Assembly: GCA_034401135.1 (NCBI GenBank) | Contig: JAWZSP010000001.1 | Span: forward strand, 620,001-684,000 | Length of the DNA: 64,000 bases | Direction of reading: 5' to 3' | DNA from: Volutella citrinella | Lineage: Eukaryota; Ascomycota; Sordariomycetes; Hypocreales; Nectriaceae | In this document: positions 1-64,000 of the stretch, one piece after another | How positions within the stretch are numbered: position 1 is the stretch's first letter | Layout of the letters: each line of letters starts with the position of its first letter | Translations under genes and position numbers: made by a program | Notes under the pieces: generated by a model | What the model was told of the DNA's origin: nothing | Databases searched by the model: none | What the model saw: only the letters and a program-made list of their open reading frames with translations

Positions 1-3000
1 ATCCTTGTCGAGAACTCCAAGCATGAGCGGCAGCAGGCTGGCCAGGTAGATCTTGAACTCTCCCTCAAGCGACCGGGATATCGCCTCAACGACAGAGATG
101 ATAGTCGTCTGTAGCGAGGGCGACGTGTGCCAGTACTCTTGAAGAACTTCGACAATCTCCGGGAGGTAGTTTCGTATGTGCTGCCGCACGATGCTCACGA
201 GGGTGGCAAGCTGGTTGAAATATGACTCCAGTCTAGTGGAAGTCGAGGAGCGAATGACAAGGAGGAACGCCGGAACAATGCGATCGAGGAACGAGACACA
301 CTCCAGACCCAAGGTGCGGAAGATATTCATAATAGCCTCGATGACAGCAGCGTGGTGCTGCACCAAAGAAGGGTCCTTGAGGATCTGAAGAAGGGCGTTG
401 ATCACCACAGTCGGGAAGTACTCCTTGCTTGAAGGGGTCAGACCGGTCATCATGAGCGAGATGTCAGTCATTTGGTTGGATTCGACACGCCGCTGGACGT
501 CCGGCGTTTTCTCCTCGACTTGCTGTGATAATTGTTAGCAAAACGGGTCTTGCATAGTCTGGGCGAGACATACCTGGTACTTGTAGGGATCCAGTGCTCC
601 AAGGATACCCATCAGCTTGATCGTCTCCTGACGCAGAGGAACCCTCTGCTCTTCCGTTCGAATGATGCTCTGCAGAATCTCAAGGAGCTGTGGATACTCG
701 AGATAGGGGGTGATAACATATCCAGAGTTGCTGGCCAGTTGGCCAAGTGCATGCAGCGCGGCCTCTCGCTTCGTATTTGAGCTCTGGTCCTGCAGAGCAT
801 CGATGATGAGTGGCATCAATCGGTCCTTGTACGGCAGCATGTCTTCGCCACCAACGGTCGCAAGTTCACCAATTGCCTTAAGAATGGTGGCCGCAACCGA
901 TGGGCTCGGATCGTTCGCCTTAGGGAGGAGGACGGAGATCATTGGCTCAACGTACGGCTTGATCAATCCCTGGGCGTTCTGCACGAGAAGACTAAGGAGC
1001 TTCGCACTCTCCTCCTTGTTCCTTGAAACATCGGAGAACTCCAGCTCAGTGAGCATTTGGATGAGAGTCTTGCGCAATGATGGGATGACGTAGGCGGGGT
1101 TGTATCGTGCCAGGCGGCCAATAATGGAGATGGCGACCTCTCTGATGGGGAAGATTTCGTCGTTGAGCGCAAAGAAGAGGATGCGAATGTTTTCGGCCTT
1201 GGCGAGATGGCGATCGAAGCGCTCGTCGAGTGCTGCCAGCACAGTTCGCCTTATGTTCGGCTCTGGGTCTGACACTCCAACAGTGAGGAGCTTCTCGATG
1301 ACATCGCCAACGACTTGGAGAGCGTGGTAGCTGGTCTGGCTGACGATGGGATCCCGCACGTAAAGCTGGCAGCAGGTAAGGGCGGCAGCCTCCCGGATCT
1401 CCGGGTCCTCGTCCTCCACGTACTTGATGGCCACATCGCGGACAAATTCGTTCAAGACGTGGCCCGTGAAATCGAAGCTGCCCAGGGTGTTGAGAGCAAG
1501 CTTCACCTCAGCTCGGCGGTTTTCGTATGCTCCAAGGTCCTTAGCATCCTTGGCAATAATAGGAACAGAGTTAAGGGTATTCGGCTGCGGCGCACCGAGC
1601 GGCTTGAAGGGCTCGCCACAAAGCACCATGCTCAGCATGTCGAGGAGCCGCTCTTGGATAGTGGGCTTCACTGGAGGAATGTAGAAGGCCATGTCCACCA
1701 AGGCCTGGGTCAGCTTGGGAGTCAGGTCGCAAGCAAAGATGGGGTCCAGCAAGGCCTCCATATACTTGCTAAGTGTCTGGCCTACTGCCACCGCCAGCCG
1801 ACTGATGCAGTCAAAGACTGGGTCGACCGAGCCCCTCTTCCGTGACTGGATGCTGAGGCCTTCTCTCACATAGATAAGAACGCCATCAAGATAAGGGGCA
1901 ATAGCACTTTTGACGGAGTTGGCAATGTTTCCGATGGCCAAGAAGGCGTCGTTACGCTCCTTGTCTTTCTTCAGCATGCCGGACAGGTAGACCATGAACT
2001 TGTGCAGCCAGTCATGAGCGAAATCTGCAGGCGAATAGCTTGCTAGATCAGGGATGAGGAGCACCACGGTCTTCCTGATGGTCTGATCACGGTGGTCCTT
2101 GTGCTTGAAGACAATGTCGCAGGCTTCCTGGTAATGATCCTGCATGAACATGGCGCCCTGTTCGAGGAGCTCCTTGAGAACCAAGAGGGAGCCGTGGATG
2201 GATTCGATAGTGTTGACCCTGAGCCCTTGCTTCGCTTCGATGTAAATCTTACCCATCCAGAGCTGTCGCATCTCCTGGTCTCGTTCTCGAATGATGCGGA
2301 AACAGGCGCTAACTGTTTCGGCGGATGTGGCACGAATGAGCTGCCTCGTGTCCCGGAGGCCTACCCAGATCCAGTCGAAGATGGTAGGGATATACTGGTA
2401 CATGAGCGTCGGGGCGTTGCGGGCGAGTTCGCGTAGGACGAGGACGGCGCTGTATCTGCGCTCCTCGACGCGGTCGTTCTGGAGCCATTCGAGAGCAGTG
2501 TTTACCTCTGAATCCACCAGCTCGGATATCAAAGAGCCTCCGGGGCGGCAGAGCTTTCCGAGGGCAATTGCGGCGGGTTGCATAGGGTTGATATCCTTTC
2601 CTCGTAGGATCGTGCCGAGGCGCTGTGCGAAACGGGCGTATTTGGTGGATACGTCGGGGCCATCGAAGTCGATGAGAGCATCCAAGGCGTAGATGCCACC
2701 GAGACGTTCTGAGGAGTCATTGCCATGGGTCATAATAAGCTGAGTGATTTTGTTGTTGACGGAATTGTAGAAGGAGTGGAATTGCTCGGGGCTCAAGTCT
2801 ACATTTCTTGGTCAGCGTACATGGCGACGATTGTGTCGGTGCATTGGGTTCTCGTACCTCGGTAGCAGACCTGTACGAGCTCGCGGAGCTGAATTGCGGC
2901 ACGTTTGCGTACTTCATCGCTTGTCCTGGCAGGGGATGGGGTCAGTCACATAGAAGGCTGAAGTCGAGGTGAGGATGGTCATACCGTGACCGCAGCCCGC

Positions 3001-3049
3001 GGCTGATGATTTCAAGCCGCTCCAAGGCGACCTGCTGTTGTTGCGCCAT
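1..3049 (-). CDS. tor1: TOR serine/threonine kinase, N-terminal HEAT region (partial, runs off left edge)
   Basis: Target of rapamycin, the PI3K-related kinase that scaffolds TORC1/TORC2 and couples nutrients to growth. Only the N-terminal part (about 960 residues) is here, so the FAT, FRB and kinase domains lie left of the window. Inferred exons on the minus strand: 2985-3049, 2858-2925, 574-2798 and 1-522 (open). The spliced start reads MAQQQQVALERLEII and joins in frame to the run containing SPEQFHSFYNSVNN. The visible protein is an alpha-helical HEAT-repeat array, including RREAALHALGQLASNSGYV near the third intron, which resembles fungal TOR N-termini. Start chosen at 3049 as the first in-frame ATG, with splice phases that fit. 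It is divergent from the Rtf2 gene. The call rests on recognising the TOR HEAT sequence and order, since no catalytic residues are visible. Confidence 0.88.
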
Positions 3050-3834
3050 CCTCCCCTAGCGGCACTTGAGGCCGATGGTTCAACAAGGCATGTACCAGCG
3101 GTCGAGTAGCCGAGCGAGGGGCTTCGGGGCGATGGTGCGCTGCGAGAGTGCAGCTCGAGTCGGGCAAGCTCTGGCGAGGCTGTCGGGTCGCGTAGTGTGG
3201 AGGTGGTGGGAGGGGCGGCAGAAAGAAGGCGGCACGACTGTGGCTTTATGTCGTGGAGGTCTCTGGGGTGAGGGGAGAGGTCAGAGCCGTGCTGGGCCGG
3301 TCATCGACGCTGCAATCGGCAGCTACAGGCGCATGGCAGCTCGTCGATGGTGGCTCGAAAGTCAGGTGGAGGTCGAATCAATGAGGGTGAGGATTAGGAA
3401 CCTGGGCCTGGGCAGGCTGGCTGGCCTGGCAGCTGGAGACGCGGGCACTGGCGCGCAATGACCACTTTACCCCCGGGGTACCCCCACAGTGCAAACTACG
3501 CCATGTGGTCCAGATGTAGAGTTGGCTCCCCACATGTCTCAGACGCGCGCACTGTACAGACACATCCTCAGGTACCACCCTTATCGATAGCGCAAGTGCT
3601 TCGGGAGCTTGTGCTTTTAGGAATCCATCCACTGGCTGGTGCATTTGACGGTCATGGCTAATGCGTGAGAGTTTCTTAGGAATCCGCCACTCTCTTCCTG
3701 CTTCTCCGTCTCCTTCCACAACCAGTCGCCTGATCAAGTCACCGCTCTCCCAACCCCCCTCTGCGCTGTCGCACAACCTACATTCGCTCCTTTTCAGCCC
3801 ACTTTGTACCCCATACCCCAGTCATCTGCCGACC
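3050..3834. other. Divergent intergenic region tor1 / rtf2
   Basis: 785 bp between two divergent starts. Open frames here have no recognisable domains. It probably holds both promoters, with a pyrimidine-rich leader (about 3690-3830) before the Rtf2 start. No clear TATA element was seen. Confidence 0.5.
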
Positions 3835-4629
3835 ATGGGAAACGACGGTGGATCCATTCCGAAGCGCAACGAACTGGTCAAAAATGCGGCACGCGCAAAG
3901 ACTATTTCCGAATTGAAGGCCACGGCACTCGAGTCCCTCGGCCACGCATGGGCCCACTGCGCACTGAGCGGCGAGCCGCTTGACATCGACGCCCTCGTAT
4001 CGGACTGGCGCGGGCGCCTCTACAACTACGAAGCCGTCCTCAAGGGTCTGATGCCCTCGGACGAACCGGCCGATGTGACACCCGCCAGCCTCGGCATTCG
4101 ATCGTTGCGCGACGTGGCCAAGCTCAAGGTCTCCAAGAGCGGTGACCGCTTGGTGTGCCCAATCTCGATGAAGGAGCTGGGCCCCGCCGTCAAGTCTGTC
4201 TACCTGGTGCCCTGCGGCCATGTCTTCGCCGAGGCGGCCATGAAGGAGATCCAGGAGAAGACGTGCCCGGAGTGCGCCGAGGAATTCAGCCCCGAAAACG
4301 TTGTCACAGTGCTCGCCGCGACCCCCGAAGACGTGAGCAAGGCGGAGAAGCGCATGGAGGGGCTCAAGGCGCAGGGCCTAACGCATACGCTCAAGAAGGA
4401 CAAGTCGGAGAAGAAGGACAGGAAGAAGAAGCGCAAGGGCGACGATGTGAAGAACGAGGAGGAGGAAATAAAGTCGAACGGCAAGCCCGCTGCCAAGAAG
4501 TCCGGGGACTCGCGCATTAGCGGCATCAACAACTCGTTTGCCTCCACGATAACGGCTAGGGTCCTAGCGGAGCAGGACGAGAGGAACAAGAGGAGGAAGA
4601 TGATGACGGAGGCGGCAGCGAGGGCTTGA
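3835..4629 (+). CDS. rtf2: Rtf2-family replication termination factor
   Basis: 264-residue, intronless protein of the Rtf2 family, which acts at stalled replication forks (S. pombe Rtf2 at RTS1) and in nuclear ubiquitin-linked turnover. It begins MGNDGGSIPKRNELVK, the family signature, so the ATG at 3835 was chosen over in-frame upstream codons. A modified RING/U-box core follows at about residues 100-165: a first zinc half-site (CALSGEPL), then VCPISMKEL, PCGHVF and CPECAEEF. The C-terminal third is very basic (KKDKSEKKDRKKKRKG), suiting nuclear localisation, with a final coiled basic segment. Identification is by family resemblance. The ubiquitin-ligase role is inferred from the RING-like fold, because Rtf2 RINGs are often degenerate. 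Confidence 0.9.
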   Translation: MGNDGGSIPKRNELVKNAARAKTISELKATALESLGHAWAHCALSGEPLDIDALVSDWRGRLYNYEAVLKGLMPSDEPADVTPASLGIRSLRDVAKLKVSKSGDRLVCPISMKELGPAVKSVYLVPCGHVFAEAAMKEIQEKTCPECAEEFSPENVVTVLAATPEDVSKAEKRMEGLKAQGLTHTLKKDKSEKKDRKKKRKGDDVKNEEEEIKSNGKPAAKKSGDSRISGINNSFASTITARVLAEQDERNKRRKMMTEAAARA

Positions 4630-4827
4630 TGTCGCATTAGGTTACCTGTATTAATAGCTACTAGTTGGTAAGCAGTTTATGATACCCCGTAATGAACCTG
4701 GGCATGACTTATGGCTTTTGCATGTTAGTGCCGAGACTGCGCTTCAATGTAAGACGGCTAATGGTTGATGCAAAACTTGGGTATATTCGCTTCGTTAAAG
4801 ATATTCAGCAGATAAAATAGGTATCCA

Positions 4828-5859
4828 TTACCACATCCCCCAGCCCCAGTTGTCAAGTTGGGGCGTACGCAGGCGGACCTGAAGCATTTGGTTGCCCGCT
4901 GCGCCCCTCCCAAATTGCAATTTGAAGTCCTTTTCGACAATGTCCGGTATCTCGATTTGCGGCTCCCATTCCTGGGTATTATCGTAACTCATGCCATCCA
5001 TGTCGTTGAAGAAGCTTTGCGGGTCCCAATCGTCTGGGTCTTCGTCTCCATCGCCTGTGGCCTCTTCAGCATTCGTCTGCGATGCCATGCCCTCCTCGTC
5101 AGACGAAAGAGTAGGAACCCGATCCTCTGCACGGCGTGCTGTCACCACACCCCGGAACATGGGATCGTACTGCGGCATCCAGCGCGAAATGTCCCAGTCC
5201 AAAGAATCCACCCACCAAGCAACGCCATCGCCCTCTCGGACGACGCGCACATCATCGCCATCGAACCACTCCAAGCCATGCCACTCCTCGCCATACCCCA
5301 TGCGCTTCAGGTCATTCACAAGCCGGTTCGTCTCGTGCATGCCGACGTCCTCCAGCGGGTCCAGGAAGCATTCCGAACAGATCGCCCTGCCGGCCGAGGT
5401 CCTCCCCCAGCGACGGAATTCGTTATGGCACTTGGAGCACGACCCCGTCTCCCGCCAGTCCACCTTGATCTTCCTCCTCTTCTGGCTCAGCCGCGTGCGG
5501 TTCCAGCTGGGCGGAAACCCGGAGTACCAACCGGGTCCCCTGTCGATACTGGTTTTATACTGGCAGTCAATGCAGGCGCGCCAACATGCGGTCGCGATCT
5601 TGGACCTGTCGCTGAAGTGCCTGGCCGAGCGCATCCGCGCACAGAAGGCGCAGGTCAGCCGACGGCGCTTACGAGCCCAGGCGCAATCGTCAATAGCGGC
5701 CAGGTCGGTGTAGTCGGATGCGTGGGCCGGGATGAGGGAGGCGAACCACCGGCAGGTAGATCGCAGGAAGGCCGTGTCTGGGAATTCGAGGTTCCCGATG
5801 ACGGCCAACTGCAGCTCCAAGGGGAGGCCTGAGATATGGAGGCGCGAGGGAGACATCAT
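4828..5859 (-). CDS. F-box protein with Cys-rich zinc-ribbon-like segment
   Basis: 343-residue, intronless protein. Residues about 5-45 (LHISGLPLELQLAVIGNLEF, then an RSTCRWF stretch) match an F-box, which would bind Skp1 in an SCF ubiquitin ligase. Cys pairs follow (CAFC; ACWRACIDC; CSKCHNEF; ICSEC), typical of a fungal F-box subfamily and probably metal-binding. The C-terminal half is acidic and rich in Trp, with no known substrate-binding repeat, so the target is unknown. The paired ATGs at 5859 and 5856 are the likely start; longer frames upstream begin with TTG. It is convergent with rtf2, with 198 bp between the stops. Confidence 0.75.
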   Translation of the reverse strand: MMSPSRLHISGLPLELQLAVIGNLEFPDTAFLRSTCRWFASLIPAHASDYTDLAAIDDCAWARKRRRLTCAFCARMRSARHFSDRSKIATACWRACIDCQYKTSIDRGPGWYSGFPPSWNRTRLSQKRRKIKVDWRETGSCSKCHNEFRRWGRTSAGRAICSECFLDPLEDVGMHETNRLVNDLKRMGYGEEWHGLEWFDGDDVRVVREGDGVAWWVDSLDWDISRWMPQYDPMFRGVVTARRAEDRVPTLSSDEEGMASQTNAEEATGDGDEDPDDWDPQSFFNDMDGMSYDNTQEWEPQIEIPDIVEKDFKLQFGRGAAGNQMLQVRLRTPQLDNWGWGMW

Positions 5860-6767
5860 CGGGAAGTGAGGAGAAGGATCAGGGCAGAGGATGAGAGCTG
5901 GCCTCAGCAATGCTGGCCGCCTGGACAATGAGGCGTCCCATTGTCGGTATTTGTAATGCTGTCGGCGCGGCAGTCACGTCTCATTTGCACATTAAGCATT
6001 GAGGCTATAATTACTATGGCCACTCGGCGGGGCTACCATGTTCGACATGTCGAAGACAAACCGACCAATCCCGGGGTTTGAGGTGCCCCTAGTCAGCTTA
6101 CAGTGACTCAGTCGGCATAAAATGTGGGCTGTGGCAGTCGGCGAACTATTTCGGTCGCTCGGACACGACACAGCCCCAGCCGGCAATCGATGTTGACTTC
6201 CGCCGTCACCCATGACTGCCCGGGCTGTGGTCTATTCGAGGCTCTCGTATAATAGGTTCAAGGGATGGTGTGGCTGGCGTTGTCGTCCTCGCGGGGTCTA
6301 GGCTTAGCCCAGGCTGTACCGGTGGCATGTACGGGGCAATGCTCGATCCTAAGCCCAGGACGTTTTTTTATTGAGTTGTAATGCGCAATAAGAAGTACTG
6401 GACGCGGTATGAAAGGCCGTGACTTTAGCTAGTTAGTGTGAGCCTAATCCTTGTCGTTGGAAGGGGGCTTCGTGGTGGTGTTCTGTAGTTGCATCCGCTG
6501 CTTCTTTTACATCAACTCAAATGGCAAAGGATTCACCACATGTCGTAAACATAGCGTAGCACAACAAGAAATGTTCCAATTTCAATTACCATCTTCATGA
6601 GGATCAGATAACCTTTTTTCACCATAAAGTGCAAGGATTGCTTGTCGCGAAAAGAATAAAAAAAGTCTATGATTGCTCTAGGGTATCTCGCTATTCTGCC
6701 ATCACTCATTTGCTTCATATCTTTATGTACGACTGCCTGTATCAGCCTGCATCGTCTACGCCCTAGC
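5860..6767. other. Intergenic region, no gene seen
   Basis: About 900 bp upstream of the F-box gene and downstream of the Zn2Cys6 gene. It becomes AT-rich near 6500-6700. Short frames lack domain features. A GTGAG donor-like site overlaps the regulator's stop, so a further 3' exon of that gene cannot be excluded. Confidence 0.45.
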
Positions 6768-8751
6768 TCACCTGGGCATACGCAGCCTTTCATTCGTAAT
6801 CTTCCATTCAGTCGAGCCCGCCGGGGGAATTTGGAAGTGCGTCAACCAAAGACCCCTCTTGCCGTCCTTTTCTCGATAGATGAGCGTGTTCTTGACGCGA
6901 TGTTCTTCTGGGATGCCAAACGGGGCATCCACCACCGCCCGTCTCGGGTCGATCGTCTCGATCGCGATCATGTCTATGGGCGTCATTGAATCCCCCTCGA
7001 CTGACAAGATTGATGCTGGCGACCCTTCCCTGTCGCCGCTAAAGTCAACGTCGGCGTCGACAACTAATGTGTCGGGGAGGATGTCTTTGAAGCTGGGCGG
7101 CGAGGGGGGGCGAAGGGTGGGGAACTGGGTAACCGGGATTTTGGACTCGCCATCGGCCGGCGCCCGGGATCTGAGGGGGAGAAAGGAAGTCGTTGGCCTA
7201 GTGCCCCAAAAGTCGTCCGACCCCAGCCCGAGATCCGGAGTGCCGTGGACGGAAGTAGACGCCTGGAGGTGCTGCTCCTCGAGCTGTATGACGCGGGCGG
7301 CGACGGCGTGGTTTTCGCGAGCGTCCCAAAAGTTCTCCTTGCGACCAATCATCTGGTCCCGGGTGAGAAGTTTCAGGGCCGCCCGCCTCAACAGTGGATG
7401 TCGGCACCTGCAGGCGGTCCAGTAGAGTGGCGCCACCAGCTCGGTCTCGAAGGCGAAAGGATCCCTCTGGGCGTTGAGGGTGTCGATGATGGATGATGCG
7501 TGGGAGATGACGGCGGCGAAGCTCTGCACGTGGTCGTCAAAGGCGATCTCTGTCATGGTGAGGGAGGTGGAAACCCAGATGGTGCAGCAGTGATAGTACA
7601 CCCGAAGAAGGTTAAACGAGTTGGTGAGAGTCGCGGACTGGGGCGTCATGGATGTGAGTATGGTGAAGGCTGCGTGCCACCGATTGACCTGTGTAAATAG
7701 GGCCGCCTGATCGTCGCGGAGGCCTTGCATGATGGCAGGATCGACGTCGGGTCTGTAGAGGACAGCGCGGGTTCGGGCGATGAACTCGAGCGCCTCGTTC
7801 ATAATGTGGAAAAGACCTGCCCTGGCCTCGTCAATTGTCCCAAAGACTGCAGGCACAACGGTCCAGCTCCGCAGGTGATCTGGTATCCTCTCGGGGTTGA
7901 AGCCGAAGAGCCAAGAAACGAGTCCTAGGCGAGCAAAGATGGGCACTAGGGACTGCTTGATGATCTGCAGCGAGGGCGAGTGGCCGTCAGGTAGGCCGGA
8001 TAGGATCTTCCTGCCCTGCAGAATATGGACCTGGGCGGCCTTTTCTCTCCCGGCCAGGGCCTCGAGGCAGACGAAGAGGACGCACACGAGCAGGGGCACG
8101 ACGGAGAGCTCGGTTGGCTGTTTCCAACCCCGCAGCGAAGTGATGGCATTGCCGTACTCGCGAAACGCAAACGTCTTGTCCATCTCGACGCCTCGGAGCG
8201 ACTTGGACTCGAAGCACTCGTGGAGCCGGCTGATGGCCATGATGGCGTGTCGCACCGCAGGCTCCTCGGTCGACATCTTGAGCACCAAGTTACCCCAGAA
8301 CCCCGCATCGATGGCGCCCGACAGGACCTTGGCGGTGTGGTTGCGGTAGTAGTCAAAGGCCCGCATCTCCTCGGGGGTCTCGAGGCCCGGGATGGTGGCT
8401 ACCGAGAAGGCTTCGGGCGAGGCACGCGGGCTCTGGCGATATCCATCGCACTTGCGGCCCGTCTTTGTGCATCTGGCGCAGAACGGCTTGCCCTCGTCGC
8501 ACTTGACCTTTCGGATCCTGGCGGCGCGTCAGTGTCGGGGTTTCAATTGGCATTGGCATTGGCAATGGCTCTAGCGAGATGAAGAAAGGCATAGAGGACA
8601 TAGCGTTGCCCTCGTGGCGTCTGGGCTGTACTGACTTGCAGGTGATGCATCCCGTCCGGACCTTCTTGCTGCCCTTGCGGCCAGACGCGGGCGGTGACGG
8701 GGCCGGGCTCGAGAGACTGTCGTAATTGGAGGGGAGCATGAAGGATGACAT
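6768..8751 (-). CDS. Zn(II)2Cys6 fungal-type transcription factor
   Basis: Two-exon gene (8636-8751 and 6768-8517), about 621 residues. The intron splits the zinc cluster. Joining the exons gives CITCKIRKVKCDEG followed by PFCARCTKTGRKCDGY, the six-cysteine Gal4-type binuclear cluster at about residues 34-64. A basic linker follows (KGSKKVR lies before the cluster). The remainder is a helical 'fungal-specific TF' middle region with YYRNHTAKVLSGAIDAGFWG and HAIMAISRLHE, typical of the Fungal_trans_2 class. The start at 8751 (MSSFMLPSN) was chosen as the first ATG; 8739 is an alternative. Target genes are unknown. The nearest divergent gene is the beta-lactamase-like hydrolase 2 kb away, and regulation of it would be speculation. 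Confidence 0.85.
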
Positions 8752-10766
8752 GATAGGCTGGATCGGACGCGGCACGCAGGGCTAGAGGCGGGCTGCTGGC
8801 GGCTTGACTTGGCGGGTGGGTGAGCGATAAAAGGCGGCTGTCTGGGAGTCCGAGATGAGAGAGGCCTTGATCCGAGCGGTGCAATCAGAGGGGAAGTGGG
8901 ATGGCGCGTGTGCTGCTAATAAGCTGGGAGGATCGTTGGGGGGTCGCACTGCTAGCAAGCTTGGCCTGCAAGGACAGCTCGCTGGGTGAAAACCGGATCT
9001 TCGCTTCCCATGCCTTGCTGGCTGCGACAGGGCCCGGTATTATTTATTCTTCCTGCGGTGCAAACGAATGGAACGCAAAGAGCAACTAGCCCAGGGGAGG
9101 GACCTGACGTCAAACTGCTCCGCCCCCCATCTGGCGTGTGCGCTGTGGTGTGGTGCTGGAGGTTACGTTGTGTTGCAACCAGAGCCACAGCACTGGGCTG
9201 AGCAGCCGGAGCTCCGATTAGCCCCTGTGGCGTGGGCTCTAATTCGGTGCTTGTGAGGGGTATGGAACCTAGAAGGAACCTGGAAGCGTCAAACGGTCGC
9301 TAGTGCCGGCGGTTCCAGGCACAAGGCTGACTGACTCTTCGCGAAACAGTAACAGATAGTTGAGGCGATCTTATTCCCTGCTTTCTGCATTGTAGTGCGC
9401 CCAACTTGGAACCCATCCAGATGGAATGACTCTTTAACGGATATTAACTGGGTTTGCAATATGTCAGCCGAAGCATATGGTGTAAAGCCGGATGTTCCGC
9501 TCGTCCCCCCCGCCGTGATCCTAGTGTTGCTGAATAGGATGGACACAGGGATTGTATACTCTGACGGCAAGGCTCTATGGACGTAATTAATACTTGACTT
9601 TATAGGAATTATGCATGATCTGCTACATTGCCGCTTACACCCAATTACGCACAGAGCCTTTACATGTGCCCTATAAGGCTGGGCGGGCTCCGGGGCTGCA
9701 GATGGACGCGTCTCGGCAGAGGAGCCGGAATTACAGGGAACGGGCAGCTGGGCACAAACAAGCATCTGTTGGTGGTGGTGCATATAAATGGAGCCCGGAA
9801 TGAGACGAACTGGAAGGCTCAGGGAAGGAGAGTATTCAATTTTCTTCGTCAGAATGGAGACATCAAACAGGAACGGAGCGAGGGGCATCGGACATCAGAC
9901 TGAGAGATGGCATGAGGCCTACGACCAATTAGCAACTAACAAATGGGACATAAATTGGCCTATTTCCGTTTCAAAGTCAAATGAGGGAACTCATTTGAGC
10001 ATAATTGCATACATAGTAGCCTATAGAAGAGCTGAGCCACAGTCAAGGGATCAGTCCGATCCATCTCAGAGCGACTGCCGCGCGGGTGTCGCTGCGCCAG
10101 TTTCATGGAGCACAGCCCACCTCACATAGTCGGGGGACACATCTGTCAGCGGTAGTAAGCATAACCCGCCCCTACAACACGGCACCCCGCTTCGCTACAA
10201 TTGGCCGGCTCGGTCTCCTCATCCGATCCCCACCTCGCACTCCTCCAAGCTACTCCACTCTATAACTGCGAAGCCGTCGCACTGCCGATCCCTGGTGCTG
10301 CGCCAACATGTCTCGACGCCCTTGGCCGTCCTCGCACTTGCGGTCCGAGATGAAGCTGACGGTTCCCTTCAAAGGGCGGGCGCATCTTTTTGTGGCTGTC
10401 GCAAACGTTGAATAGCGGGGATCGCTGGTGGCGGACCCCCTCCATTGGCCAATTGGCTGATCTCGTGGAGAAGATTGAAGTGCGAGGCTTGGTGTCGCAA
10501 GACGCAGAGTGCGAGCTGGCGTTGTGGGGCAGTGCCAAATTGGCGGAATCTTGGATGTTGACGTCGTCGTCGTGGGAAGGAACAGTAAACATGGATAGAC
10601 GCTGATATATATATATAGACGGTGTTGTCGATTTCCATCATGGCCAATTCAGCCTCAGCACCAAGTCAACAACCGCCTAGCCTCCCCTTGACCTCTTCCC
10701 TTAATTGTTTCCCGATACCCTCTTGATTTCTTTGCATATAGACATTTCTACAGCATTTACACTAAA
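8752..10766. other. 2-kb divergent intergenic region
   Basis: Lies between the Zn2Cys6 regulator and the beta-lactamase-like gene. The longest open frame (minus strand, about 9289-9888) has no domain or coding-like composition and was left out. An AT dinucleotide run at 10605-10617 could be the downstream gene's TATA element. Confidence 0.5.
10605..10617 (+). promoter_or_regulatory. TATA-like AT dinucleotide run
   Basis: Thirteen alternating A/T bases end 149 bp before the ATG of the beta-lactamase-like gene. A CT-rich leader and an A-rich context before the ATG follow, so it is plausible core promoter DNA. Simple-repeat origin is the alternative. Confidence 0.35.
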
Positions 10767-12779
10767 ATGCCTTCTCTCTACAGCCTGGCCACCTTGGCCA
10801 TCGGCGCCCTGAGCCTCGTCGACGCCAAGGTCTGCCCCCCCATGGGCGCCGTCTTCCGCACCCCCGAGAAGCCCAGCGAGAGCCGCATCGTGCAGAACGC
10901 CGTCGAGCAGCTCAAGACCGCCCTCGAGAGCCAGGCCAAGGCCAACTTCAACTCCTCGGCCGTGGCCATCCGGGTCAAGTCCATCCACGAGGACAAGCCG
11001 CTCCTCAGCCTGTACTGGACCCCTCCTAAGACGGGGTCTGGCGCCAGCAAGGTCGACGAGAACACCGTCTTCCGCATCGCCAGTGGAACCAAGATGTTTG
11101 CGGTGCTGGCGGCCCTGCAGAATGCCGAGATCGACCTGGGCGCCTCTGTCCTCAAGTATCTCCCCGAGCTGGCTGATACGGAGAACAAGGACCCCATCTA
11201 TGGTATTACCTGGGACGAGGTCACTGTGGGCTCCTTGGCTGGACACTTGTCTGGCGTTTCAGTTGACTGTATGTTCAAACAGGTTCTTCGTGGCAGTTGA
11301 GAAGCCGAGTCCGTACTAACAGCAGAATGTGTAGCTGCGCAGGATATGGGAATCGCCGGCAGCGAGATCTGGGCCGCCAAGGGCCTGCCCGAGTTTCCCA
11401 AGGGCAAGGGACCGTCGTGCTCTGGCCTCCCCGGCACAACGCCCTGCACCCGCAAGGACCTGTTGACGCAGGTCAACCTCCGCCCCCCTGTCTACGAGTC
11501 CTTCACGAACCCCATCTACTCCAACATCGGCATTGCCCTGATTGGTCTTGTCATCGAGGCTGCGAGCAAGAAGCCCTTTGCCAAGGCTGTCAAGGAGCAG
11601 ATCCTGGATATCGCTAACCTGAAGCACACCTACGTCTCCGAGGTCCCCAACCAGAAGGACGTCTTCATCTCCGAGGGCGAGAGCATCTGGAACAGCAGCC
11701 TTGGAATCTTTGAGCCGTGAGTTCTTGCCTTGCATGTGATCTAGGTGCTGGACGACACTGACTGGAACAGCGCCGGTGGCATGTACTCTTCTCTCGGCGA
11801 CATGAATGCATTCATGGAGGGCATCTACACCAACAAGTTCCTTTCTGCCAAGCAGACTCGCCAGTGGATGAAGCCCGGTGCCACTACCGCCTCGTGGGGA
11901 TACATGATCGGCGAGCCCTGGGAGATCCTTCGCAGCGACAACCTGACTTCCGATGGCCGCATCATCGACGTCTACACCAAGAGCGGCGATCTCGGCTTCT
12001 ACCACAACCTTAACGGCATCGTCGCTGACTACGACCTAATTGTCACCGTCATCACAGCCGGCCCGGAGGTCTCGGCCAACCCCTTCGTCACGGGCACAAT
12101 CTTCAGCAAGGTCCTGCAGGCAATCGTCCCCGCCGTCGAGAAGGTCAGCCGCGACGAGGCCAAGCGCGACTACGTCGGCACCTACAGCGACGAGGCCACC
12201 AACTCAAGCATCACGTTCCAGGTCGACGACGGGCCCGGCCTCAAGATCTCCAAGTGGCAGGTCCGTGGCTACGACGTGCTCCGCAACATCAACGGCTACT
12301 CGGTCGAAGGGCTCAAGAGCACCAAGCCGCCCACCCCTCCCGCCGACGCGCGCGTGTACCCGACCAACCTGAAGAAGCAGGGCGAGCAGGCGTGGCGCGC
12401 CGTCTTCGACAGCACGACGGACGAGCAGGACAAGGCGTTTGACTCGGGCCTGTTCTTCAAGGACGGCAGCTGCCAGACCTGGTTCATGCAGGACCGCAAG
12501 GTGTACAACTTTTTGGCGCTCGACGAGTTCGTCTTCCAGGGCACCGCCGATGCGGTCCGCAGCCCGGCCTTTAATGTGACGATGAAGAAGGTACGCTCCT
12601 CCTCGACCGGCGAAAGCGGCAGCGGCAGTGGCAGCGGCGCCGGCACCAACGGCAACGGCACCAGCCCCGGGAGCACTCCCCAGCCAACCGCCGCCATCAG
12701 CGCAGCATCTGGGGCTGCGCTCCCGGCCGTGCAGGCGCTTGGCTTCTCGCTGCTGCTTGCTCTTGTGAGCGTGTTCTAA
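10767..12779 (+). CDS. Secreted, probably GPI-anchored beta-lactamase-like serine hydrolase
   Basis: Three exons (10767-11268, 11335-11716, 11771-12779) give about 630 residues. It has an N-terminal signal peptide (SLATLAIGALSLVDA). The class C beta-lactamase / penicillin-binding fold is marked by the SxxK motif SGTK at residues 106-109 (within FRIASGTKMFAVLAAL) and the YxN motif YSN at 229-231 (NPIYSNIGIALIG). Fungal relatives act on esters, amides or polyketide intermediates; true antibiotic hydrolysis is not implied. The C-terminus has a Ser/Gly/Thr-rich spacer followed by a hydrophobic tail (LGFSLLLALVSVF), the layout of a GPI-attachment signal. Both introns have CTAAC/CTGAC-like branch sites. 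No neighbouring biosynthetic genes suggest a substrate. Confidence 0.87.
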
Positions 12780-12866
12780 AATGGCCTTGTACAGGAGTCG
12801 AAATATTGATGCGGTCACGAGAAAGGTCCCAAGGGATGTAAGCGAGTGAGTCTACGCCCAGGACGC

Positions 12867-12893
12867 GGGGGGGGGGGGGGGGGGGGGGGGGGG
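12867..12893 (+). repeat. Poly-G homopolymer, 27 bp
   Basis: Uninterrupted run of 27 G about 90 bp after the stop of the beta-lactamase-like gene. It is probably in or just past its 3' UTR. The length is likely approximate, because homopolymers are error-prone in sequencing. Confidence 0.9.
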
Positions 12894-14485
12894 CGGGATG
12901 TTATTAGTGTACGGATAAGAGCCGGAGTGGTGTGGCAGGCGGGGATTAACTGGTGCTGCTATTACTGTTCGCATAGACGCAGGTAGATTAACTAATGCAT
13001 ATGGGATATTTTCAATTTTCATCGCCACATGAACCTGGGCGGCCTTGGTGGAGGCCGACTGAACTTGTGCTGTCTGTGTGGCTATTTCTGGGCGGCAGGC
13101 TCACGCTTCATGTGTGGGATGGGTTAGGGAACCTCATCCCATTGGAGTGAGGCTACCGGCAGTGGTCTGGGGATTTTGCCTTGCTTACTGTGCATGTATT
13201 TTTGCATATTGCCGCCTCACAGGCCTGAAGAGTATTGGAGCGTTTTCGCAAAATGCAAGTTCGGTAAATTATTCCCAAAAGGCGTGGGATGTGTGTCTGC
13301 CTGCAGATGTGGGCAAGGCGGGGGAGCCGATGACGATCCCGGTCAGCAAGGAGCGCCCAAAGTCGACGATGGTGTGCTAATTAAAAGCCCCGAATGGCCC
13401 CCAAGGGCACTACCCCAAGCTGCGCTCGGTTCGCCGTGCCAGCGGCGGCCCAGAGGATCCTTCAGTGGCGGCCTCACTGTCAGAGGCCTCTCCTCCGTCT
13501 GCTCAATGGACAACAGCGAGAGCCGTGGCGTGGCCATCGCCGTCGCCGTTTCATGGCTGTAACAGGCGCGTGGGCCCTGTCAGCCGTTTGCGAAACAGAG
13601 GATGGAAAAGCTTGATGTGTTTTCCAAACACGAGACGATCCCCCTGGGATGGAGCTCGGACATGAAAGGCGCTCCAGCTGAGCTACAAGAAGGCAGCCAT
13701 ATCACCTCACCCGTCGACTGGTACGAAATGGCTGGAATTCGAGAGCCCGGAAGCCTGGGCGAACTGTAGGGCTGACCACGGGCCGGCGCTGGGCCAAAGT
13801 AGCGAGTTGGTCGTCCATCCCGCGAGCGACGGCGGGCGACACAGCCCGTCGAGCAGTGGCCATCACGAGCGAATCAGACGGCGGCATCGTGAGACCTGAC
13901 CAGGGATCCCTACACGCTCCGGCCCCATGGCGGTCCCGTCTGGCGCAGGGCCCGGCGCAGTCTCCCGCAGTCTGGCGCAGTTGAGTCTTGGGGGTGCCCC
14001 CTGGGCCGGTGGAGTAAGTTCTGTTCGAAACTCCGTTTTGCTGCAGCCTGGGATGACTCGGGGTGGGCGGATGCAAACAATCGCAGCGGCAGGACAGCAA
14101 TTACTGGGCTCTCGCTCCGCCCCCTGGCGGACAGAAGTCGCATCTCGCAAGCCCAGATGGACCGGACCTGGACAGGACGGGCTAAGGCGAGGCAACCCAG
14201 GCGGAACCCCGTAGCGGCACTGCAGCTCATTCTCAGGCGAGCGGCTGCGCGGGTGGTTATTAATTAGAGGAATGGATGATGGGCATGCATGTGCATGATT
14301 GATTACTTAGAGAAGGGGGAGTCGGTAGGACTTTTGTCGTTTCACCAATTATTACTCCCGCGCTCGCTCTCACACACTCGCTCTCGTGCTCTCTCTCCCG
14401 TTTCCTCTTCGCTGCATAACTCTCACTCCTTTCAACATACCCAACTTGCTCCGCTCCTTGCTTGGCCGCTGTTTCTCATTTATAG

Positions 14486-14525
14486 CATTGCATTGCATTG
14501 TACTGCATTGTGTTGCATTGTGTTG
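14486..14525 (+). repeat. Imperfect CATTG pentanucleotide repeat
   Basis: About seven imperfect copies of CATTG/TGTTG lie roughly 200 bp before the C2H2 gene's ATG, in a CT-rich leader. Seen directly; any function is unknown. Confidence 0.7.
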
Positions 14526-14726
14526 ATTGACTTGCCGCTGTTGCAGTGCAGTTCACTTCGGTCGCGTGCGCCCCCCCGCCCGCTGTCGCTGCTGTAGCTG
14601 TCGCTGTCACTGCCACCCACCGCTGCGACTCAACACCATCGCCCGCCATCGCCAACTCACGACCCAGCGCCCGGCCGATCGGGGCAAGCCCGCCATCACG
14701 ACCTCCGCCCGCCGTCGCCGCCCGCC

Positions 14727-17108
14727 ATGACGGACCAGGCATCCCGCAACAGCGTCATCAACACGGCCGCCGCCCACGCGACGGGCCTGCACCACCTGCC
14801 GCTGCGCACCCGCGACAACGTGCCCCTCGCCAAATTCCCGTCGCTGAGCCCGCGCAAGGACACGGCCCGCCTGCGCCGCCTGCCCGAGAGCCTCCAGCTC
14901 GCCCCCGCCGCGTACCGCCTGCGCTCGCCCACCGAGTCGTCCATCAGCAGCATCTCGTCGGCCAACATCCCCGATTCCGCCACCACCCACTCCCTCTCCA
15001 CCCTCGCCAGCCCCGTCAGCACCAGCTACGCCAGCGACGTCCAGGAGCTGTTCGCTGCCGCCTGCCTCGACGACCCGCGGCCCAAGAACCGCCGCGTGTG
15101 CCACCGACACCAGCCCTCCAACGGCACCTGCTCCACCTTTGTCAACGACGACGAGGATGGCCAGGTCATTACCGGATACCCAGACTTTGAGCTCAAGATC
15201 CGCCAGCTCCATGAGCCGAGCCAGCCGTCACCAACTGTGGACGTGGAGCAGGGCCCTCCGATTAGGTGAGTGTCGTCGCCCTCATCTGAGGATGATTTGA
15301 AGCCACAACACGCGGGACCAAGTGAAAAGCATTTGACTTACATCAATCGTCTCAAATAGCCCTGCCACTGAATCGCCCTACAGAGAAGGGCATCTCACAC
15401 CCACCGGATCCCCAGACAACGACTCCGCAGTCGACCCCGATGAGGATGCGACACAGGAGACGTGGGAGACGGAATCGAACGACTCCGAAGACCTCTCCAA
15501 GGGGGATGCCGACCTGGTCCTCGGATACGTCCTCCAACTTGTCTACGGCATCGACTTGAACGAATCAGCCGTCCCGCGATCCAAGCTCTACCCTCTCGTC
15601 GCTAATTTCATCCAGGGCCTCGACCAGCACGTCTGGCACACTGCTTCCGACAACAACCTATCGCACTCCCAGCCGACCTCGAGCTCGTCGTCAAGCCCGT
15701 CGCAGGAGGGCTCCGGCAGCGAGGGCCAGCGAGGCGGTAAGCGCAAGAAGCAGGGTCGGCGCGAGGACGACGGGGATGAGTTTAGCGACGGCGAGGGCTC
15801 CGGCTTCATGCCCACTAAGAAGGCTCGGCCCAATCCGAAGGAAGATGAGAACCTGCGGCTCAGCTGTCCATTTAGGAAGCGCAACCCTCATCGCTTCAAC
15901 GTGAGGGACCACCACAGCTGCGCGATGACTTATTTCCCCAAGTTTGCAGAGCTCAGGTTCGTGTTGTCATCGCAAGAGAAATGACATGGATGGAGGCTAA
16001 CACGATGTAGGCAACACATTGTCAAGCAGCACAAGCGCGATGACCCGTCTGCCTTTGTGTGCGACCGATGCAACCGCGATTTCTCGACGCGCAAGGACCT
16101 GCGAGACCACCAGCGTCTCCCAAAGGAGCTCATGTGCGATATTACAGACAACGACGCCGAGGCTGGCATCGATGGCCCCACGGCCACCAAGCTGCTGAGC
16201 CGGAAGCGAGCGAGCGGCGCGTCGCCAGAGATTCAATGGCGAGAGATTTGGAACATTTTGTTCCCCGATGACGATGACAACGAGGTCAAGCCCTTTGGTA
16301 GGTACCCACGCACACACACGTCTCCGGAGCCCCGTGGCTGACGATCCCAGAATACACACCCGTGATTGAGCATTTTGAACTTTCCAACAGCTACATTTTC
16401 GCTTTCCAGCAGCTGCAGGCCCACCTGCGCGACAAAATCTCCAACCCCCAGACGCTCGAGACGCTGGCAGTCAAGTTCCACCAGTGCTTCGTCGAGACAG
16501 TCGACCGGTGCATCAGCTCCGCGCAGAGCATGCCCTACACCAACCGCAGCAACAAGAAGAACGAGACGGTGCGCGCCCAGAACACGCAGAGCTTCATCCA
16601 GAAGAAGAACCGGGTGATACAGCCGCGCCCAGACTCGGGCGTCGTCATGGACGACGGGTCCGACGAGAGCGGCAGCATCATGCTGGGCAGCGGGCTGGGC
16701 CACCGCGAGAGCGTCAGGACGGTGCGCGGCCCCTTGCGACGGGGTAGTGGTCTGGTGCCCGAGACTGTCAGCGAAGTGCTGCCCGCGGCGTCGGTGGTGC
16801 CCACGGACCTGGACGAGGCGTTCCTCCAGCAGCAGCACCAGACATCCATGACGCCCATGCCCCTGGACAGCACGGGCTCCATGGACCCGGCGGCGGTGCA
16901 GGCGTGGAACAACAGCGTCATCTACCCGAGCGTCGAGGACGCGTCGTTTGCGCTGGCCAACCAGTTCATCCAGCAGTCGGGCGGGCTGACGCCGCAGACG
17001 GACTTTATGAGCTGGGGCCCGCCGCTCTACCAGCCCGAGTACAGCAATATGAGCAATGGTAACCCTCATGGAAACCCCAACGGATACAATGGATACCACG
17101 CCTCATGA
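14727..17108 (+). CDS. Fungal C2H2-type zinc-finger protein
   Basis: Four exons (14727-15265, 15360-15956, 16011-16297, 16351-17108) encode about 726 residues. The N-terminal third is Ser/Pro-rich and disordered. A basic stretch (GGKRKKQGRR) looks like a nuclear localisation signal. A zinc-finger region spans the second intron, with CPFRKRNPHRF followed by a distant cysteine, an HIVKQH pair, CDRC and an HQR...C ending. This is the degenerate C2H2 pattern of many Pezizomycotina proteins often annotated 'C2H2-type domain-containing'. The C-terminal part has a helical segment, then Gln/Asn/Gly/Tyr-rich low complexity. A DNA- or RNA-binding regulatory role is inferred from the fingers. No targets are evident. 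Confidence 0.85.
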
Positions 17109-17425
17109 TGGGGGGAGGGAAATGACTCTGCGCATCGGGCTGGCCTGACTGTGTATTAATTAGTATAATCAATTGTAATAATGTGTGCGCCTCGTCGTGG
17201 AGGCGCTTGAAAATAATACGATGTTGAGAATGACGTACCTGTTTTGTGCTGGAATGAATGTGAGATGTGATGATGGTGGTTGGAGACGGACCGGATAAGT
17301 GACGTTGGTTTCCGTGTACCCCACCATCCCCCACCTGCGATGTCTGCTGATGTCGTCGGAGCTGTTCATCTAAGACTCTACTCACATCCCTCATTTCTAG
17401 CGAGTTACGGTACTATCGCGACACT
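17109..17425. other. Short same-strand intergenic region
   Basis: 317 bp between the C2H2 stop and the aldo-keto reductase start. It presumably carries a 3' UTR and a compact promoter. Nothing else was recognised. Confidence 0.5.
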
Positions 17426-18516
17426 ATGCACTCAAAAGCACTCCCGCTGTTGGCGTCCAAGGTCACTGTAAGCCTCTAACTCTACCCGCAGCAAGATTGC
17501 ACTCAATGGCTAACACGCCAAGCTGGCCAATGGCCTCACCATCCCCCAGGTGCAGCTAGGCCTGTACATGATGACCGGGCGTGAGGCATCCCGCTCCGTC
17601 AAAGAAGCCCTAAAGCTCGGGTACCGCGGCTTCGACTGCGCGCAAATGTACGACAACGAGCGCGAGGCGGGCTCCGCCATATCCAGCTTCCTGGCCAGCG
17701 ACGACAACGCCGCGGGCCTGGAGCGCGAGGACATCTTCTACACGAGCAAGCTCGCCAGCAACGACAGGTCGTACGACGCGGTGCGGCGCTCCATCAAGGG
17801 ATCCGTCGAGGCGTGCGGCCTGGGCTACATTGACCTGTTTCTGCTGCACAGCCCGTACGGCGGCAAGGAGGCCCGTCTGACCAGCTGGAGGGCGCTGCAG
17901 GATGCCGTCAAGGAGGGCGAGGTGCGCATGGCGGGCGTGAGCAACTACGGTGTCGCGCATGTAGGTGTCAAGAAGATGATGGTAGTCTACATGGCGGGGA
18001 GAGATGCTGATGCTGTGCCCAGATTGAAGAGCTGATGGCGTCCAAGCCCGAGGTGCCGCCCGTCATCAACCAGATCGAGGTGCACCCGTTCAATACGCAG
18101 CAGGGCATCCGGGACGTCTGCGCGAAGTATGACATCGCTGTCGAGGCCTACGCACCACTCGCGCGGGGTATGCGCATGGATCACATCGACATTGTCACGG
18201 TGGCCGAAAAGTATGGGTGCACGCCGGCGCAGGTGTTTATCAAGTGAGTTGTAGCCCACATGAGGTTGGTTGTCTTGGTGAGGCTGACGTCGAGTAGATG
18301 GGGACTGCAGCACAAGATGATTATCCTGCCAAAGTCGACTCATCGGACACGCATGATTGAGAATGCCAGCGTGGACGGCTTTGAGATGGATGCCGAGGAC
18401 ATGGAGGCGCTGGATGCCTTGGATGAGAGGCTGGTTACGGACTGGTATGTGTACTGGACGGAGATTGACTTGTTCTTTGCTGATTTTACTATAGGGATCC
18501 AACCGAGGTGCCGTAG
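17426..18516 (+). CDS. Aldo-keto reductase
   Basis: Five exons (17426-17467, 17523-17960, 18023-18243, 18298-18444, 18495-18516) give 289 residues, a usual AKR length. The (beta/alpha)8 NADPH-dependent reductase tetrad is present: D52 and Y57 (FDCAQMYDNE), K90 (YTSKLAS) and H123 (LLHSPYG). NQIEVHPF and PLARG segments follow, with the cofactor region IILPKSTHRTRMIEN near the C-terminus. The N-terminal exon codes for only 14 residues and the last for only seven, so automated calling may miss both. It would reduce aldehydes or ketones; the substrate is unknown. It is convergent with the D-amino-acid oxidase gene, with 121 bp between the stops. Confidence 0.87.
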
Positions 18517-18637
18517 AATTCACTACCTTGTGTTTGGGATAGATACGTCTTTGGAAATGTCAAGTGCCTGCCATGATAAAAGATGGTGTGACTTGTAGAC
18601 AGCCAACTCCGATAACCACCAGTCCTTCTGCATCCAG

Positions 18638-19878
18638 CTACAACTTGGACCGTACACTCGAAACATCCAACACACCCCTCGCCAGCTGGGCCACCTCCTC
18701 TGCAATCCCCCAGCTGAGCTCGTAGCCGCGTCCCCCCGCGCCATACGCATGCACCACGCTCCGCAACCCACGCTCCGTCTCCCTCTGCTCCAGCTCGAGC
18801 CTCACGCCCCCGTCCCGCGCCGGCCGCCGCCCCACGACGTCCTTGATGACCTGGATCCCCGCGTCTCCGACGGCCGCCCGTACCGACGGCTGACCGCACG
18901 CTTCGGGGATGATGGCCTCTGCCGCGGCGAGCACCTGGCGCCGCGTGTCCAGCGACGGCTCGAGCTCCCAGTTGTTCGGCTCCTTTGTGCCGCCGATGAC
19001 GGTGCCGCCGTTGAAGGAGCGCGGGATGATGAAGCTCCATGAGCCGTCCTTTTTCTGCGTCGTGATTGTCTTGGAGGCGGATGTGAGGTTGGTGAGCACC
19101 GTCTGGCCTGCTGCGTGTTAGTCGTCTGTTCCTCGCTGGGCAATAACTCGTAGACCATCCTACCTCGAATTGGGAATGACTTTGGGTCACTGAAGCCAAC
19201 TCCACTGGCGTTGACCACCGTCGTGACGTTTGGGGCGAGGCTGAATGCCTCCCACTCGCTCCTGAGTTCTCGAGACACCGTCTTGCCGCCCTGCAGGACG
19301 AACTTGCGGAGCAAATTCGCGCAATACAGCGGCGCATTGATACAGTACGTCTGGTACTCGAACCCCAGCTTGACGCCGTCTGGCAGCTCATGCGCCTCAT
19401 ACTTTCGATACCCCGAGAGGCCCGTCTCCTCCGCGAAGGTGTCCGCGTCCTGGGCGTCGTAGTCTGCGCCGGGGGCCTCGAGGTACTCGATGCCGGGAAG
19501 CTGGCGGATGCCGGCCCACGGTTCCCGCTCGAGGTTCCGCGCAAGCTCGGCGGCTGTCGTCTTTAGCCAGCGAGCCTCGCGCCGGAGCTGCGGCGTGGAC
19601 CCGGGGATCGGGCGGACGTGGGCACCCGCCCACATGGAGGCGTAGTCGGCCGAGTGGGACACGGGGACGCCGGGAATCGACGTCGGCCACTCGCGGGACA
19701 CTATCACGACATTGGTCGAGGGGCGGGTTGTCTCACTCTCTGCTAGAAGCGATTGGATCTTGAGCGCAGAAGTGAGGCCTAGGATGCCGGCGCTGGTTGT
19801 CGATTAGTCTTTGTGCGAAGACCGTGGTGGTGGCAGATCGTACCCAATGATGACGACTGTAGATGGCGGTTGGCTCAT
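18638..19878 (-). CDS. D-amino-acid oxidase, peroxisomal
   Basis: Three exons on the minus strand (19844-19878, 19164-19792, 18638-19107) encode 377 residues. FAD-dependent oxidase that deaminates D-amino acids to 2-oxo acids, ammonia and hydrogen peroxide. The first intron splits the dinucleotide-binding motif; once joined it reads VVIIGAGILGLTSAL, with GAGILG at residues 12-17. Family landmarks follow: VVNASGVGFSDP, then GGTVIGGTKEPNNW, and the FAD-binding C-terminal signature RSVVHAYGAGGRGYELSWG, whose terminal part contacts the cofactor. The protein ends in Ser-Lys-Leu, a canonical PTS1 that directs it to peroxisomes. Start at 19878 gives MSQPPSTVVIIG, the expected short N-terminus. D-aspartate oxidase is the main alternative. 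Confidence 0.9.
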
Positions 19879-20299
19879 ACTTGCGAATGTCTGCAACGGT
19901 TGGATGCCTGGATAGGTGGCTGAATGGACTGATTGATGGGAGGATAGAACGGAGTGTCTCTCATACGCAGCATCTGCAATAAGTGCCTCTCGAGTCAAAG
20001 TCAAATACGAATGCCGGGTGACGGCGGGTGTGGGGTCCGATAGCGGGACTGTCCATTGTCGGCTCTCGTCGGCTGCCTCCGTCAATATGCAACGAGATGC
20101 CCACATGACTCCGAAGATGAGATGACAATGTTGTCAATACAATACATGGGTGCACCATGTCTGCCCCTCTCGCGACCAGAGGCTCTACAGAAATAGTCCA
20201 CATCATAGCCAACTGGTAACAGAACTTTACACATTAGGCATCCGCCACCAGACAGAATTAGAAGCTTGAAACAACACAATCCAACACCAGTTACAGACT
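19879..20299. other. Intergenic region, D-amino-acid oxidase upstream / NLR downstream
   Basis: About 420 bp that should contain the oxidase promoter and the NLR terminator region. No gene or clear motif was seen. Confidence 0.5.
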
Positions 20300-23200
20300 C
20301 TACAACTCCCAGACGCCCGAATCGCCATCGCCACCGTCGCTCTCAAAGTCATCAAAGTCCCTGAGGCCCCAGCCCGCGTCCGGGTCCACGCCAATCTTCT
20401 GCCCACTCTCTCCCCTGATGGCGCCTTGCCTCTGCAAATAATCCTGGATGTCTTCGTCCCTGTAGCTGGGAGACATAGTAAAGTCTAGTACCGTGTTGCC
20501 GTGCTTATTGCGGGCATTGACGTCGACGAGTCGCTTCTCCACGAGCCACTTGACGGCATCGAGGTGCCCGAACTTGGCCGCAGCATCAGCGCCGTGTTGC
20601 CCCATTTGTTCAGCTGTCCGGGGTCGATCTGGTTCACACGCAGGTCTTCCATTGATGGTAGCTTCTCCATGTCCTGCAACAGAGACAGGTGGCCGCCGCG
20701 CATGGGGGTCAAGAAGGCCGGTAGCCCGTCGTCTTCTCGGCTGCTCGGGTCTAGGATGACTTTCTCGCTACTGCTCTCTTTGAGAATCGTGTCGAATATG
20801 TCTTCCTCTCCGCTCATTGCCGCATAGCTCAGATACGATCTCCCGTTGACGGAGCCCAGGAAGTCGGCTCCCTGGTCAATCAAGTAGTTTGCAATGTCCT
20901 TGTAGCTCGGGTCTCGGTGGCAGCGGCTGAGAGCCCAGCTGAGAGCCGTTCCTTGGTTCCACGGAGCGTCAAGGCCCACCTCATGCTTGACGTTTTGCGC
21001 GTCTTTGTTCGCCCCAAACTGGACGAGGATCTGGACGCATTCAAGGCATCCAGCCTGTGACGCAGTGATCAATGGAGTTGCCCCATTTGCATCTGCCGCT
21101 TCCACCACCTTGCTGAACGTCTCGCGGTCGTTCTTCAGGAGCTGCATCATGATCTTCAAGGACTCGCTGTGCTTTGGTGACTTAGACGATGCGTGAGCAG
21201 CCCAGTGGAGGGGGTTGCTGCCCCATTTGCTTTGAATCCCCGGGTTGGCTCCTTGGTCGATGAGGAATTGGGTAATGTCAGGGAACTCGATGGCTCGGTG
21301 CAACGGAGTCGTTCCATTTTCCAGAGATCGAACGTTTATCAACTTCTTGTGGTCTGGTCCCTTGACATGGTTGACAAACAGCTCTACCAAATCTCGACGC
21401 CCTTTCCCAGCCGCCCAGTGGATCGGCGTCGTCCCCTTATTGTCCGCGGCAAAAGGACTCGCTCCGTGATGTAGAAGAGTCTCACAGCACTCCCTGCACG
21501 CGCCATCCTGTTGTCCAATGACGGTTCTGTGCAGGGCAGTCATGTCCTTTGAGTCTCGCATGTCGACATCTGCCCCGTTCCGCAGCAACAGTCGCAGGAG
21601 GGCCTTCTTCTTGAACTTGCCCGCATAGTGCAGTGGCGTTCCCCCATAGACGGTGGCGAAGTTCACATTTGCGTTGTACTTGATCAGGACGAGAGCAACA
21701 GCCACCTGCTTATCCTCGGTCAGGCTCTTCGAGATTGGGGTTCTAGCCACAAAGCAGATGGGGCTCTCTTGTAGTCTGTCTTTTGAGGGTGAGTTACAAT
21801 CAGCCCCGAGAAGGAGACAAATTTCTGCTGCAATGCTGTGTCCGCTCTTTGCGGCGGCGTGAAGAACACCGTTTCGTACTCTTTGGATCTCAAAATTGGA
21901 GTGGCTTTGCTCAAGCTCGATTTGGAGGAAGTCGGCCAGTTCGCTCATCCATTCGGCAAACAGAGGGTGAAATGGGCTTTTCGCAAGAGTGCTGAGCAGA
22001 TTCTTTACTCCTTTCAACTTTGATCCCGCAGAAACATGATCCTTCAAATGCTGCAGAGCGTAGACTGCCAAAGGGTAGTCGTTCATCAATGCACACAGGT
22101 CCTCCTGGCTTTTCTTGTCCATGGCTTTGCAGGTGTTCCGGATTTCTTGGGCCATCCTGGTCAAGGTTCCCACGCATGCTTTGCGCAAGACATTTTCTTC
22201 GTCCCCAAGCGGTGATTCTGCGGACTTGCTCTGCTTCAAGTTGCCCAGAAACACCCTTGCTGTGTCGTGGATGAATTCAACTGGGACGTGCTTAGTATTT
22301 ACAATAAATGAACAGTTGAGGTCTGCTTACCATGGACATCTGAGCTATGGGTAGTTGTTAAAAAGCCACCAGCGTAGCGTAAGAGATGGTCTGCTTGCTT
22401 CTTGAGCCGGAAGTCGTCCATGGGTCGATCGCTCGTCACATCCTTCCACACATACGCATCTCCAAACTCGTCCATTTTAAGGTTCCGTTTCATCTCCAGC
22501 GCAATTTGCAACGTACGTCGAGAGTATTCTTTCCGCGACTCTCGCTTTCCGTCAAATAGCCGTCCAAGAAGTTTGTGGTAAGCCTCTTCCAAGGATTGGG
22601 GCAGGCTCTTGAGGAACTCGTCAAACTTTGCCGCCGTCATGGTAGCGTCACTATCCGGGTTCTCGATCTCGTCCTTTACCATCTTGGTCCAGAGAAACAT
22701 GTTTTTGGAGGAGTTGACAATCTTATCCACATACCGTTGGACTTCAGCCTCATTGTACCCCCGGTCCAGAAGTCGAGGGCGAAGGAAGGATTCTGTGTAT
22801 AGCAAGATGTCATCCTTGTTCGACTTGTTTTGTGTGATTTCAAAAGATTTCAAGCTGGCAATGTGGTTCTGGATGCGGCTCTTCACCTCCCCAAGTCTGA
22901 CTGCTTGTCCTGAGATCAGTATCTTGAATCGCAATTTCCCTTCTTCTGGCGTGTTGAGGAACTTGGATAGAATATCTGCGCATTCCAAGTGTTCCGTGGA
23001 CTCGTCGATTCCATCAATGAGAATGTAAATCGTTTGGGCAATTGGGTGGCGCACCAATCCCTCGACAGTCCGGGTGAGCATATTCGCGGTCCAATCCTTT
23101 TCCGACCTGAGGTTTTCCTGTTGAAAATATGGGAAAAAGGAAACGTCTTGTCGCAATAGGTCGTGCAGGAGGGTTTTGAACATCGCGAGTGAGCTTCGTT

Positions 23201-26200
23201 GCGACGGATCCATAATGTGAAAATAGAAGGAGAGGAGTCTAACCGGCCGCTGAGACTCCATGTTCTTCTCACCGTTGTCCATTTTATCCTTCTCCTTTTT
23301 CTGTTCCTCTGCTTTTTGCTTCAGCATCGCTCTCATCCGAGTTTCCACGTGTCTCGTCAAGACAGATTTGCCGCAAGCGGGAATTCCAGAGATACAAAGT
23401 AGTGAATCGCTGTCCAAGTTCTCCCACTGACGTGTCATATTATTCTCCCAGAACCACTGTAGCGTTCCATTGAATGGCACGTCAATGTCGTTAGCCTTGC
23501 GAGACGCAGACGCTCCGGAAGGTTGAAGAGATCTTAGACAAGCTAACATTGTGAGCGATTCTCCTAACCAAACAGTAGTTGAGGGGGGGGGGGGGGGTTA
23601 AAATACCTTCAACACATGCTTTCTCGATACAATCTTCATGACTCAAGAGACCATTCAGGTACTGGCGCTGTGTGTGCGTGTAAAGGTATTTCACGCTGAC
23701 CAAGTCTTCACTATTCTCACTCACTTGCCGGCCCAGTTCTCGGAGGCAGTGCAGGATTCGTCCAAGCTCGGGCCCTTTCCTCAGGAACTCAATCTTGGAA
23801 ATAAGCACCATGATGTACACCGTTCTCTGCCTGGTACCTGGCGACTGATCCCTCGCTTTCAGGGCGTGGGCCAGTGTATATACGACAGCGTCGACTAGGC
23901 TTGTGCCCAACTGGTCTATTGAATGAATCAATGTCTCAGCGATGCTCTGGCTGCGTTCTCTCCCTTCTGTATCATCATCGGTTATCGAGATGGCATGCTT
24001 CATCAAGTCATAAATGACCTCGTTGCGTTTTGTAGTCAATAGGTCCTTTGGGACATCACTTCGTCGTTCAAAGCCTAAAATTAGGGGCAAAAGCGAGTCC
24101 AGAAAGAACTGAAACATCCGAAGGATAAGGGGCCCAGAGATGGTGTTTCCAGTCCAGAATCCGTTCATTGAGCCAGCTGTCTGGCTGAGACGTTCAAAGT
24201 CAAGGTGCAGGACTTGGAACTTCTCCTTCTTGCCGAATCGAACCAGTGGTCCGCACAAATTTGGCCAGAAGTCGTCGGAAGTGATGATTCGGAGTTCCAG
24301 GAATGAATTGGCATCCTTCGAAACCCAGTATTTGAAGTAGAGGTTTTCAAGGAGTCCAAAATACGCCGTCTCCTCGCCAGGCGTCTTTGCGTCCGGTTTG
24401 GGGTTCGCGCAGTGCGAAACCCGCGGATCCATCATCTCGCCAAAAGTATCTGATACCTTTGAATCGCACTCACCAAGTTTGATGATATCCTCCGGCAGAG
24501 GGGTTGTACGCTCGTCAAGCTGTCTCGACTCGTGGATCTTTTGCCACACGTCGCCCACGATGCTCCGATAAAGGCGGTCTTCGCTGCTAGAGAACTGCCA
24601 GTAATATACGGTTTCGTTGTCAGATTCCTGAGATATATCAGAATCTCTAGTCTCGGACGCCCCGTTGCTTTCGGCTTGGTCAGTGGGCATCAGGCATGGA
24701 ACCGGTACATGTATCTCGTTGGTCAATTCGTGAATAGCTCTGTTTTTCGGGTTACCCTGTCGTTTAATAGTCAGCGCTGGATAATCCAAAGCATCGGCTC
24801 ACTGAAGTTGATATTTTGCTGACGCGCAGGGGGGCCAAAAAGAAAAGACATACCATTGGAATTCGAAAGTTGTGATCTGAGGAGCTAAAATTGATGACTA
24901 GAATCGAGTGACAAGAATGCTACAGCCAGTTTAGTTTCGGGACATTGCAGCACAAAGTTCTCTACCGACCTTTGTTGATTCGTTCCGGAACTCTTCGAGA
25001 TGGCCCCAAAAATTGTCGACCAATTCTCTTGTCATGAGACCTGAATGGCTGGAGGGAGGAAACCCGTAAATTGATATGCGTGTCGAGTCAAATCCTTCAT
25101 TGGCGAGAAAGTCTTGAATCCACATGACTTCGGGAGAATATTTCCAGGAGTTGTATGGGTGGAATCGAGGGTGCTGAGGGCTTAAAATGATGATGCTGGG
25201 AGATGTTGTAAGAATCTTATCCATGCATGTGAAGGATACACGCAGTTGCTTGTTGACTTACTCTGTCTTCAAACCCAATGGGTGAAAAGGCTTTTGTCTA
25301 CTTCTCGAAAACAGAGACTTGACGAAGCGCGCCCCCCAGTTACTTTCAGGCTTTGCTTGAGGAACGTTCAAAATGGCCCTGTCAACTTCGGTGCTGTAGA
25401 GAGGAGTGATGCCGATGAAATCCAAGTCGACAGTTGCCAGAATTTGGCGTTGCTTTTCATCAAGCGTCATCGAAAACTCAAACTCCTTCCGGCTCTCGGT
25501 ACAAGGGAAGTCTTCTGGTGTGTAACACAAGCTGACGACAGCGGTTTTGTGCTTTCCGTGACTGGCGGCTGTGAGAACCTCAAATGGCGGCTGGTCATCC
25601 TGATACATCCAGCAATCAAAGGGCGGGAGTCTCTTCAGTCCCTCCTCCAAGTCATCTTTCGTTGTGCTTGTATCTAGATTCCGAAATCGATAGACACGGG
25701 CATCTGGCTGCAGTCTCTTTGATCTTTTCGTAGGATCCCTTTTTGCTGCACTTTTCTGATGTTCGACCATACTAAAGCCATCTTCCAGCAGCCACTGTCT
25801 TTGGATCTCCGGTGTCAGCATACTAGGATGCGTCTCCTTCGTTTGTACGGCTGGTGCGTTTTCGGCAGCGTTCTGGCTATCCGAGTGCTCGGCCTCCTTG
25901 TTGTTCTGTAAGGAGGCAAACTTATTCTCGCCAGCATAGTTTCTGGAGCCCGAGGGAATCGTTGAGCTACTTGAGTGATAATGAACCTCAAGCTTTTTAA
26001 TATTGTAGGCTATAGGGTCGAGACCATTAATCATGAGTGGTGCCAGGTTGTGTGACGATGCAAGGGGGTTTCTTACTGCGCTGAGAGTTGTCCGCGTTTA
26101 CATCCCGCGATTGGGAGCCTGCAAGATGAATTCCGCGACCCTCACTTATGTTTTGATCTTCCCCGGCGTTATTTTGGCGTCCGCCATGGTTGCTGGCGCT

Positions 26201-26224
26201 CGGCATCTCAAGGGTGCGTGTCAT
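20300..26224 (-). CDS. NLR: amyloid motif + degenerate hydrolase + NACHT + ankyrin repeats (frameshifted 3' end)
   Basis: Seven inferred exons: 26077-26224, 25262-26009, 24970-25195, 24854-24919, 23607-24756, 22331-23542, and 22280 downward. Exon 1 carries a Gly/Asn/Gln-rich motif (about residues 11-42: SNHGGRQNN, then QNISEGRGIH) shared with the two plus-strand neighbours. Residues about 100-400 resemble the SERAC1/SesB-like alpha/beta-hydrolase region of fungal NLRs, but LVINFSSSD stands where a lipase nucleophile elbow belongs. NACHT: P-loop GIPACGKS (832-839) and Walker B ILIDGIDE (about 953-960), preceded by the linker CLRSL. Ankyrin repeats run from about 1320. In the last repeat one G appears missing near 20578-20583, so the frame stops at 20485 (1781 residues) instead of 20300 (about 1843 if intact). 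Likely an intracellular receptor controlling cell death or allorecognition; the ligand is unknown. Confidence 0.8.
23583..23597 (+). repeat. Homopolymer of 15 G/C inside an NLR intron
   Basis: On the coding (minus) strand this is 15 C just after the splice donor of the 64-bp intron that precedes the NACHT exon (23543-23606). Length variation would not change the protein if the intron is spliced. Seen directly. Confidence 0.85.
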
Positions 26225-26849
26225 GGCCCGTCCCGACGCCGGCTCCCGCCGAGGGTGAAATTTGAGATGGCTTCAGTCCCCCAGTTTGGGTCGGGCACTC
26301 GCACCAGGGTTGGTGACGCATGCAGACCCTCAGGTCAGCCTATCAAGAAGCGGCAAGGTGCAGCGAGGGGCTTTGAAGTGCCAGTGTCAGCACCTTGCGT
26401 CGTTTCGATATTACGGCGACACATCAAAGCAGCGAGCCCAGGACAACGTCCAAACCCTCCATCAATGTGGGCACGCGCAGCAAAGGAGACGGAATTGATG
26501 AGCATCAGCGGGGTCGGGGCCCAAGAGCGATTAACTTCAGCTCGCCAGCCTCGTCGGGCTGGAGTAGCGTGGATTTCTCGTCGCCATCAGAGACCCTTGT
26601 CAAATTATGCAGTACAGCCGCACCGCCACATACGACTCCATGCAGCGTTTATTGGCTGAGCGGCTTTGCATCTTCGTCTTGGCTGCCTAAGCGGCTGGCA
26701 CCCAGGCTCTCAGCTGATCCAAATGTCTGACATCTCCCCGCTCGTAGCCGCCCAGGCGAATTCTCACTGCGAGCTTGAGAGGATCTTCTCTGTATATCCC
26801 TGTTGCTAAAACTAGCAAGGTTCAGACCTCGGTCTGCCATCTATGGACA
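26225..26849. other. Shared divergent promoter of NLR and SesB-like lipase
   Basis: 625 bp separates the divergent starts, so the receptor and a putative effector may be co-regulated. It includes a 9-bp perfect inverted repeat (26353-26361 and 26390-26398). No TATA element was recognised. Confidence 0.5.
26353..26398. promoter_or_regulatory. Inverted repeat in NLR/lipase divergent promoter
   Basis: GCAAGGTGC and its reverse complement GCACCTTGC are separated by 28 bp. A perfect 9-bp palindromic pair near the middle of a divergent promoter could be a dimer-binding site; chance is possible. No known factor is assigned. Confidence 0.3.
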
Positions 26850-27917
26850 ATGGACATTGTTCGGCGGCTGCTAGGGAAAAGCCCCAAAACCCAAGACGAT
26901 CAACCAGTCCCCGAGCTGCTGGAGCCCTTTCCGGATGGACTCAAAGTCCTCCACGACTGTCCAAACGCTGCAGTGGACATTTGCTTCGTCCACGGATTGA
27001 CAGGCAATCGGATGAGCACATGGACTGCACACGGACAACCGAAACCAAGCCCATGGCCACAGACTCTGATCCCTCCCAAGCTCAACAACTGCCGTATCTT
27101 GACATATGGATACGACGCCTACGTCATCGGTCGTCCGGTTGCATCAGAAAACGGGTTACTGGACCATGCGACTAATTTCCTGACCGACCTGACATCAGAA
27201 AGGGCTTCTGCAGACGCGCCGTCTCGTCCCATCATCTTTGTTGCCCATAGTTTGGGCGGCCTTGTGTGCAAAGAAGCCATCTTGCTCTCCCGAAACAACC
27301 CGGAACCGCATCTCCAACACATCTTTAGGTGCACCAAGGGCATTGCATTCATAGGGACACCTCATAAGGGGTCCTGGATGGCCGACTGGGCCAAGATTCC
27401 CGCCATGGGCCTTGGGATGGTCACGTCGACCAACAAGACGCTCCTGAAGGTGCTGCGGACGGACGATAAGTATCTGGAGTCGGTCCAGTCTCGCTTTTGG
27501 TCCATGGTCCGGGAACAGCAGAGGGACGGGAGGCTTCTCGAGGTCACCTGCTTCTACGAAGAACTCCCACTACCCAGGGTTGGAAAGGTCGTGTCAAAGG
27601 ACTCGGCCACGCTCCAAGGGTACACGCCAATCAGCATCCATGCAGACCACAGCAACATGGTCAAGTTCAGCTCCCCTGATGATAATGGGTTCAAGAGGCT
27701 GCTTGGGGAGTTGACCAGGTGGACCGCCGCCATCACGACATCACCGTCGCCATCGACAGAGTTGCAAAATACCAAGGATTCCACACCATGCTTTAATAAC
27801 TTCGGTGGAAATCAGTACAACAGTCCCGGTGGCACACAGAACATTAGCAGCGGCAATGGCATTCATTTCACTGGGGCAACCATCAATGGTTCGGTCAGTG
27901 TTGGGCAACAGAGCTAG
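26850..27917 (+). CDS. SesB-like alpha/beta-hydrolase (lipase) with C-terminal amyloid-type motif
   Basis: Intronless, 355 residues. The SesB/DUF676-like alpha/beta-hydrolase domain covers about residues 35-290. It shows ICFVHGLTGNRMSTW (oxyanion-hole region), CRILTYGYDA, nucleophile elbow VAHSLGGLVCKEA with S134, and IAFIGTPHKG. The catalytic His is probably H267 in IHADHSNMVKF. After a Ser/Pro/Thr linker, residues 315-350 form the motif FNNFGGNQYN, then GGTQNISSGNGIHFTGA. It is shared with the NLR N-terminus and the SesA protein C-terminus. In fungi SesB-type lipases with sigma or PP motifs are putative cell-death effectors activated by NLR amyloid templating; that role is inferred here. 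Start at 26850 (MDIVRRLLGK) is the first in-frame ATG; the frame upstream begins with TTG. Confidence 0.85.
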   Translation: MDIVRRLLGKSPKTQDDQPVPELLEPFPDGLKVLHDCPNAAVDICFVHGLTGNRMSTWTAHGQPKPSPWPQTLIPPKLNNCRILTYGYDAYVIGRPVASENGLLDHATNFLTDLTSERASADAPSRPIIFVAHSLGGLVCKEAILLSRNNPEPHLQHIFRCTKGIAFIGTPHKGSWMADWAKIPAMGLGMVTSTNKTLLKVLRTDDKYLESVQSRFWSMVREQQRDGRLLEVTCFYEELPLPRVGKVVSKDSATLQGYTPISIHADHSNMVKFSSPDDNGFKRLLGELTRWTAAITTSPSPSTELQNTKDSTPCFNNFGGNQYNSPGGTQNISSGNGIHFTGATINGSVSVGQQS

Positions 27918-28763
27918 CTCGGACGCTAAGTTAGAAGAATAGCATTTGGAAGAGATCTCAATTACTTGATAGCCTCGAATATGCAAACTGTTTTGATATG
28001 CTCGAATGCAGCACACGAAGCAGCATAAACATGCCAGTCCAAATGCTCATCTTCAAAAGTTAGTGACCTGGGGCCCTGGAGATGTTTTTGAAGGGCCGAG
28101 CGGCTCTGCGGTGACCGAGGGCGATGGTTTGGCGCTCTATGCTTAGCTGTAAAGAAGTCATTAATGCGGCGTGGTCGCCGCCTGTCAACGGGAAGCCTGT
28201 TTCGATCCCCGCTGTTTGATGCATGTCTGTGTCTTTAGACTCGGGGGCTTTCGTGCTATTCCAATGCATTTTAGTGAGATAATTATGGCTCAGAGTACTC
28301 TGTTGCTCTATCACAGCTTGTGTCTAGATTTGAAGCAGCGAAAAGCAATCACCATTGGTGTTTAGCGACAAACCAGCGATAGCCAAACATCTGGTGGCGC
28401 GTAGATCAGCCGCGCAATCCTGGATGATCATGCAATGTGACAGAAGGCCGTGGAACTACGTGGCACTGTAGACAGCTGAAAGCTGAAGGCTGCCGTCCGA
28501 GGCTGCCAAGCCACAGCGCCAACATACGTCTGGCTGTAGCCAATGGGGGGACTTGCATCCACGATCCCACCCCAGTCGTCAGATTTGTAAAATACCATGA
28601 AATGGTTCGCGGCCAGCTGCAAGAAGCGGGGTAGGCCGTTCAAGGGGGCCTTTCCATCGAGGATGAGAGCTCAAGGTGTCGGCAAATCTTCCTTTTTCAT
28701 TTGCGATACACGGAGCTCTCTTCATCGAAAAACCGAACCAAAGACTGAATTCCAAAGCCCAGT
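27918..28763. other. Intergenic region between SesB-like and SesA-like genes
   Basis: About 850 bp with no credible open frame. A segment at about 28160-28215 loosely resembles a tRNA-Asp anticodon arm, but arms do not pair (see rejected list). The rest presumably holds the SesB terminator and SesA promoter. Confidence 0.45.
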
Positions 28764-29387
28764 ATGGCAGCCATTATCCCCGCAAATCATCTCAAGTGGA
28801 CGAAAAAGAATCTCAACGCAGCCAAGGAAGAATATGAAGAGCTGAAAGACGACAAGTCCTTGAAAGAAGCCTTCCACGCATCCGGGGCCGGGCTATCCTT
28901 GATGATAGCTGCCCTCGAAGAGGCCAAGCCCATTGCAGCAGACGCCCCAGACAAGACCAACGACTCGCTGGAGCTGTGCAACGCAGAGACGGAAAAGATT
29001 TGCGAGATCTTCAAAGCAGTCGCGAGATGCTCCTCTGGCGCAAGGATGGACAGCTACAAGGCTGCCGTGGGCAAATTCGGCAAGGGGCGGCTGATCGAGC
29101 TGCTCGTCGCAGCCGTCATGAGCCAAATCGTGGCCGTTTCCGATGACCTCGGGATTCCTGCAGAGAACAAGGAGCAGCTTGGCAACGCGATCAAGAAGCT
29201 CGCGGAGCTGGATCCCTCCTTGCCCCAGGAGCAGGGAACCAATATCTTTCAGAACTTTGGCGAGAATCAGTACAACGCTCCGAACGGCACGCAGAATATC
29301 AGCAACGGCGACGGCATCTACTTTACGGGAGCCAAAATTACTGGCAATGTCAGCAACTATGCTCCACCTCCGAAGAATGAGAAGTGA
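28764..29387 (+). CDS. SesA-domain protein with C-terminal amyloid-type motif
   Basis: Intronless, 207 residues. Residues about 10-130 are all-helical and match the SesA / 'N-terminal domain on NACHT NTPases' family: EEYEELKDDKSLKEAFHASG, then LCNAETEKICEIFKAV, SYKAAVGKFGKGRLIELL and a closing helix. The tail (161-197) is IFQNFGENQYN, then GTQNISNGDGIYFTGA, nearly the same motif as the SesB-like tail (both share NQYN, GTQNIS, FTGA). SesA proteins are linked with NLRs in Nectria haematococca sesA/sesB/het-eN. The domain is probably a membrane-active or death-fold effector when templated; this is inference. It follows the lipase on the same strand, about 850 bp away, so it is separately transcribed. 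Confidence 0.82.
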   Translation: MAAIIPANHLKWTKKNLNAAKEEYEELKDDKSLKEAFHASGAGLSLMIAALEEAKPIAADAPDKTNDSLELCNAETEKICEIFKAVARCSSGARMDSYKAAVGKFGKGRLIELLVAAVMSQIVAVSDDLGIPAENKEQLGNAIKKLAELDPSLPQEQGTNIFQNFGENQYNAPNGTQNISNGDGIYFTGAKITGNVSNYAPPPKNEK

Positions 29388-31022
29388 GGGTCCTTGGGGC
29401 ACACGGCTAGCTAGGGTTAGGGACAGTATGGTCACATTAGTAGTAGTTGGGATTAGACGTTACAGTTAGTGTCAAGTGCTGAGGCTAGGTAGTGTTCTGA
29501 ACGAGGGTTAAGAGTCATGCCCTAGGGATGAAGATGAAGTTGGGCATTGGGATTGGCATGTTTAGAATGCTTCATGCGGCATACTGGTATTGATGTTTGT
29601 TTTCGGCGAAGACCGCGCAGTCAGTAGGCAAAGGCTACACGGAAGGAAGAGGATGCACAATATTGAGAGCAAATTATTCCAATACTCCAATGCTATCTAT
29701 AGTTAATGTGGTATCAAGTAAGCAATCAAGTCAATCACACGCCTTCTACACTTAAGAATTAGCTCCCTGTTGTTTCTGCCTCGCCCCCCTGTTAAACTGG
29801 CTGAGTCGAGCCTCGTCCACCTTGTCAGAGATACAGTGAGAAATAGACTGACAATTGCTTTTCCACACTGTACGTGGGTAGGAAGATGGCAAGGACGGGC
29901 AGAGTTGTCGACGGACTTGCTCCTCCAACAAGACAATTTAATGCATCCCTGACTTCGTCTGGCATTACACATTCACCGCATTTGTTCTTTGAGCCTCGTC
30001 CGACTTGCGTTCCAGAACCTGTCTAGGGTAGGCATCAAGGGGACGATGCCGACCCGCCCGCCCTTGCTACAGTGCACGATTGCATCACAGGAATAGGTCG
30101 AGAAGCCTTGGCTGGCTGGGATCGGCGCCGTCTGCTGCCGGCCTGTGGAGCCGGGACTGGGGACGGCCGGTGCCGACGCGCGGTGAGCGGAGGTGGTCAC
30201 AGCCATTCCAGGGAAGCTGGGACGACTGAGGCGACACCGAGGGTCCGGCGTGGTGTTGCAGTACATTAGTAGCAGGGACAGCTGTGTGCGGCCCAGGCAC
30301 CAACTGCGACACAACGATGGTTCTCCAAGTGATACCGTAGCGCTGCTGATGGATAGCACAAAGGCAGTGTAGATTATTCTCGAATTGTTCCGTCGTCGAC
30401 ACCCTTATGCGGTAGGGTCCGCCACATCACATCGCATCACTGTGGCTGCAGCGATCATCTGTAGTGGCCGTCACCATCTCCAATCGCAGATGCCCCTGTG
30501 CCAGCCTCCAGGAACCCGAGCAATTCTCCAAGGGAGGGGCCGCCCTCGCATCCCGAACCAGGGAATAAATTGGCATGACGTCTCTGACATGCCGGGAACA
30601 GAACACGTTGCGGAGCCTCTCGTCGGGCTGGGCCCCGTCTGATTATTCATGGTGACCTCTGATTGTCTGAGCAACTCTCGCTAGGTTGGTCTGGGGGCAA
30701 AACTTGGAAATAAGCAATCGCTGATTGGCTGGTGGGATGGTCAGCCAGGAACGTGGCCAATGGGAGAGCAGATAATTACTGCTCACCAGCCCCGGAAACT
30801 ACGCTACTGTGGCGGACTGCGACGTCTTTAGAGTTCGGTGGGGGCTGTCCATCGAGTACAAATAAGTTGCCATGGCCGTCCGATGCTTTGGACTTGCTAA
30901 TCACCATCAATCGAGCCTGAGTTTCACTAGAAAAGCACTGTCTTTCACTCTCAAATCACTATTTTCGCTTCCGCAAACGCTCACCAAAACACCACGCAAC
31001 ACCACCACCAACCACCGTCACC
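29388..31022. other. 1.6-kb intergenic region
   Basis: Between the SesA-like gene and the metallothionein. Open frames overlap on both strands without domains or consistent codon pattern. The last 150 bp is the CT-rich leader of the metallothionein. Confidence 0.45.
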
Positions 31023-31407
31023 ATGACCGTCTCTTCCACCTGCTGTGCCAAGAACAACGCCGAGTGCGCCTGTGGTACGTCACTCTGCCCCTCATGACAT
31101 CTCTTGGTATTCGCCGTACTAACACCCTCCAGCCAAGCAAGCCACCTGCTCCTGCGGCCAGAAGTCGGCCCTCCAGTGCACCTGCGCCAAGGCCTCCATC
31201 GAGAACACCATCGCCGGCCCGCGATGCTCGTGCCGTGCCCGCCCTGCCGGCGAGTGCACCTGTGAGCGCGCCTCCAGCGAGAACGGCTCCGTCTCTGGCT
31301 CCACCTGCGCCTGCGGCTCCCGCCCCGCCGATGCCTGCACCTGCGAGAAGGCTGCTGATGGTGGCTTCAACCCTGCCAACGAGATTGACTTCACCACCCG
31401 CTCATAG
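31023..31407 (+). CDS. crd2: Crd2-type metallothionein-like copper resistance protein
   Basis: Two exons (31023-31074 and 31133-31407) give 108 residues with 16 cysteines, mainly in Cys-X-Cys pairs (residues 7-8, 15/17, 23/25, 33/35, 49/51, 59/61, 76/78, 86/88). The first intron falls after the codons for CAC and has a TACTAAC branch site. Segments of about 26 residues repeat (SCRARPAGECTCERAS, then CACGSRPADACTCEKA). It resembles fungal copper-resistance Crd2 proteins, which buffer Cu(I) and similar soft metals in the cytosol. Start follows the CACC context at 31019-31022. Expression is typically metal-inducible in relatives, but no confirmed copper-response element was identified here. Confidence 0.88.
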
Positions 31408-32108
31408 ATATAGACGGGGCTCTCTATCGGCGCTCGGGGCAGTCGGAGCATATCTTTGCCCGCGCGTGTTAATCAGTGACGCGACTTGACTTGGATGGCG
31501 TTTGGGACGGGGAAGGTGTTTTTGGGCCACGAAGGCATTGCATACATGAACAGATACCAGGACAGGGCGACCACCGCCAGAATAAAAACATTTGAACCAA
31601 TTTTCTGATCGAGTGCCCGTTCACGAGAGTGCATGTCATGGCCCACCAGCATCCTGGACGCCCGTTGCTTTTGACGCCAACACGAACCATCTTGCCACCC
31701 GCCACAACGGTCAATGCTTGTTCTCAACCGTGGACCCTGCGTGTGGGGTCGCTCCGCGATTGAGTGCCTGCGATCTATCGCCCTTGCTTTTCTACCGTGA
31801 TGGATGCGGAACCAGGCTTATGACGGAGTCTCCGCTGGTTTGCTGCCACATGGCCCATTATTTCATATTCGCTTATTATCCCTGGCCTGGCGCGATCACC
31901 GTGGTGGTCCATCCAGCGCTCTCTCGTTCATGCCGGGGTCAGGCCAAGACACCCCCTTCTGTGTTTCAGTTCCAAAACTGAATCTGGAACGTCAATCACC
32001 TGACTCTGGCTGGGTCCAACTCATCCGAAAACCACAGTTCATGCGTGATAAAAAGATCGTAGAAGTAGCACAACGGAGGTTTTCAAACGTACGTCCCGGA
32101 CTGATATC
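31408..32108. other. Intergenic region, metallothionein 3' / MOB 5'
   Basis: About 700 bp on the plus strand between the two genes. No convincing gene, although frames on both strands run through it. Confidence 0.45.
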
Positions 32109-32985
32109 ATGGCGCCAATAGAGTCGAACACGCTTCCGCTATGGCTGAACCCAAAGCACGCGAAGCTCATTACAAAGGGCAACCTGATGGTCCTGGTTGG
32201 CCGCCCAAAAACCATCGAATCGGGCGAGTGGATGGCGCATCAAGGTCAGTTGATAATCATCTAAAGCGAACGATGCATGCAACCCTGACCCCAAATAGTC
32301 GTTGAACAGTATCGCAACTTGTCCAACTTTGTGTGTGTTATTCACGACAAGGAGACTGACGGCACCTCGATATGCAATCCGTCGGCGTGCCCAAGCATGT
32401 CTGCTGGGAGGTAGGCAGCTGATTCCCATCCATGTTGGGCAAACCTGACACGAGAGCAGCCGCTCCTATAGTTGGATGAGCCAAGAGCAAGAGAAAGTCG
32501 AACTGCCAGCACATCAATACATTTCACTGATCCAGCGCTGGATCATGGGCAAGATTCAAGACGATGCCTTGTTTCCCACGGACCCCCTTGGAGCCAAGTC
32601 TGCTGCATATCCAGACGCTGCCGACATAGAGACGGCAGATCTTTCTGACGAGCACGAAGAATACTGGCTCGGCCACAAGAGCGGATTCCCAAAAAACTTT
32701 GCAACCATTTGCCGCCTCATGTTCCGTCACATGTTCCGCATCTACGCGCATCTCTACTGGAGCCACTTCTTGGACTTCTATCACCTCAGCCTCGAGAAAG
32801 AGCTGAATAGCTGCTTCAGCAGCTTTGTCCTCGTGGCCACGACTCACGGGATGCTGCCGGTGGATGACCTGCAGCCCATGCAGGGTCTTATCAACATCTG
32901 GGCAGCCGATGGCACATTTCCAGAACACTCCAAACCTCGCCGACTTGCCAACTTGGATCGTGAAGGGCACCTAGGCGTTAAATGA
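32109..32985 (+). CDS. MOB-family (Mob1/phocein) kinase co-activator, MOB2-like
   Basis: Three exons (32109-32244, 32299-32410, 32472-32985) encode 253 residues, nearly all of it the Mob1/phocein domain. MOB proteins bind and activate NDR/LATS-type kinases (Dbf2, Cbk1/Orb6) that control mitotic exit, polarity and septation. The structural zinc ligands appear conserved: C71 and C76 (ICNPSACPSM) and H176 and H181 (YAHLYWSH). The N-terminus LPLWLNPKHAKLITKGNLMVL resembles the MOB2-like class more than core Mob1. Last intron acceptor chosen at 32471 to keep frame with SWMSQ. The exact subgroup is uncertain. Confidence 0.85.
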
Positions 32986-33880
32986 ATGAGCACCAATCAA
33001 TATGAAGCTGATTGATTGTGATGAGCCATGGGTATTGCACACTGCGTCGGAATGGCCTGTTCATGGACTGGGAATATCTTCAATAGCGCCGGCTGACGAC
33101 CGCATGGGCTTCTATCCAACGAGATGGCCGCTGAGGTAGTGGGGGAATGCGATGCATTGAAGTCGAGTACAATAACAAACAATAGCACCCGTGTTGCAGC
33201 GGCGGATGCACGCGCCCGCAGCGATTCCCATTGATATCACGCATTTTTCTTCCTTTCAGTTCTCTTTTCATCAGTTGTAGCGAGCAAGTCCCAGGAGGAA
33301 TGTGCTGTTCATTACAAAGCAAGGAGCTTGGACCACATCACAAAGAAATCCATTGACTCTCGATTCACCGCCTGCGCTAGCAGCGACTGGGGTCCCAATC
33401 GGTCCGCGCTAGTAGCACCTGGCGCTGTTTTTGGTGATTTTCTGCCGGACAAATTCGACGCTAGGGCACAGATGGCCCTGAAATTGGCGGGCGGTGTCGC
33501 GTTAGGGTGCGACCAGAGTCCGCTGTGTACCTGCCAAATACCTGGACCCGGTTGGGCGACCCCCTGCTAACGCCCCTCTGAGCTCATGTGGTCAGATCAC
33601 CACCTAAAAAAAATCCCCTGTCGCGCGCTGTTCTCAGCTTCTCCATCGCAAAGCTTTCGCGACCCAAACACCATCAACATTGCGCCCTTTTCCGCGCTTT
33701 TATTTTGCATCCATCATCGGAGAAGCTGCCCGAGTCTCCCCCATTTCGAGTTGCACCCTTTTTTACCCAAATTTCGCGTCTGCGGACCTGCCCTCTCTCT
33801 TTTCCCGTCGTCCGGCAGCGCGTCAGATTCCTCCCCACAAAGACGCACCACCCACGCATCCACACACACACACCGACGCG
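32986..33880. other. Intergenic region, MOB 3' / RCC1 5'
   Basis: About 900 bp; the last 200 bp is a pyrimidine-rich leader with a CA dinucleotide run just before the RCC1 start. No gene recognised. Confidence 0.5.
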
Positions 33881-35750
33881 ATGGCGCCTCGAGCAAAGGC
33901 CGCGGCCGCAAAGGCTGCCCCAGCCAAGAAGGCATCCGCTGCCGCCCCGAAGAAGGTGACGAAGACTACCAAAGCTGCCGATAAGAAGGTCGAGAAGAAG
34001 ACGACAGACAAGAAGGCCGAGCCCGCTGCCAATGGCGCGTCCAAGAAGCGAAAGGTCGAGGCCGAGACCGAGGAGGTAGACGAGGCCCCCAAGGCAAAGA
34101 AGTCCAAGACCACCGCCCGCGAAATCAAGCCCGCTACCAAGCCCTCCGCGAAGGCCACCAAGGCCAAGGCCGCCCCGAAGAAGGCCAAGTCCGAAGAGCC
34201 CGAGCCCAAGCCCAAGAAGGTGACCAAGAAGGAGGCCGCTCCCAAGGAGGAGGCTGCGCCCAAGAAGGAGGCTGCCCCGAAGAAGGAGAAGGCCGCCAAG
34301 CCTGCTCCCAAGGCCGCGCCCGTGAGCAAGGCTCCCCGGATCGCCATCGGCAAGAAGATGAACAGCGCCCCCACCCAGATCCTCGATGTTTACGTTTTCG
34401 GTGAGGGCTCTTCCGGCGAGCTTGGCTTGGGCAGCAAGCGCTTGGATGGCAAGAAGCCCATTGACGTCAAGCGCCCTCGGCTCAACCCCAACCTCGCTGC
34501 TGCTACAGTCGGTGTCGTGCAAGTCGCCTGCGGCGGTATGCACGTTGCTGCGCTGACCCACGACAACAAAATCCTGACTTGGGGTGTCAATGACCAGGGT
34601 GCTCTTGGCCGTGACACCACTTGGGACGGCGGTCTGCGTGACATGGGTGACGAAGAGGAGTCTGATGATGAGGACGATACTGGTATCAACCCCAATGAGA
34701 GCACTCCTACTGCCGTGTCTGACGAGTACTTTGCTCCCGGCACCACGTTTGTTCAGGTCGTCGCCAGTGACAGCGCCACGTTTGTCCTGACCGAGGACGG
34801 CCGCGTCTATGGCTGGGGCACCTTCCGCTCCAGTGACGGTATCCTTGGTTTCTCTGAGGCTGTTCGCATCCAGAGCACTCCTGCCCTCATCCCCGAGCTG
34901 AAGCAAATCAAGGCTCTTGCTGCTGGCTCCAATCACGTCCTCGCCCTGGACCTCAAGGGCCACGTCAGCGCCTGGGGCTGCGGCCAGCAGAACCAGCTTG
35001 GCCGTCGCATCATCGAGCGCAACAAGATGTCCTCGCTCACCCCCCAGGGTGTCGGTCTGCCCCGCGGCAAGATCCAGAAGGTTGCTTGCGGATCGTACCA
35101 CAGCTTCGCCCTCGACAAGAAGGGCCAGGTCTGGGGCTGGGGCCTGAACAACTTTGGCGAGATTGGAGTCGAGGCCAACGCTGGCGAGGACGATGCTGTC
35201 ATTCTGCGCCCTGCCAGGATTGAGCTTCTCGAGGACCACTTCATCACCGACATTGATGGTGGCGAGCACCACTCGCTGGCTTGCTCCGACAAGGGTGAGC
35301 TTCTCACCTGGGGCCGAGTGGATGGATACCAGGTCGGCTTCAAGTTCGACAAGTTCACTAAGGAGAACGCCATCTACGACGAGCGGGAGAAGCCCCGTAT
35401 TCTCTTCAAGCCCACTGTCCACCCCGGTAAGTCCCACTCCAAAAAATATGCATTGAGTTTTCCGCTAACGACTCTCAGATGTCACCAACACTTCGTCTGT
35501 GACTGCTGGTACAGACAACAGCTTCGCTGTCACTGAGGAGGGCAAGGTCTACTCCTGGGGCTTCTCGAGCAACTACCAGACTGGCCAGGGCACAATCGAC
35601 GACATCGAGACCCCTACACTGATTGACAACACTGCCATCCGGGGAAAGAAGATCATCCTGGCCGGCGCTGGTGGCCAATACTCCATCCTGGTCGGTGCTT
35701 CCGAGGAGGCCCCCAAGGCCAACGGTGTCAAGGTCAACGGCACCAACTAA
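33881..35750 (+). CDS. pim1: RCC1-family Ran guanine-nucleotide exchange factor (Pim1-like)
   Basis: Two exons (33881-35426 and 35479-35750) give 605 residues. The first 165 residues are Lys/Ala/Pro-rich, like a histone H1 tail, with repeated PKK blocks and probable nuclear localisation signals. The seven-bladed beta-propeller of RCC1 follows from VYVFGEGSSGELGLG (residue about 170): blades show CGGMHVAALT, LTWGVNDQGALGRDT, AAGSNHVLALD, CGSYHSFALD, GEHHSLACS and TDNSFAVTEEGKVYSWG. RCC1 loads GTP on nuclear Ran and sets the import/export gradient. An acidic loop (GDEEESDDEDDTG) is inserted between blades. Start at 33881 (MAPRAKAAAAK). Confidence 0.92.
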
Positions 35751-36516
35751 GAAATGAAGCAGCGTGTGGGCAAATGGTGTTCGGAATGGCTTACACAGAG
35801 CAGACCCAAGAAGGGGCACAGGATATTATGCCTTGCAGCGTTGTACAGGGCTTTCATGATTCGGATTCATTCGCGCCTCTGGCGCCGTTTTTCATCTTAT
35901 ATAGATTTGTGCTCTTTCCGCTTGCCATCGGGCCACGTAATGGGATGAGATGAATGGCAACGAAGGGGGGTTTAGGGGTAAGGGGCTACGGTGGTCAATG
36001 TGTCTGGTCGTCACTTCGCTTTTGTTTTAACATGGAGAGCATATATCGTCTTACTTGCAAACTCTTTTGCTATTTGTAGATTTCCGTCTCGCATAAAGCA
36101 GCTTTCCTCATCATCGAAAAACCAGTTCCGCCTTGGCCTCTCTCTCTTTTATTTCAGTCATGAGATCAGATCCGAAAATTATCTAATACAATGGGGCTAT
36201 ATCCATGATTGCGGCCAAAGGCAATCTGTTCTAGTAGAGTCGTCTCTGCCTGCCTGCCCTCGTCGGCACAAATGCAAACGCCTCGCCTCGCCTGCGTCCC
36301 TAAGCTCTTTACATGATGTGGCCCGCAAGTCGATCGTGATGTGGTAGTAGTGGTGGTGGTTGGGGGATTGGAATGGAGGTGTTTCTGGAGCGGTCGCGGG
36401 CGTGGTTCGCTGTGGCCGTTTTGGCGCTTCCGCAAGCTCCTCGTTTCCTGGTGGCGGGAAGAATTGACGGGAGCAATCCTCCCCGTTGGTAGACGTGGGG
36501 GTAGAAGGTCTCGAGC
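35751..36516. other. Convergent 3' region, RCC1 / Yip1
   Basis: Two stops converge here; about 770 bp of presumed 3' UTRs and spacer. Nothing gene-like was seen. Confidence 0.5.
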
Positions 36517-37585
36517 TCAAGCGCTTATCTTGGCGGCAGCGTTTGCCAGTGAGCCGCTGCCGCGGCTGCTGAAGATGCTCATGATGCCGAAGCCGACGTA
36601 GAAGAGGGCGAGCGGGTAGGCGACGAGGGCGCGCATGCCGGTCATGCGGCCGACGGCGCAGAACATGCCGCTGGCGGAGTAGGTGCTCCAGAGGATGGCG
36701 ACGCTGGTGAGGAGGATGCCGGCGGGGGTGTCCATGGGGAGGACGATGCCGACCATGCTGGTGGCGACGAGGGGCAGCAGGCAGTAGCCAAGGACGGAGG
36801 CGGAGCGCGGGAAGGTGAGCGTGGCGGAGAAGTGGCCGCCGTGCGGGCCCTGAGGCGGCGCCGAGGGTTCGCTGTACTGCGGGTACTGGGCGGCGCTGTT
36901 GGACATGTCGTTGGCGGGCGACATGAGGGACAGGATGAGGTGGATGGACGTCGAGCCCAGGAGGGCGAGGCCGTAGATGTAGCCGAAGTGGACCTTGCCC
37001 GAGAAGAGCAGGAATGTGCCGTGGAGGAAGAAGAAGAGGATGGGGCCGGCGAGATCTGAGTCGTCCATCAGGTGGCCGTCGATGTGTCGGAAGGGGTTTA
37101 ACACGGCGAGTGTCTGTTGTGGTTTGCGGTTAGCTCCTGTCGTTTGACGTCGCTCAAATCTTGAAGTGGCCTGGCCCATTGGGAGAGGAGGGGGCAGGAG
37201 AATGTCTGCGTCACGGCGCTCGTCAACCCACCTTTGCCTGCACATGTCCAAAAGACACACCAAGCTCCTCCAGCAGGGGCGGCTCCCCGTCGTATCCCTC
37301 TGAGCTAAAGGCGGCGATCCAACCCGTGCGGAGGCCGCCCTGCTCGCCCATGCGACCCGACACGCCCGCGCCGCCATACGCAGCGCCGCCGAAGCCAGGC
37401 GAGCCGGCGCCGAAGCCGCCCGCGGGCTGGTTGCCGTAAGAGCCGTAAGCGGCCTGCTGGGGCGTCGCGGCGCCGGAGACAGCCTCGTAGCTCGAGGGGA
37501 AGAATTGGAGGCCCTGGGCGCCCGAGGGGTCGGGGGCGGCAGCGCCGTAGGGCGGGTTGGCCTGGCCGCCGTAGTAGTTGGACAT
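36517..37585 (-). CDS. yip1: Yip1-family Golgi/ER membrane protein
   Basis: Two exons (37232-37585 and 36517-37113) encode 316 residues. The N-terminal 100 residues are cytosolic and rich in Gly/Tyr/Pro (MSNYYGGQANPPYG). The conserved Yip1 core follows (LLEELGVSFGHVQAK and TLAVLNPFRHIDGHLMDD), then about five membrane segments (ILFFFLHGTFLLFSGKVHFGYIYG to YPLALFYVGFGIMSIF). Yip1/YIPF5 acts with Ypt Rab GTPases in ER-to-Golgi vesicle budding. Start is the ATG at 37585. The upstream leader (37586 onward) is G-rich. The protein is convergent with RCC1. Confidence 0.92.
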
Positions 37586-38254
37586 GGCGAAAGCTTGTTG
37601 TGTCGCAGGGGCCGAATGGGGTCGAAGTTGGAACGAGAGTGAGGACGCAACGGGGGGGGGATTGAGGAGGGGGGTGAGGGGGGAATGCGCGGCGGCGGCG
37701 GGAGGTTGTGGTGTTGCTGTGGAGGATGAGGACAGCTAAGGGCTGCCTGAGCTTTTGGCGGTCGGCCTCTGGTGTTGAGGCTGGTGACTGCCGCTGCTTG
37801 CTACTACGTACAGGCAAGGTGTTCTGTGGCGGTGGCTTGCTGCCTAGGATTTCAGGCAGCAGCTGTATCAAGCCGTCACCAGCTTGGATAGGGTGCCTAA
37901 ATTGTGTCGACACGCAGCGCCAAGTGAAATAAATAAATAAAATAAAAATGAAACCTGGGAGGCCAATGGATGGAGAGTTTTATTTTATGTGAAAAAGCAG
38001 CCAACGCAGTATCCAAATTGCAGAGAATCGGGTGTCCTCTATCCGACAAGTCTCCCGGCGAGGCTGCGGCTTGTTCCCACAGCGCAGCCTCACCCCCAAG
38101 GCCAACGCCCTGATGCAAATTGCCTCGCATCAATCCCGTCTCCCATGCCCAACATTTTCCCCAGCTTCATGCATCGTGATTCGTAGACGGCGTGACATCC
38201 ATCTCCAGGCCCTTTGACCGCAGCCCTTGCGACAAAACCGTTTCCAGGCTGTGT
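37586..38254. other. Intergenic region upstream of yip1
   Basis: About 670 bp with G-rich leader sequence next to yip1 and an AT-rich stretch (37920-37985). It ends at the 3' side of the small conserved gene. No gene seen. Confidence 0.5.
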
Positions 38255-38733
38255 CTATCTCCGGAAGCTGGTGGACACGGGCGCGACGGACCGGATGGCG
38301 GCGCGGGTGTTGGTGTTGAGCCTGTCAAAGTCTGCCACCAGGTCCGGGTAGTCCTTGATCTTGTCGATGGCCTTGGCCTTGAGCTCCTGCATCTTGGCGT
38401 AGCGCGACTGGGTGGCGGTGGTGTCCTCGGGGGGAGATGTGGTGCTTGTGCTGGTGCTGCTCTCTGTGGCCTTGTTCTCCGACCACAGCGCGTTGATGCC
38501 ATGGTAGGCCTCCATGAACTCTTGGAAGTCCTGGTCTCGTAGCAGGGACTGGGGGTCGTGGATTAGATGGGTTGAAACAATGTTCATGGAATGCTCACCT
38601 TTGTGCGGCTGATGAAGCGCACGACAAAGAACATGGAGTCGTCGGCGTATCCCTGGAAGCCTAGCATCGTGTCGTGGAAGTCCCTGGCCCGCCTCGCCCC
38701 GGCATTGTCGTCGGGTACCTTGCCGCCCGTCAT
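38255..38733 (-). CDS. Small conserved-looking protein, unknown function
   Basis: Two exons (38599-38733 and 38255-38548) give 142 residues. The first exon reads MTGGKVPDDNAGARRARDFHDTML in part, then GFQGYADDSMFFVVRFISRTK. The second is helical (SLLRDQDFQEFMEAYHG, then KMQELKAKAIDKIKDYPDLV) with a Ser/Thr-rich linker. The intron has clean GTGAG and CAG borders and preserves frame, which supports a real gene. I do not recognise the family; no signal peptide, membrane segment or catalytic motif is visible. Confidence 0.65.
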
Positions 38734-39151
38734 TGTAGTCTGTCTTGGACACTTTTGCAGCTGGTGATGAAATAGAGTAAGGTGGCTGCTGCCTGATAGC
38801 GGCTGTACCTAGTAGACGGGAGGGAAAGTGAAGCGGCCAAAAGTCACATGCGCGTCAGGCAATCAATTAGTTTCCTAGTAACACACTAATAAACACCACA
38901 ATAGCTGCCATTGGCTGCATGCGACCCAATCTCGAATCCGTGCCTAATTTTCTGCGTAACGGTGGTATTCTCTAATTTCTATTGGTGAAGGGAGCAAATA
39001 ATACATTGCAAGATGATGTCGACTGATGGGGTGGACATCCACCAGATCGCAAAAGGGATGTTGGGAAAACATGACGCGATGGTGTTTTTATACATCGCGA
39101 TGCCACCGAGCCAATCTCGTCAATTGGCAAATAATTATACCTGGGTTTTCT
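38734..39151. other. Short intergenic region
   Basis: About 420 bp between two minus-strand genes. AT-rich around 38870-39005. No gene or regulatory element identified. Confidence 0.5.
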
Positions 39152-39980
39152 TCAACCCAGGAAGGCAACAACAGCAGCGACTGCACCCAGCACCACTCCG
39201 ACATCACCAGCCATCCTCTGTCCTGCTGCGCCGACGAGCGACATCTGCGTTGGTGTGGTAGCGGGGGGAGGGCTGGAGGGCTGAGTCCAGTTGTATGGAG
39301 ACATCATCTTCGTCGTCATGGGTGGGCTGGGGGTCCAGGTGGAAGGCTTATCGGTCCAGGTGTCGGGCTTGGGGGTGTTGACAGGAGGCCACTGTCCTGG
39401 CCAAGTGTTGGTCGGCACCGGGACACCGGGAGTCCACATGGAAGGCTTAGGCGTGTTGTGAGGAGGTAGAGGCCATCCATTCGTTGGCATTGGTGCGCCG
39501 GGAGTCCATACGGAAGGCTTGGACGTGTTGTGAGGAGGTAGAGGCCACTCATGCGTCGGCATCGGTGCGCCGGGGGTCCACACGGAGGGCTTGGATGTGT
39601 GGTGCGGGGGCAGCATGATGGTAAGAGTAAAGTCCCTGCTAGTGACGGTCTCGACGGGGGGCAGCACGATTGTGCTTGTGAAGTCGGAGCTGGTAACCGA
39701 GTCACAAGGCTCCTCGGTGTAGTCGGGCACTGGGGCCTCGGAGCTAGTAATGAATACCGGCGACTCCTCAGTACAGTCGACCTCTGGGATATCAGAGCGG
39801 GTGACAATGTCTTGTGCAGGAGTTCCAGTCGAGCAATCCTTGCAGTCCTTGGCGATGATGGTCGTCATCGAAGGCTCGGCAGCAGCAACAGCCGCTGTGT
39901 CTGAGAGTTAGACCAGTGGCATATTCCGAGGGAGGGGGGAACATACCGAGGGCTGGGAGAATGAAGATGAAGCTCTTCAT
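39152..39980 (-). CDS. Secreted, probably GPI-anchored wall protein with Pro/Thr/Trp tandem repeats
   Basis: Two exons (39947-39980 and 39152-39894), 258 residues. The signal peptide is split by the intron (MKSFIFILPALAAVAAAE after joining). A Ser/Thr-rich region follows with three acidic repeats (VTSSDFTSTIVLPP, VTSRDFTLTIMLPP). A central block of about 24-residue repeats (NTSKPSVWTPGAPMPT) recurs and decays toward the C-terminus. The end is hydrophobic (DVGVVLGAVAAVVAFLG), suggesting a GPI-attachment signal. Repetitive proline/threonine-rich wall mannoproteins have this form. No enzymatic domain is visible, and the exact family is not recognised. Confidence 0.75.
39426..39616 (-). repeat. 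72-bp tandem repeat inside wall-protein gene
   Basis: Two full 72-bp units (39426-39497 and 39498-39569) and a partial third. They encode the Lys-Pro-Ser-Val-Trp-Thr-Pro-Gly repeat units. A more degenerate copy lies at about 39330-39425. Such arrays change length by slippage or unequal recombination. Confidence 0.85.
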
Positions 39981-40976
39981 TGTGAAGGAAGTTCACTAGC
40001 AGACAGTCTAAGGCGGCGTAGAGGGTGCAGAGCCGGTTCTGGAGCGAAGATGTGCAAAGTGGACGAAACTCTGATGAGGCAGACTATTGGAGGCTACCGG
40101 CAGTTATAACAAACAACATGACGCGCAGACCAGCGCTTTCTAATCTTATACATAGCAGAAAAAGCCCATAGAAAAACTGGATGACAAAACAATGCGTGGT
40201 ACGCAATAAGGATGACTCCCCGCCTCAGCGACTGCAGACGCATCCTTGGCGCCGTCGACAGGCCCTGAATAGATCACACTACATCCCATCGGGGCTCGAG
40301 AACGAGGCAGTGTAATTACGAAAAACAAACGCGAAAATGAACCGCGCAAGGGATCTGGGCGGCCTTCTGGACTAGGCACTAGAAAAAAAACGGGTGCGCT
40401 GCGCAGGAATGGCGAAGGCACTAGTCTTGCTTGTGGGTGCTGTCCCAAAGTCAAAATGCTCGGCTCTGCTGTATTCCGGAGGCTTCCCCTCTGCCGCGCT
40501 GCCGTCGGATTGGCCTGGTGCCGCCCGTCTAGGCCCAAGTGGGCAAAAACGAATCCCGGGATCTGATCCTTCCGGGCGATGATGTCGGGTTTGCGCCTCT
40601 TCGCCATGAAGTGGTGGCATTTCGTCGGGCGGGACCCCTTCTTTCATGGAATCACGCCCGGCGGCTCTTTTGCCGGTTTAATGTGCATCGTGTTGGCGTG
40701 GAAAAAAAAGGTTCTATTTATGTCATCGGGTCGGGGTCGCCCCATCGACAGTCGGGGTTTAGGAAGTCTATCGGAGGATTAAGTAGGAAAATTACGGCCG
40801 GCCGCTTGCGAGAATGGCATTGGGATGAATCACCAGTGGGCTGCTCTGTTATAATACTTGTAGTCGGGTAACCCTTGTTGTATTTACTTCCACCCATCTC
40901 CAGCTGAACACCAACTCCAGAATTACCTTACCCACTGAGGCTGCTGCTATCCTTGCTTCACAATCACATCTACACC
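39981..40976. other. Intergenic region between wall protein and ferritin-like gene
   Basis: 1 kb between divergent genes, so probably both promoters. Small open frames show no domains. A CT-rich leader precedes the ferritin-like gene. Confidence 0.5.
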
Positions 40977-42049
40977 ATGCGCACCTCTGTCCTCATCAAC
41001 GCTGCCTCGCTAGGCCTGGCCCTCGCCGCCCCTCACAAGCGGGCAACCAAGCTCAGTGATGGTAATTCGCAACTCGCTCCTCTGCCCAGCTGAACAACTC
41101 GCTAACACCAGTGACAGGCGATATCCTGAACTACGCCCTGACCCTGGAGCACCTCGAGGACACCTTCTATCGCCAGGGCCTGGCCAAGTTCTCAGAGGCC
41201 GACTTCATTGCAGCCGGCTTCGACTGGAGCTTCTACCAGAACATCAAGGAGGTCGCATCGGATGAGGCCACCCATGTCAAGTTCCTCACAACTGCCCTGA
41301 AGAGTAAGGCCTCCTCATCCCCCCGCATGTGAGACAAGTCGACGTGAAGCTGACCCATGCCCGTCCGCAGCTGCCGGTGCCACGCCCGTGGAGGAGTGCA
41401 CCTACGACTTTGGCGTTGACAGCGTCCGCACCTTTGTCACCACTGCTTCCATCCTGGAGGGTGTCGGTGTTACTGCTTACCTCGGCGCCGCTGCCGACAT
41501 CATGAACAAGCAGTACCTCACTGCCGCCGGCTCCATCCTCACCGTCGAGGCTCGCCACTCGTCCTACCTCCGCTCCAAGCTGAACCAGAGCCCATTCCCC
41601 CAGCCGTTCGACGTCCCGCTGTCCCCCAACTCCGTCTTCTCCCTCGCGGCACCCTTCATCAAGTCCTGCCCGCCAAGCAGCCCTGCCCTGCCGCTCAAGG
41701 CGTTCCCCAAGCTGGCTCTGTCCCCGCACGACACCGATGTCAAGTCCGGCAGCACCATCACGCTCCAAACTCCCGTAAGAATCTCTAGCCCCAAACTACT
41801 CAAAAGGGGCGGTTGACTGACAAATGATAGGGATACCAACTCAAGGCCAAGGAGGGTGGAAAGATCTTTGCCGCCTTCATTTCCGTCACTGGCCCAACCT
41901 TTGTTGACGCCTGGCCTGTCGAGGGCGGCTTCAAGGTGACCGTCCCCGAGGGCTTCGCCGGCCAGAGCTACGTCGTCCTTACTGGATGCAACAAGGGCGT
42001 GTCGGACGACACCATCGAGGCTGGCCCGGCCATTGTTGAGATTAACTAA
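40977..42049 (+). CDS. Rds1-type secreted ferritin-like protein
   Basis: Four exons (40977-41061, 41118-41303, 41371-41774, 41831-42049) encode 297 residues. The signal peptide MRTSVLINAASLGLALAAP is followed by a Lys-Arg. The ferritin-like four-helix domain (Ferritin_2/Rds1 family) spans GDILNYALTLEHLEDTFYRQ, EVASDEATHVKFL, TTASILEGVGVTAYLGAAA and VEARHSSYLRS. Glu/His positions in these helices resemble a di-metal site. Fungal members are stress- or conidiation-associated (S. pombe Rds1). The C-terminal third is a beta-rich extension (YQLKAKEGGKIFAAFISV). Secretion is inferred from the signal peptide, and metal binding was not verified. Confidence 0.85.
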
Positions 42050-42586
42050 GTCAACCGAGTGCTGAATGGATTGTGTGCGTGTCGAGTCTGTCTATGTGTT
42101 GTGTCTATCAATGCGGATGAAAGATTAAAAAGGGAGTCTCATGGAATTTACTGGAAATCACGAACTTGTAAGGGGGTACCGGAACTCTTACCTAATCTGT
42201 AACTGTACACGAATGAAAACTATGACTTCTTATGTTTTTGGACTGGAAACCATGCCACAGTAGTCTTGACTGAGCCTAGGATACCCTCGGAGCGGGTGAT
42301 ACCCTCGGAGCGTGTGATGCCCTCGGAGCGTGTTCTCGTGGACCCAGTTTCTATCCCGATTCGGGAAGTTCGGTGCCGAGGACAGGGCCATTTGGTATGA
42401 AATCAGGACGAACGGATATCTGGAATTCCCCAACCTCCGTGTTTTCTCATGATGTGGTCCATTTTTATTTCTTCATTTAAATGGCTGTTTGTCCATTTCT
42501 CTAGAGTTTATCGCTTCATCCTTTTGTTCACCAAAATTTCAAGCAAGGCACAACCATTTAAGCCTTCAAGGCGTATAGTCAACATC
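42050..42586. other. Intergenic region with 18-bp tandem repeat
   Basis: Between the ferritin-like stop and the membrane-protein start. It contains three tandem 18-bp units at 42280-42333. The last 150 bp is AT-rich. Confidence 0.55.
42280..42333 (+). repeat. 18-bp tandem repeat, three copies
   Basis: GATACCCTCGGAGCGGGT at 42280-42297 is followed by two near-identical units (42298-42315, 42316-42333) with one or two substitutions. In the minus-strand frame it would read LRGYHP-like repeats, but that frame is not a supported gene. Confidence 0.85.
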
Positions 42587-43342
42587 ATGGACGGCATCGA
42601 CTACTACCAGAGGCTCACCGAGCGCTACTCGTTCGACAACACGCCACTGCTCGTGTCTTCGGCCATCAGCTTTGCCGTCGGCTACATGCAATACATGTAT
42701 GCCATCCGGGTCACCCTGCGCGAAGGCAACAGCCCGATCCCGTTCTGGATGCACTCCTTCTACCTCGCACACGACTCCACCTGGTCCTATGTGCTGGGCA
42801 CCGTTGCTTCACGCTATGGCGGCCACTGGTTCCTGAGAGGGACTTCTACCGCCTTGTTCGTCTGGGCCACTCTCGAAGTCTGGTGCATCCACCGGGCCAT
42901 CGCCAAGGACCGCAACGCCACCTTCTCCACCTTGTTTGGCCCGAACCCGCAGCTGGGACCGGTGCTGTGCTATGCAGTGTTCTTGCAGGCAGGCATGTAC
43001 TCGGTGGTCATCACGCTCATGCTGCTAATGGGCGAGGGCTGCGCCATGCAGTGGTTCGCTCTCACCAATGTGCTCATGATCATGGGACCGGTCCCAGGGT
43101 ATCTGCAACGCGGCTCTCGAAAGGGTCTCGCTCTCGGCTTTTGCGTCGTCAACATCGTTTGCGCACTCTGGACCTTTACGCCGTGGAGTATGTGGGTGCT
43201 TACGGTTCCCGAAATCTTCGACAATGCGGCGTACTACGGCGTTGGTGTTGTTTTCTTCTGCTATGCTGTATGGGCCTTCTATATTGTCGCGTCCTATCCG
43301 CCAAAGCAGCCATCAAAGAAGGACCCATCACCAATTTGGTAG
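42587..43342 (+). CDS. Seven-helix integral membrane protein, fungal family
   Basis: 251 residues, intronless. Start chosen at 42587 (MDGIDYYQRLTERYSF), although the open frame extends upstream. Roughly seven hydrophobic helices, with conserved-looking polar motifs FWMHSFYLAHDSTWSYVLG, MGEGCAMQWFALTN and TPWSMWVLTVPEIFDNAAYYGVG. It belongs to a widespread Pezizomycotina membrane-protein family; some members are distantly related to PaxB-type terpene cyclases in topology and helices. No terpene synthesis genes lie nearby, so a transmembrane cyclase role is not supported. Ends in a Lys/Pro-rich cytosolic tail. Confidence 0.7.
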   Translation: MDGIDYYQRLTERYSFDNTPLLVSSAISFAVGYMQYMYAIRVTLREGNSPIPFWMHSFYLAHDSTWSYVLGTVASRYGGHWFLRGTSTALFVWATLEVWCIHRAIAKDRNATFSTLFGPNPQLGPVLCYAVFLQAGMYSVVITLMLLMGEGCAMQWFALTNVLMIMGPVPGYLQRGSRKGLALGFCVVNIVCALWTFTPWSMWVLTVPEIFDNAAYYGVGVVFFCYAVWAFYIVASYPPKQPSKKDPSPIW

Positions 43343-44767
43343 TCAGATGCATTCTTCTTGGGTGCACGTTGAAAGTGAGATCTAGGCTAGAGGCGGCGTG
43401 GTCTTTGTTTATTATTTTTCATAGATGGGCTGGCAACAGATAAACCGCAAGGACATGATTCGAGGGTGGCAAAGGTTCGACACTGCTAGTGTGTTCTCAT
43501 AGAAGCTGATCATTGGCTAGGAAAGGTTCTTCTAGGCGTTAATTTCAATAAAACTTAACTAGTTTGTAATTACAGTCTCGTTAACGAAGCCAGAATTTCC
43601 ATTTCGATCACTGGAACTGAGCATCTGCCGTCCGACGATTGATGTCTCCTCACCCTTCTTCTCCCCTTCATCCAGAGCATCGTCATGACTTAGAGATTTG
43701 TAGTGGGGGATGATTGGTAACAGTACGTCACTGCTTATCAGTTGGAGGATCTAAGCGCCAACAAATTTTAGCGAGTCGTCTAGCATGGGAAGGGCCCTGA
43801 AACCCCCTGCGGTCCTGAAACCACCCTACATAGACCAAGGACCATTGCATCTGTACATAGTGTTCGTAGCAGACGTAATCGGCGATGAACCTCAAGGTAG
43901 TCGTGGATGCAACAGTTGGAATACCGATATCATCAACTCGAAACCCAGCTAGAATAACGCAAGTCCCTCGCTATGAGGGCCAACGCACCATTATTGACGG
44001 TGCAGTTTCTCCGCCATGCCAGGGCGAGAAGATTAGAGTTCAGGTGTCAGCGCGTAATACCCCTCCCCAGTCGACCGGGTGGTCAGTGGCGTTCGTTCCC
44101 ATGCTCGCGCTTAGTGCCCATCCCATCTACTCGGCACGTTAAACGCGGGCCGGCCGTGGCGTCAACCAAGAACGGCAGGCGAGCAAATTACAGTGACGTG
44201 ATTCAGGATTGATACGTGTCACGGCATAGAGCAGTCGATTTGGATCATTGATGGCTCACCATCTGGTCGTCACAGGCATTTCTTCGACGGTTGAAGTTTG
44301 ACAGCTTGAAAGAATGAAGCATTTGTCTCATGATTATTTTCAAGATGAGGTATCCAGACAGCTGTCTCGCCCGCTCAAGTCAGCACTCAAGCAATTGCTC
44401 CCCGGGCTGGAGCGACTGAATACTCCCTGCGTCGATCAAACAAGCACCCACTTATTCTAGTATTGCTTCATCGTAGTCTTCCACCTCTTACCTAGCGAGA
44501 TTGCTTGCTCTACTTGGGAAATTGTGTAAGTTGGAGCCTTAGACCACCAAGAGTCGCTGCGTATGATGTGATTATCAGATACAAATGCCAAGAGTGCGCC
44601 GAGTCGAGATCACCATATTGAGAGATTCATCCAGCCGTTCTTCTTCTCAGTCACTCCTTTGTCTTTTCTTGATTAGATTTTTTTCACTTCTCCTTGCTTC
44701 CAACTCTTTTCCGATATCTCGCATCTGAAATTCTACTTCTTACTGGACCAACGCGGTAGAAATCATC
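43343..44767. other. 1.4-kb intergenic region, relatively AT-rich
   Basis: The region between two plus-strand genes shows short frames only. A pyrimidine-rich leader precedes 44768. No mobile element end or RNA gene was identified. Confidence 0.45.
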
Positions 44768-46035
44768 ATGCGCGTCTTCAATTTTTTACTTTCAGCCTTC
44801 TTCCTGTCGGCAGTCGCAGCCCACGATTCAAGGATTCGGCGCGCGAATGATGGTCAATCCAAGCACCTTAATGCCCATCGGAAGCGGTGCAAGCCACGGC
44901 CCGTTACAACGACAATAACAGGTGCGTCATCTTCATGGAGCTTCTGAACGAAGATGGACTAATCGAGACCATGACAGTCGAACACGAGGCCACTTCTGTC
45001 TATGAACCGAGTTCAATTCCCACCTTGGATCCTTTCGCCACCCCACGGCCACCGATGCCGGCTGCCGATGATCCGTCCTCCAGCAGCAATCCAATCCCAT
45101 CATCGGCGACCGGTCTTGGCCAAGATAGTTCTGCAGCAAACTCTTATTCTACGACATCCACGGGCATTTCCGCTAGCCTTGCGGTGCCAACGTCTGAGAG
45201 CGCCAAACCGACCCTTGCTGCTCCTACCTATGGAAGCAACATTGATGTTGCAGACTCCGCCCCTGAAGACAAGTCCCAGCCACCAAATACACTTGCCAAC
45301 CGCAACGCCAATGCCCAGCCCGACTTTGAAGTTGGTGGAAACTGGATCCATCCATTCAAGGGCTCTATTGGTGGTGATTACATTCTGGTAAGATGCTAGC
45401 ATTAAGACCTGGAGCTACTGGGAGAATCACTACTCACCTAGACTGTAGATGTGGACAAAGTCGAATGTCACCCTAACTGGCACCGGTTACTTCCAGGTCC
45501 GCTGGGAGGTGGCATGGTTCAACAGGCCAGGGAAGATCATCCCACCCACGTGGATCGGCCTGAGAGGCAAACTCTTCCATGTGGCTTCTGGTGGCGGATG
45601 GCGCATGGACGACAAGCACAAGAACGATGACTGCACCTGGATGGGTTGTGCGCCCGACAAACTCGACACGCTTCCCGAGGGCATGCAGCAGATGTGGCAG
45701 AACGAGTATTACTATCTCAACGGAAGTGTCACTCTGGTGAATAACGAAGGACCCGTCGACTACAATCTTGCCATTACGCCAAAGACCTGGGCAGATGTCA
45801 ATGAGAGCATCAATACGGGCCCTGATAAGTGGCCAATCCGATATGGGCTTTCCCGAGACCCCCTTGGCGATGACTGTAAGTAAATTCCCATGCCCCTGTA
45901 ACTTATCTATCACCCTGTGCTGCCGCCATCTAACCAGTTTAATGCACAGCCACTCCTGTTCCACAATACGTCACAAATGCGCATGACAACACCGATGTCG
46001 AGCAGAGATCGAGTGCGAAGTATATGCCAATCTGA
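44768..46035 (+). CDS. Secreted protein, unknown function
   Basis: Four exons (44768-44921, 44978-45387, 45449-45875, 45950-46035), 358 residues. The signal peptide MRVFNFLLSAFFLSAVAA is followed by basic processing-like sites (RIRR and HRKR). A Ser/Thr/Pro-rich linker follows. The C-terminal half appears a folded domain beginning FEVGGNWIHPFKGSIGGDYIL, then FQVRWEVAWFNRPGK, WIGLRGKLFHVASGGGWRMD and NEYYYLNGSVTLVN. Cys pairs (DDCTWMGC) may form a disulfide. Intron placement keeps frame and uses standard borders; the first intron is 56 bp. I do not recognise the family. Proprotein processing by a Kex2-like protease is a possibility. Confidence 0.7.
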
Positions 46036-46464
46036 GGAGACAAGGCACTTTTCCATTCATTCAAATCTATAGTACCAAATACACTTCCGTATGGATTGCC
46101 TTTGCTTCAGAACTTGCATTGCTAAACAGTAGCGAACTGGATTCCATTTTATGTGCCGCAGTTAAATCCGGGTAGTGCAAACAAAGTAGCGCCTTGCGAT
46201 GTCGAGGTCGAGCAAGCCCTTTCGGAAGCCTCCCTTTCAGAAGCCTAGGTTTCGCAACACTGATGGGTGGTTTCCATGATGCCTGGCTGAATACTCTCTT
46301 GGTGATTGGCATGCCCTTGGTTAGGCACCTCGGCCCCTGCGGGTTGTGGCCGTCTTTGGTAAAACGGTTACTCGTGTGCCATGCGACGACATTGCAACTC
46401 CCGAATACAAGAGTAGAGCTAGACACGAACAATACGCCAAGAAATATGAGGCATTGCCTCATAT
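46036..46464. other. Convergent 3' region
   Basis: About 430 bp between the stops of the secreted protein and the F-box gene. No feature seen. Confidence 0.5.
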
Positions 46465-47943
46465 TCATGATTCCGGGGTTGGCGGATCATCAACGACGTC
46501 GGCGAAAGGGCCGCTTCTAAGAGGATTAACGTCACTCTCTCCTCTGATGTAAGCTTCCGCTTTGCTTGGGACTTCATATGACGGCTTGTTAAAAACATCC
46601 TTCATCTCGTCAAGCGACATTTCGTCGCACTCGGCGCCTTGTGGGTACTCCAGCGACACCGTCCATTTCATGTCCCGAAAGATATCCAGGGCATCCGCCC
46701 ACGTCCCACTCAACAAGCGGACGTCGACTAGCCTCATGGAATAGCAAGGGGGAAGGGGCTTTCCAGCGTGACGCTCGAGTTCCGAAAGGTCGAAAGCAAC
46801 ATGTTGCAGGCGTAGGCGAGATAGATTCTGGCACTGCTTTGATGTTATGAGCCTCCCAAGGTCAAAGGTGGAGTAGTCATCTGTATCAGCGTTGCTATCC
46901 ATCGTGATGTTAAGCCACTGAAGACAAGATGCGGCCAAATAAGGCGACAAAAACTCTTGTAGAGCTCCTTCGTCCGAGTCGTCTTCGTGCCATGTAGTGG
47001 CACTAAAGAATAATCCACGTAGACGCTGCATAGCTGATGGAAGTTGTTGCCGCACCTCGGGGCTCAGATTCAGGTCGAGCGTAGGCCGGCAATATGTCAA
47101 CGCGACGTGGATAGATTCAAGCCAGGATCCATGTCGCCCGATTGCCACCGGAAGTTTGCTTATGGTATCACAGAGCCTGGGTGTGAAACCGTGCCGAGAG
47201 GCGATAACATGAGTCATTGGCTCCAGCACGAGGTCATACGCCGGGACATTCATGACTTTATCAAGGTAAAAGAAAGGAGTTCTCGGCACATAGTAACGGT
47301 CAGTCAAGGACAGATGCGTTGCACGGGGCATCCTCGATATGCTGGCAGCGACTGTGTCCACATATCTCCCGCTGGCTGACAGGTATTCTTGGTCGGAACA
47401 GAGCCTTTGATACTCTTCGTGAGCTTCTCTCAGCAACAGAAAATGGGGTTGCTCTTCCGAGCAAGGTTGCGATTGCGTGTCTGAGGCGATTCGATCCCAG
47501 GCTTGAAACATTGCTCCCAGCTCGCCAACGGAACGACCGTTGCCATCCACGGCCGTTGAATCCCAGTGGATCAGCCGATCCCTGAGGCGAGCTGCGTTGT
47601 TACGGATGAATGCATCGAAATTGTCGCCGAGAAAAGGATCATAAAAACGAAGATTGGCCCGAACACCTCGTACTCCCCTGCCGATGGTTGGGTGGCGCGA
47701 TATCTCATCGAGGCGCGCGATGGATGAGGTGCTAAAGTCGACGGTCACAGTGCGGACAAGAAATTGAGAGCTGACACGGCAAAACCTCTGACAAGTAAGC
47801 CGACAGTGCTGGATATCCCGAAGGCCCTTGGACAAGAAAATTTGCTCGTCATGTACATCTTGCACATGACTAAAGATCGAAGCAAGAAGCTCATCGGGCA
47901 AGTCGAATATGTGTCGACGTGCCAGCACGGCGGGCTGAGACAT
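46465..47943 (-). CDS. F-box protein
   Basis: 492 residues, intronless. An N-terminal F-box-like segment (RHIFDLPDELLASIFSHVQD, then HCRLTCQRFCRVSSQFLVRTVTVDF) occupies residues 10-70. A long region with repeated Leu-rich blocks follows (LRGLFFSATTWHEDD and SRLRLQHVAFDLSELERH), a typical layout for fungal F-box/LRR-like proteins. Such proteins select substrates for SCF ubiquitin ligase; the target is unknown. The ATG at 47943 is used. Confidence 0.8.
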   Translation of the reverse strand: MSQPAVLARRHIFDLPDELLASIFSHVQDVHDEQIFLSKGLRDIQHCRLTCQRFCRVSSQFLVRTVTVDFSTSSIARLDEISRHPTIGRGVRGVRANLRFYDPFLGDNFDAFIRNNAARLRDRLIHWDSTAVDGNGRSVGELGAMFQAWDRIASDTQSQPCSEEQPHFLLLREAHEEYQRLCSDQEYLSASGRYVDTVAASISRMPRATHLSLTDRYYVPRTPFFYLDKVMNVPAYDLVLEPMTHVIASRHGFTPRLCDTISKLPVAIGRHGSWLESIHVALTYCRPTLDLNLSPEVRQQLPSAMQRLRGLFFSATTWHEDDSDEGALQEFLSPYLAASCLQWLNITMDSNADTDDYSTFDLGRLITSKQCQNLSRLRLQHVAFDLSELERHAGKPLPPCYSMRLVDVRLLSGTWADALDIFRDMKWTVSLEYPQGAECDEMSLDEMKDVFNKPSYEVPSKAEAYIRGESDVNPLRSGPFADVVDDPPTPES

Positions 47944-48656
47944 TTTGGCGGGTAGATTACTGGAGATCTCGTTGCAGACACTCGGGGTTTGCTCTGAGGT
48001 CGTTTAAGTCTCTGCAGTTCTGCTGATGCTTCCGGGCAATGGGGCTTCGTCGATGCGTCTCGAAGAGGGTCTAGGATATAGGGTGAATGGTTGATCCTAA
48101 GCTGAAGTGGATGAAGATGCTGGTTTATGTGTCGGAGTTGGTCGTAGACGTATTTAAGGTGTCCAGCTGGGGGAGCTCCGAGATGCTCACGCTCGAACAC
48201 GAACGGCGTTCAGAGCTTTTGATGTACTGTCCGACCGCGGAGCTCTTGGTCTGGCGTTTGAACAAGTCGAGATGGGGCAGAGGGCAAAGGATAGGACAAT
48301 GGTGTTGGTCTTTGGGTGGGTCTGTCGGAATGTGATTCATGTTCAGATACCCTTATCATGGGGTAGGGTTACATGGAGTGCCACGGGCATCACAGAAAAA
48401 GATTCACGTTATCTGAGAAGTACCTCCATGCTCGGAACATCCAAGGATGTTCTACTGGGAATAGCCAATTGGGGATGACACAGTTGCTCGTTCTTATTAA
48501 GTTTGTATCTGCCTCGCTGGTGAAGTTTCCTGTGTCTTATTACATGAATAATCTAATAAGTCTTGTTTATTTTGAAACCTTCCCTGTGTGTTCACAGGAT
48601 TGTACATCCAAAACTAGCCAGGCAGAGTCCATAATTGTGCCAGCCGCGAGGATTTC
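47944..48656. other. Intergenic region between F-box and HET genes
   Basis: About 700 bp upstream of the F-box gene and downstream of the HET gene. AT-rich from about 48480 to 48600. No supported gene. Confidence 0.5.
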
Positions 48657-50543
48657 CTACGCGATATACATGATGCCGGTACAGTCTCTGCTCCCTGTCA
48701 GCTCATCCATCTCCCCGGGCCGCATCTTCAGCAGCCCGCAACGCTGGTAGATCTCTGCATCCTGACCACCCCGTTGTAGCACGAGCCAAATATCCTCATC
48801 TTCTCCATTTCGAAAAACAGCTTTCCGCAGGGCCACCCGTATGCACCGTGAAGGCGTCCTTTGTTGCCGCGCATGTTCCACGTCTGGAATGTACGTGAAC
48901 GCAGATTGCGGGAGTAGTCGATCCCCACTGTCGCCAGCTATGGAAAACGTAGCCTGGCCTTCGGAGTCTAGTGTCACTGCAACTTCCAGTATTGTTCCAG
49001 AAAGGCAAAGCACACCGCCCAGCACCTCGCCAAACTCGTCGCTTCCTGGCAGCAACTCACACGCGGCATCGATGGGTACAGCCAGCTCTTCCGTGGACAT
49101 GGCCTCGTCAAACGACACCTGTGCGAGAACAGACGCCCATGACCACGAAGGGATACGTGCGAGTCGCTCTGTTCCCTGCACAGGACCTCTCCTCTCCCAC
49201 AACAAGTCGCGAACTAGATTCTGTTTCCACAAGCCGGCGAGATATCCACCAGGCAAGAACATGGCAAACCTCTTTGCGGCGCCAGATATCGCAGGCAGTC
49301 TGTCCTTGGAGTACGTCAATCCCAGCCGCGAGTATTCCATCACGAGACGATGCCACTGCAATGCGAGTTCGGATCTTGACATGCGTGAAAGCACCGTTTC
49401 ATGTAATTGATCCTTGTTGAACGGCTCATGTCCTGGTGACCAGAGGAACCGGATGCAGCCACACTCGCAGGTGGTCTGGTCCATGCATTCCCAGACGAGC
49501 TCCTCGGAAAGGAAATGAACAACACGAGGAGCTAGCAGCCGTTCTTGCAGAGCCCACGCGCGGCCAAGCAAGGGGACAGAACCTTGCACATGTCCGTGAG
49601 CAAGTGTTTTTCGCGCATGCACGCGGTATGGGGAACGGCCGTCTGCATGCAGTGTTTCGATGGTCTGGAACGTGTGACAATCTGGAGACTTCCCAACGAG
49701 GCCGTAGCTATCCCCGGAAGCAGCTGAAGCAGCGATGGTGAGCAGGCTGTTGGCGTAGATGGATGCCATCTGTGCAGACTCAACCCGCCAGTCCTCGCTC
49801 GAGTCCTGCACAATACACAGAGAGTCAATCCACAAGTACTTGATCCCGAGAGCCGATACCGTTGAGGCAGCATCCTGGAATACCCTGGGCATGTCTTGGA
49901 ATTGTATCCTGTTCTGATGCTGTTCAATATTGTGCGAGGTCGTCATGAGCGTTTGGGCTGCGCCCCAGCAATGGCTAAGACACGCATACGAGCCTTTCTC
50001 GCCAGGTTCAGGGCAGTGGATGCGGACGTTTCCTAGGTCACTGACATCAAGTAGCCGGGTAGGGAGCGCAGTAGACGCAGTGTATGGGCAACCGTGGCTC
50101 GTGGTACACATGTTGAGCCAGCCCTGGATGGCTAGGCGGGCAGCCTCGGAGCCCGTGTCTCCAGAGATGTCCATCGGCATCTCGCCATGCTTGGAGGCAA
50201 TCCACGAGATGGGAGAATCTGCAGCACGAAGTCGGTCAGTGGTGGTCCATCTCGTGAGAAAGCACGAATTACCTGGAGCTGGAATCATGTCGATGCCAAA
50301 CAAATGCTCTCCTGAAATGCATGCACCGACGACGAGTCGCATTCCCAGGATCCGCGAAGTAGCCCAGCCGACAATGAGATCAGTCAGCGCAAATTCGCCG
50401 TCGTTGACGGCCACGACGACACGACCCAGCAGATGGCACGTGGCGCATGTCTCTGGCCGGGTCGCCAACAGATCTGCGAGCGGGATGCCATCGCTCAGGA
50501 CAACACTCTCAGCCAGATGCCCGCAGGTAGCGCAGTCCGGCAT
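48657..50543 (-). CDS. HET-domain (heterokaryon incompatibility) protein
   Basis: About 610 residues after removal of a probable 54-bp intron (50219-50272; GTAATT donor, CTGAC branch, CAG acceptor). The intron is in-frame, so the unspliced reading gives 628. The HET domain covers about residues 170-330: GSYACLSHCWG, then FQDAASTVSALGIKYLWIDSLCIVQD and WRVESAQMASIYANSLLTIAA. In Neurospora and Podospora, HET-domain proteins trigger cell death after fusion of unlike strains. The first residues contain CATCGHLAES and CATCHLLG, short Cys pairs seen in many HET proteins. The ATG at 50543 is the first in frame (the codon at 50546 is TTG). No amyloid motif was found at its ends. Confidence 0.88.
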   Translation of the reverse strand: MPDCATCGHLAESVVLSDGIPLADLLATRPETCATCHLLGRVVVAVNDGEFALTDLIVGWATSRILGMRLVVGACISGEHLFGIDMIPAPGNSCFLTRWTTTDRLRAADSPISWIASKHGEMPMDISGDTGSEAARLAIQGWLNMCTTSHGCPYTASTALPTRLLDVSDLGNVRIHCPEPGEKGSYACLSHCWGAAQTLMTTSHNIEQHQNRIQFQDMPRVFQDAASTVSALGIKYLWIDSLCIVQDSSEDWRVESAQMASIYANSLLTIAASAASGDSYGLVGKSPDCHTFQTIETLHADGRSPYRVHARKTLAHGHVQGSVPLLGRAWALQERLLAPRVVHFLSEELVWECMDQTTCECGCIRFLWSPGHEPFNKDQLHETVLSRMSRSELALQWHRLVMEYSRLGLTYSKDRLPAISGAAKRFAMFLPGGYLAGLWKQNLVRDLLWERRGPVQGTERLARIPSWSWASVLAQVSFDEAMSTEELAVPIDAACELLPGSDEFGEVLGGVLCLSGTILEVAVTLDSEGQATFSIAGDSGDRLLPQSAFTYIPDVEHARQQRTPSRCIRVALRKAVFRNGEDEDIWLVLQRGGQDAEIYQRCGLLKMRPGEMDELTGSRDCTGIMYIA

Positions 50544-52681
50544 CAAGAGAATGAATGAATTGGCAAGTCAATGCCGTTGGTGGGGGTTGGCAAGGTCTGA
50601 GTTTCCGCCCCACCAAAGTGTTGGCATCGATTGGGCTTAGCCAGGGCAAGGCGCAAGCCCGCCAGTCAGCTTGTTGGTCCGTCGCATTCCCAGCAATTAC
50701 CAAGGCAGGCAATTGCCGATGTCATCCGTTGGAGGCAGTTCCAACATCGGAATCCCACAGTACGCGGCTCGCAATGCCATGAATAGCATACAATTTTGGA
50801 CAGCTCCAGGATTTAACACACTGGAGCCATATATAGTAAGGGGAATTTAGCACCTTGCTCAAGCCTGAATGGGGCGTTGTAAAAATGTTGACAAATATCT
50901 TGAAGCTCAAAGCAAGTGTGTGACGTGTTGGTTTGATTTCGAAAGCAACGCGGATGGAAATGGCAAAGATGCCTGGCGCGTGTGGATGAGACAGTAGTTT
51001 TCATGGCATCCACGGATGGAAATAGAGAGGTGGACGCCCCTGCACCTGCAAAGGGCTTGGGAAATATCCTCGGCTGGGGATCCATGAAGCTTGTTGCTTG
51101 ATATAAAACAGTCGAGAGGCAGCTTAGTCTATCATCGACAGCTGGTCCACTCTGTCGGCGAACCTCGTCAGTGCCGATGCTTTTGATGGTATTGGAGGCC
51201 ATTCGCTCCACCCCCATCCCTGGACGGTCTTGTCTCTCCAACCATGGAAATAGTTACAGAGCCCCGTAGAAGGAGCAAAAGTCAACATCAGATTGTTAAA
51301 GAGCCATCTGCAATATATTCAATTGATCCAGCTAACGAACGACATCACATTTTGTGCTCCCTCCTCGGTATGGAGGCCGTAGCGCTCACGAAGATTTGCC
51401 CAGTTCCCAAGGGCCTTGGTTATCTTGCCCCAAACAGAATCTGCCTTGGTCTTGCGTTTGCGCGGCATGGCGGTTACATCGACTGCATTATCCTGTCTGG
51501 TGGCGCCGTGGCAGAAGGAGGAGGACGGTGATGCGTGTCTCAAGGCTCGGATGTCAGAACCTGACGTTAATGCACGGTGCGGAGCAAACGCACGTGTCCG
51601 AGCCACGCGAACCCGGATCAATGAACGGACCGAAGGTGGGCACAGACAAGGAAACCCGCCCACCAATCAGGAAGATTGTCACGCGGGGATTTGTTACGAT
51701 CACCGTGACAAGAGGATTGTCACCAGTGACAACTGTCACTAGGAAGTGATAAAAGGAAAACATAACTAGCCTAGTATATATACCCCTATTATAGTACGAT
51801 GAAGAGGACCAGCCTCTTCAGCTATCAATACAACTTGGTTACCGCAATCTACTTACCTATTACCAGACGTAACAATACATTTGTCTTACACACCGATCAA
51901 CGCTCAGCATTACGCCCTGGTACAATTGCTAACATAAACCCCAGTACGATTACTGCTGTTTATATAGTTGGAACCAGCCCGGTCGTCACATCGGACATCA
52001 AATGTTGCTGCCTTGTCTTCAAGGCTGCATTCCGGCAGCATCCTTCCTAAAACAGCTTAGACCGCATTGCTTTTTGCATCAGAGACCCGCCTGATGCTTT
52101 GTCTTGATTGGGCAGTGGACTAACAACTGCTCTGGTTCACACCGTCACAATCGGCGCGCATCCTTAGCAATGTCATTGCCAGAAATCCATGTGCTATTTG
52201 TTCTGAAATGCGTATTTCCTGTTGTTGCACTGTGAGTTTCCAACTCCAAGAGTTCGACACAGACCCAATCCACCGCCTCGATCCAACACACATATCACAT
52301 CGTTCTCATCTTCCCCTGCAGCGCATGGCACCGATTTCCCAATCCAAGCCTTCCCTCGCAGATGGCTCCCCAGCGACATCATCCAGAGCACGAAACCGTA
52401 CAGTTTCCAGTCGCATCTCCCAGAGACGTGGCCAAGTCTAACGGCAGATCAATCAGTGTTCTATCTTCGAAGCACCACCGAAGGGGCAACTCTCAACGCC
52501 TCGAACCGATTCATTGCCAATCTCTTCCTTGGGCAAGTTTATGGCATTCTTGACTTTGGGCCACATCGGCAGGAATAGTCTTCCGGGTCCTCACCTCGTC
52601 CCCACGCACCCTACGCACCCTACCGACACCATTGCCTTCGCGCCGACGGACGAGGCTTTATAAGTCTCTAGTACACACGAC
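50544..52681. other. 2.1-kb intergenic region with LTR-like segment
   Basis: Upstream of the HET gene. It holds a possible solo or truncated LTR (51692-51874) in its middle and otherwise short frames. The 52208-52578 frames overlap one another on the same strand and are not supported. Confidence 0.45.
51692..51874 (+). mobile_element. Putative LTR remnant (solo or truncated)
   Basis: 183 bp bounded by the inverted ends TGTTACG and CGTAACA, the TG...CA rule for LTRs. It has a TATATATA promoter-like core (near 51773-51780) followed by an ACCCC block and a TCTTCAGCTATCAATACAAC stretch, reminiscent of fungal LTR promoters. The flanking 5-mers differ (GGATT and ATACA), and no reverse transcriptase frame follows. 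A relic is plausible, but chance inverted ends cannot be excluded. Confidence 0.35.
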
Positions 52682-53566
52682 ATGAAAAAACTCCTAGTCT
52701 CATCTGGCCTACACTTTCTCAAAATGCAACCTCTTGACACACCCTGCCCATATTTGCACCCCGCTCGGGCATTCACCTTGCTGGGGGAGCAGCCAACTAG
52801 CACAAAATATGAGTACCTTCATGCATATATTACCAACTCGGCCGGAAATTTTCAGGCATTCCGCACTGGTGTTTGGTGCTTTGAGGAGACCCTCCTGGCC
52901 GATATGGCGGACCTCAAGACAGGGACCCAGACGGTGATCAATCTCCAGAAGATGGATGCCGACCTAAGCATCCGCTACTGTACCTGGTTTAAAGATGGAC
53001 CATTCTGGTATTTCCGCGCAACCTCCGTGGATAGCCATGCCAAGATCATGCGCAAATACAGAGATGCGCGATGCAAGAACGACTTCGCGGCACTAGACCA
53101 TGGGCTTGATTTGCTTTACTTTGCTCACATGCCAAGTGTGGTTCAGTGGAAGGAACTGCCGGGCAGACACGAGTGGCGAAACGAACCCATGGCAAACTAC
53201 CAAAGTAAGCCCAGACGCTTTCTTGTCGTGTCCCAGTCAAAAAACTGCACCAGGTTCCTTCAGCTTGTGCTGTACTATCCCTTCCCAGGATGCATGCTTG
53301 TTTATTCACCCTCAATGGCCAAACTTTTCCTTGATCTGTTGCAATTCACCCAAGCTACTCCTTCTCAACTGAATGTACATGACGGCCAATTCATAGTAGG
53401 GCCATGTCCCTATGAAGGAGGTTTTGCTACTATTTTCCTTTTCCCTTTGGGTTGTCTTGGTCGCATCGGAATCGCATCGAAGCTGGGAGGTACAAAAATG
53501 GGGAAGAAAATACTCTCATCACAGGAGCTCCATATCTTTCCCTCGTCTATCGGGGAGGAAAGATAG
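52682..53566 (+). CDS. Hypothetical protein
   Basis: Open frame of 294 residues with no recognisable domain; an internal ATG at 52724 (MQPLDTPCPY) could be the true start. The first 180 residues look coding (TWFKDGPFWYFRATSV, then DHGLDLLYFAHMPSVV). After NYQ a splice-donor-like site (53204) might mark an intron, so the C-terminal 120 residues are less certain. A TATA-like TTTATAA lies about 20 bp upstream. Possibly lineage-specific. No function is proposed. Confidence 0.4.
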   Translation: MKKLLVSSGLHFLKMQPLDTPCPYLHPARAFTLLGEQPTSTKYEYLHAYITNSAGNFQAFRTGVWCFEETLLADMADLKTGTQTVINLQKMDADLSIRYCTWFKDGPFWYFRATSVDSHAKIMRKYRDARCKNDFAALDHGLDLLYFAHMPSVVQWKELPGRHEWRNEPMANYQSKPRRFLVVSQSKNCTRFLQLVLYYPFPGCMLVYSPSMAKLFLDLLQFTQATPSQLNVHDGQFIVGPCPYEGGFATIFLFPLGCLGRIGIASKLGGTKMGKKILSSQELHIFPSSIGEER

Positions 53567-54224
53567 GCCACAATAAAGCGCGATACTTCAAATGACTCGA
53601 TCTGGTGCTCCGCCCGGCAGACATTGCACGCCTCCAAAACGCCATCTCCGACTCCGATGCGATGTGGAGAACTGACGGGGATGGGAGCTTCCTCCAACTC
53701 GTCCTGTGCTGAAGGGCCGCGTTTATGCAGTTCGAGCCCCCACTTACATATTTCTATGCTACCTCTTTATGGTGACTGCATTAGCTTATCTGATATCCAA
53801 GTGTCGAGACAGTTCTAGTGCTTTACCCCTGTCAGATTGTCAAATCGCCACCGTGAACATGCAGCAAAATAAATTCGTAGTAAATGCTGCCGTTCTTTGA
53901 CGATAAAGAGAAGCTTCGGCCCGGATTCCTCTCGTATTCTTTACTTCGTTCCGAGGCTGCGATAACAAGCTCTTGTCCCAATAGCAGCTCTTCGCCTCAC
54001 ATCGTGGGTGTGGTGGTGCTGCCACCGCCAATTTAAAGAAAACACCCCACTTTGACGGTTCCACACTTGACCATGGCGTCACGACGTGGCACCGCTAGCG
54101 GATTTCGTTTTCGCTCCCTTACCACATAATCACATCAAGTTGCACGGCTATTCCCGCACGATATTGCCCTCTCACCCACTCCGATTTCAGTGCCACTCTC
54201 GCACTCGCCGCAAATCATAGCACC
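53567..54224. other. Intergenic region
   Basis: About 660 bp between the hypothetical protein and the DUF7730-like gene; no gene seen. Confidence 0.5.
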
Positions 54225-55367
54225 ATGGAAGAGAGGGGGGTTCCGGGTGTGGGCAGTCCGGGTTTTGACGCCGATAACCGCTTATCTGATAGCCAACCGT
54301 CATCTGTCCCCCTCGACTCCCAGCGAAATTCCCTGTTCTTTCAGCTTCTTCCCCAAGAAATCCGAAACAAGATTTACTCTTACATATTCCTATCTACCCG
54401 CCTCACTTGGGGCACTAGATCGACACTAAGCCTCTTCAACCAAGTCGAAATTCAGCCTCGTCAGCACGCCTTGTCAATACTACGAACATGCCATCGCGCA
54501 AGAGAGGAAGTTGGAACAAAGTGGATCAGCCAGGTTCTCTTCTGCTTTGAAGATCCTCGAACTATGCTTGATAGGCTCATCCCTCTGCCTGCGGAAATCA
54601 TCTCGCAAATTCGTTACATGCGCGTCTCAGCAGCACCGCTTCGACTTTCGATCGGTGGCCGGCGGGTCTCATACCGCCTCTACGCAACACTCAAGCTGCT
54701 TCCAGACCTCTGCCTTGATCGACTTGTTGTCGTTGGTGACAAGTCCATGGATGTCAACTACGCGACTGTGGGCGGATTGCTCGCGGAGAGCGGTGGCTGG
54801 AGAGAATTACGCTTCTTCACTGCCAGCTCAGCGTTGCTAGGATTCGCCAAGGTCGATATCGCCCACTTTGGCAATGACGGGGACGAAGATGTCCCAAGGG
54901 TCTGCAGAGCACCTCAGCCTTCTGTCTGGCGCAGCAAGTTAGAGGTGAGGGATGGCGCACACACTCGCCCGACTGTTGCCGCTTATCGCTCGACCGTGTC
55001 CGATCAGCCGGGCTCCATATTCACGGCTGAGTCTCTCGAACCTTTTGAACAGGAGATTCCAGGCAATAGAGCAGACCAAAATGCATATGGGATGAAAGAG
55101 GATGAAGCCATCATGAGCAAAACCGAGAAAGGGAAGGAAATGCTGATTGTGGCAACAAGAGGCTTCGGGGTCGACTACAGAGAGCACTTGGACTCGCCAC
55201 TCGTCAGCCGCAACATCCGAAAAGACCTTCCAGGGAAGTCATGGCAGCAGATTCGAGAAGTGTGCATCGACAAGCCGATGGGCGCAAGGACGGTTGAGAC
55301 CGACGCATATGAGGATCGGGATGAATATGTTTGGCCCGCTCCCGTGTTATACATGGCGAACATATAG
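54225..55367 (+). CDS. DUF7730-like / F-box-like fungal protein
   Basis: 380 residues, intronless. It has the motif LLPQEIRNKIYSYIF at about residues 42-56, the hallmark of a fungal family (DUF7730, an F-box-like core: 'L-P-x-E-I-R-x-x-I-Y'). Next come RQHALSILRTCHRAREEV and ISQIRYMRVSA, also usual in this family. Function is unknown; a protein-interaction or ubiquitin-ligase adaptor role has been suggested for F-box-like members. The C-terminal half is less conserved and polar. No signal peptide was seen. Confidence 0.7.
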   Translation: MEERGVPGVGSPGFDADNRLSDSQPSSVPLDSQRNSLFFQLLPQEIRNKIYSYIFLSTRLTWGTRSTLSLFNQVEIQPRQHALSILRTCHRAREEVGTKWISQVLFCFEDPRTMLDRLIPLPAEIISQIRYMRVSAAPLRLSIGGRRVSYRLYATLKLLPDLCLDRLVVVGDKSMDVNYATVGGLLAESGGWRELRFFTASSALLGFAKVDIAHFGNDGDEDVPRVCRAPQPSVWRSKLEVRDGAHTRPTVAAYRSTVSDQPGSIFTAESLEPFEQEIPGNRADQNAYGMKEDEAIMSKTEKGKEMLIVATRGFGVDYREHLDSPLVSRNIRKDLPGKSWQQIREVCIDKPMGARTVETDAYEDRDEYVWPAPVLYMANI

Positions 55368-55997
55368 CCAGTTGTATATTCTGTGTTGAAAAGTTACTCA
55401 TTTAGAATTATAGAAACTTTGTTGGTAATTGATCTGCGCTCGGTTAAGGTGCTCTGCCAGGCTCCCTGGTTTCCCGTCTGCCCGTGATTTTGTTTCCCCC
55501 TTTCCAATGCCGCCTTTCCGAGGTCAGCAATCCAGGTGCAGGGAGGTGCTGGGTGCAGATCCTGGTATTGAGCCAATTAACTGAAAATAAGCACTCTGCC
55601 CAATAATATGGTTGTGGGGGGCAGGTTTCCGATTGGCCCATGTCGTCTGGGATGGCTTGATGATCTCCGATTGTTGGCAGTCTGTCTCCGACTACTCAAG
55701 TCCGTAACCAGCCCCGCCATCTCCGATTTCATGAAAACAGTGTCTATCAAGCATCAAGTATAATACAGTTCGGTTCACTCGAAACCCGAAAGGTATTTCT
55801 ATTCTCCTCTTGATAGAACACCCGTCTAATTGCTTCTGGGATCTAGGCAACAGCTCAATGCCAAGACCGCCACAATGAGGCCGCACTGACACTGCCTCGT
55901 CAGCCGCAATATAGGCAGCCACGAGAGGACCCCGAGGAGAAATTCAAACTGCTTCCTCGCATTTCTACCATCCAGCTGAATAAGAGTCAGATGCAGC
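55368..55997. other. Intergenic region
   Basis: About 630 bp before the ADP-ribosylglycohydrolase start. Nothing supported. Confidence 0.5.
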
Positions 55998-56993
55998 ATG
56001 GCCTCTTCTACCCGACAAGAAACTCTCTCGCCGCGCGAGTCTCGCGTAATCGGCGCACTTCTCGGTGTCCATGCGGGCGATTCGCTCGGCGCCACTGTCG
56101 AGTTCAAGTCTCACGCCCAGATACGCTCTCGATACCCTAACGGACTTCGACAAATCGTTGGCGGAGGACCTTTTGACTGGCCAGCCGGCCATGCAACCGA
56201 TGACACCGACATGACTCGCGGCGTCCTGCTTGCGTATCGCGACCTCTGCCCCGGAGATGACGTTGCCAAGCTGTCCGGGCACTACTTCCTAGATTGGCAG
56301 AAAGGCAACTGGCCTGATCGACAGCCCGGATCCTATCCGGCGGACATGGGCATCGCCACGGCCAGGGGACTCGGCAGATTCCAGGATTCGAAGGATCCGG
56401 ACCGCGCCGGAGCAGGGCAAGGCAGCGCTGGCAATGGGAGCCTGATGCGGTGCATTCCGACGGCGCTGTTCCAGCCTGACCGCGAGAAGCTCATTTACGA
56501 GAGCATTCGAATCAGCAAGATTACGCACAATGACTTCAGATGCACTACCGCCTGTGCCGCATACAACGTAATGGTGTCGGAGCTAATCAACGAAGCGTCA
56601 CCGGCCGATGCCGTCCAAGCCGGTGAGGATGCTGCCATGCAGCTGGAGGGCCGGGGACCAAAAGAGGTCTCGCAAGCAATCAAGCTGGGCAGAGTGCTGA
56701 AAATAGCAGACATGGCCGAGCGCGGTCCGCCGCCCGAGATGGCTGGAGGATGCAGCGGCTACGTCCTCGAATCTCTTACAATTGCCGTCGCGGCCCTGCT
56801 TGATGGGAGAAACTTCGAAGACGTTCTAGTGGATGTGGTGCGGATCGGCCGGGATACGGATACCAATGCTGCCATTGCTGGGGGACTACTGGGCGCGAGG
56901 GACGGCGAGGGTAGCATCCCTCAGGAGTGGAAGGCAGCACTGCAGTTTGGCCAAGAGTTTAAGGACATTGCGTTGGGGATGATGAGGGAGTGA
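55998..56993 (+). CDS. ADP-ribosylglycohydrolase (DraG/ARH family)
   Basis: 331 residues, intronless. All-helical ARH fold that removes ADP-ribose from proteins or related conjugates using a two-magnesium centre. Motifs are ALLGVHAGDSLGATVEF at the start, GHATDDTDMTRGVLLAY (first acidic metal site), GSAGNGSLMRCIPTAL, and GRDTDTNAAIAGGLLGA (second metal site, near residue 290). These Thr/Asp residues form the predicted catalytic site. Such enzymes occur patchily in fungi and are common in bacteria. Lack of introns and the compact size would fit lateral transfer, but that is inference and needs a phylogeny. It has no clear partner nearby. Confidence 0.85.
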   Translation: MASSTRQETLSPRESRVIGALLGVHAGDSLGATVEFKSHAQIRSRYPNGLRQIVGGGPFDWPAGHATDDTDMTRGVLLAYRDLCPGDDVAKLSGHYFLDWQKGNWPDRQPGSYPADMGIATARGLGRFQDSKDPDRAGAGQGSAGNGSLMRCIPTALFQPDREKLIYESIRISKITHNDFRCTTACAAYNVMVSELINEASPADAVQAGEDAAMQLEGRGPKEVSQAIKLGRVLKIADMAERGPPPEMAGGCSGYVLESLTIAVAALLDGRNFEDVLVDVVRIGRDTDTNAAIAGGLLGARDGEGSIPQEWKAALQFGQEFKDIALGMMRE

Positions 56994-58276
56994 AGACTGG
57001 CCTCGTACATCCCAGGCCTTGGTTCAAGGCCTCAACACACCTTTCTCCGCACTCATTCAAGTTCACGGAAAATACGTGTTGTACAGATTTAGCCTGAGCT
57101 GTTATTCTGATACAATTCTCACACCATGTCATTGTAGATTCTCGCTGTCTTTCTCTCTCCACCTAGCCCGCCCAGGCAGACATGCAAGCAACATGCCAGG
57201 GTTTGTTGGATGTCCCATCTATGATGTAATTGTATGACCATGCCACAACATCCGACTGCAGCCAAGACCGGAAAACACCTCAGGTGGCAAACCAGTCGGC
57301 AAGGATGCACATAAAGATGCCCAGTTTCAAGCCAGCATGTGTAGGGGAGTCATTTTGACACAATTAACGCTGAAGATGGGTTCAGTAAGGTGTACTTTGT
57401 CGAATTACTCGATAGGGACATGGAAACCGGCAAGGACTGGGCTTATTGGATACAGAATGCGGCTGCCTATACCGCCTGCATCTGCAGCTACAGGGTACTA
57501 TTAATGTGTTCGCTTCGGTGTGCCTCTGCCGGCAGGAGGCTGGAGCTTGGCTGGGCCGATGCCGAACACCCAATCGGGGTGTGCCAAGGGACATATACGT
57601 AAGAGAATCCCCAGATTCTCCATCAATGTGGGTGTGCCTAGTCAACAAAGCCAATCCTGCACCTTGGCCAACTCAAAAGCAAGCTGCGTTTAGAAAAAGC
57701 TCGCGTGGTTGCGCCCCCAGAAGGATAATGATCCCTGAAACGGAGCCAGTTGAGAGGACGAATGGCGATGTCGGCCCCGTAACCCGGAGGCCATCTGGGG
57801 ACAAGGTTCTCGATCCCCCGCGGCGGACAGATCCTGCCCGCATCAAAAAATCTGAAAATAGGGCCTCAGTCAGGCTACCAGTCCCAATGGGGCATGTGAG
57901 CACGTCCTTGGCAGGGCCAGAATTATATAACAGATCCCCACTCCCTCCGCATGACAGTCTGGGGTTTTCGATGTTGCCTGGAAAGGATCCGCGGGGTGCC
58001 TCGGAGGCTCGGAAATGAGACCATGGAGACAACATCATTTCCTGGACCGTGCCAAGTAGTTTGACGACAAGCATACGCCTCAACGGCAATACTGGGTCAC
58101 AGAATTGACGGCGAAATATATATATCACCTTGTTGTTTATGATGAAAGTAGCCTCGCATCACCAGCCAAACAGCACACCTCCTCTCCACAGACTTCTTCT
58201 CAGACTGGGCTGGCTTCGCGGATTTCTTTTCTTCTTCTCTACTTCGGCACAAAGAAAAAGTCTAAGAAATTCAATC
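56994..58276. other. 1.3-kb intergenic region
   Basis: Between two plus-strand genes. The open frame at about 57446-58018 has no domain and lacks coding-like character. A TATATATAT run near 58117 could be the promoter core of the next gene. Confidence 0.45.
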
Positions 58277-59897
58277 ATGGGCCTCAAGACTTCCCTCATC
58301 ACCGGCATGATGGCCATGGGTCATCTTGCCAGCTGCTACATCATTCCCAGACAGGATCCCTCCCCCGCGGAGAAGTGTAAGATGTCATTCAGTGGTGGCA
58401 ACCCCGAGGCTGCTGCTGTGACGTGGGAAAAGAGCGGTGCGAAGAAGTTCTTCAAAGAATTCGTAGACAAGAACGGGATCGATAACTGGGCGGACAAGTT
58501 CTTCATGAGCACAATTGCTGGTGGGGGTCAAGGTGAGACCAGAGAGAAATGTCCCATGTCAACTATCAAACTGACGATTTGATCCCCAGGTGGCTCTACC
58601 TACCACTGCGAGTCGCTCAACACCGGCGCTTGCGATGGCCCAGAGACAATGGCCTGTACCAGCTACCAGCCCGTTGAGGCCTTTTATGTCCACTTGTCAA
58701 TCGCGCATCTGCACAGCTTTCTCCAAAAGGTAACGACTGAGATCACCAGCGACACCATCACGGCAATCACAAGAGACATCAAGTCCATCATTGATGAATA
58801 CGGCACACCCCCCAAGGAGGATGTCAACGTGCTGACCCTCATGATCGGTATCCTCGTCTCCCTGGCTGGGCTGGACGGCACCATGGCCCAGAGCTATGGA
58901 GACAAGGGCGGCAAGCCCAAGGCGCTAGGCAAGGCCGGGAACCCCCTTACCATCATGGTTGGTGTCTTCAACCTGGTTGCGTCGACCGGTCCGGGCGACA
59001 AGGTGACGCCCGAGAAGCTCAACTGGGAGCTGGAGAAGGAGTATGGAAACATGTTCACGGGCCTCCTCAACGGCCTCAACAGCACTGCCGAGAACCTCTT
59101 CTCGGGGACGCCCACAAAGGAGATGCTTGATGGTAAGCCCCCCAACGACTGGCTCATTAGCCTCTTTGACGACGGCGCGTTCCTCGATTGGGACCTGGTC
59201 AAGTTTGCCATGAATCTGTGGCGGGACAACACTAGTAGGAAGATGGTAAGCCCAAGGATAAGCCATGACTGAGATTTTGTTGCTGATTGCCACTCCAGAG
59301 GGAGGTCGTCCTCGTCAAGGCGATGAAGACGGAGAACAAGGGGCGATACCGCGTTCTCATCCACAAGGTACGATATCTACTTGCTTAAAGCACAGACAAT
59401 GTGCGCCAATTAAATTTCTATTGCAGAAGAGCACAAAGGTCGGTGTAGTGCAGGATGAGAGCAAGTGCTCGAGCTTCACAGGCTGCGGCGCCCGCAAGTT
59501 GGTGGACATCAGCGAGAAGCTGTGCACAGCAAACAACGCGTGCATCTGGCACGACGACGTGAGTCAATCCAGTAGCCGTGTTGCTTACAAACAGCTAACC
59601 AACTCCTAGAACTGCATCTGCCTCGGCGACGAGCGACAAGGCACGAGCGTGACGGGCAGCAGCATGAAGGTCATGGACGACAGCGACGTGGACAAGGTCA
59701 AGAAGCACATTTCCGACTTCCGCGGCGCCATGATCAACAACTTCAACTGCCGCGACGCGGGCGACGCCAAGCCACCAAGCAAGCTCGACTTTGAGAACAC
59801 ACCCGAGTACTTTCCGTGCTTCTACAACTTTAAGACGATGGAGATTGACGATAAATCGCACTTGGGCTGGACGGGCAAGATGGCGCCCAGTAGCTGA
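58277..59897 (+). CDS. Secreted protein, unknown function
   Basis: Five exons (58277-58532, 58590-59245, 59299-59367, 59427-59558, 59610-59897), 466 residues. Signal-peptide-like N-terminus (SLITGMMAMGHLASCYI). Cys-containing segments include YHCESLNTGACDGPETMACTS and SKCSSFTGCGARKLV, then LCTANNACIWHDDNCICLG, probably disulfide-bonded. The middle is helical with AHLHSFLQKVTTEITSD and a hydrophobic stretch (LTLMIGILVSLAGLDG). The intron after TSRKM and the ones in the C-terminal part preserve frame across the Cys-rich end. I do not recognise the family; similar fungal secreted proteins remain uncharacterised. No enzymatic motif was seen. Confidence 0.7.
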
Positions 59898-60887
59898 GAT
59901 GCATTAGTATAAAGGTCATGAGCAAGTTTACGTACGCAGAAATGATGGGTTCGGTGGTTAAGCCGATGGTTGGCGGCAATGGGCACGGCAAATGGTGATA
60001 TAGCGACTCAGCCATGCCATGCATGAACTCGGCCTTATCAATACATTAGGTTTTTACCCCAACACATCCCGTCCAATGGCGGCTGCGCATCAAATACAAG
60101 TCTGCTCACTAGTCGCGCCACCAGCCGTCAAGGTCTGCTGGTTGGACATCGGAGGATTTCATCGCCCTCGAGACGACGAATCGCAAGCCGTCAACGGTGG
60201 CGCGTCATTCAGCCGAACCCACGTGTGGAAGGCGTCTAGGGCGCCCGCTAGCCCCAACCTCTGATCAAACGCAGCTCCGGGTCCGCTCTTGGTTCATCTC
60301 TCTTGATTACCCAACGAGGGCATTACGTGACACTGGGGAGAAAGCATAGACCATTCAGCTGGACCTCGGGCAAAACCCGCGAAGCGTTGTGGAGACGGAA
60401 AACTGGATCGCCCACTTCGACCCCCATGGGCACGCGAGGAGGGGCAGCGAATGACCAACACGCGAAAAATAAGCCAGTGGTGTGCGGGCGCGGACCGGGT
60501 GGTCTGCCCCAAAAGGGGGACGCCTGGATCCCCTCAGATTCTTCAACCTGGTCCTTGGCAGGCCGCCCTTCTACCTCAGTCTGGCTCTAGCGCCGCCCAA
60601 ACGAGCTTAAGCACGCCCTTGGCTCATCCGCTCATCCGTTTCTTTCTCTTTTCCCCTGTCCGTCGCCGGCGAGAAGTCCGATCTGTTGTTCTACTGAGGC
60701 GTGGGGAGCGCGTTGAATAAATTCTCTCTCTTCTGCTACCCCAATATCGCCCTCTGTTCCCCAGCTTCCCCAGCCTGGTTTCCCCAGAAATCCCCCATTC
60801 CCCGCATTTTAATTCTTTTCTGTCCAATCACATCGTTAGCGTTTGCACTGCTTGCACCACAAATTCGTTTCCAGTCCAAACATCATC
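59898..60887. other. Intergenic region
   Basis: About 990 bp between the secreted protein and the permease. The last 250 bp is a CT-rich leader ending in CATCATC just before the ATG. No gene seen. Confidence 0.5.
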
Positions 60888-62793
60888 ATGGCCGAAAAGG
60901 ACGTCTCCCAGGCCGCGCCGCCAGACCTGCCCTCCGACCCGGCAAAGACTCATCCCACAGTCATTGACCATGCTCGTGCCGCTGCCGACAAGGAGCACAG
61001 CATGACCCTGCTCCAGGGTCTCAAGCTGTACCCCAAGGCTATCGGTTGGAGCATCCTCATCTCCACCTGCATCGTCATGGAAGGCTTTGACCTCAGCTTG
61101 GTCAACGGTTTCTGTATGTATAGCCCTGGCAATCGCCCATTATTCCAGTGATGAAGCCGCAGTTTTGGTCTAACTCCTGTGTGCAGACGCGTTTGCTCGG
61201 TGGAATGAAAAGTACGGCCAGATCACTGCCGATGGCACATACCAGGTTTCTGCTGCCTGGCAGGCTGGTTTGAGCAATGTAAGTGACAATTCCTCTCAAT
61301 TTCGAAACCTACTTCTCAGGAAAGCGGACTGACCAGCATTGATCAGGGTGCCAACGTCGGTTCCATCATCGGCCTTCTGTTGAACGGCTGGATCTCTGAG
61401 CGCATCGGCTACCGCTACACCATCATGGGCTGCCTGGTCTGGCTGTCAGCCTTCATCACCCTCTTCTTCACTGCGCAGAACGTGCAGACCCTCCTTGCCG
61501 CTGAGATCCTCTGCGGTCTCCCCTGGGGCATCTTCCAGACCATCACAGTCACATATGCCTCTGACGTCTGCCCCATCGCGCTGCGAGGCTACCTGACGAC
61601 GTACGTCAACTTCTGCTGGGGACTGGGCCAGGAGATTGGCATCGGTATCCTCAGGGGCATGCTCGAGCGCAAGGATGAATGGGCCTACCGCATTCCTTAC
61701 AGCTTGCAGTGGATCTGGCCCCTTCCCCTCTTCGTCGGCCTGTGGCTGGCTCCCGAATCCCCCTGGTGGTTGGTCCGAAAGGGCCGCACCGATGAGGCCA
61801 AGAAGTCTCTGCTCCGTCTTACTAGCCAGGACCGCGAGACGGACTTTGACGCGGACGAGACTATTGCCATGATGGTCCACACTACTGCGCTTGAGGAGAA
61901 GATCACTGCCGGCAGCTCATACCTCGACTGCTTCAAGGGCGTTGACCTCCGCCGCACTGAGATTGTGTGCATGGTCTGGGCTATGCAGAACCTGAGCGGC
62001 AACTCCTTCTCCGGCTACTCCACCTACTTCCTCGAGCAGGCAGGATTGCCCGCCAAGCACGCCTATTCCTTTGCTCTGGGTCAGTACGCCATCAACATGA
62101 TCGGTGTGTTTGGTGCCTGGGGCCTCATGAAGTCTGGAATCGGTCGCCGATCCCTCTATCTCTATGGACTCTGCGGCTTGTTCACCCTCCTTCTGGTCCT
62201 CGGCTTCCTCGGCCTCGTTCCCGAGTCCAACAGGGAAACGGGTGCGATGGCCACTGGCGCCATCATGATTCTCTGGGCCGTCGTGTATCAGCTTACCGTC
62301 GGCTCTGTGTGCTACTCTCTTGTCGGCGAGCTGCCTTCTCGACGACTCCAAGTCAAGACCATTGCTCTTGGACGTATTCTATAGTGAGTTGTTTCGACAC
62401 TGGATCATGGGAACTTGGACTAATATCCATACAGCAACATTGTTGGCATCGTCAACTCTGTCCTGTCGCCTTACATGCTGAACCCTACCGCATGGGACTG
62501 GAGCAACTACACCGGTTTCTTCTGGGTGAGCCACTGCAATGCGATTGAATCCACAAACAAGCCGCTAACAAGTCTTACAGGCCGGAACCTGCTTCCTCTG
62601 CGTTGTGTACACCTACTTCCGCCTTCCTGAGCCGGCTGGCCGCACGTATGCCGAGCTCAGCGTCCTGTTCGAGAAGAAGGTCAGCGCCCGCAAGTTCTCC
62701 TCTACCGAGGTTGACGTGTTCCACGAGGTGGTTGATGAGAAGATTCTGGATGATTATGACAAGAGCAAGGAGGTTAGAGTTGAGAAGATTTAG
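60888..62793 (+). CDS. MFS sugar transporter, alpha-glucoside/maltose permease type
   Basis: Five exons (60888-61113, 61187-61278, 61347-62383, 62435-62525, 62581-62793) give 552 residues with about 12 membrane helices. Sugar-porter motifs: GLLLNGWISERIGYRYTIM (the GxxxDR/G-like loop 2-3 region), CGLPWGIFQTITVTYASDVCP, PESPWWLVRKGRTDEA and NLSGNSFSGYSTYF. The LPWGIFQ and YFLEQAGL patterns resemble fungal MAL31/AGT1-type alpha-glucoside/H+ symporters. The N-terminal 60 residues are cytosolic. The fourth exon is only 91 bp, so it is easily missed. Substrate is inferred from the family; no hydrolase sits beside it. Confidence 0.88.
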
Positions 62794-63895
62794 ACGAGCC
62801 CACACGTTAATGGTTCCTAATGAATTCAACTGACATTACGTCTTGATGAGACTGTATGGCCGTTCAGCTTGACCTTCTACTTTCATGAGCCGAAGTGATA
62901 TGATTAATCAAATCAAGAAGAACAGTCAGTACCCGAAGCAGCAGCCTTTAGTCGGCGCCTCTCGCCTGGCACGGTGATGCCTTGGCTTGACCATGGATTG
63001 GATCAGACGGACTACGTGAGGAGAGCCCGGTGGACGGGACTCGCCTACAGCTGTGACCTTTCTCGGAACTGAAGTCCATGTAGAAAACATGATCGACCAT
63101 CGACCCACAATTTAGTACGATGCTTCCTATCAAAGCGAGACGAGGCATAGATTCACTACGTGTCCAGGAACCATCTGAGAACCACCGTGCTCCCTCACTA
63201 TCATCCGCTCAGAGGCCAACCGGGAAAATACTAAACCCTTGAAGAGGTGTCGATACCGCCCTACATGTAGTGAAACATGTTCCGTGTGATTGTCGCGGCG
63301 CAGCACACAACCGCCACCTGGTACCGATCCAAAGCCGGAGTCGGATGGTTTCAAGCAGCCGCAGGAGGAATTAATTGGAATTTGCTGTCCTGCATTACGT
63401 ACAGTATTTGCACACTAGTTCCGCGGTGGGCCAAACCGACGGCAGGGGGTACAGTTGCCCATCATGTCACCTTATCTTATCAATCGCATCAAAGGGCGCC
63501 ACCACAGGTTGTGTCGTATTTCCGAGGCCCAAGCGAGCACGCTTGTCACCGCTCGCGTGACCAGAAACAGGCACTTTTCTTCGGCGGATGGACTGCCATG
63601 TCCCCGTTGGTGCCTCTGTGGATGGGATTGGCCGCCATTTGGTGCATTGGCCGCGTGGCTTGCAAGCCATCGTTTACGACCCGCATCCCGGCTCCGTTCC
63701 GCCCAAGGCACAACAGCACCCGGATGGGGTCTCAGGCTTTCAGCTGAAAAGACGAGATCCACTTGCCAAGATGAACGGAGACAGCCTCGATGCCAACGCC
63801 GTCATGGCAATGCTACTTAACTCCTGCAATGAAGTCTGCTGTGCGCAGTGGGATGAAAGCGGTTGCTTCTGCCGCCTCTGCGAAAGACGAACATC
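62794..63895. other. Intergenic region
   Basis: 1.1 kb with overlapping non-coding-looking frames on both strands. It contains the permease 3' UTR and the promoter of the edge gene. Confidence 0.45.
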
Positions 63896-64000
63896 ATGAC
63901 AGACGAACCTCCAACCGTCGCCGTCATCGGCCTAGGTGCGCATGTCCCTGCCAGAACACCCCTCCTCGAGCCCGCATCATACGAGACTTTAAGCTAGACA
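63896..64000 (+). CDS. First exon of a Rossmann-type oxidoreductase-like gene (partial)
   Basis: ATG at 63896 opens MTDEPPTVAVIGLG, the start of a dinucleotide-binding beta-alpha-beta fold (GxG). A donor (GTGCGC) splits the glycine motif at 63935, after which the sequence reads as an intron to the window edge. It could be an FAD monooxygenase or an NAD(P)-dependent dehydrogenase. The call depends on 14 residues and is weak. Confidence 0.35.

Follow-up and report, generated by a model that had tools for sequence, protein, structure and literature searches.

In Nectria haematococca (Fusarium haematococcum), the s locus comprises the genes sesA, sesB, and het-eN. According to Daskalov et al. 2012 (PMC3321046), the sigma motif of het-eN lies on a 5' exon, and sigma extensions from one cluster resemble each other more than those of orthologues do. 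Owing to an unnoticed 5' intron, this region of het-eN is reported to have once been missed. A genetic study in Nectria (PMC516043) describes SesA as required for sigma; a Gly-to-Glu exchange near the end of SesA abolishes sigma and is dominant in partial diploids. In the same account, SesB mutations lead to constitutive sigma without growth alteration, and one s* allele carries a frameshift located 120 bp upstream of the SesB stop codon. As the last 40 residues of Nectria SesB (P0028) are its sigma motif, this frameshift should spare the hydrolase and alter the tail only. Amyloid-type infrared spectra and Congo red aggregates are reported for a Nectria sigma peptide (PMC8086366). A sigma-like peptide of a Coleophoma NLR is presented there apart from three clearly aggregating peptides, so that receptor-side copies need not all behave alike. 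Unpublished fibrils of the het-eN sigma peptide are also mentioned, the evidence on sigma is termed indirect in a review (PMC7889193), and four HeLo-like plus sigma NLRs are mentioned in another source (PMC9815663).

The locus described here is part of the genome of Volutella citrinella (45.1 Mb, 26 contigs) and lies in a window of 64,000 nucleotides (C1:620001-684000), to which all positions given without a contig refer. Based on window ORFs, a spliced model, and Pfam profiles, three neighbouring genes were assigned, namely an NLR on the minus strand and a SesB-like lipase and SesA on the plus strand. The NLR and lipase genes are divergent, with predicted starts 625 bp apart. SesA is flanked by an inverted repeat with arms of 42 nt that are 81% complementary (local score 44; the best of 1000 dinucleotide shuffles reached 34). 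No Rfam family matched positions 19000-31000 at gathering thresholds. The features are as follows:

26077-26224, minus strand: NLR exon 1 with the N-terminal sigma motif (NACHT_sigma 17.7 bits, effector-pair profile, in-phase GT-AG junction)
26009-25262, 25195-24966, 24897-24854, 24756-23607, 23563-22331, and 22280-20485, minus strand: NLR exons 2-7 (predicted spliced model)
25048-25161, minus strand: weak SesB-like alpha/beta-hydrolase stretch in the NLR, approximately residues 311-348, without nucleophile motif (SesB-like profile 10.8 bits)
22911-23468, minus strand: NACHT-type NTPase (NPHP3_N) of the NLR, from approximately residue 805 (PF24883, 83.4 bits)
20485-21650, minus strand: ankyrin repeats of the NLR to the main-frame stop, start approximate (Ank_2, 153.9 bits, five stretches)
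20300-20767, minus strand: overlapping frame that also encodes ankyrin sequence (Ank_4, 32.0 bits)
26850-27917, plus strand: SesB-like lipase gene (alpha/beta hydrolase), 355 aa (67% identity to F. haematococcum SesB, P0028; conserved S134/H267; PDB fold matches)
28764-29387, plus strand: SesA gene, 207 aa (PF17107, 62.9 bits)
~26096-26200, minus strand: sigma motif at the NLR N-terminus, residues 9-43 (NACHT_sigma 17.7 bits, below cut-off)
27792-27905, plus strand: sigma motif at the lipase C-terminus, residues 315-352 (PF17106, 44.8 bits)
29247-29354, plus strand: sigma motif at the SesA C-terminus, residues 162-197 (PF17106, 30.1 bits)
28014-28055, no strand: inverted-repeat arm downstream of the lipase gene (partner 29535-29576)
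29535-29576, no strand: inverted-repeat arm downstream of SesA (partner 28014-28055)

The initial annotation had placed one shared motif at the N-terminus of the NLR and at the C-termini of both effectors, and these positions hold. It likened the motif to the sigma/PP class, known or divergent. Both effector tails exceeded the curated Pfam cut-off of 27.6 bits for NACHT_sigma (PF17106), and no other sequence in the whole genome did. For the PP motif (PF17046), no match over the cut-off was found genome-wide, the one match recorded having 16.1 bits. The class is thus sigma rather than PP. Specifically, the lipase, SesA, and NLR exon 1 gave no PF17046 row at E ≤ 10 (within HMMER's filters), and no row of PF11558 (HET-s/HRAM class) was found in these proteins. 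Compared by eye with the published A and B submotifs, the lipase and SesA tails read A-B-A, and the NLR copy keeps this order with lost residues.

Elsewhere in the genome, the HET-s prion domain gave one strong match (C3:1842439-1842633), a few kb from a NACHT-ankyrin NLR. A fourth sigma copy at C1:6524893 was unconvincing (15-bit match, E 1.75, inspected as raw sequence). At E ≤ 1e-3, the NACHT-type profile (NPHP3_N) gave 97 rows, some of which are fragments of the same gene. By these profiles, sigma thus serves one locus among many receptors.

The sigma copy of the NLR scored below the cut-off (17.7 bits on the 49-aa exon, 16.0 bits on the 81-aa frame) and was absent from the genome-wide PF17106 listing. 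Despite this score, it looks genuine when the three copies are compared. The three-row alignment has 13 invariant columns in register. Lipase and SesA motifs aligned with a score of 145 (shuffle maximum 70, 0 of 20,000 as high), lipase and NLR with 75 (maximum 60, 0 of 20,000), and SesA and NLR with 51 (maximum 55, reached by 2 of 20,000). When both effector tails were combined into a profile, the NLR exon came third among 1526 window ORFs (E 7.8e-6), behind the two source sequences of the profile and ahead of a next match at E 5.1. When the NLR exon was searched against the genome with the best candidates scored, the matches listed were the exon itself and the neighbouring lipase tail (E 0.0117); the SesA tail was not among them.

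For comparison with other species, 1348 SesB homologues were found at E ≤ 1e-3, of which the best 120 were listed. Of these 120, 74 carried a sigma tail, and the remaining 46, with tails under the threshold, were dropped. From other species, the motif comparisons cover SesB tails only. A profile of the 74 tails placed the lipase (E 6.9e-13), SesA (E 2e-9), and the NLR exon (E 0.0034) as the top three of the 1526 window ORFs. When the profile was instead made from the 75-residue tails of all 120 listed homologues, an unrelated ORF at 1094-1327 (E 0.018) came before the NLR exon, which was fourth (E 0.099). In pairwise alignments, the NLR motif reached a score of 75 against the lipase of its own cluster and 51 against the SesA of that cluster, and none of the 74 SesB tails exceeded 59. 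Similarly, the two-sequence profile of the local effectors gave it 23.6 bits, and profiles from 300 randomly drawn pairs among the 74 SesB motifs gave no more than 17.8 bits.

Two changes mark the local copies. Column 10 is deleted in all three, as in 3 of the 74 SesB homologues, and column 30 is Ile in all three and in none of the 74 (two have Val); both changes together occur in 3/3 local copies and 0/74 homologous SesB tails. The NLR motif is also without several residues nearly fixed in the homologues and has Glu at column 20, where 70 of the 74 have Gly. On these alignments, the NLR motif is nearer to the local effector motifs than to the SesB motifs of other species, in agreement with the within-cluster likeness described by Daskalov et al. 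2012 (PMC3321046). The cluster-private changes make the co-evolution of the motifs, and hence the specificity of cross-seeding, directly testable. The local motifs are expected to seed one another, and to seed the Nectria motifs less well.

The assignment to an amyloid-signalling type, already made in the initial annotation, is supported by homology, namely the two effectors over the sigma cut-off and a gene set and 5'-exon motif as in Nectria. By this analogy, the locus is probably of the sigma amyloid-signalling type and corresponds to sesA/sesB/het-eN, with an NLR seed that would convert the effector tails. Binding of a ligand by the ankyrin repeats would lead the NACHT domains to oligomerise, and the crowded sigma motifs of the NLR would form a cross-beta seed for the conversion of both effector tails. 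Converted SesA would act at membranes, and SesB would alter lipids as an esterase. Mutual conversion of the sigma tails may allow the state to spread through the cytoplasm even once its trigger has disappeared. By the genetics known from Nectria, SesA would be the expected carrier of the self-propagating state, and SesB would be expected to serve both as growth-arrest output and as a brake on that state. The reported genetics (PMC516043) suggests, by analogy, interlocked effectors, which makes the earlier proposal of parallel outputs from one trigger doubtful.

The receptor gene is predicted to have seven exons, with a start at 26224 and 1782 codons to the first stop at 20485. The exon boundaries were set by visual inspection of splice signals and of the reading frame. 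Intron 1 (26076-26010, 67 nt, GT-AG) joins exon 1 in frame to the remainder and has branch-like sequences 17 and 24 nt upstream of its end; no branch-like sequence was found for the intron 24965-24898 within the range checked. In codon usage, the chosen frame of exon 1 beats both other frames of the same strand and is no better (-0.009) than one antisense frame (0.012). An in-frame ATG at 26034 within intron 1 could be an annotation trap for the NLR start. Pfam profiles identified the NACHT-type domain (83.4 bits) and the ankyrin repeats (153.9 bits), and a P-loop-like stretch was seen by eye. The initial annotation had extended the NLR to 20300. This end needs correction, as the ankyrin-bearing main frame stops at 20485 and 20300 is the end of another frame. 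That other frame likewise gave an ankyrin match (Ank_4, 32.0 bits), so a change of frame lies within the ankyrins at ~20,600 and may impair the receptor.

These features lend some substance to an alternative that we consider unlikely, in which the receptor is decaying: SesA and SesB would still be a working sigma pair, and the NLR, having lost its templating motif or its sensor, would be silent. The eroded motif and the frame change fit this explanation, the in-frame ATG at 26034 could start a sigma-less receptor, and nwd2, reported to be inactivated in Podospora het-s strains, offers a precedent. However, apart from the frame change in the ankyrins, no stop interrupts the 1782 codons of the spliced frame, the NACHT domain is present, and the NLR motif keeps both marks of the cluster. 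Furthermore, a sequencing error is a possible cause of the frame change itself.

Between the end of the sigma motif (~43) and the start of the NACHT domain (~805), the NLR has ~760 residues in which no Pfam family was found, save one match of 13.1 bits, below cut-off, to an unrelated viral family. Residues 51-800 matched only themselves in the own genome at E ≤ 0.1, and none of 6123 candidates from a large protein database matched residues 1-780 at E ≤ 1e-3. With a profile of the SesB-like sequences of this genome, residues 281-400 scored 10.8 bits (best of 5000 shuffles, 8.3), and the same profile ranked the lipase first and the NLR middle frame second (E 0.013) among the 1526 window ORFs. 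The alignment spans ~38 residues, the usual nucleophile motif is absent, the hhalign probability was 7%, the best phmmer E was 0.02, and tblastn of the NLR middle against 18 fetched loci gave a best E of 0.26. A hydrolase remnant is a possible reading of this stretch. It is improbable, in our estimate, that the receptor is an intermediate between the two known NLR designs, with a sigma motif acting in trans and, in cis, a dead remnant of the SesB hydrolase encoded by the neighbouring gene. Such a receptor might record the separation of a fused lipase-NLR into receptor and effector; alternatively, the remnant may be a built-in decoy. No report of a hydrolase remnant in sigma-motif NLRs was found in the open-access literature consulted.

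Among the best 120 of 1348 homologues, the top match of the lipase was Fusarium falciforme SesB (70% identity). Ser134 and His267 are kept in all 48 aligned rows (the window lipase and 47 of the best 120 homologues). As judged from this alignment, the lipase is a SesB homologue with a Ser/His active site that appears intact. The structural model from that alignment (mean pLDDT 69.9) resembled PDB entries of alpha/beta hydrolases, with 313 matches at E ≤ 0.001, the best being a thioesterase (E 9.2e-9, TM-score 0.40 by query and 0.53 by target). Sequence-related solved structures were at chance level only (E 0.36 and 0.48). In a tree of 41 rows (38 of the best 120 homologues, two paralogues of the own genome, and the window lipase), the window lipase grouped weakly with two Pochonia SesB proteins (81/53), and its end branch was long (0.6 changes per column, median 0.24). 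The closest paralogue in the genome, at C5:648622, shows 60% identity over residues 26-291 and has one in-frame stop. It lies 200 bp ahead of a NACHT-type match at C5:649617, also with one in-frame stop, a layout that is an in-cis arrangement of the kind described by Daskalov et al.

For SesA, the PF17107 domain scored 62.9 bits (cut-off 26.3), and SesA is published as related to HeLo-like cell-death domains. A protein search yielded 0 of 250 candidates at E ≤ 1e-3, sequence-related solved structures were again at chance level only (E 0.15 and 0.39), and the single-sequence model was uninformative (pLDDT 38.3).

The tail of the lipase model contains two short strands only, at low confidence. 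This would suit a second alternative, in which the shared motif is a non-amyloid docking tag merely uniting the three proteins. We regard it as very unlikely in view of the amyloid-like behavior reported for a Nectria sigma peptide (PMC8086366) and the het-eN peptide fibrils mentioned as unpublished. That the NLR copy arose from chance or from a shared Gly/Asn/Gln-rich composition is scarcely credible: the motif is of low complexity, its score with SesA lies under the shuffle maximum, the copy is under the Pfam cut-off, and one profile placed it behind an unrelated ORF, but no shuffle reached the lipase-NLR score, the best listed partner genome-wide is the neighbouring lipase, and the three copies have private marks in common and 13 invariant columns in register.

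Read as a sigma-type amyloid-signalling locus, the trio can be set beside three described systems. HET-S/NWD2 of Podospora anserina likewise pairs an NLR with an adjacent effector, and there the NLR is reported to template the effector; it differs in its motif (HET-s) and its single HeLo effector. In HELLP/SBP/PNT1 of Chaetomium globosum, a single NLR is likewise described together with two effectors, including a putative lipase, but the motif is of another class, PP, for which the genome studied here has no match over the cut-off. The s locus of Nectria has the same three gene types, including a NACHT-ankyrin receptor, and the same placement of the motif, at the N-terminus of the receptor and the C-terminus of each effector. 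As in the NLR described here, sigma is on a separate 5' exon in het-eN. The likeness to het-eN and Nectria SesA rests on published descriptions, whereas SesB was compared by sequence. The Nectria literature already contains the trio, the sigma class of motif, the NACHT-ANK receptor, and the placement of the motif on a 5' exon. The present locus is a further example and contributes a clear sigma trio in which the end branch of SesB is long. It differs from the Nectria s locus in that SesA and SesB are on the same strand, whereas they are on opposite strands in Nectria, in the eroded motif of its NLR, and in the ~760-residue region between sigma and NACHT without detected relatives. The eroded motif, together with the possible hydrolase remnant, bears on how cis and trans NLR designs interconvert.

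In the ankyrin region of the predicted NACHT-ankyrin NLR, the reading frame switches at about 20,600; ankyrin sequence is encoded in both overlapping frames (window 20485-20767), and the switch may be a real break or a sequencing error. Furthermore, a 43-nt predicted intron of this gene (23564-23606, minus strand) contains a run of 15 C, a spot prone to sequencing error. A HET-domain gene (48657-50567, minus strand, 97.1 bits) was found about 20 kb from the trio of NLR, SesB-like lipase and SesA.

Elsewhere in the genome, the closest lipase paralogue (60% identity) lies within G000:C5:643000-652500, with a NACHT-type match after it. The paralogue match and the NACHT-type match are interrupted by one in-frame stop each; these may be introns or decay. 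At a further locus (G000:C3:1840000-1849900), a HET-s-type prion domain was detected with 93.3 bits. A NACHT-ankyrin NLR lies a few kb away, and the ankyrin repeats of this receptor appear near-identical among themselves. This locus represents a second amyloid-signalling class in the genome, beside the sigma trio.

SesA is bracketed by a 42-nt inverted repeat, the arms of which are 81% complementary:

28014-28055, arm 1, 3' of the lipase gene
29535-29576, arm 2, 3' of the SesA gene

The repeat scored 44 compared to a maximum of 34 among 1000 shuffles. A genome search with one arm (E<=1) listed only the query itself; as the partner arm was also missed, weaker copies could escape. The SesA segment may have flipped by inversion, as suggested by analogy with the Ses locus of Nectria haematococca. 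For that locus, PMC516043 likewise describes symmetrical inverted repeats, and places SesA and SesB on opposite strands, whereas both are on the plus strand here.
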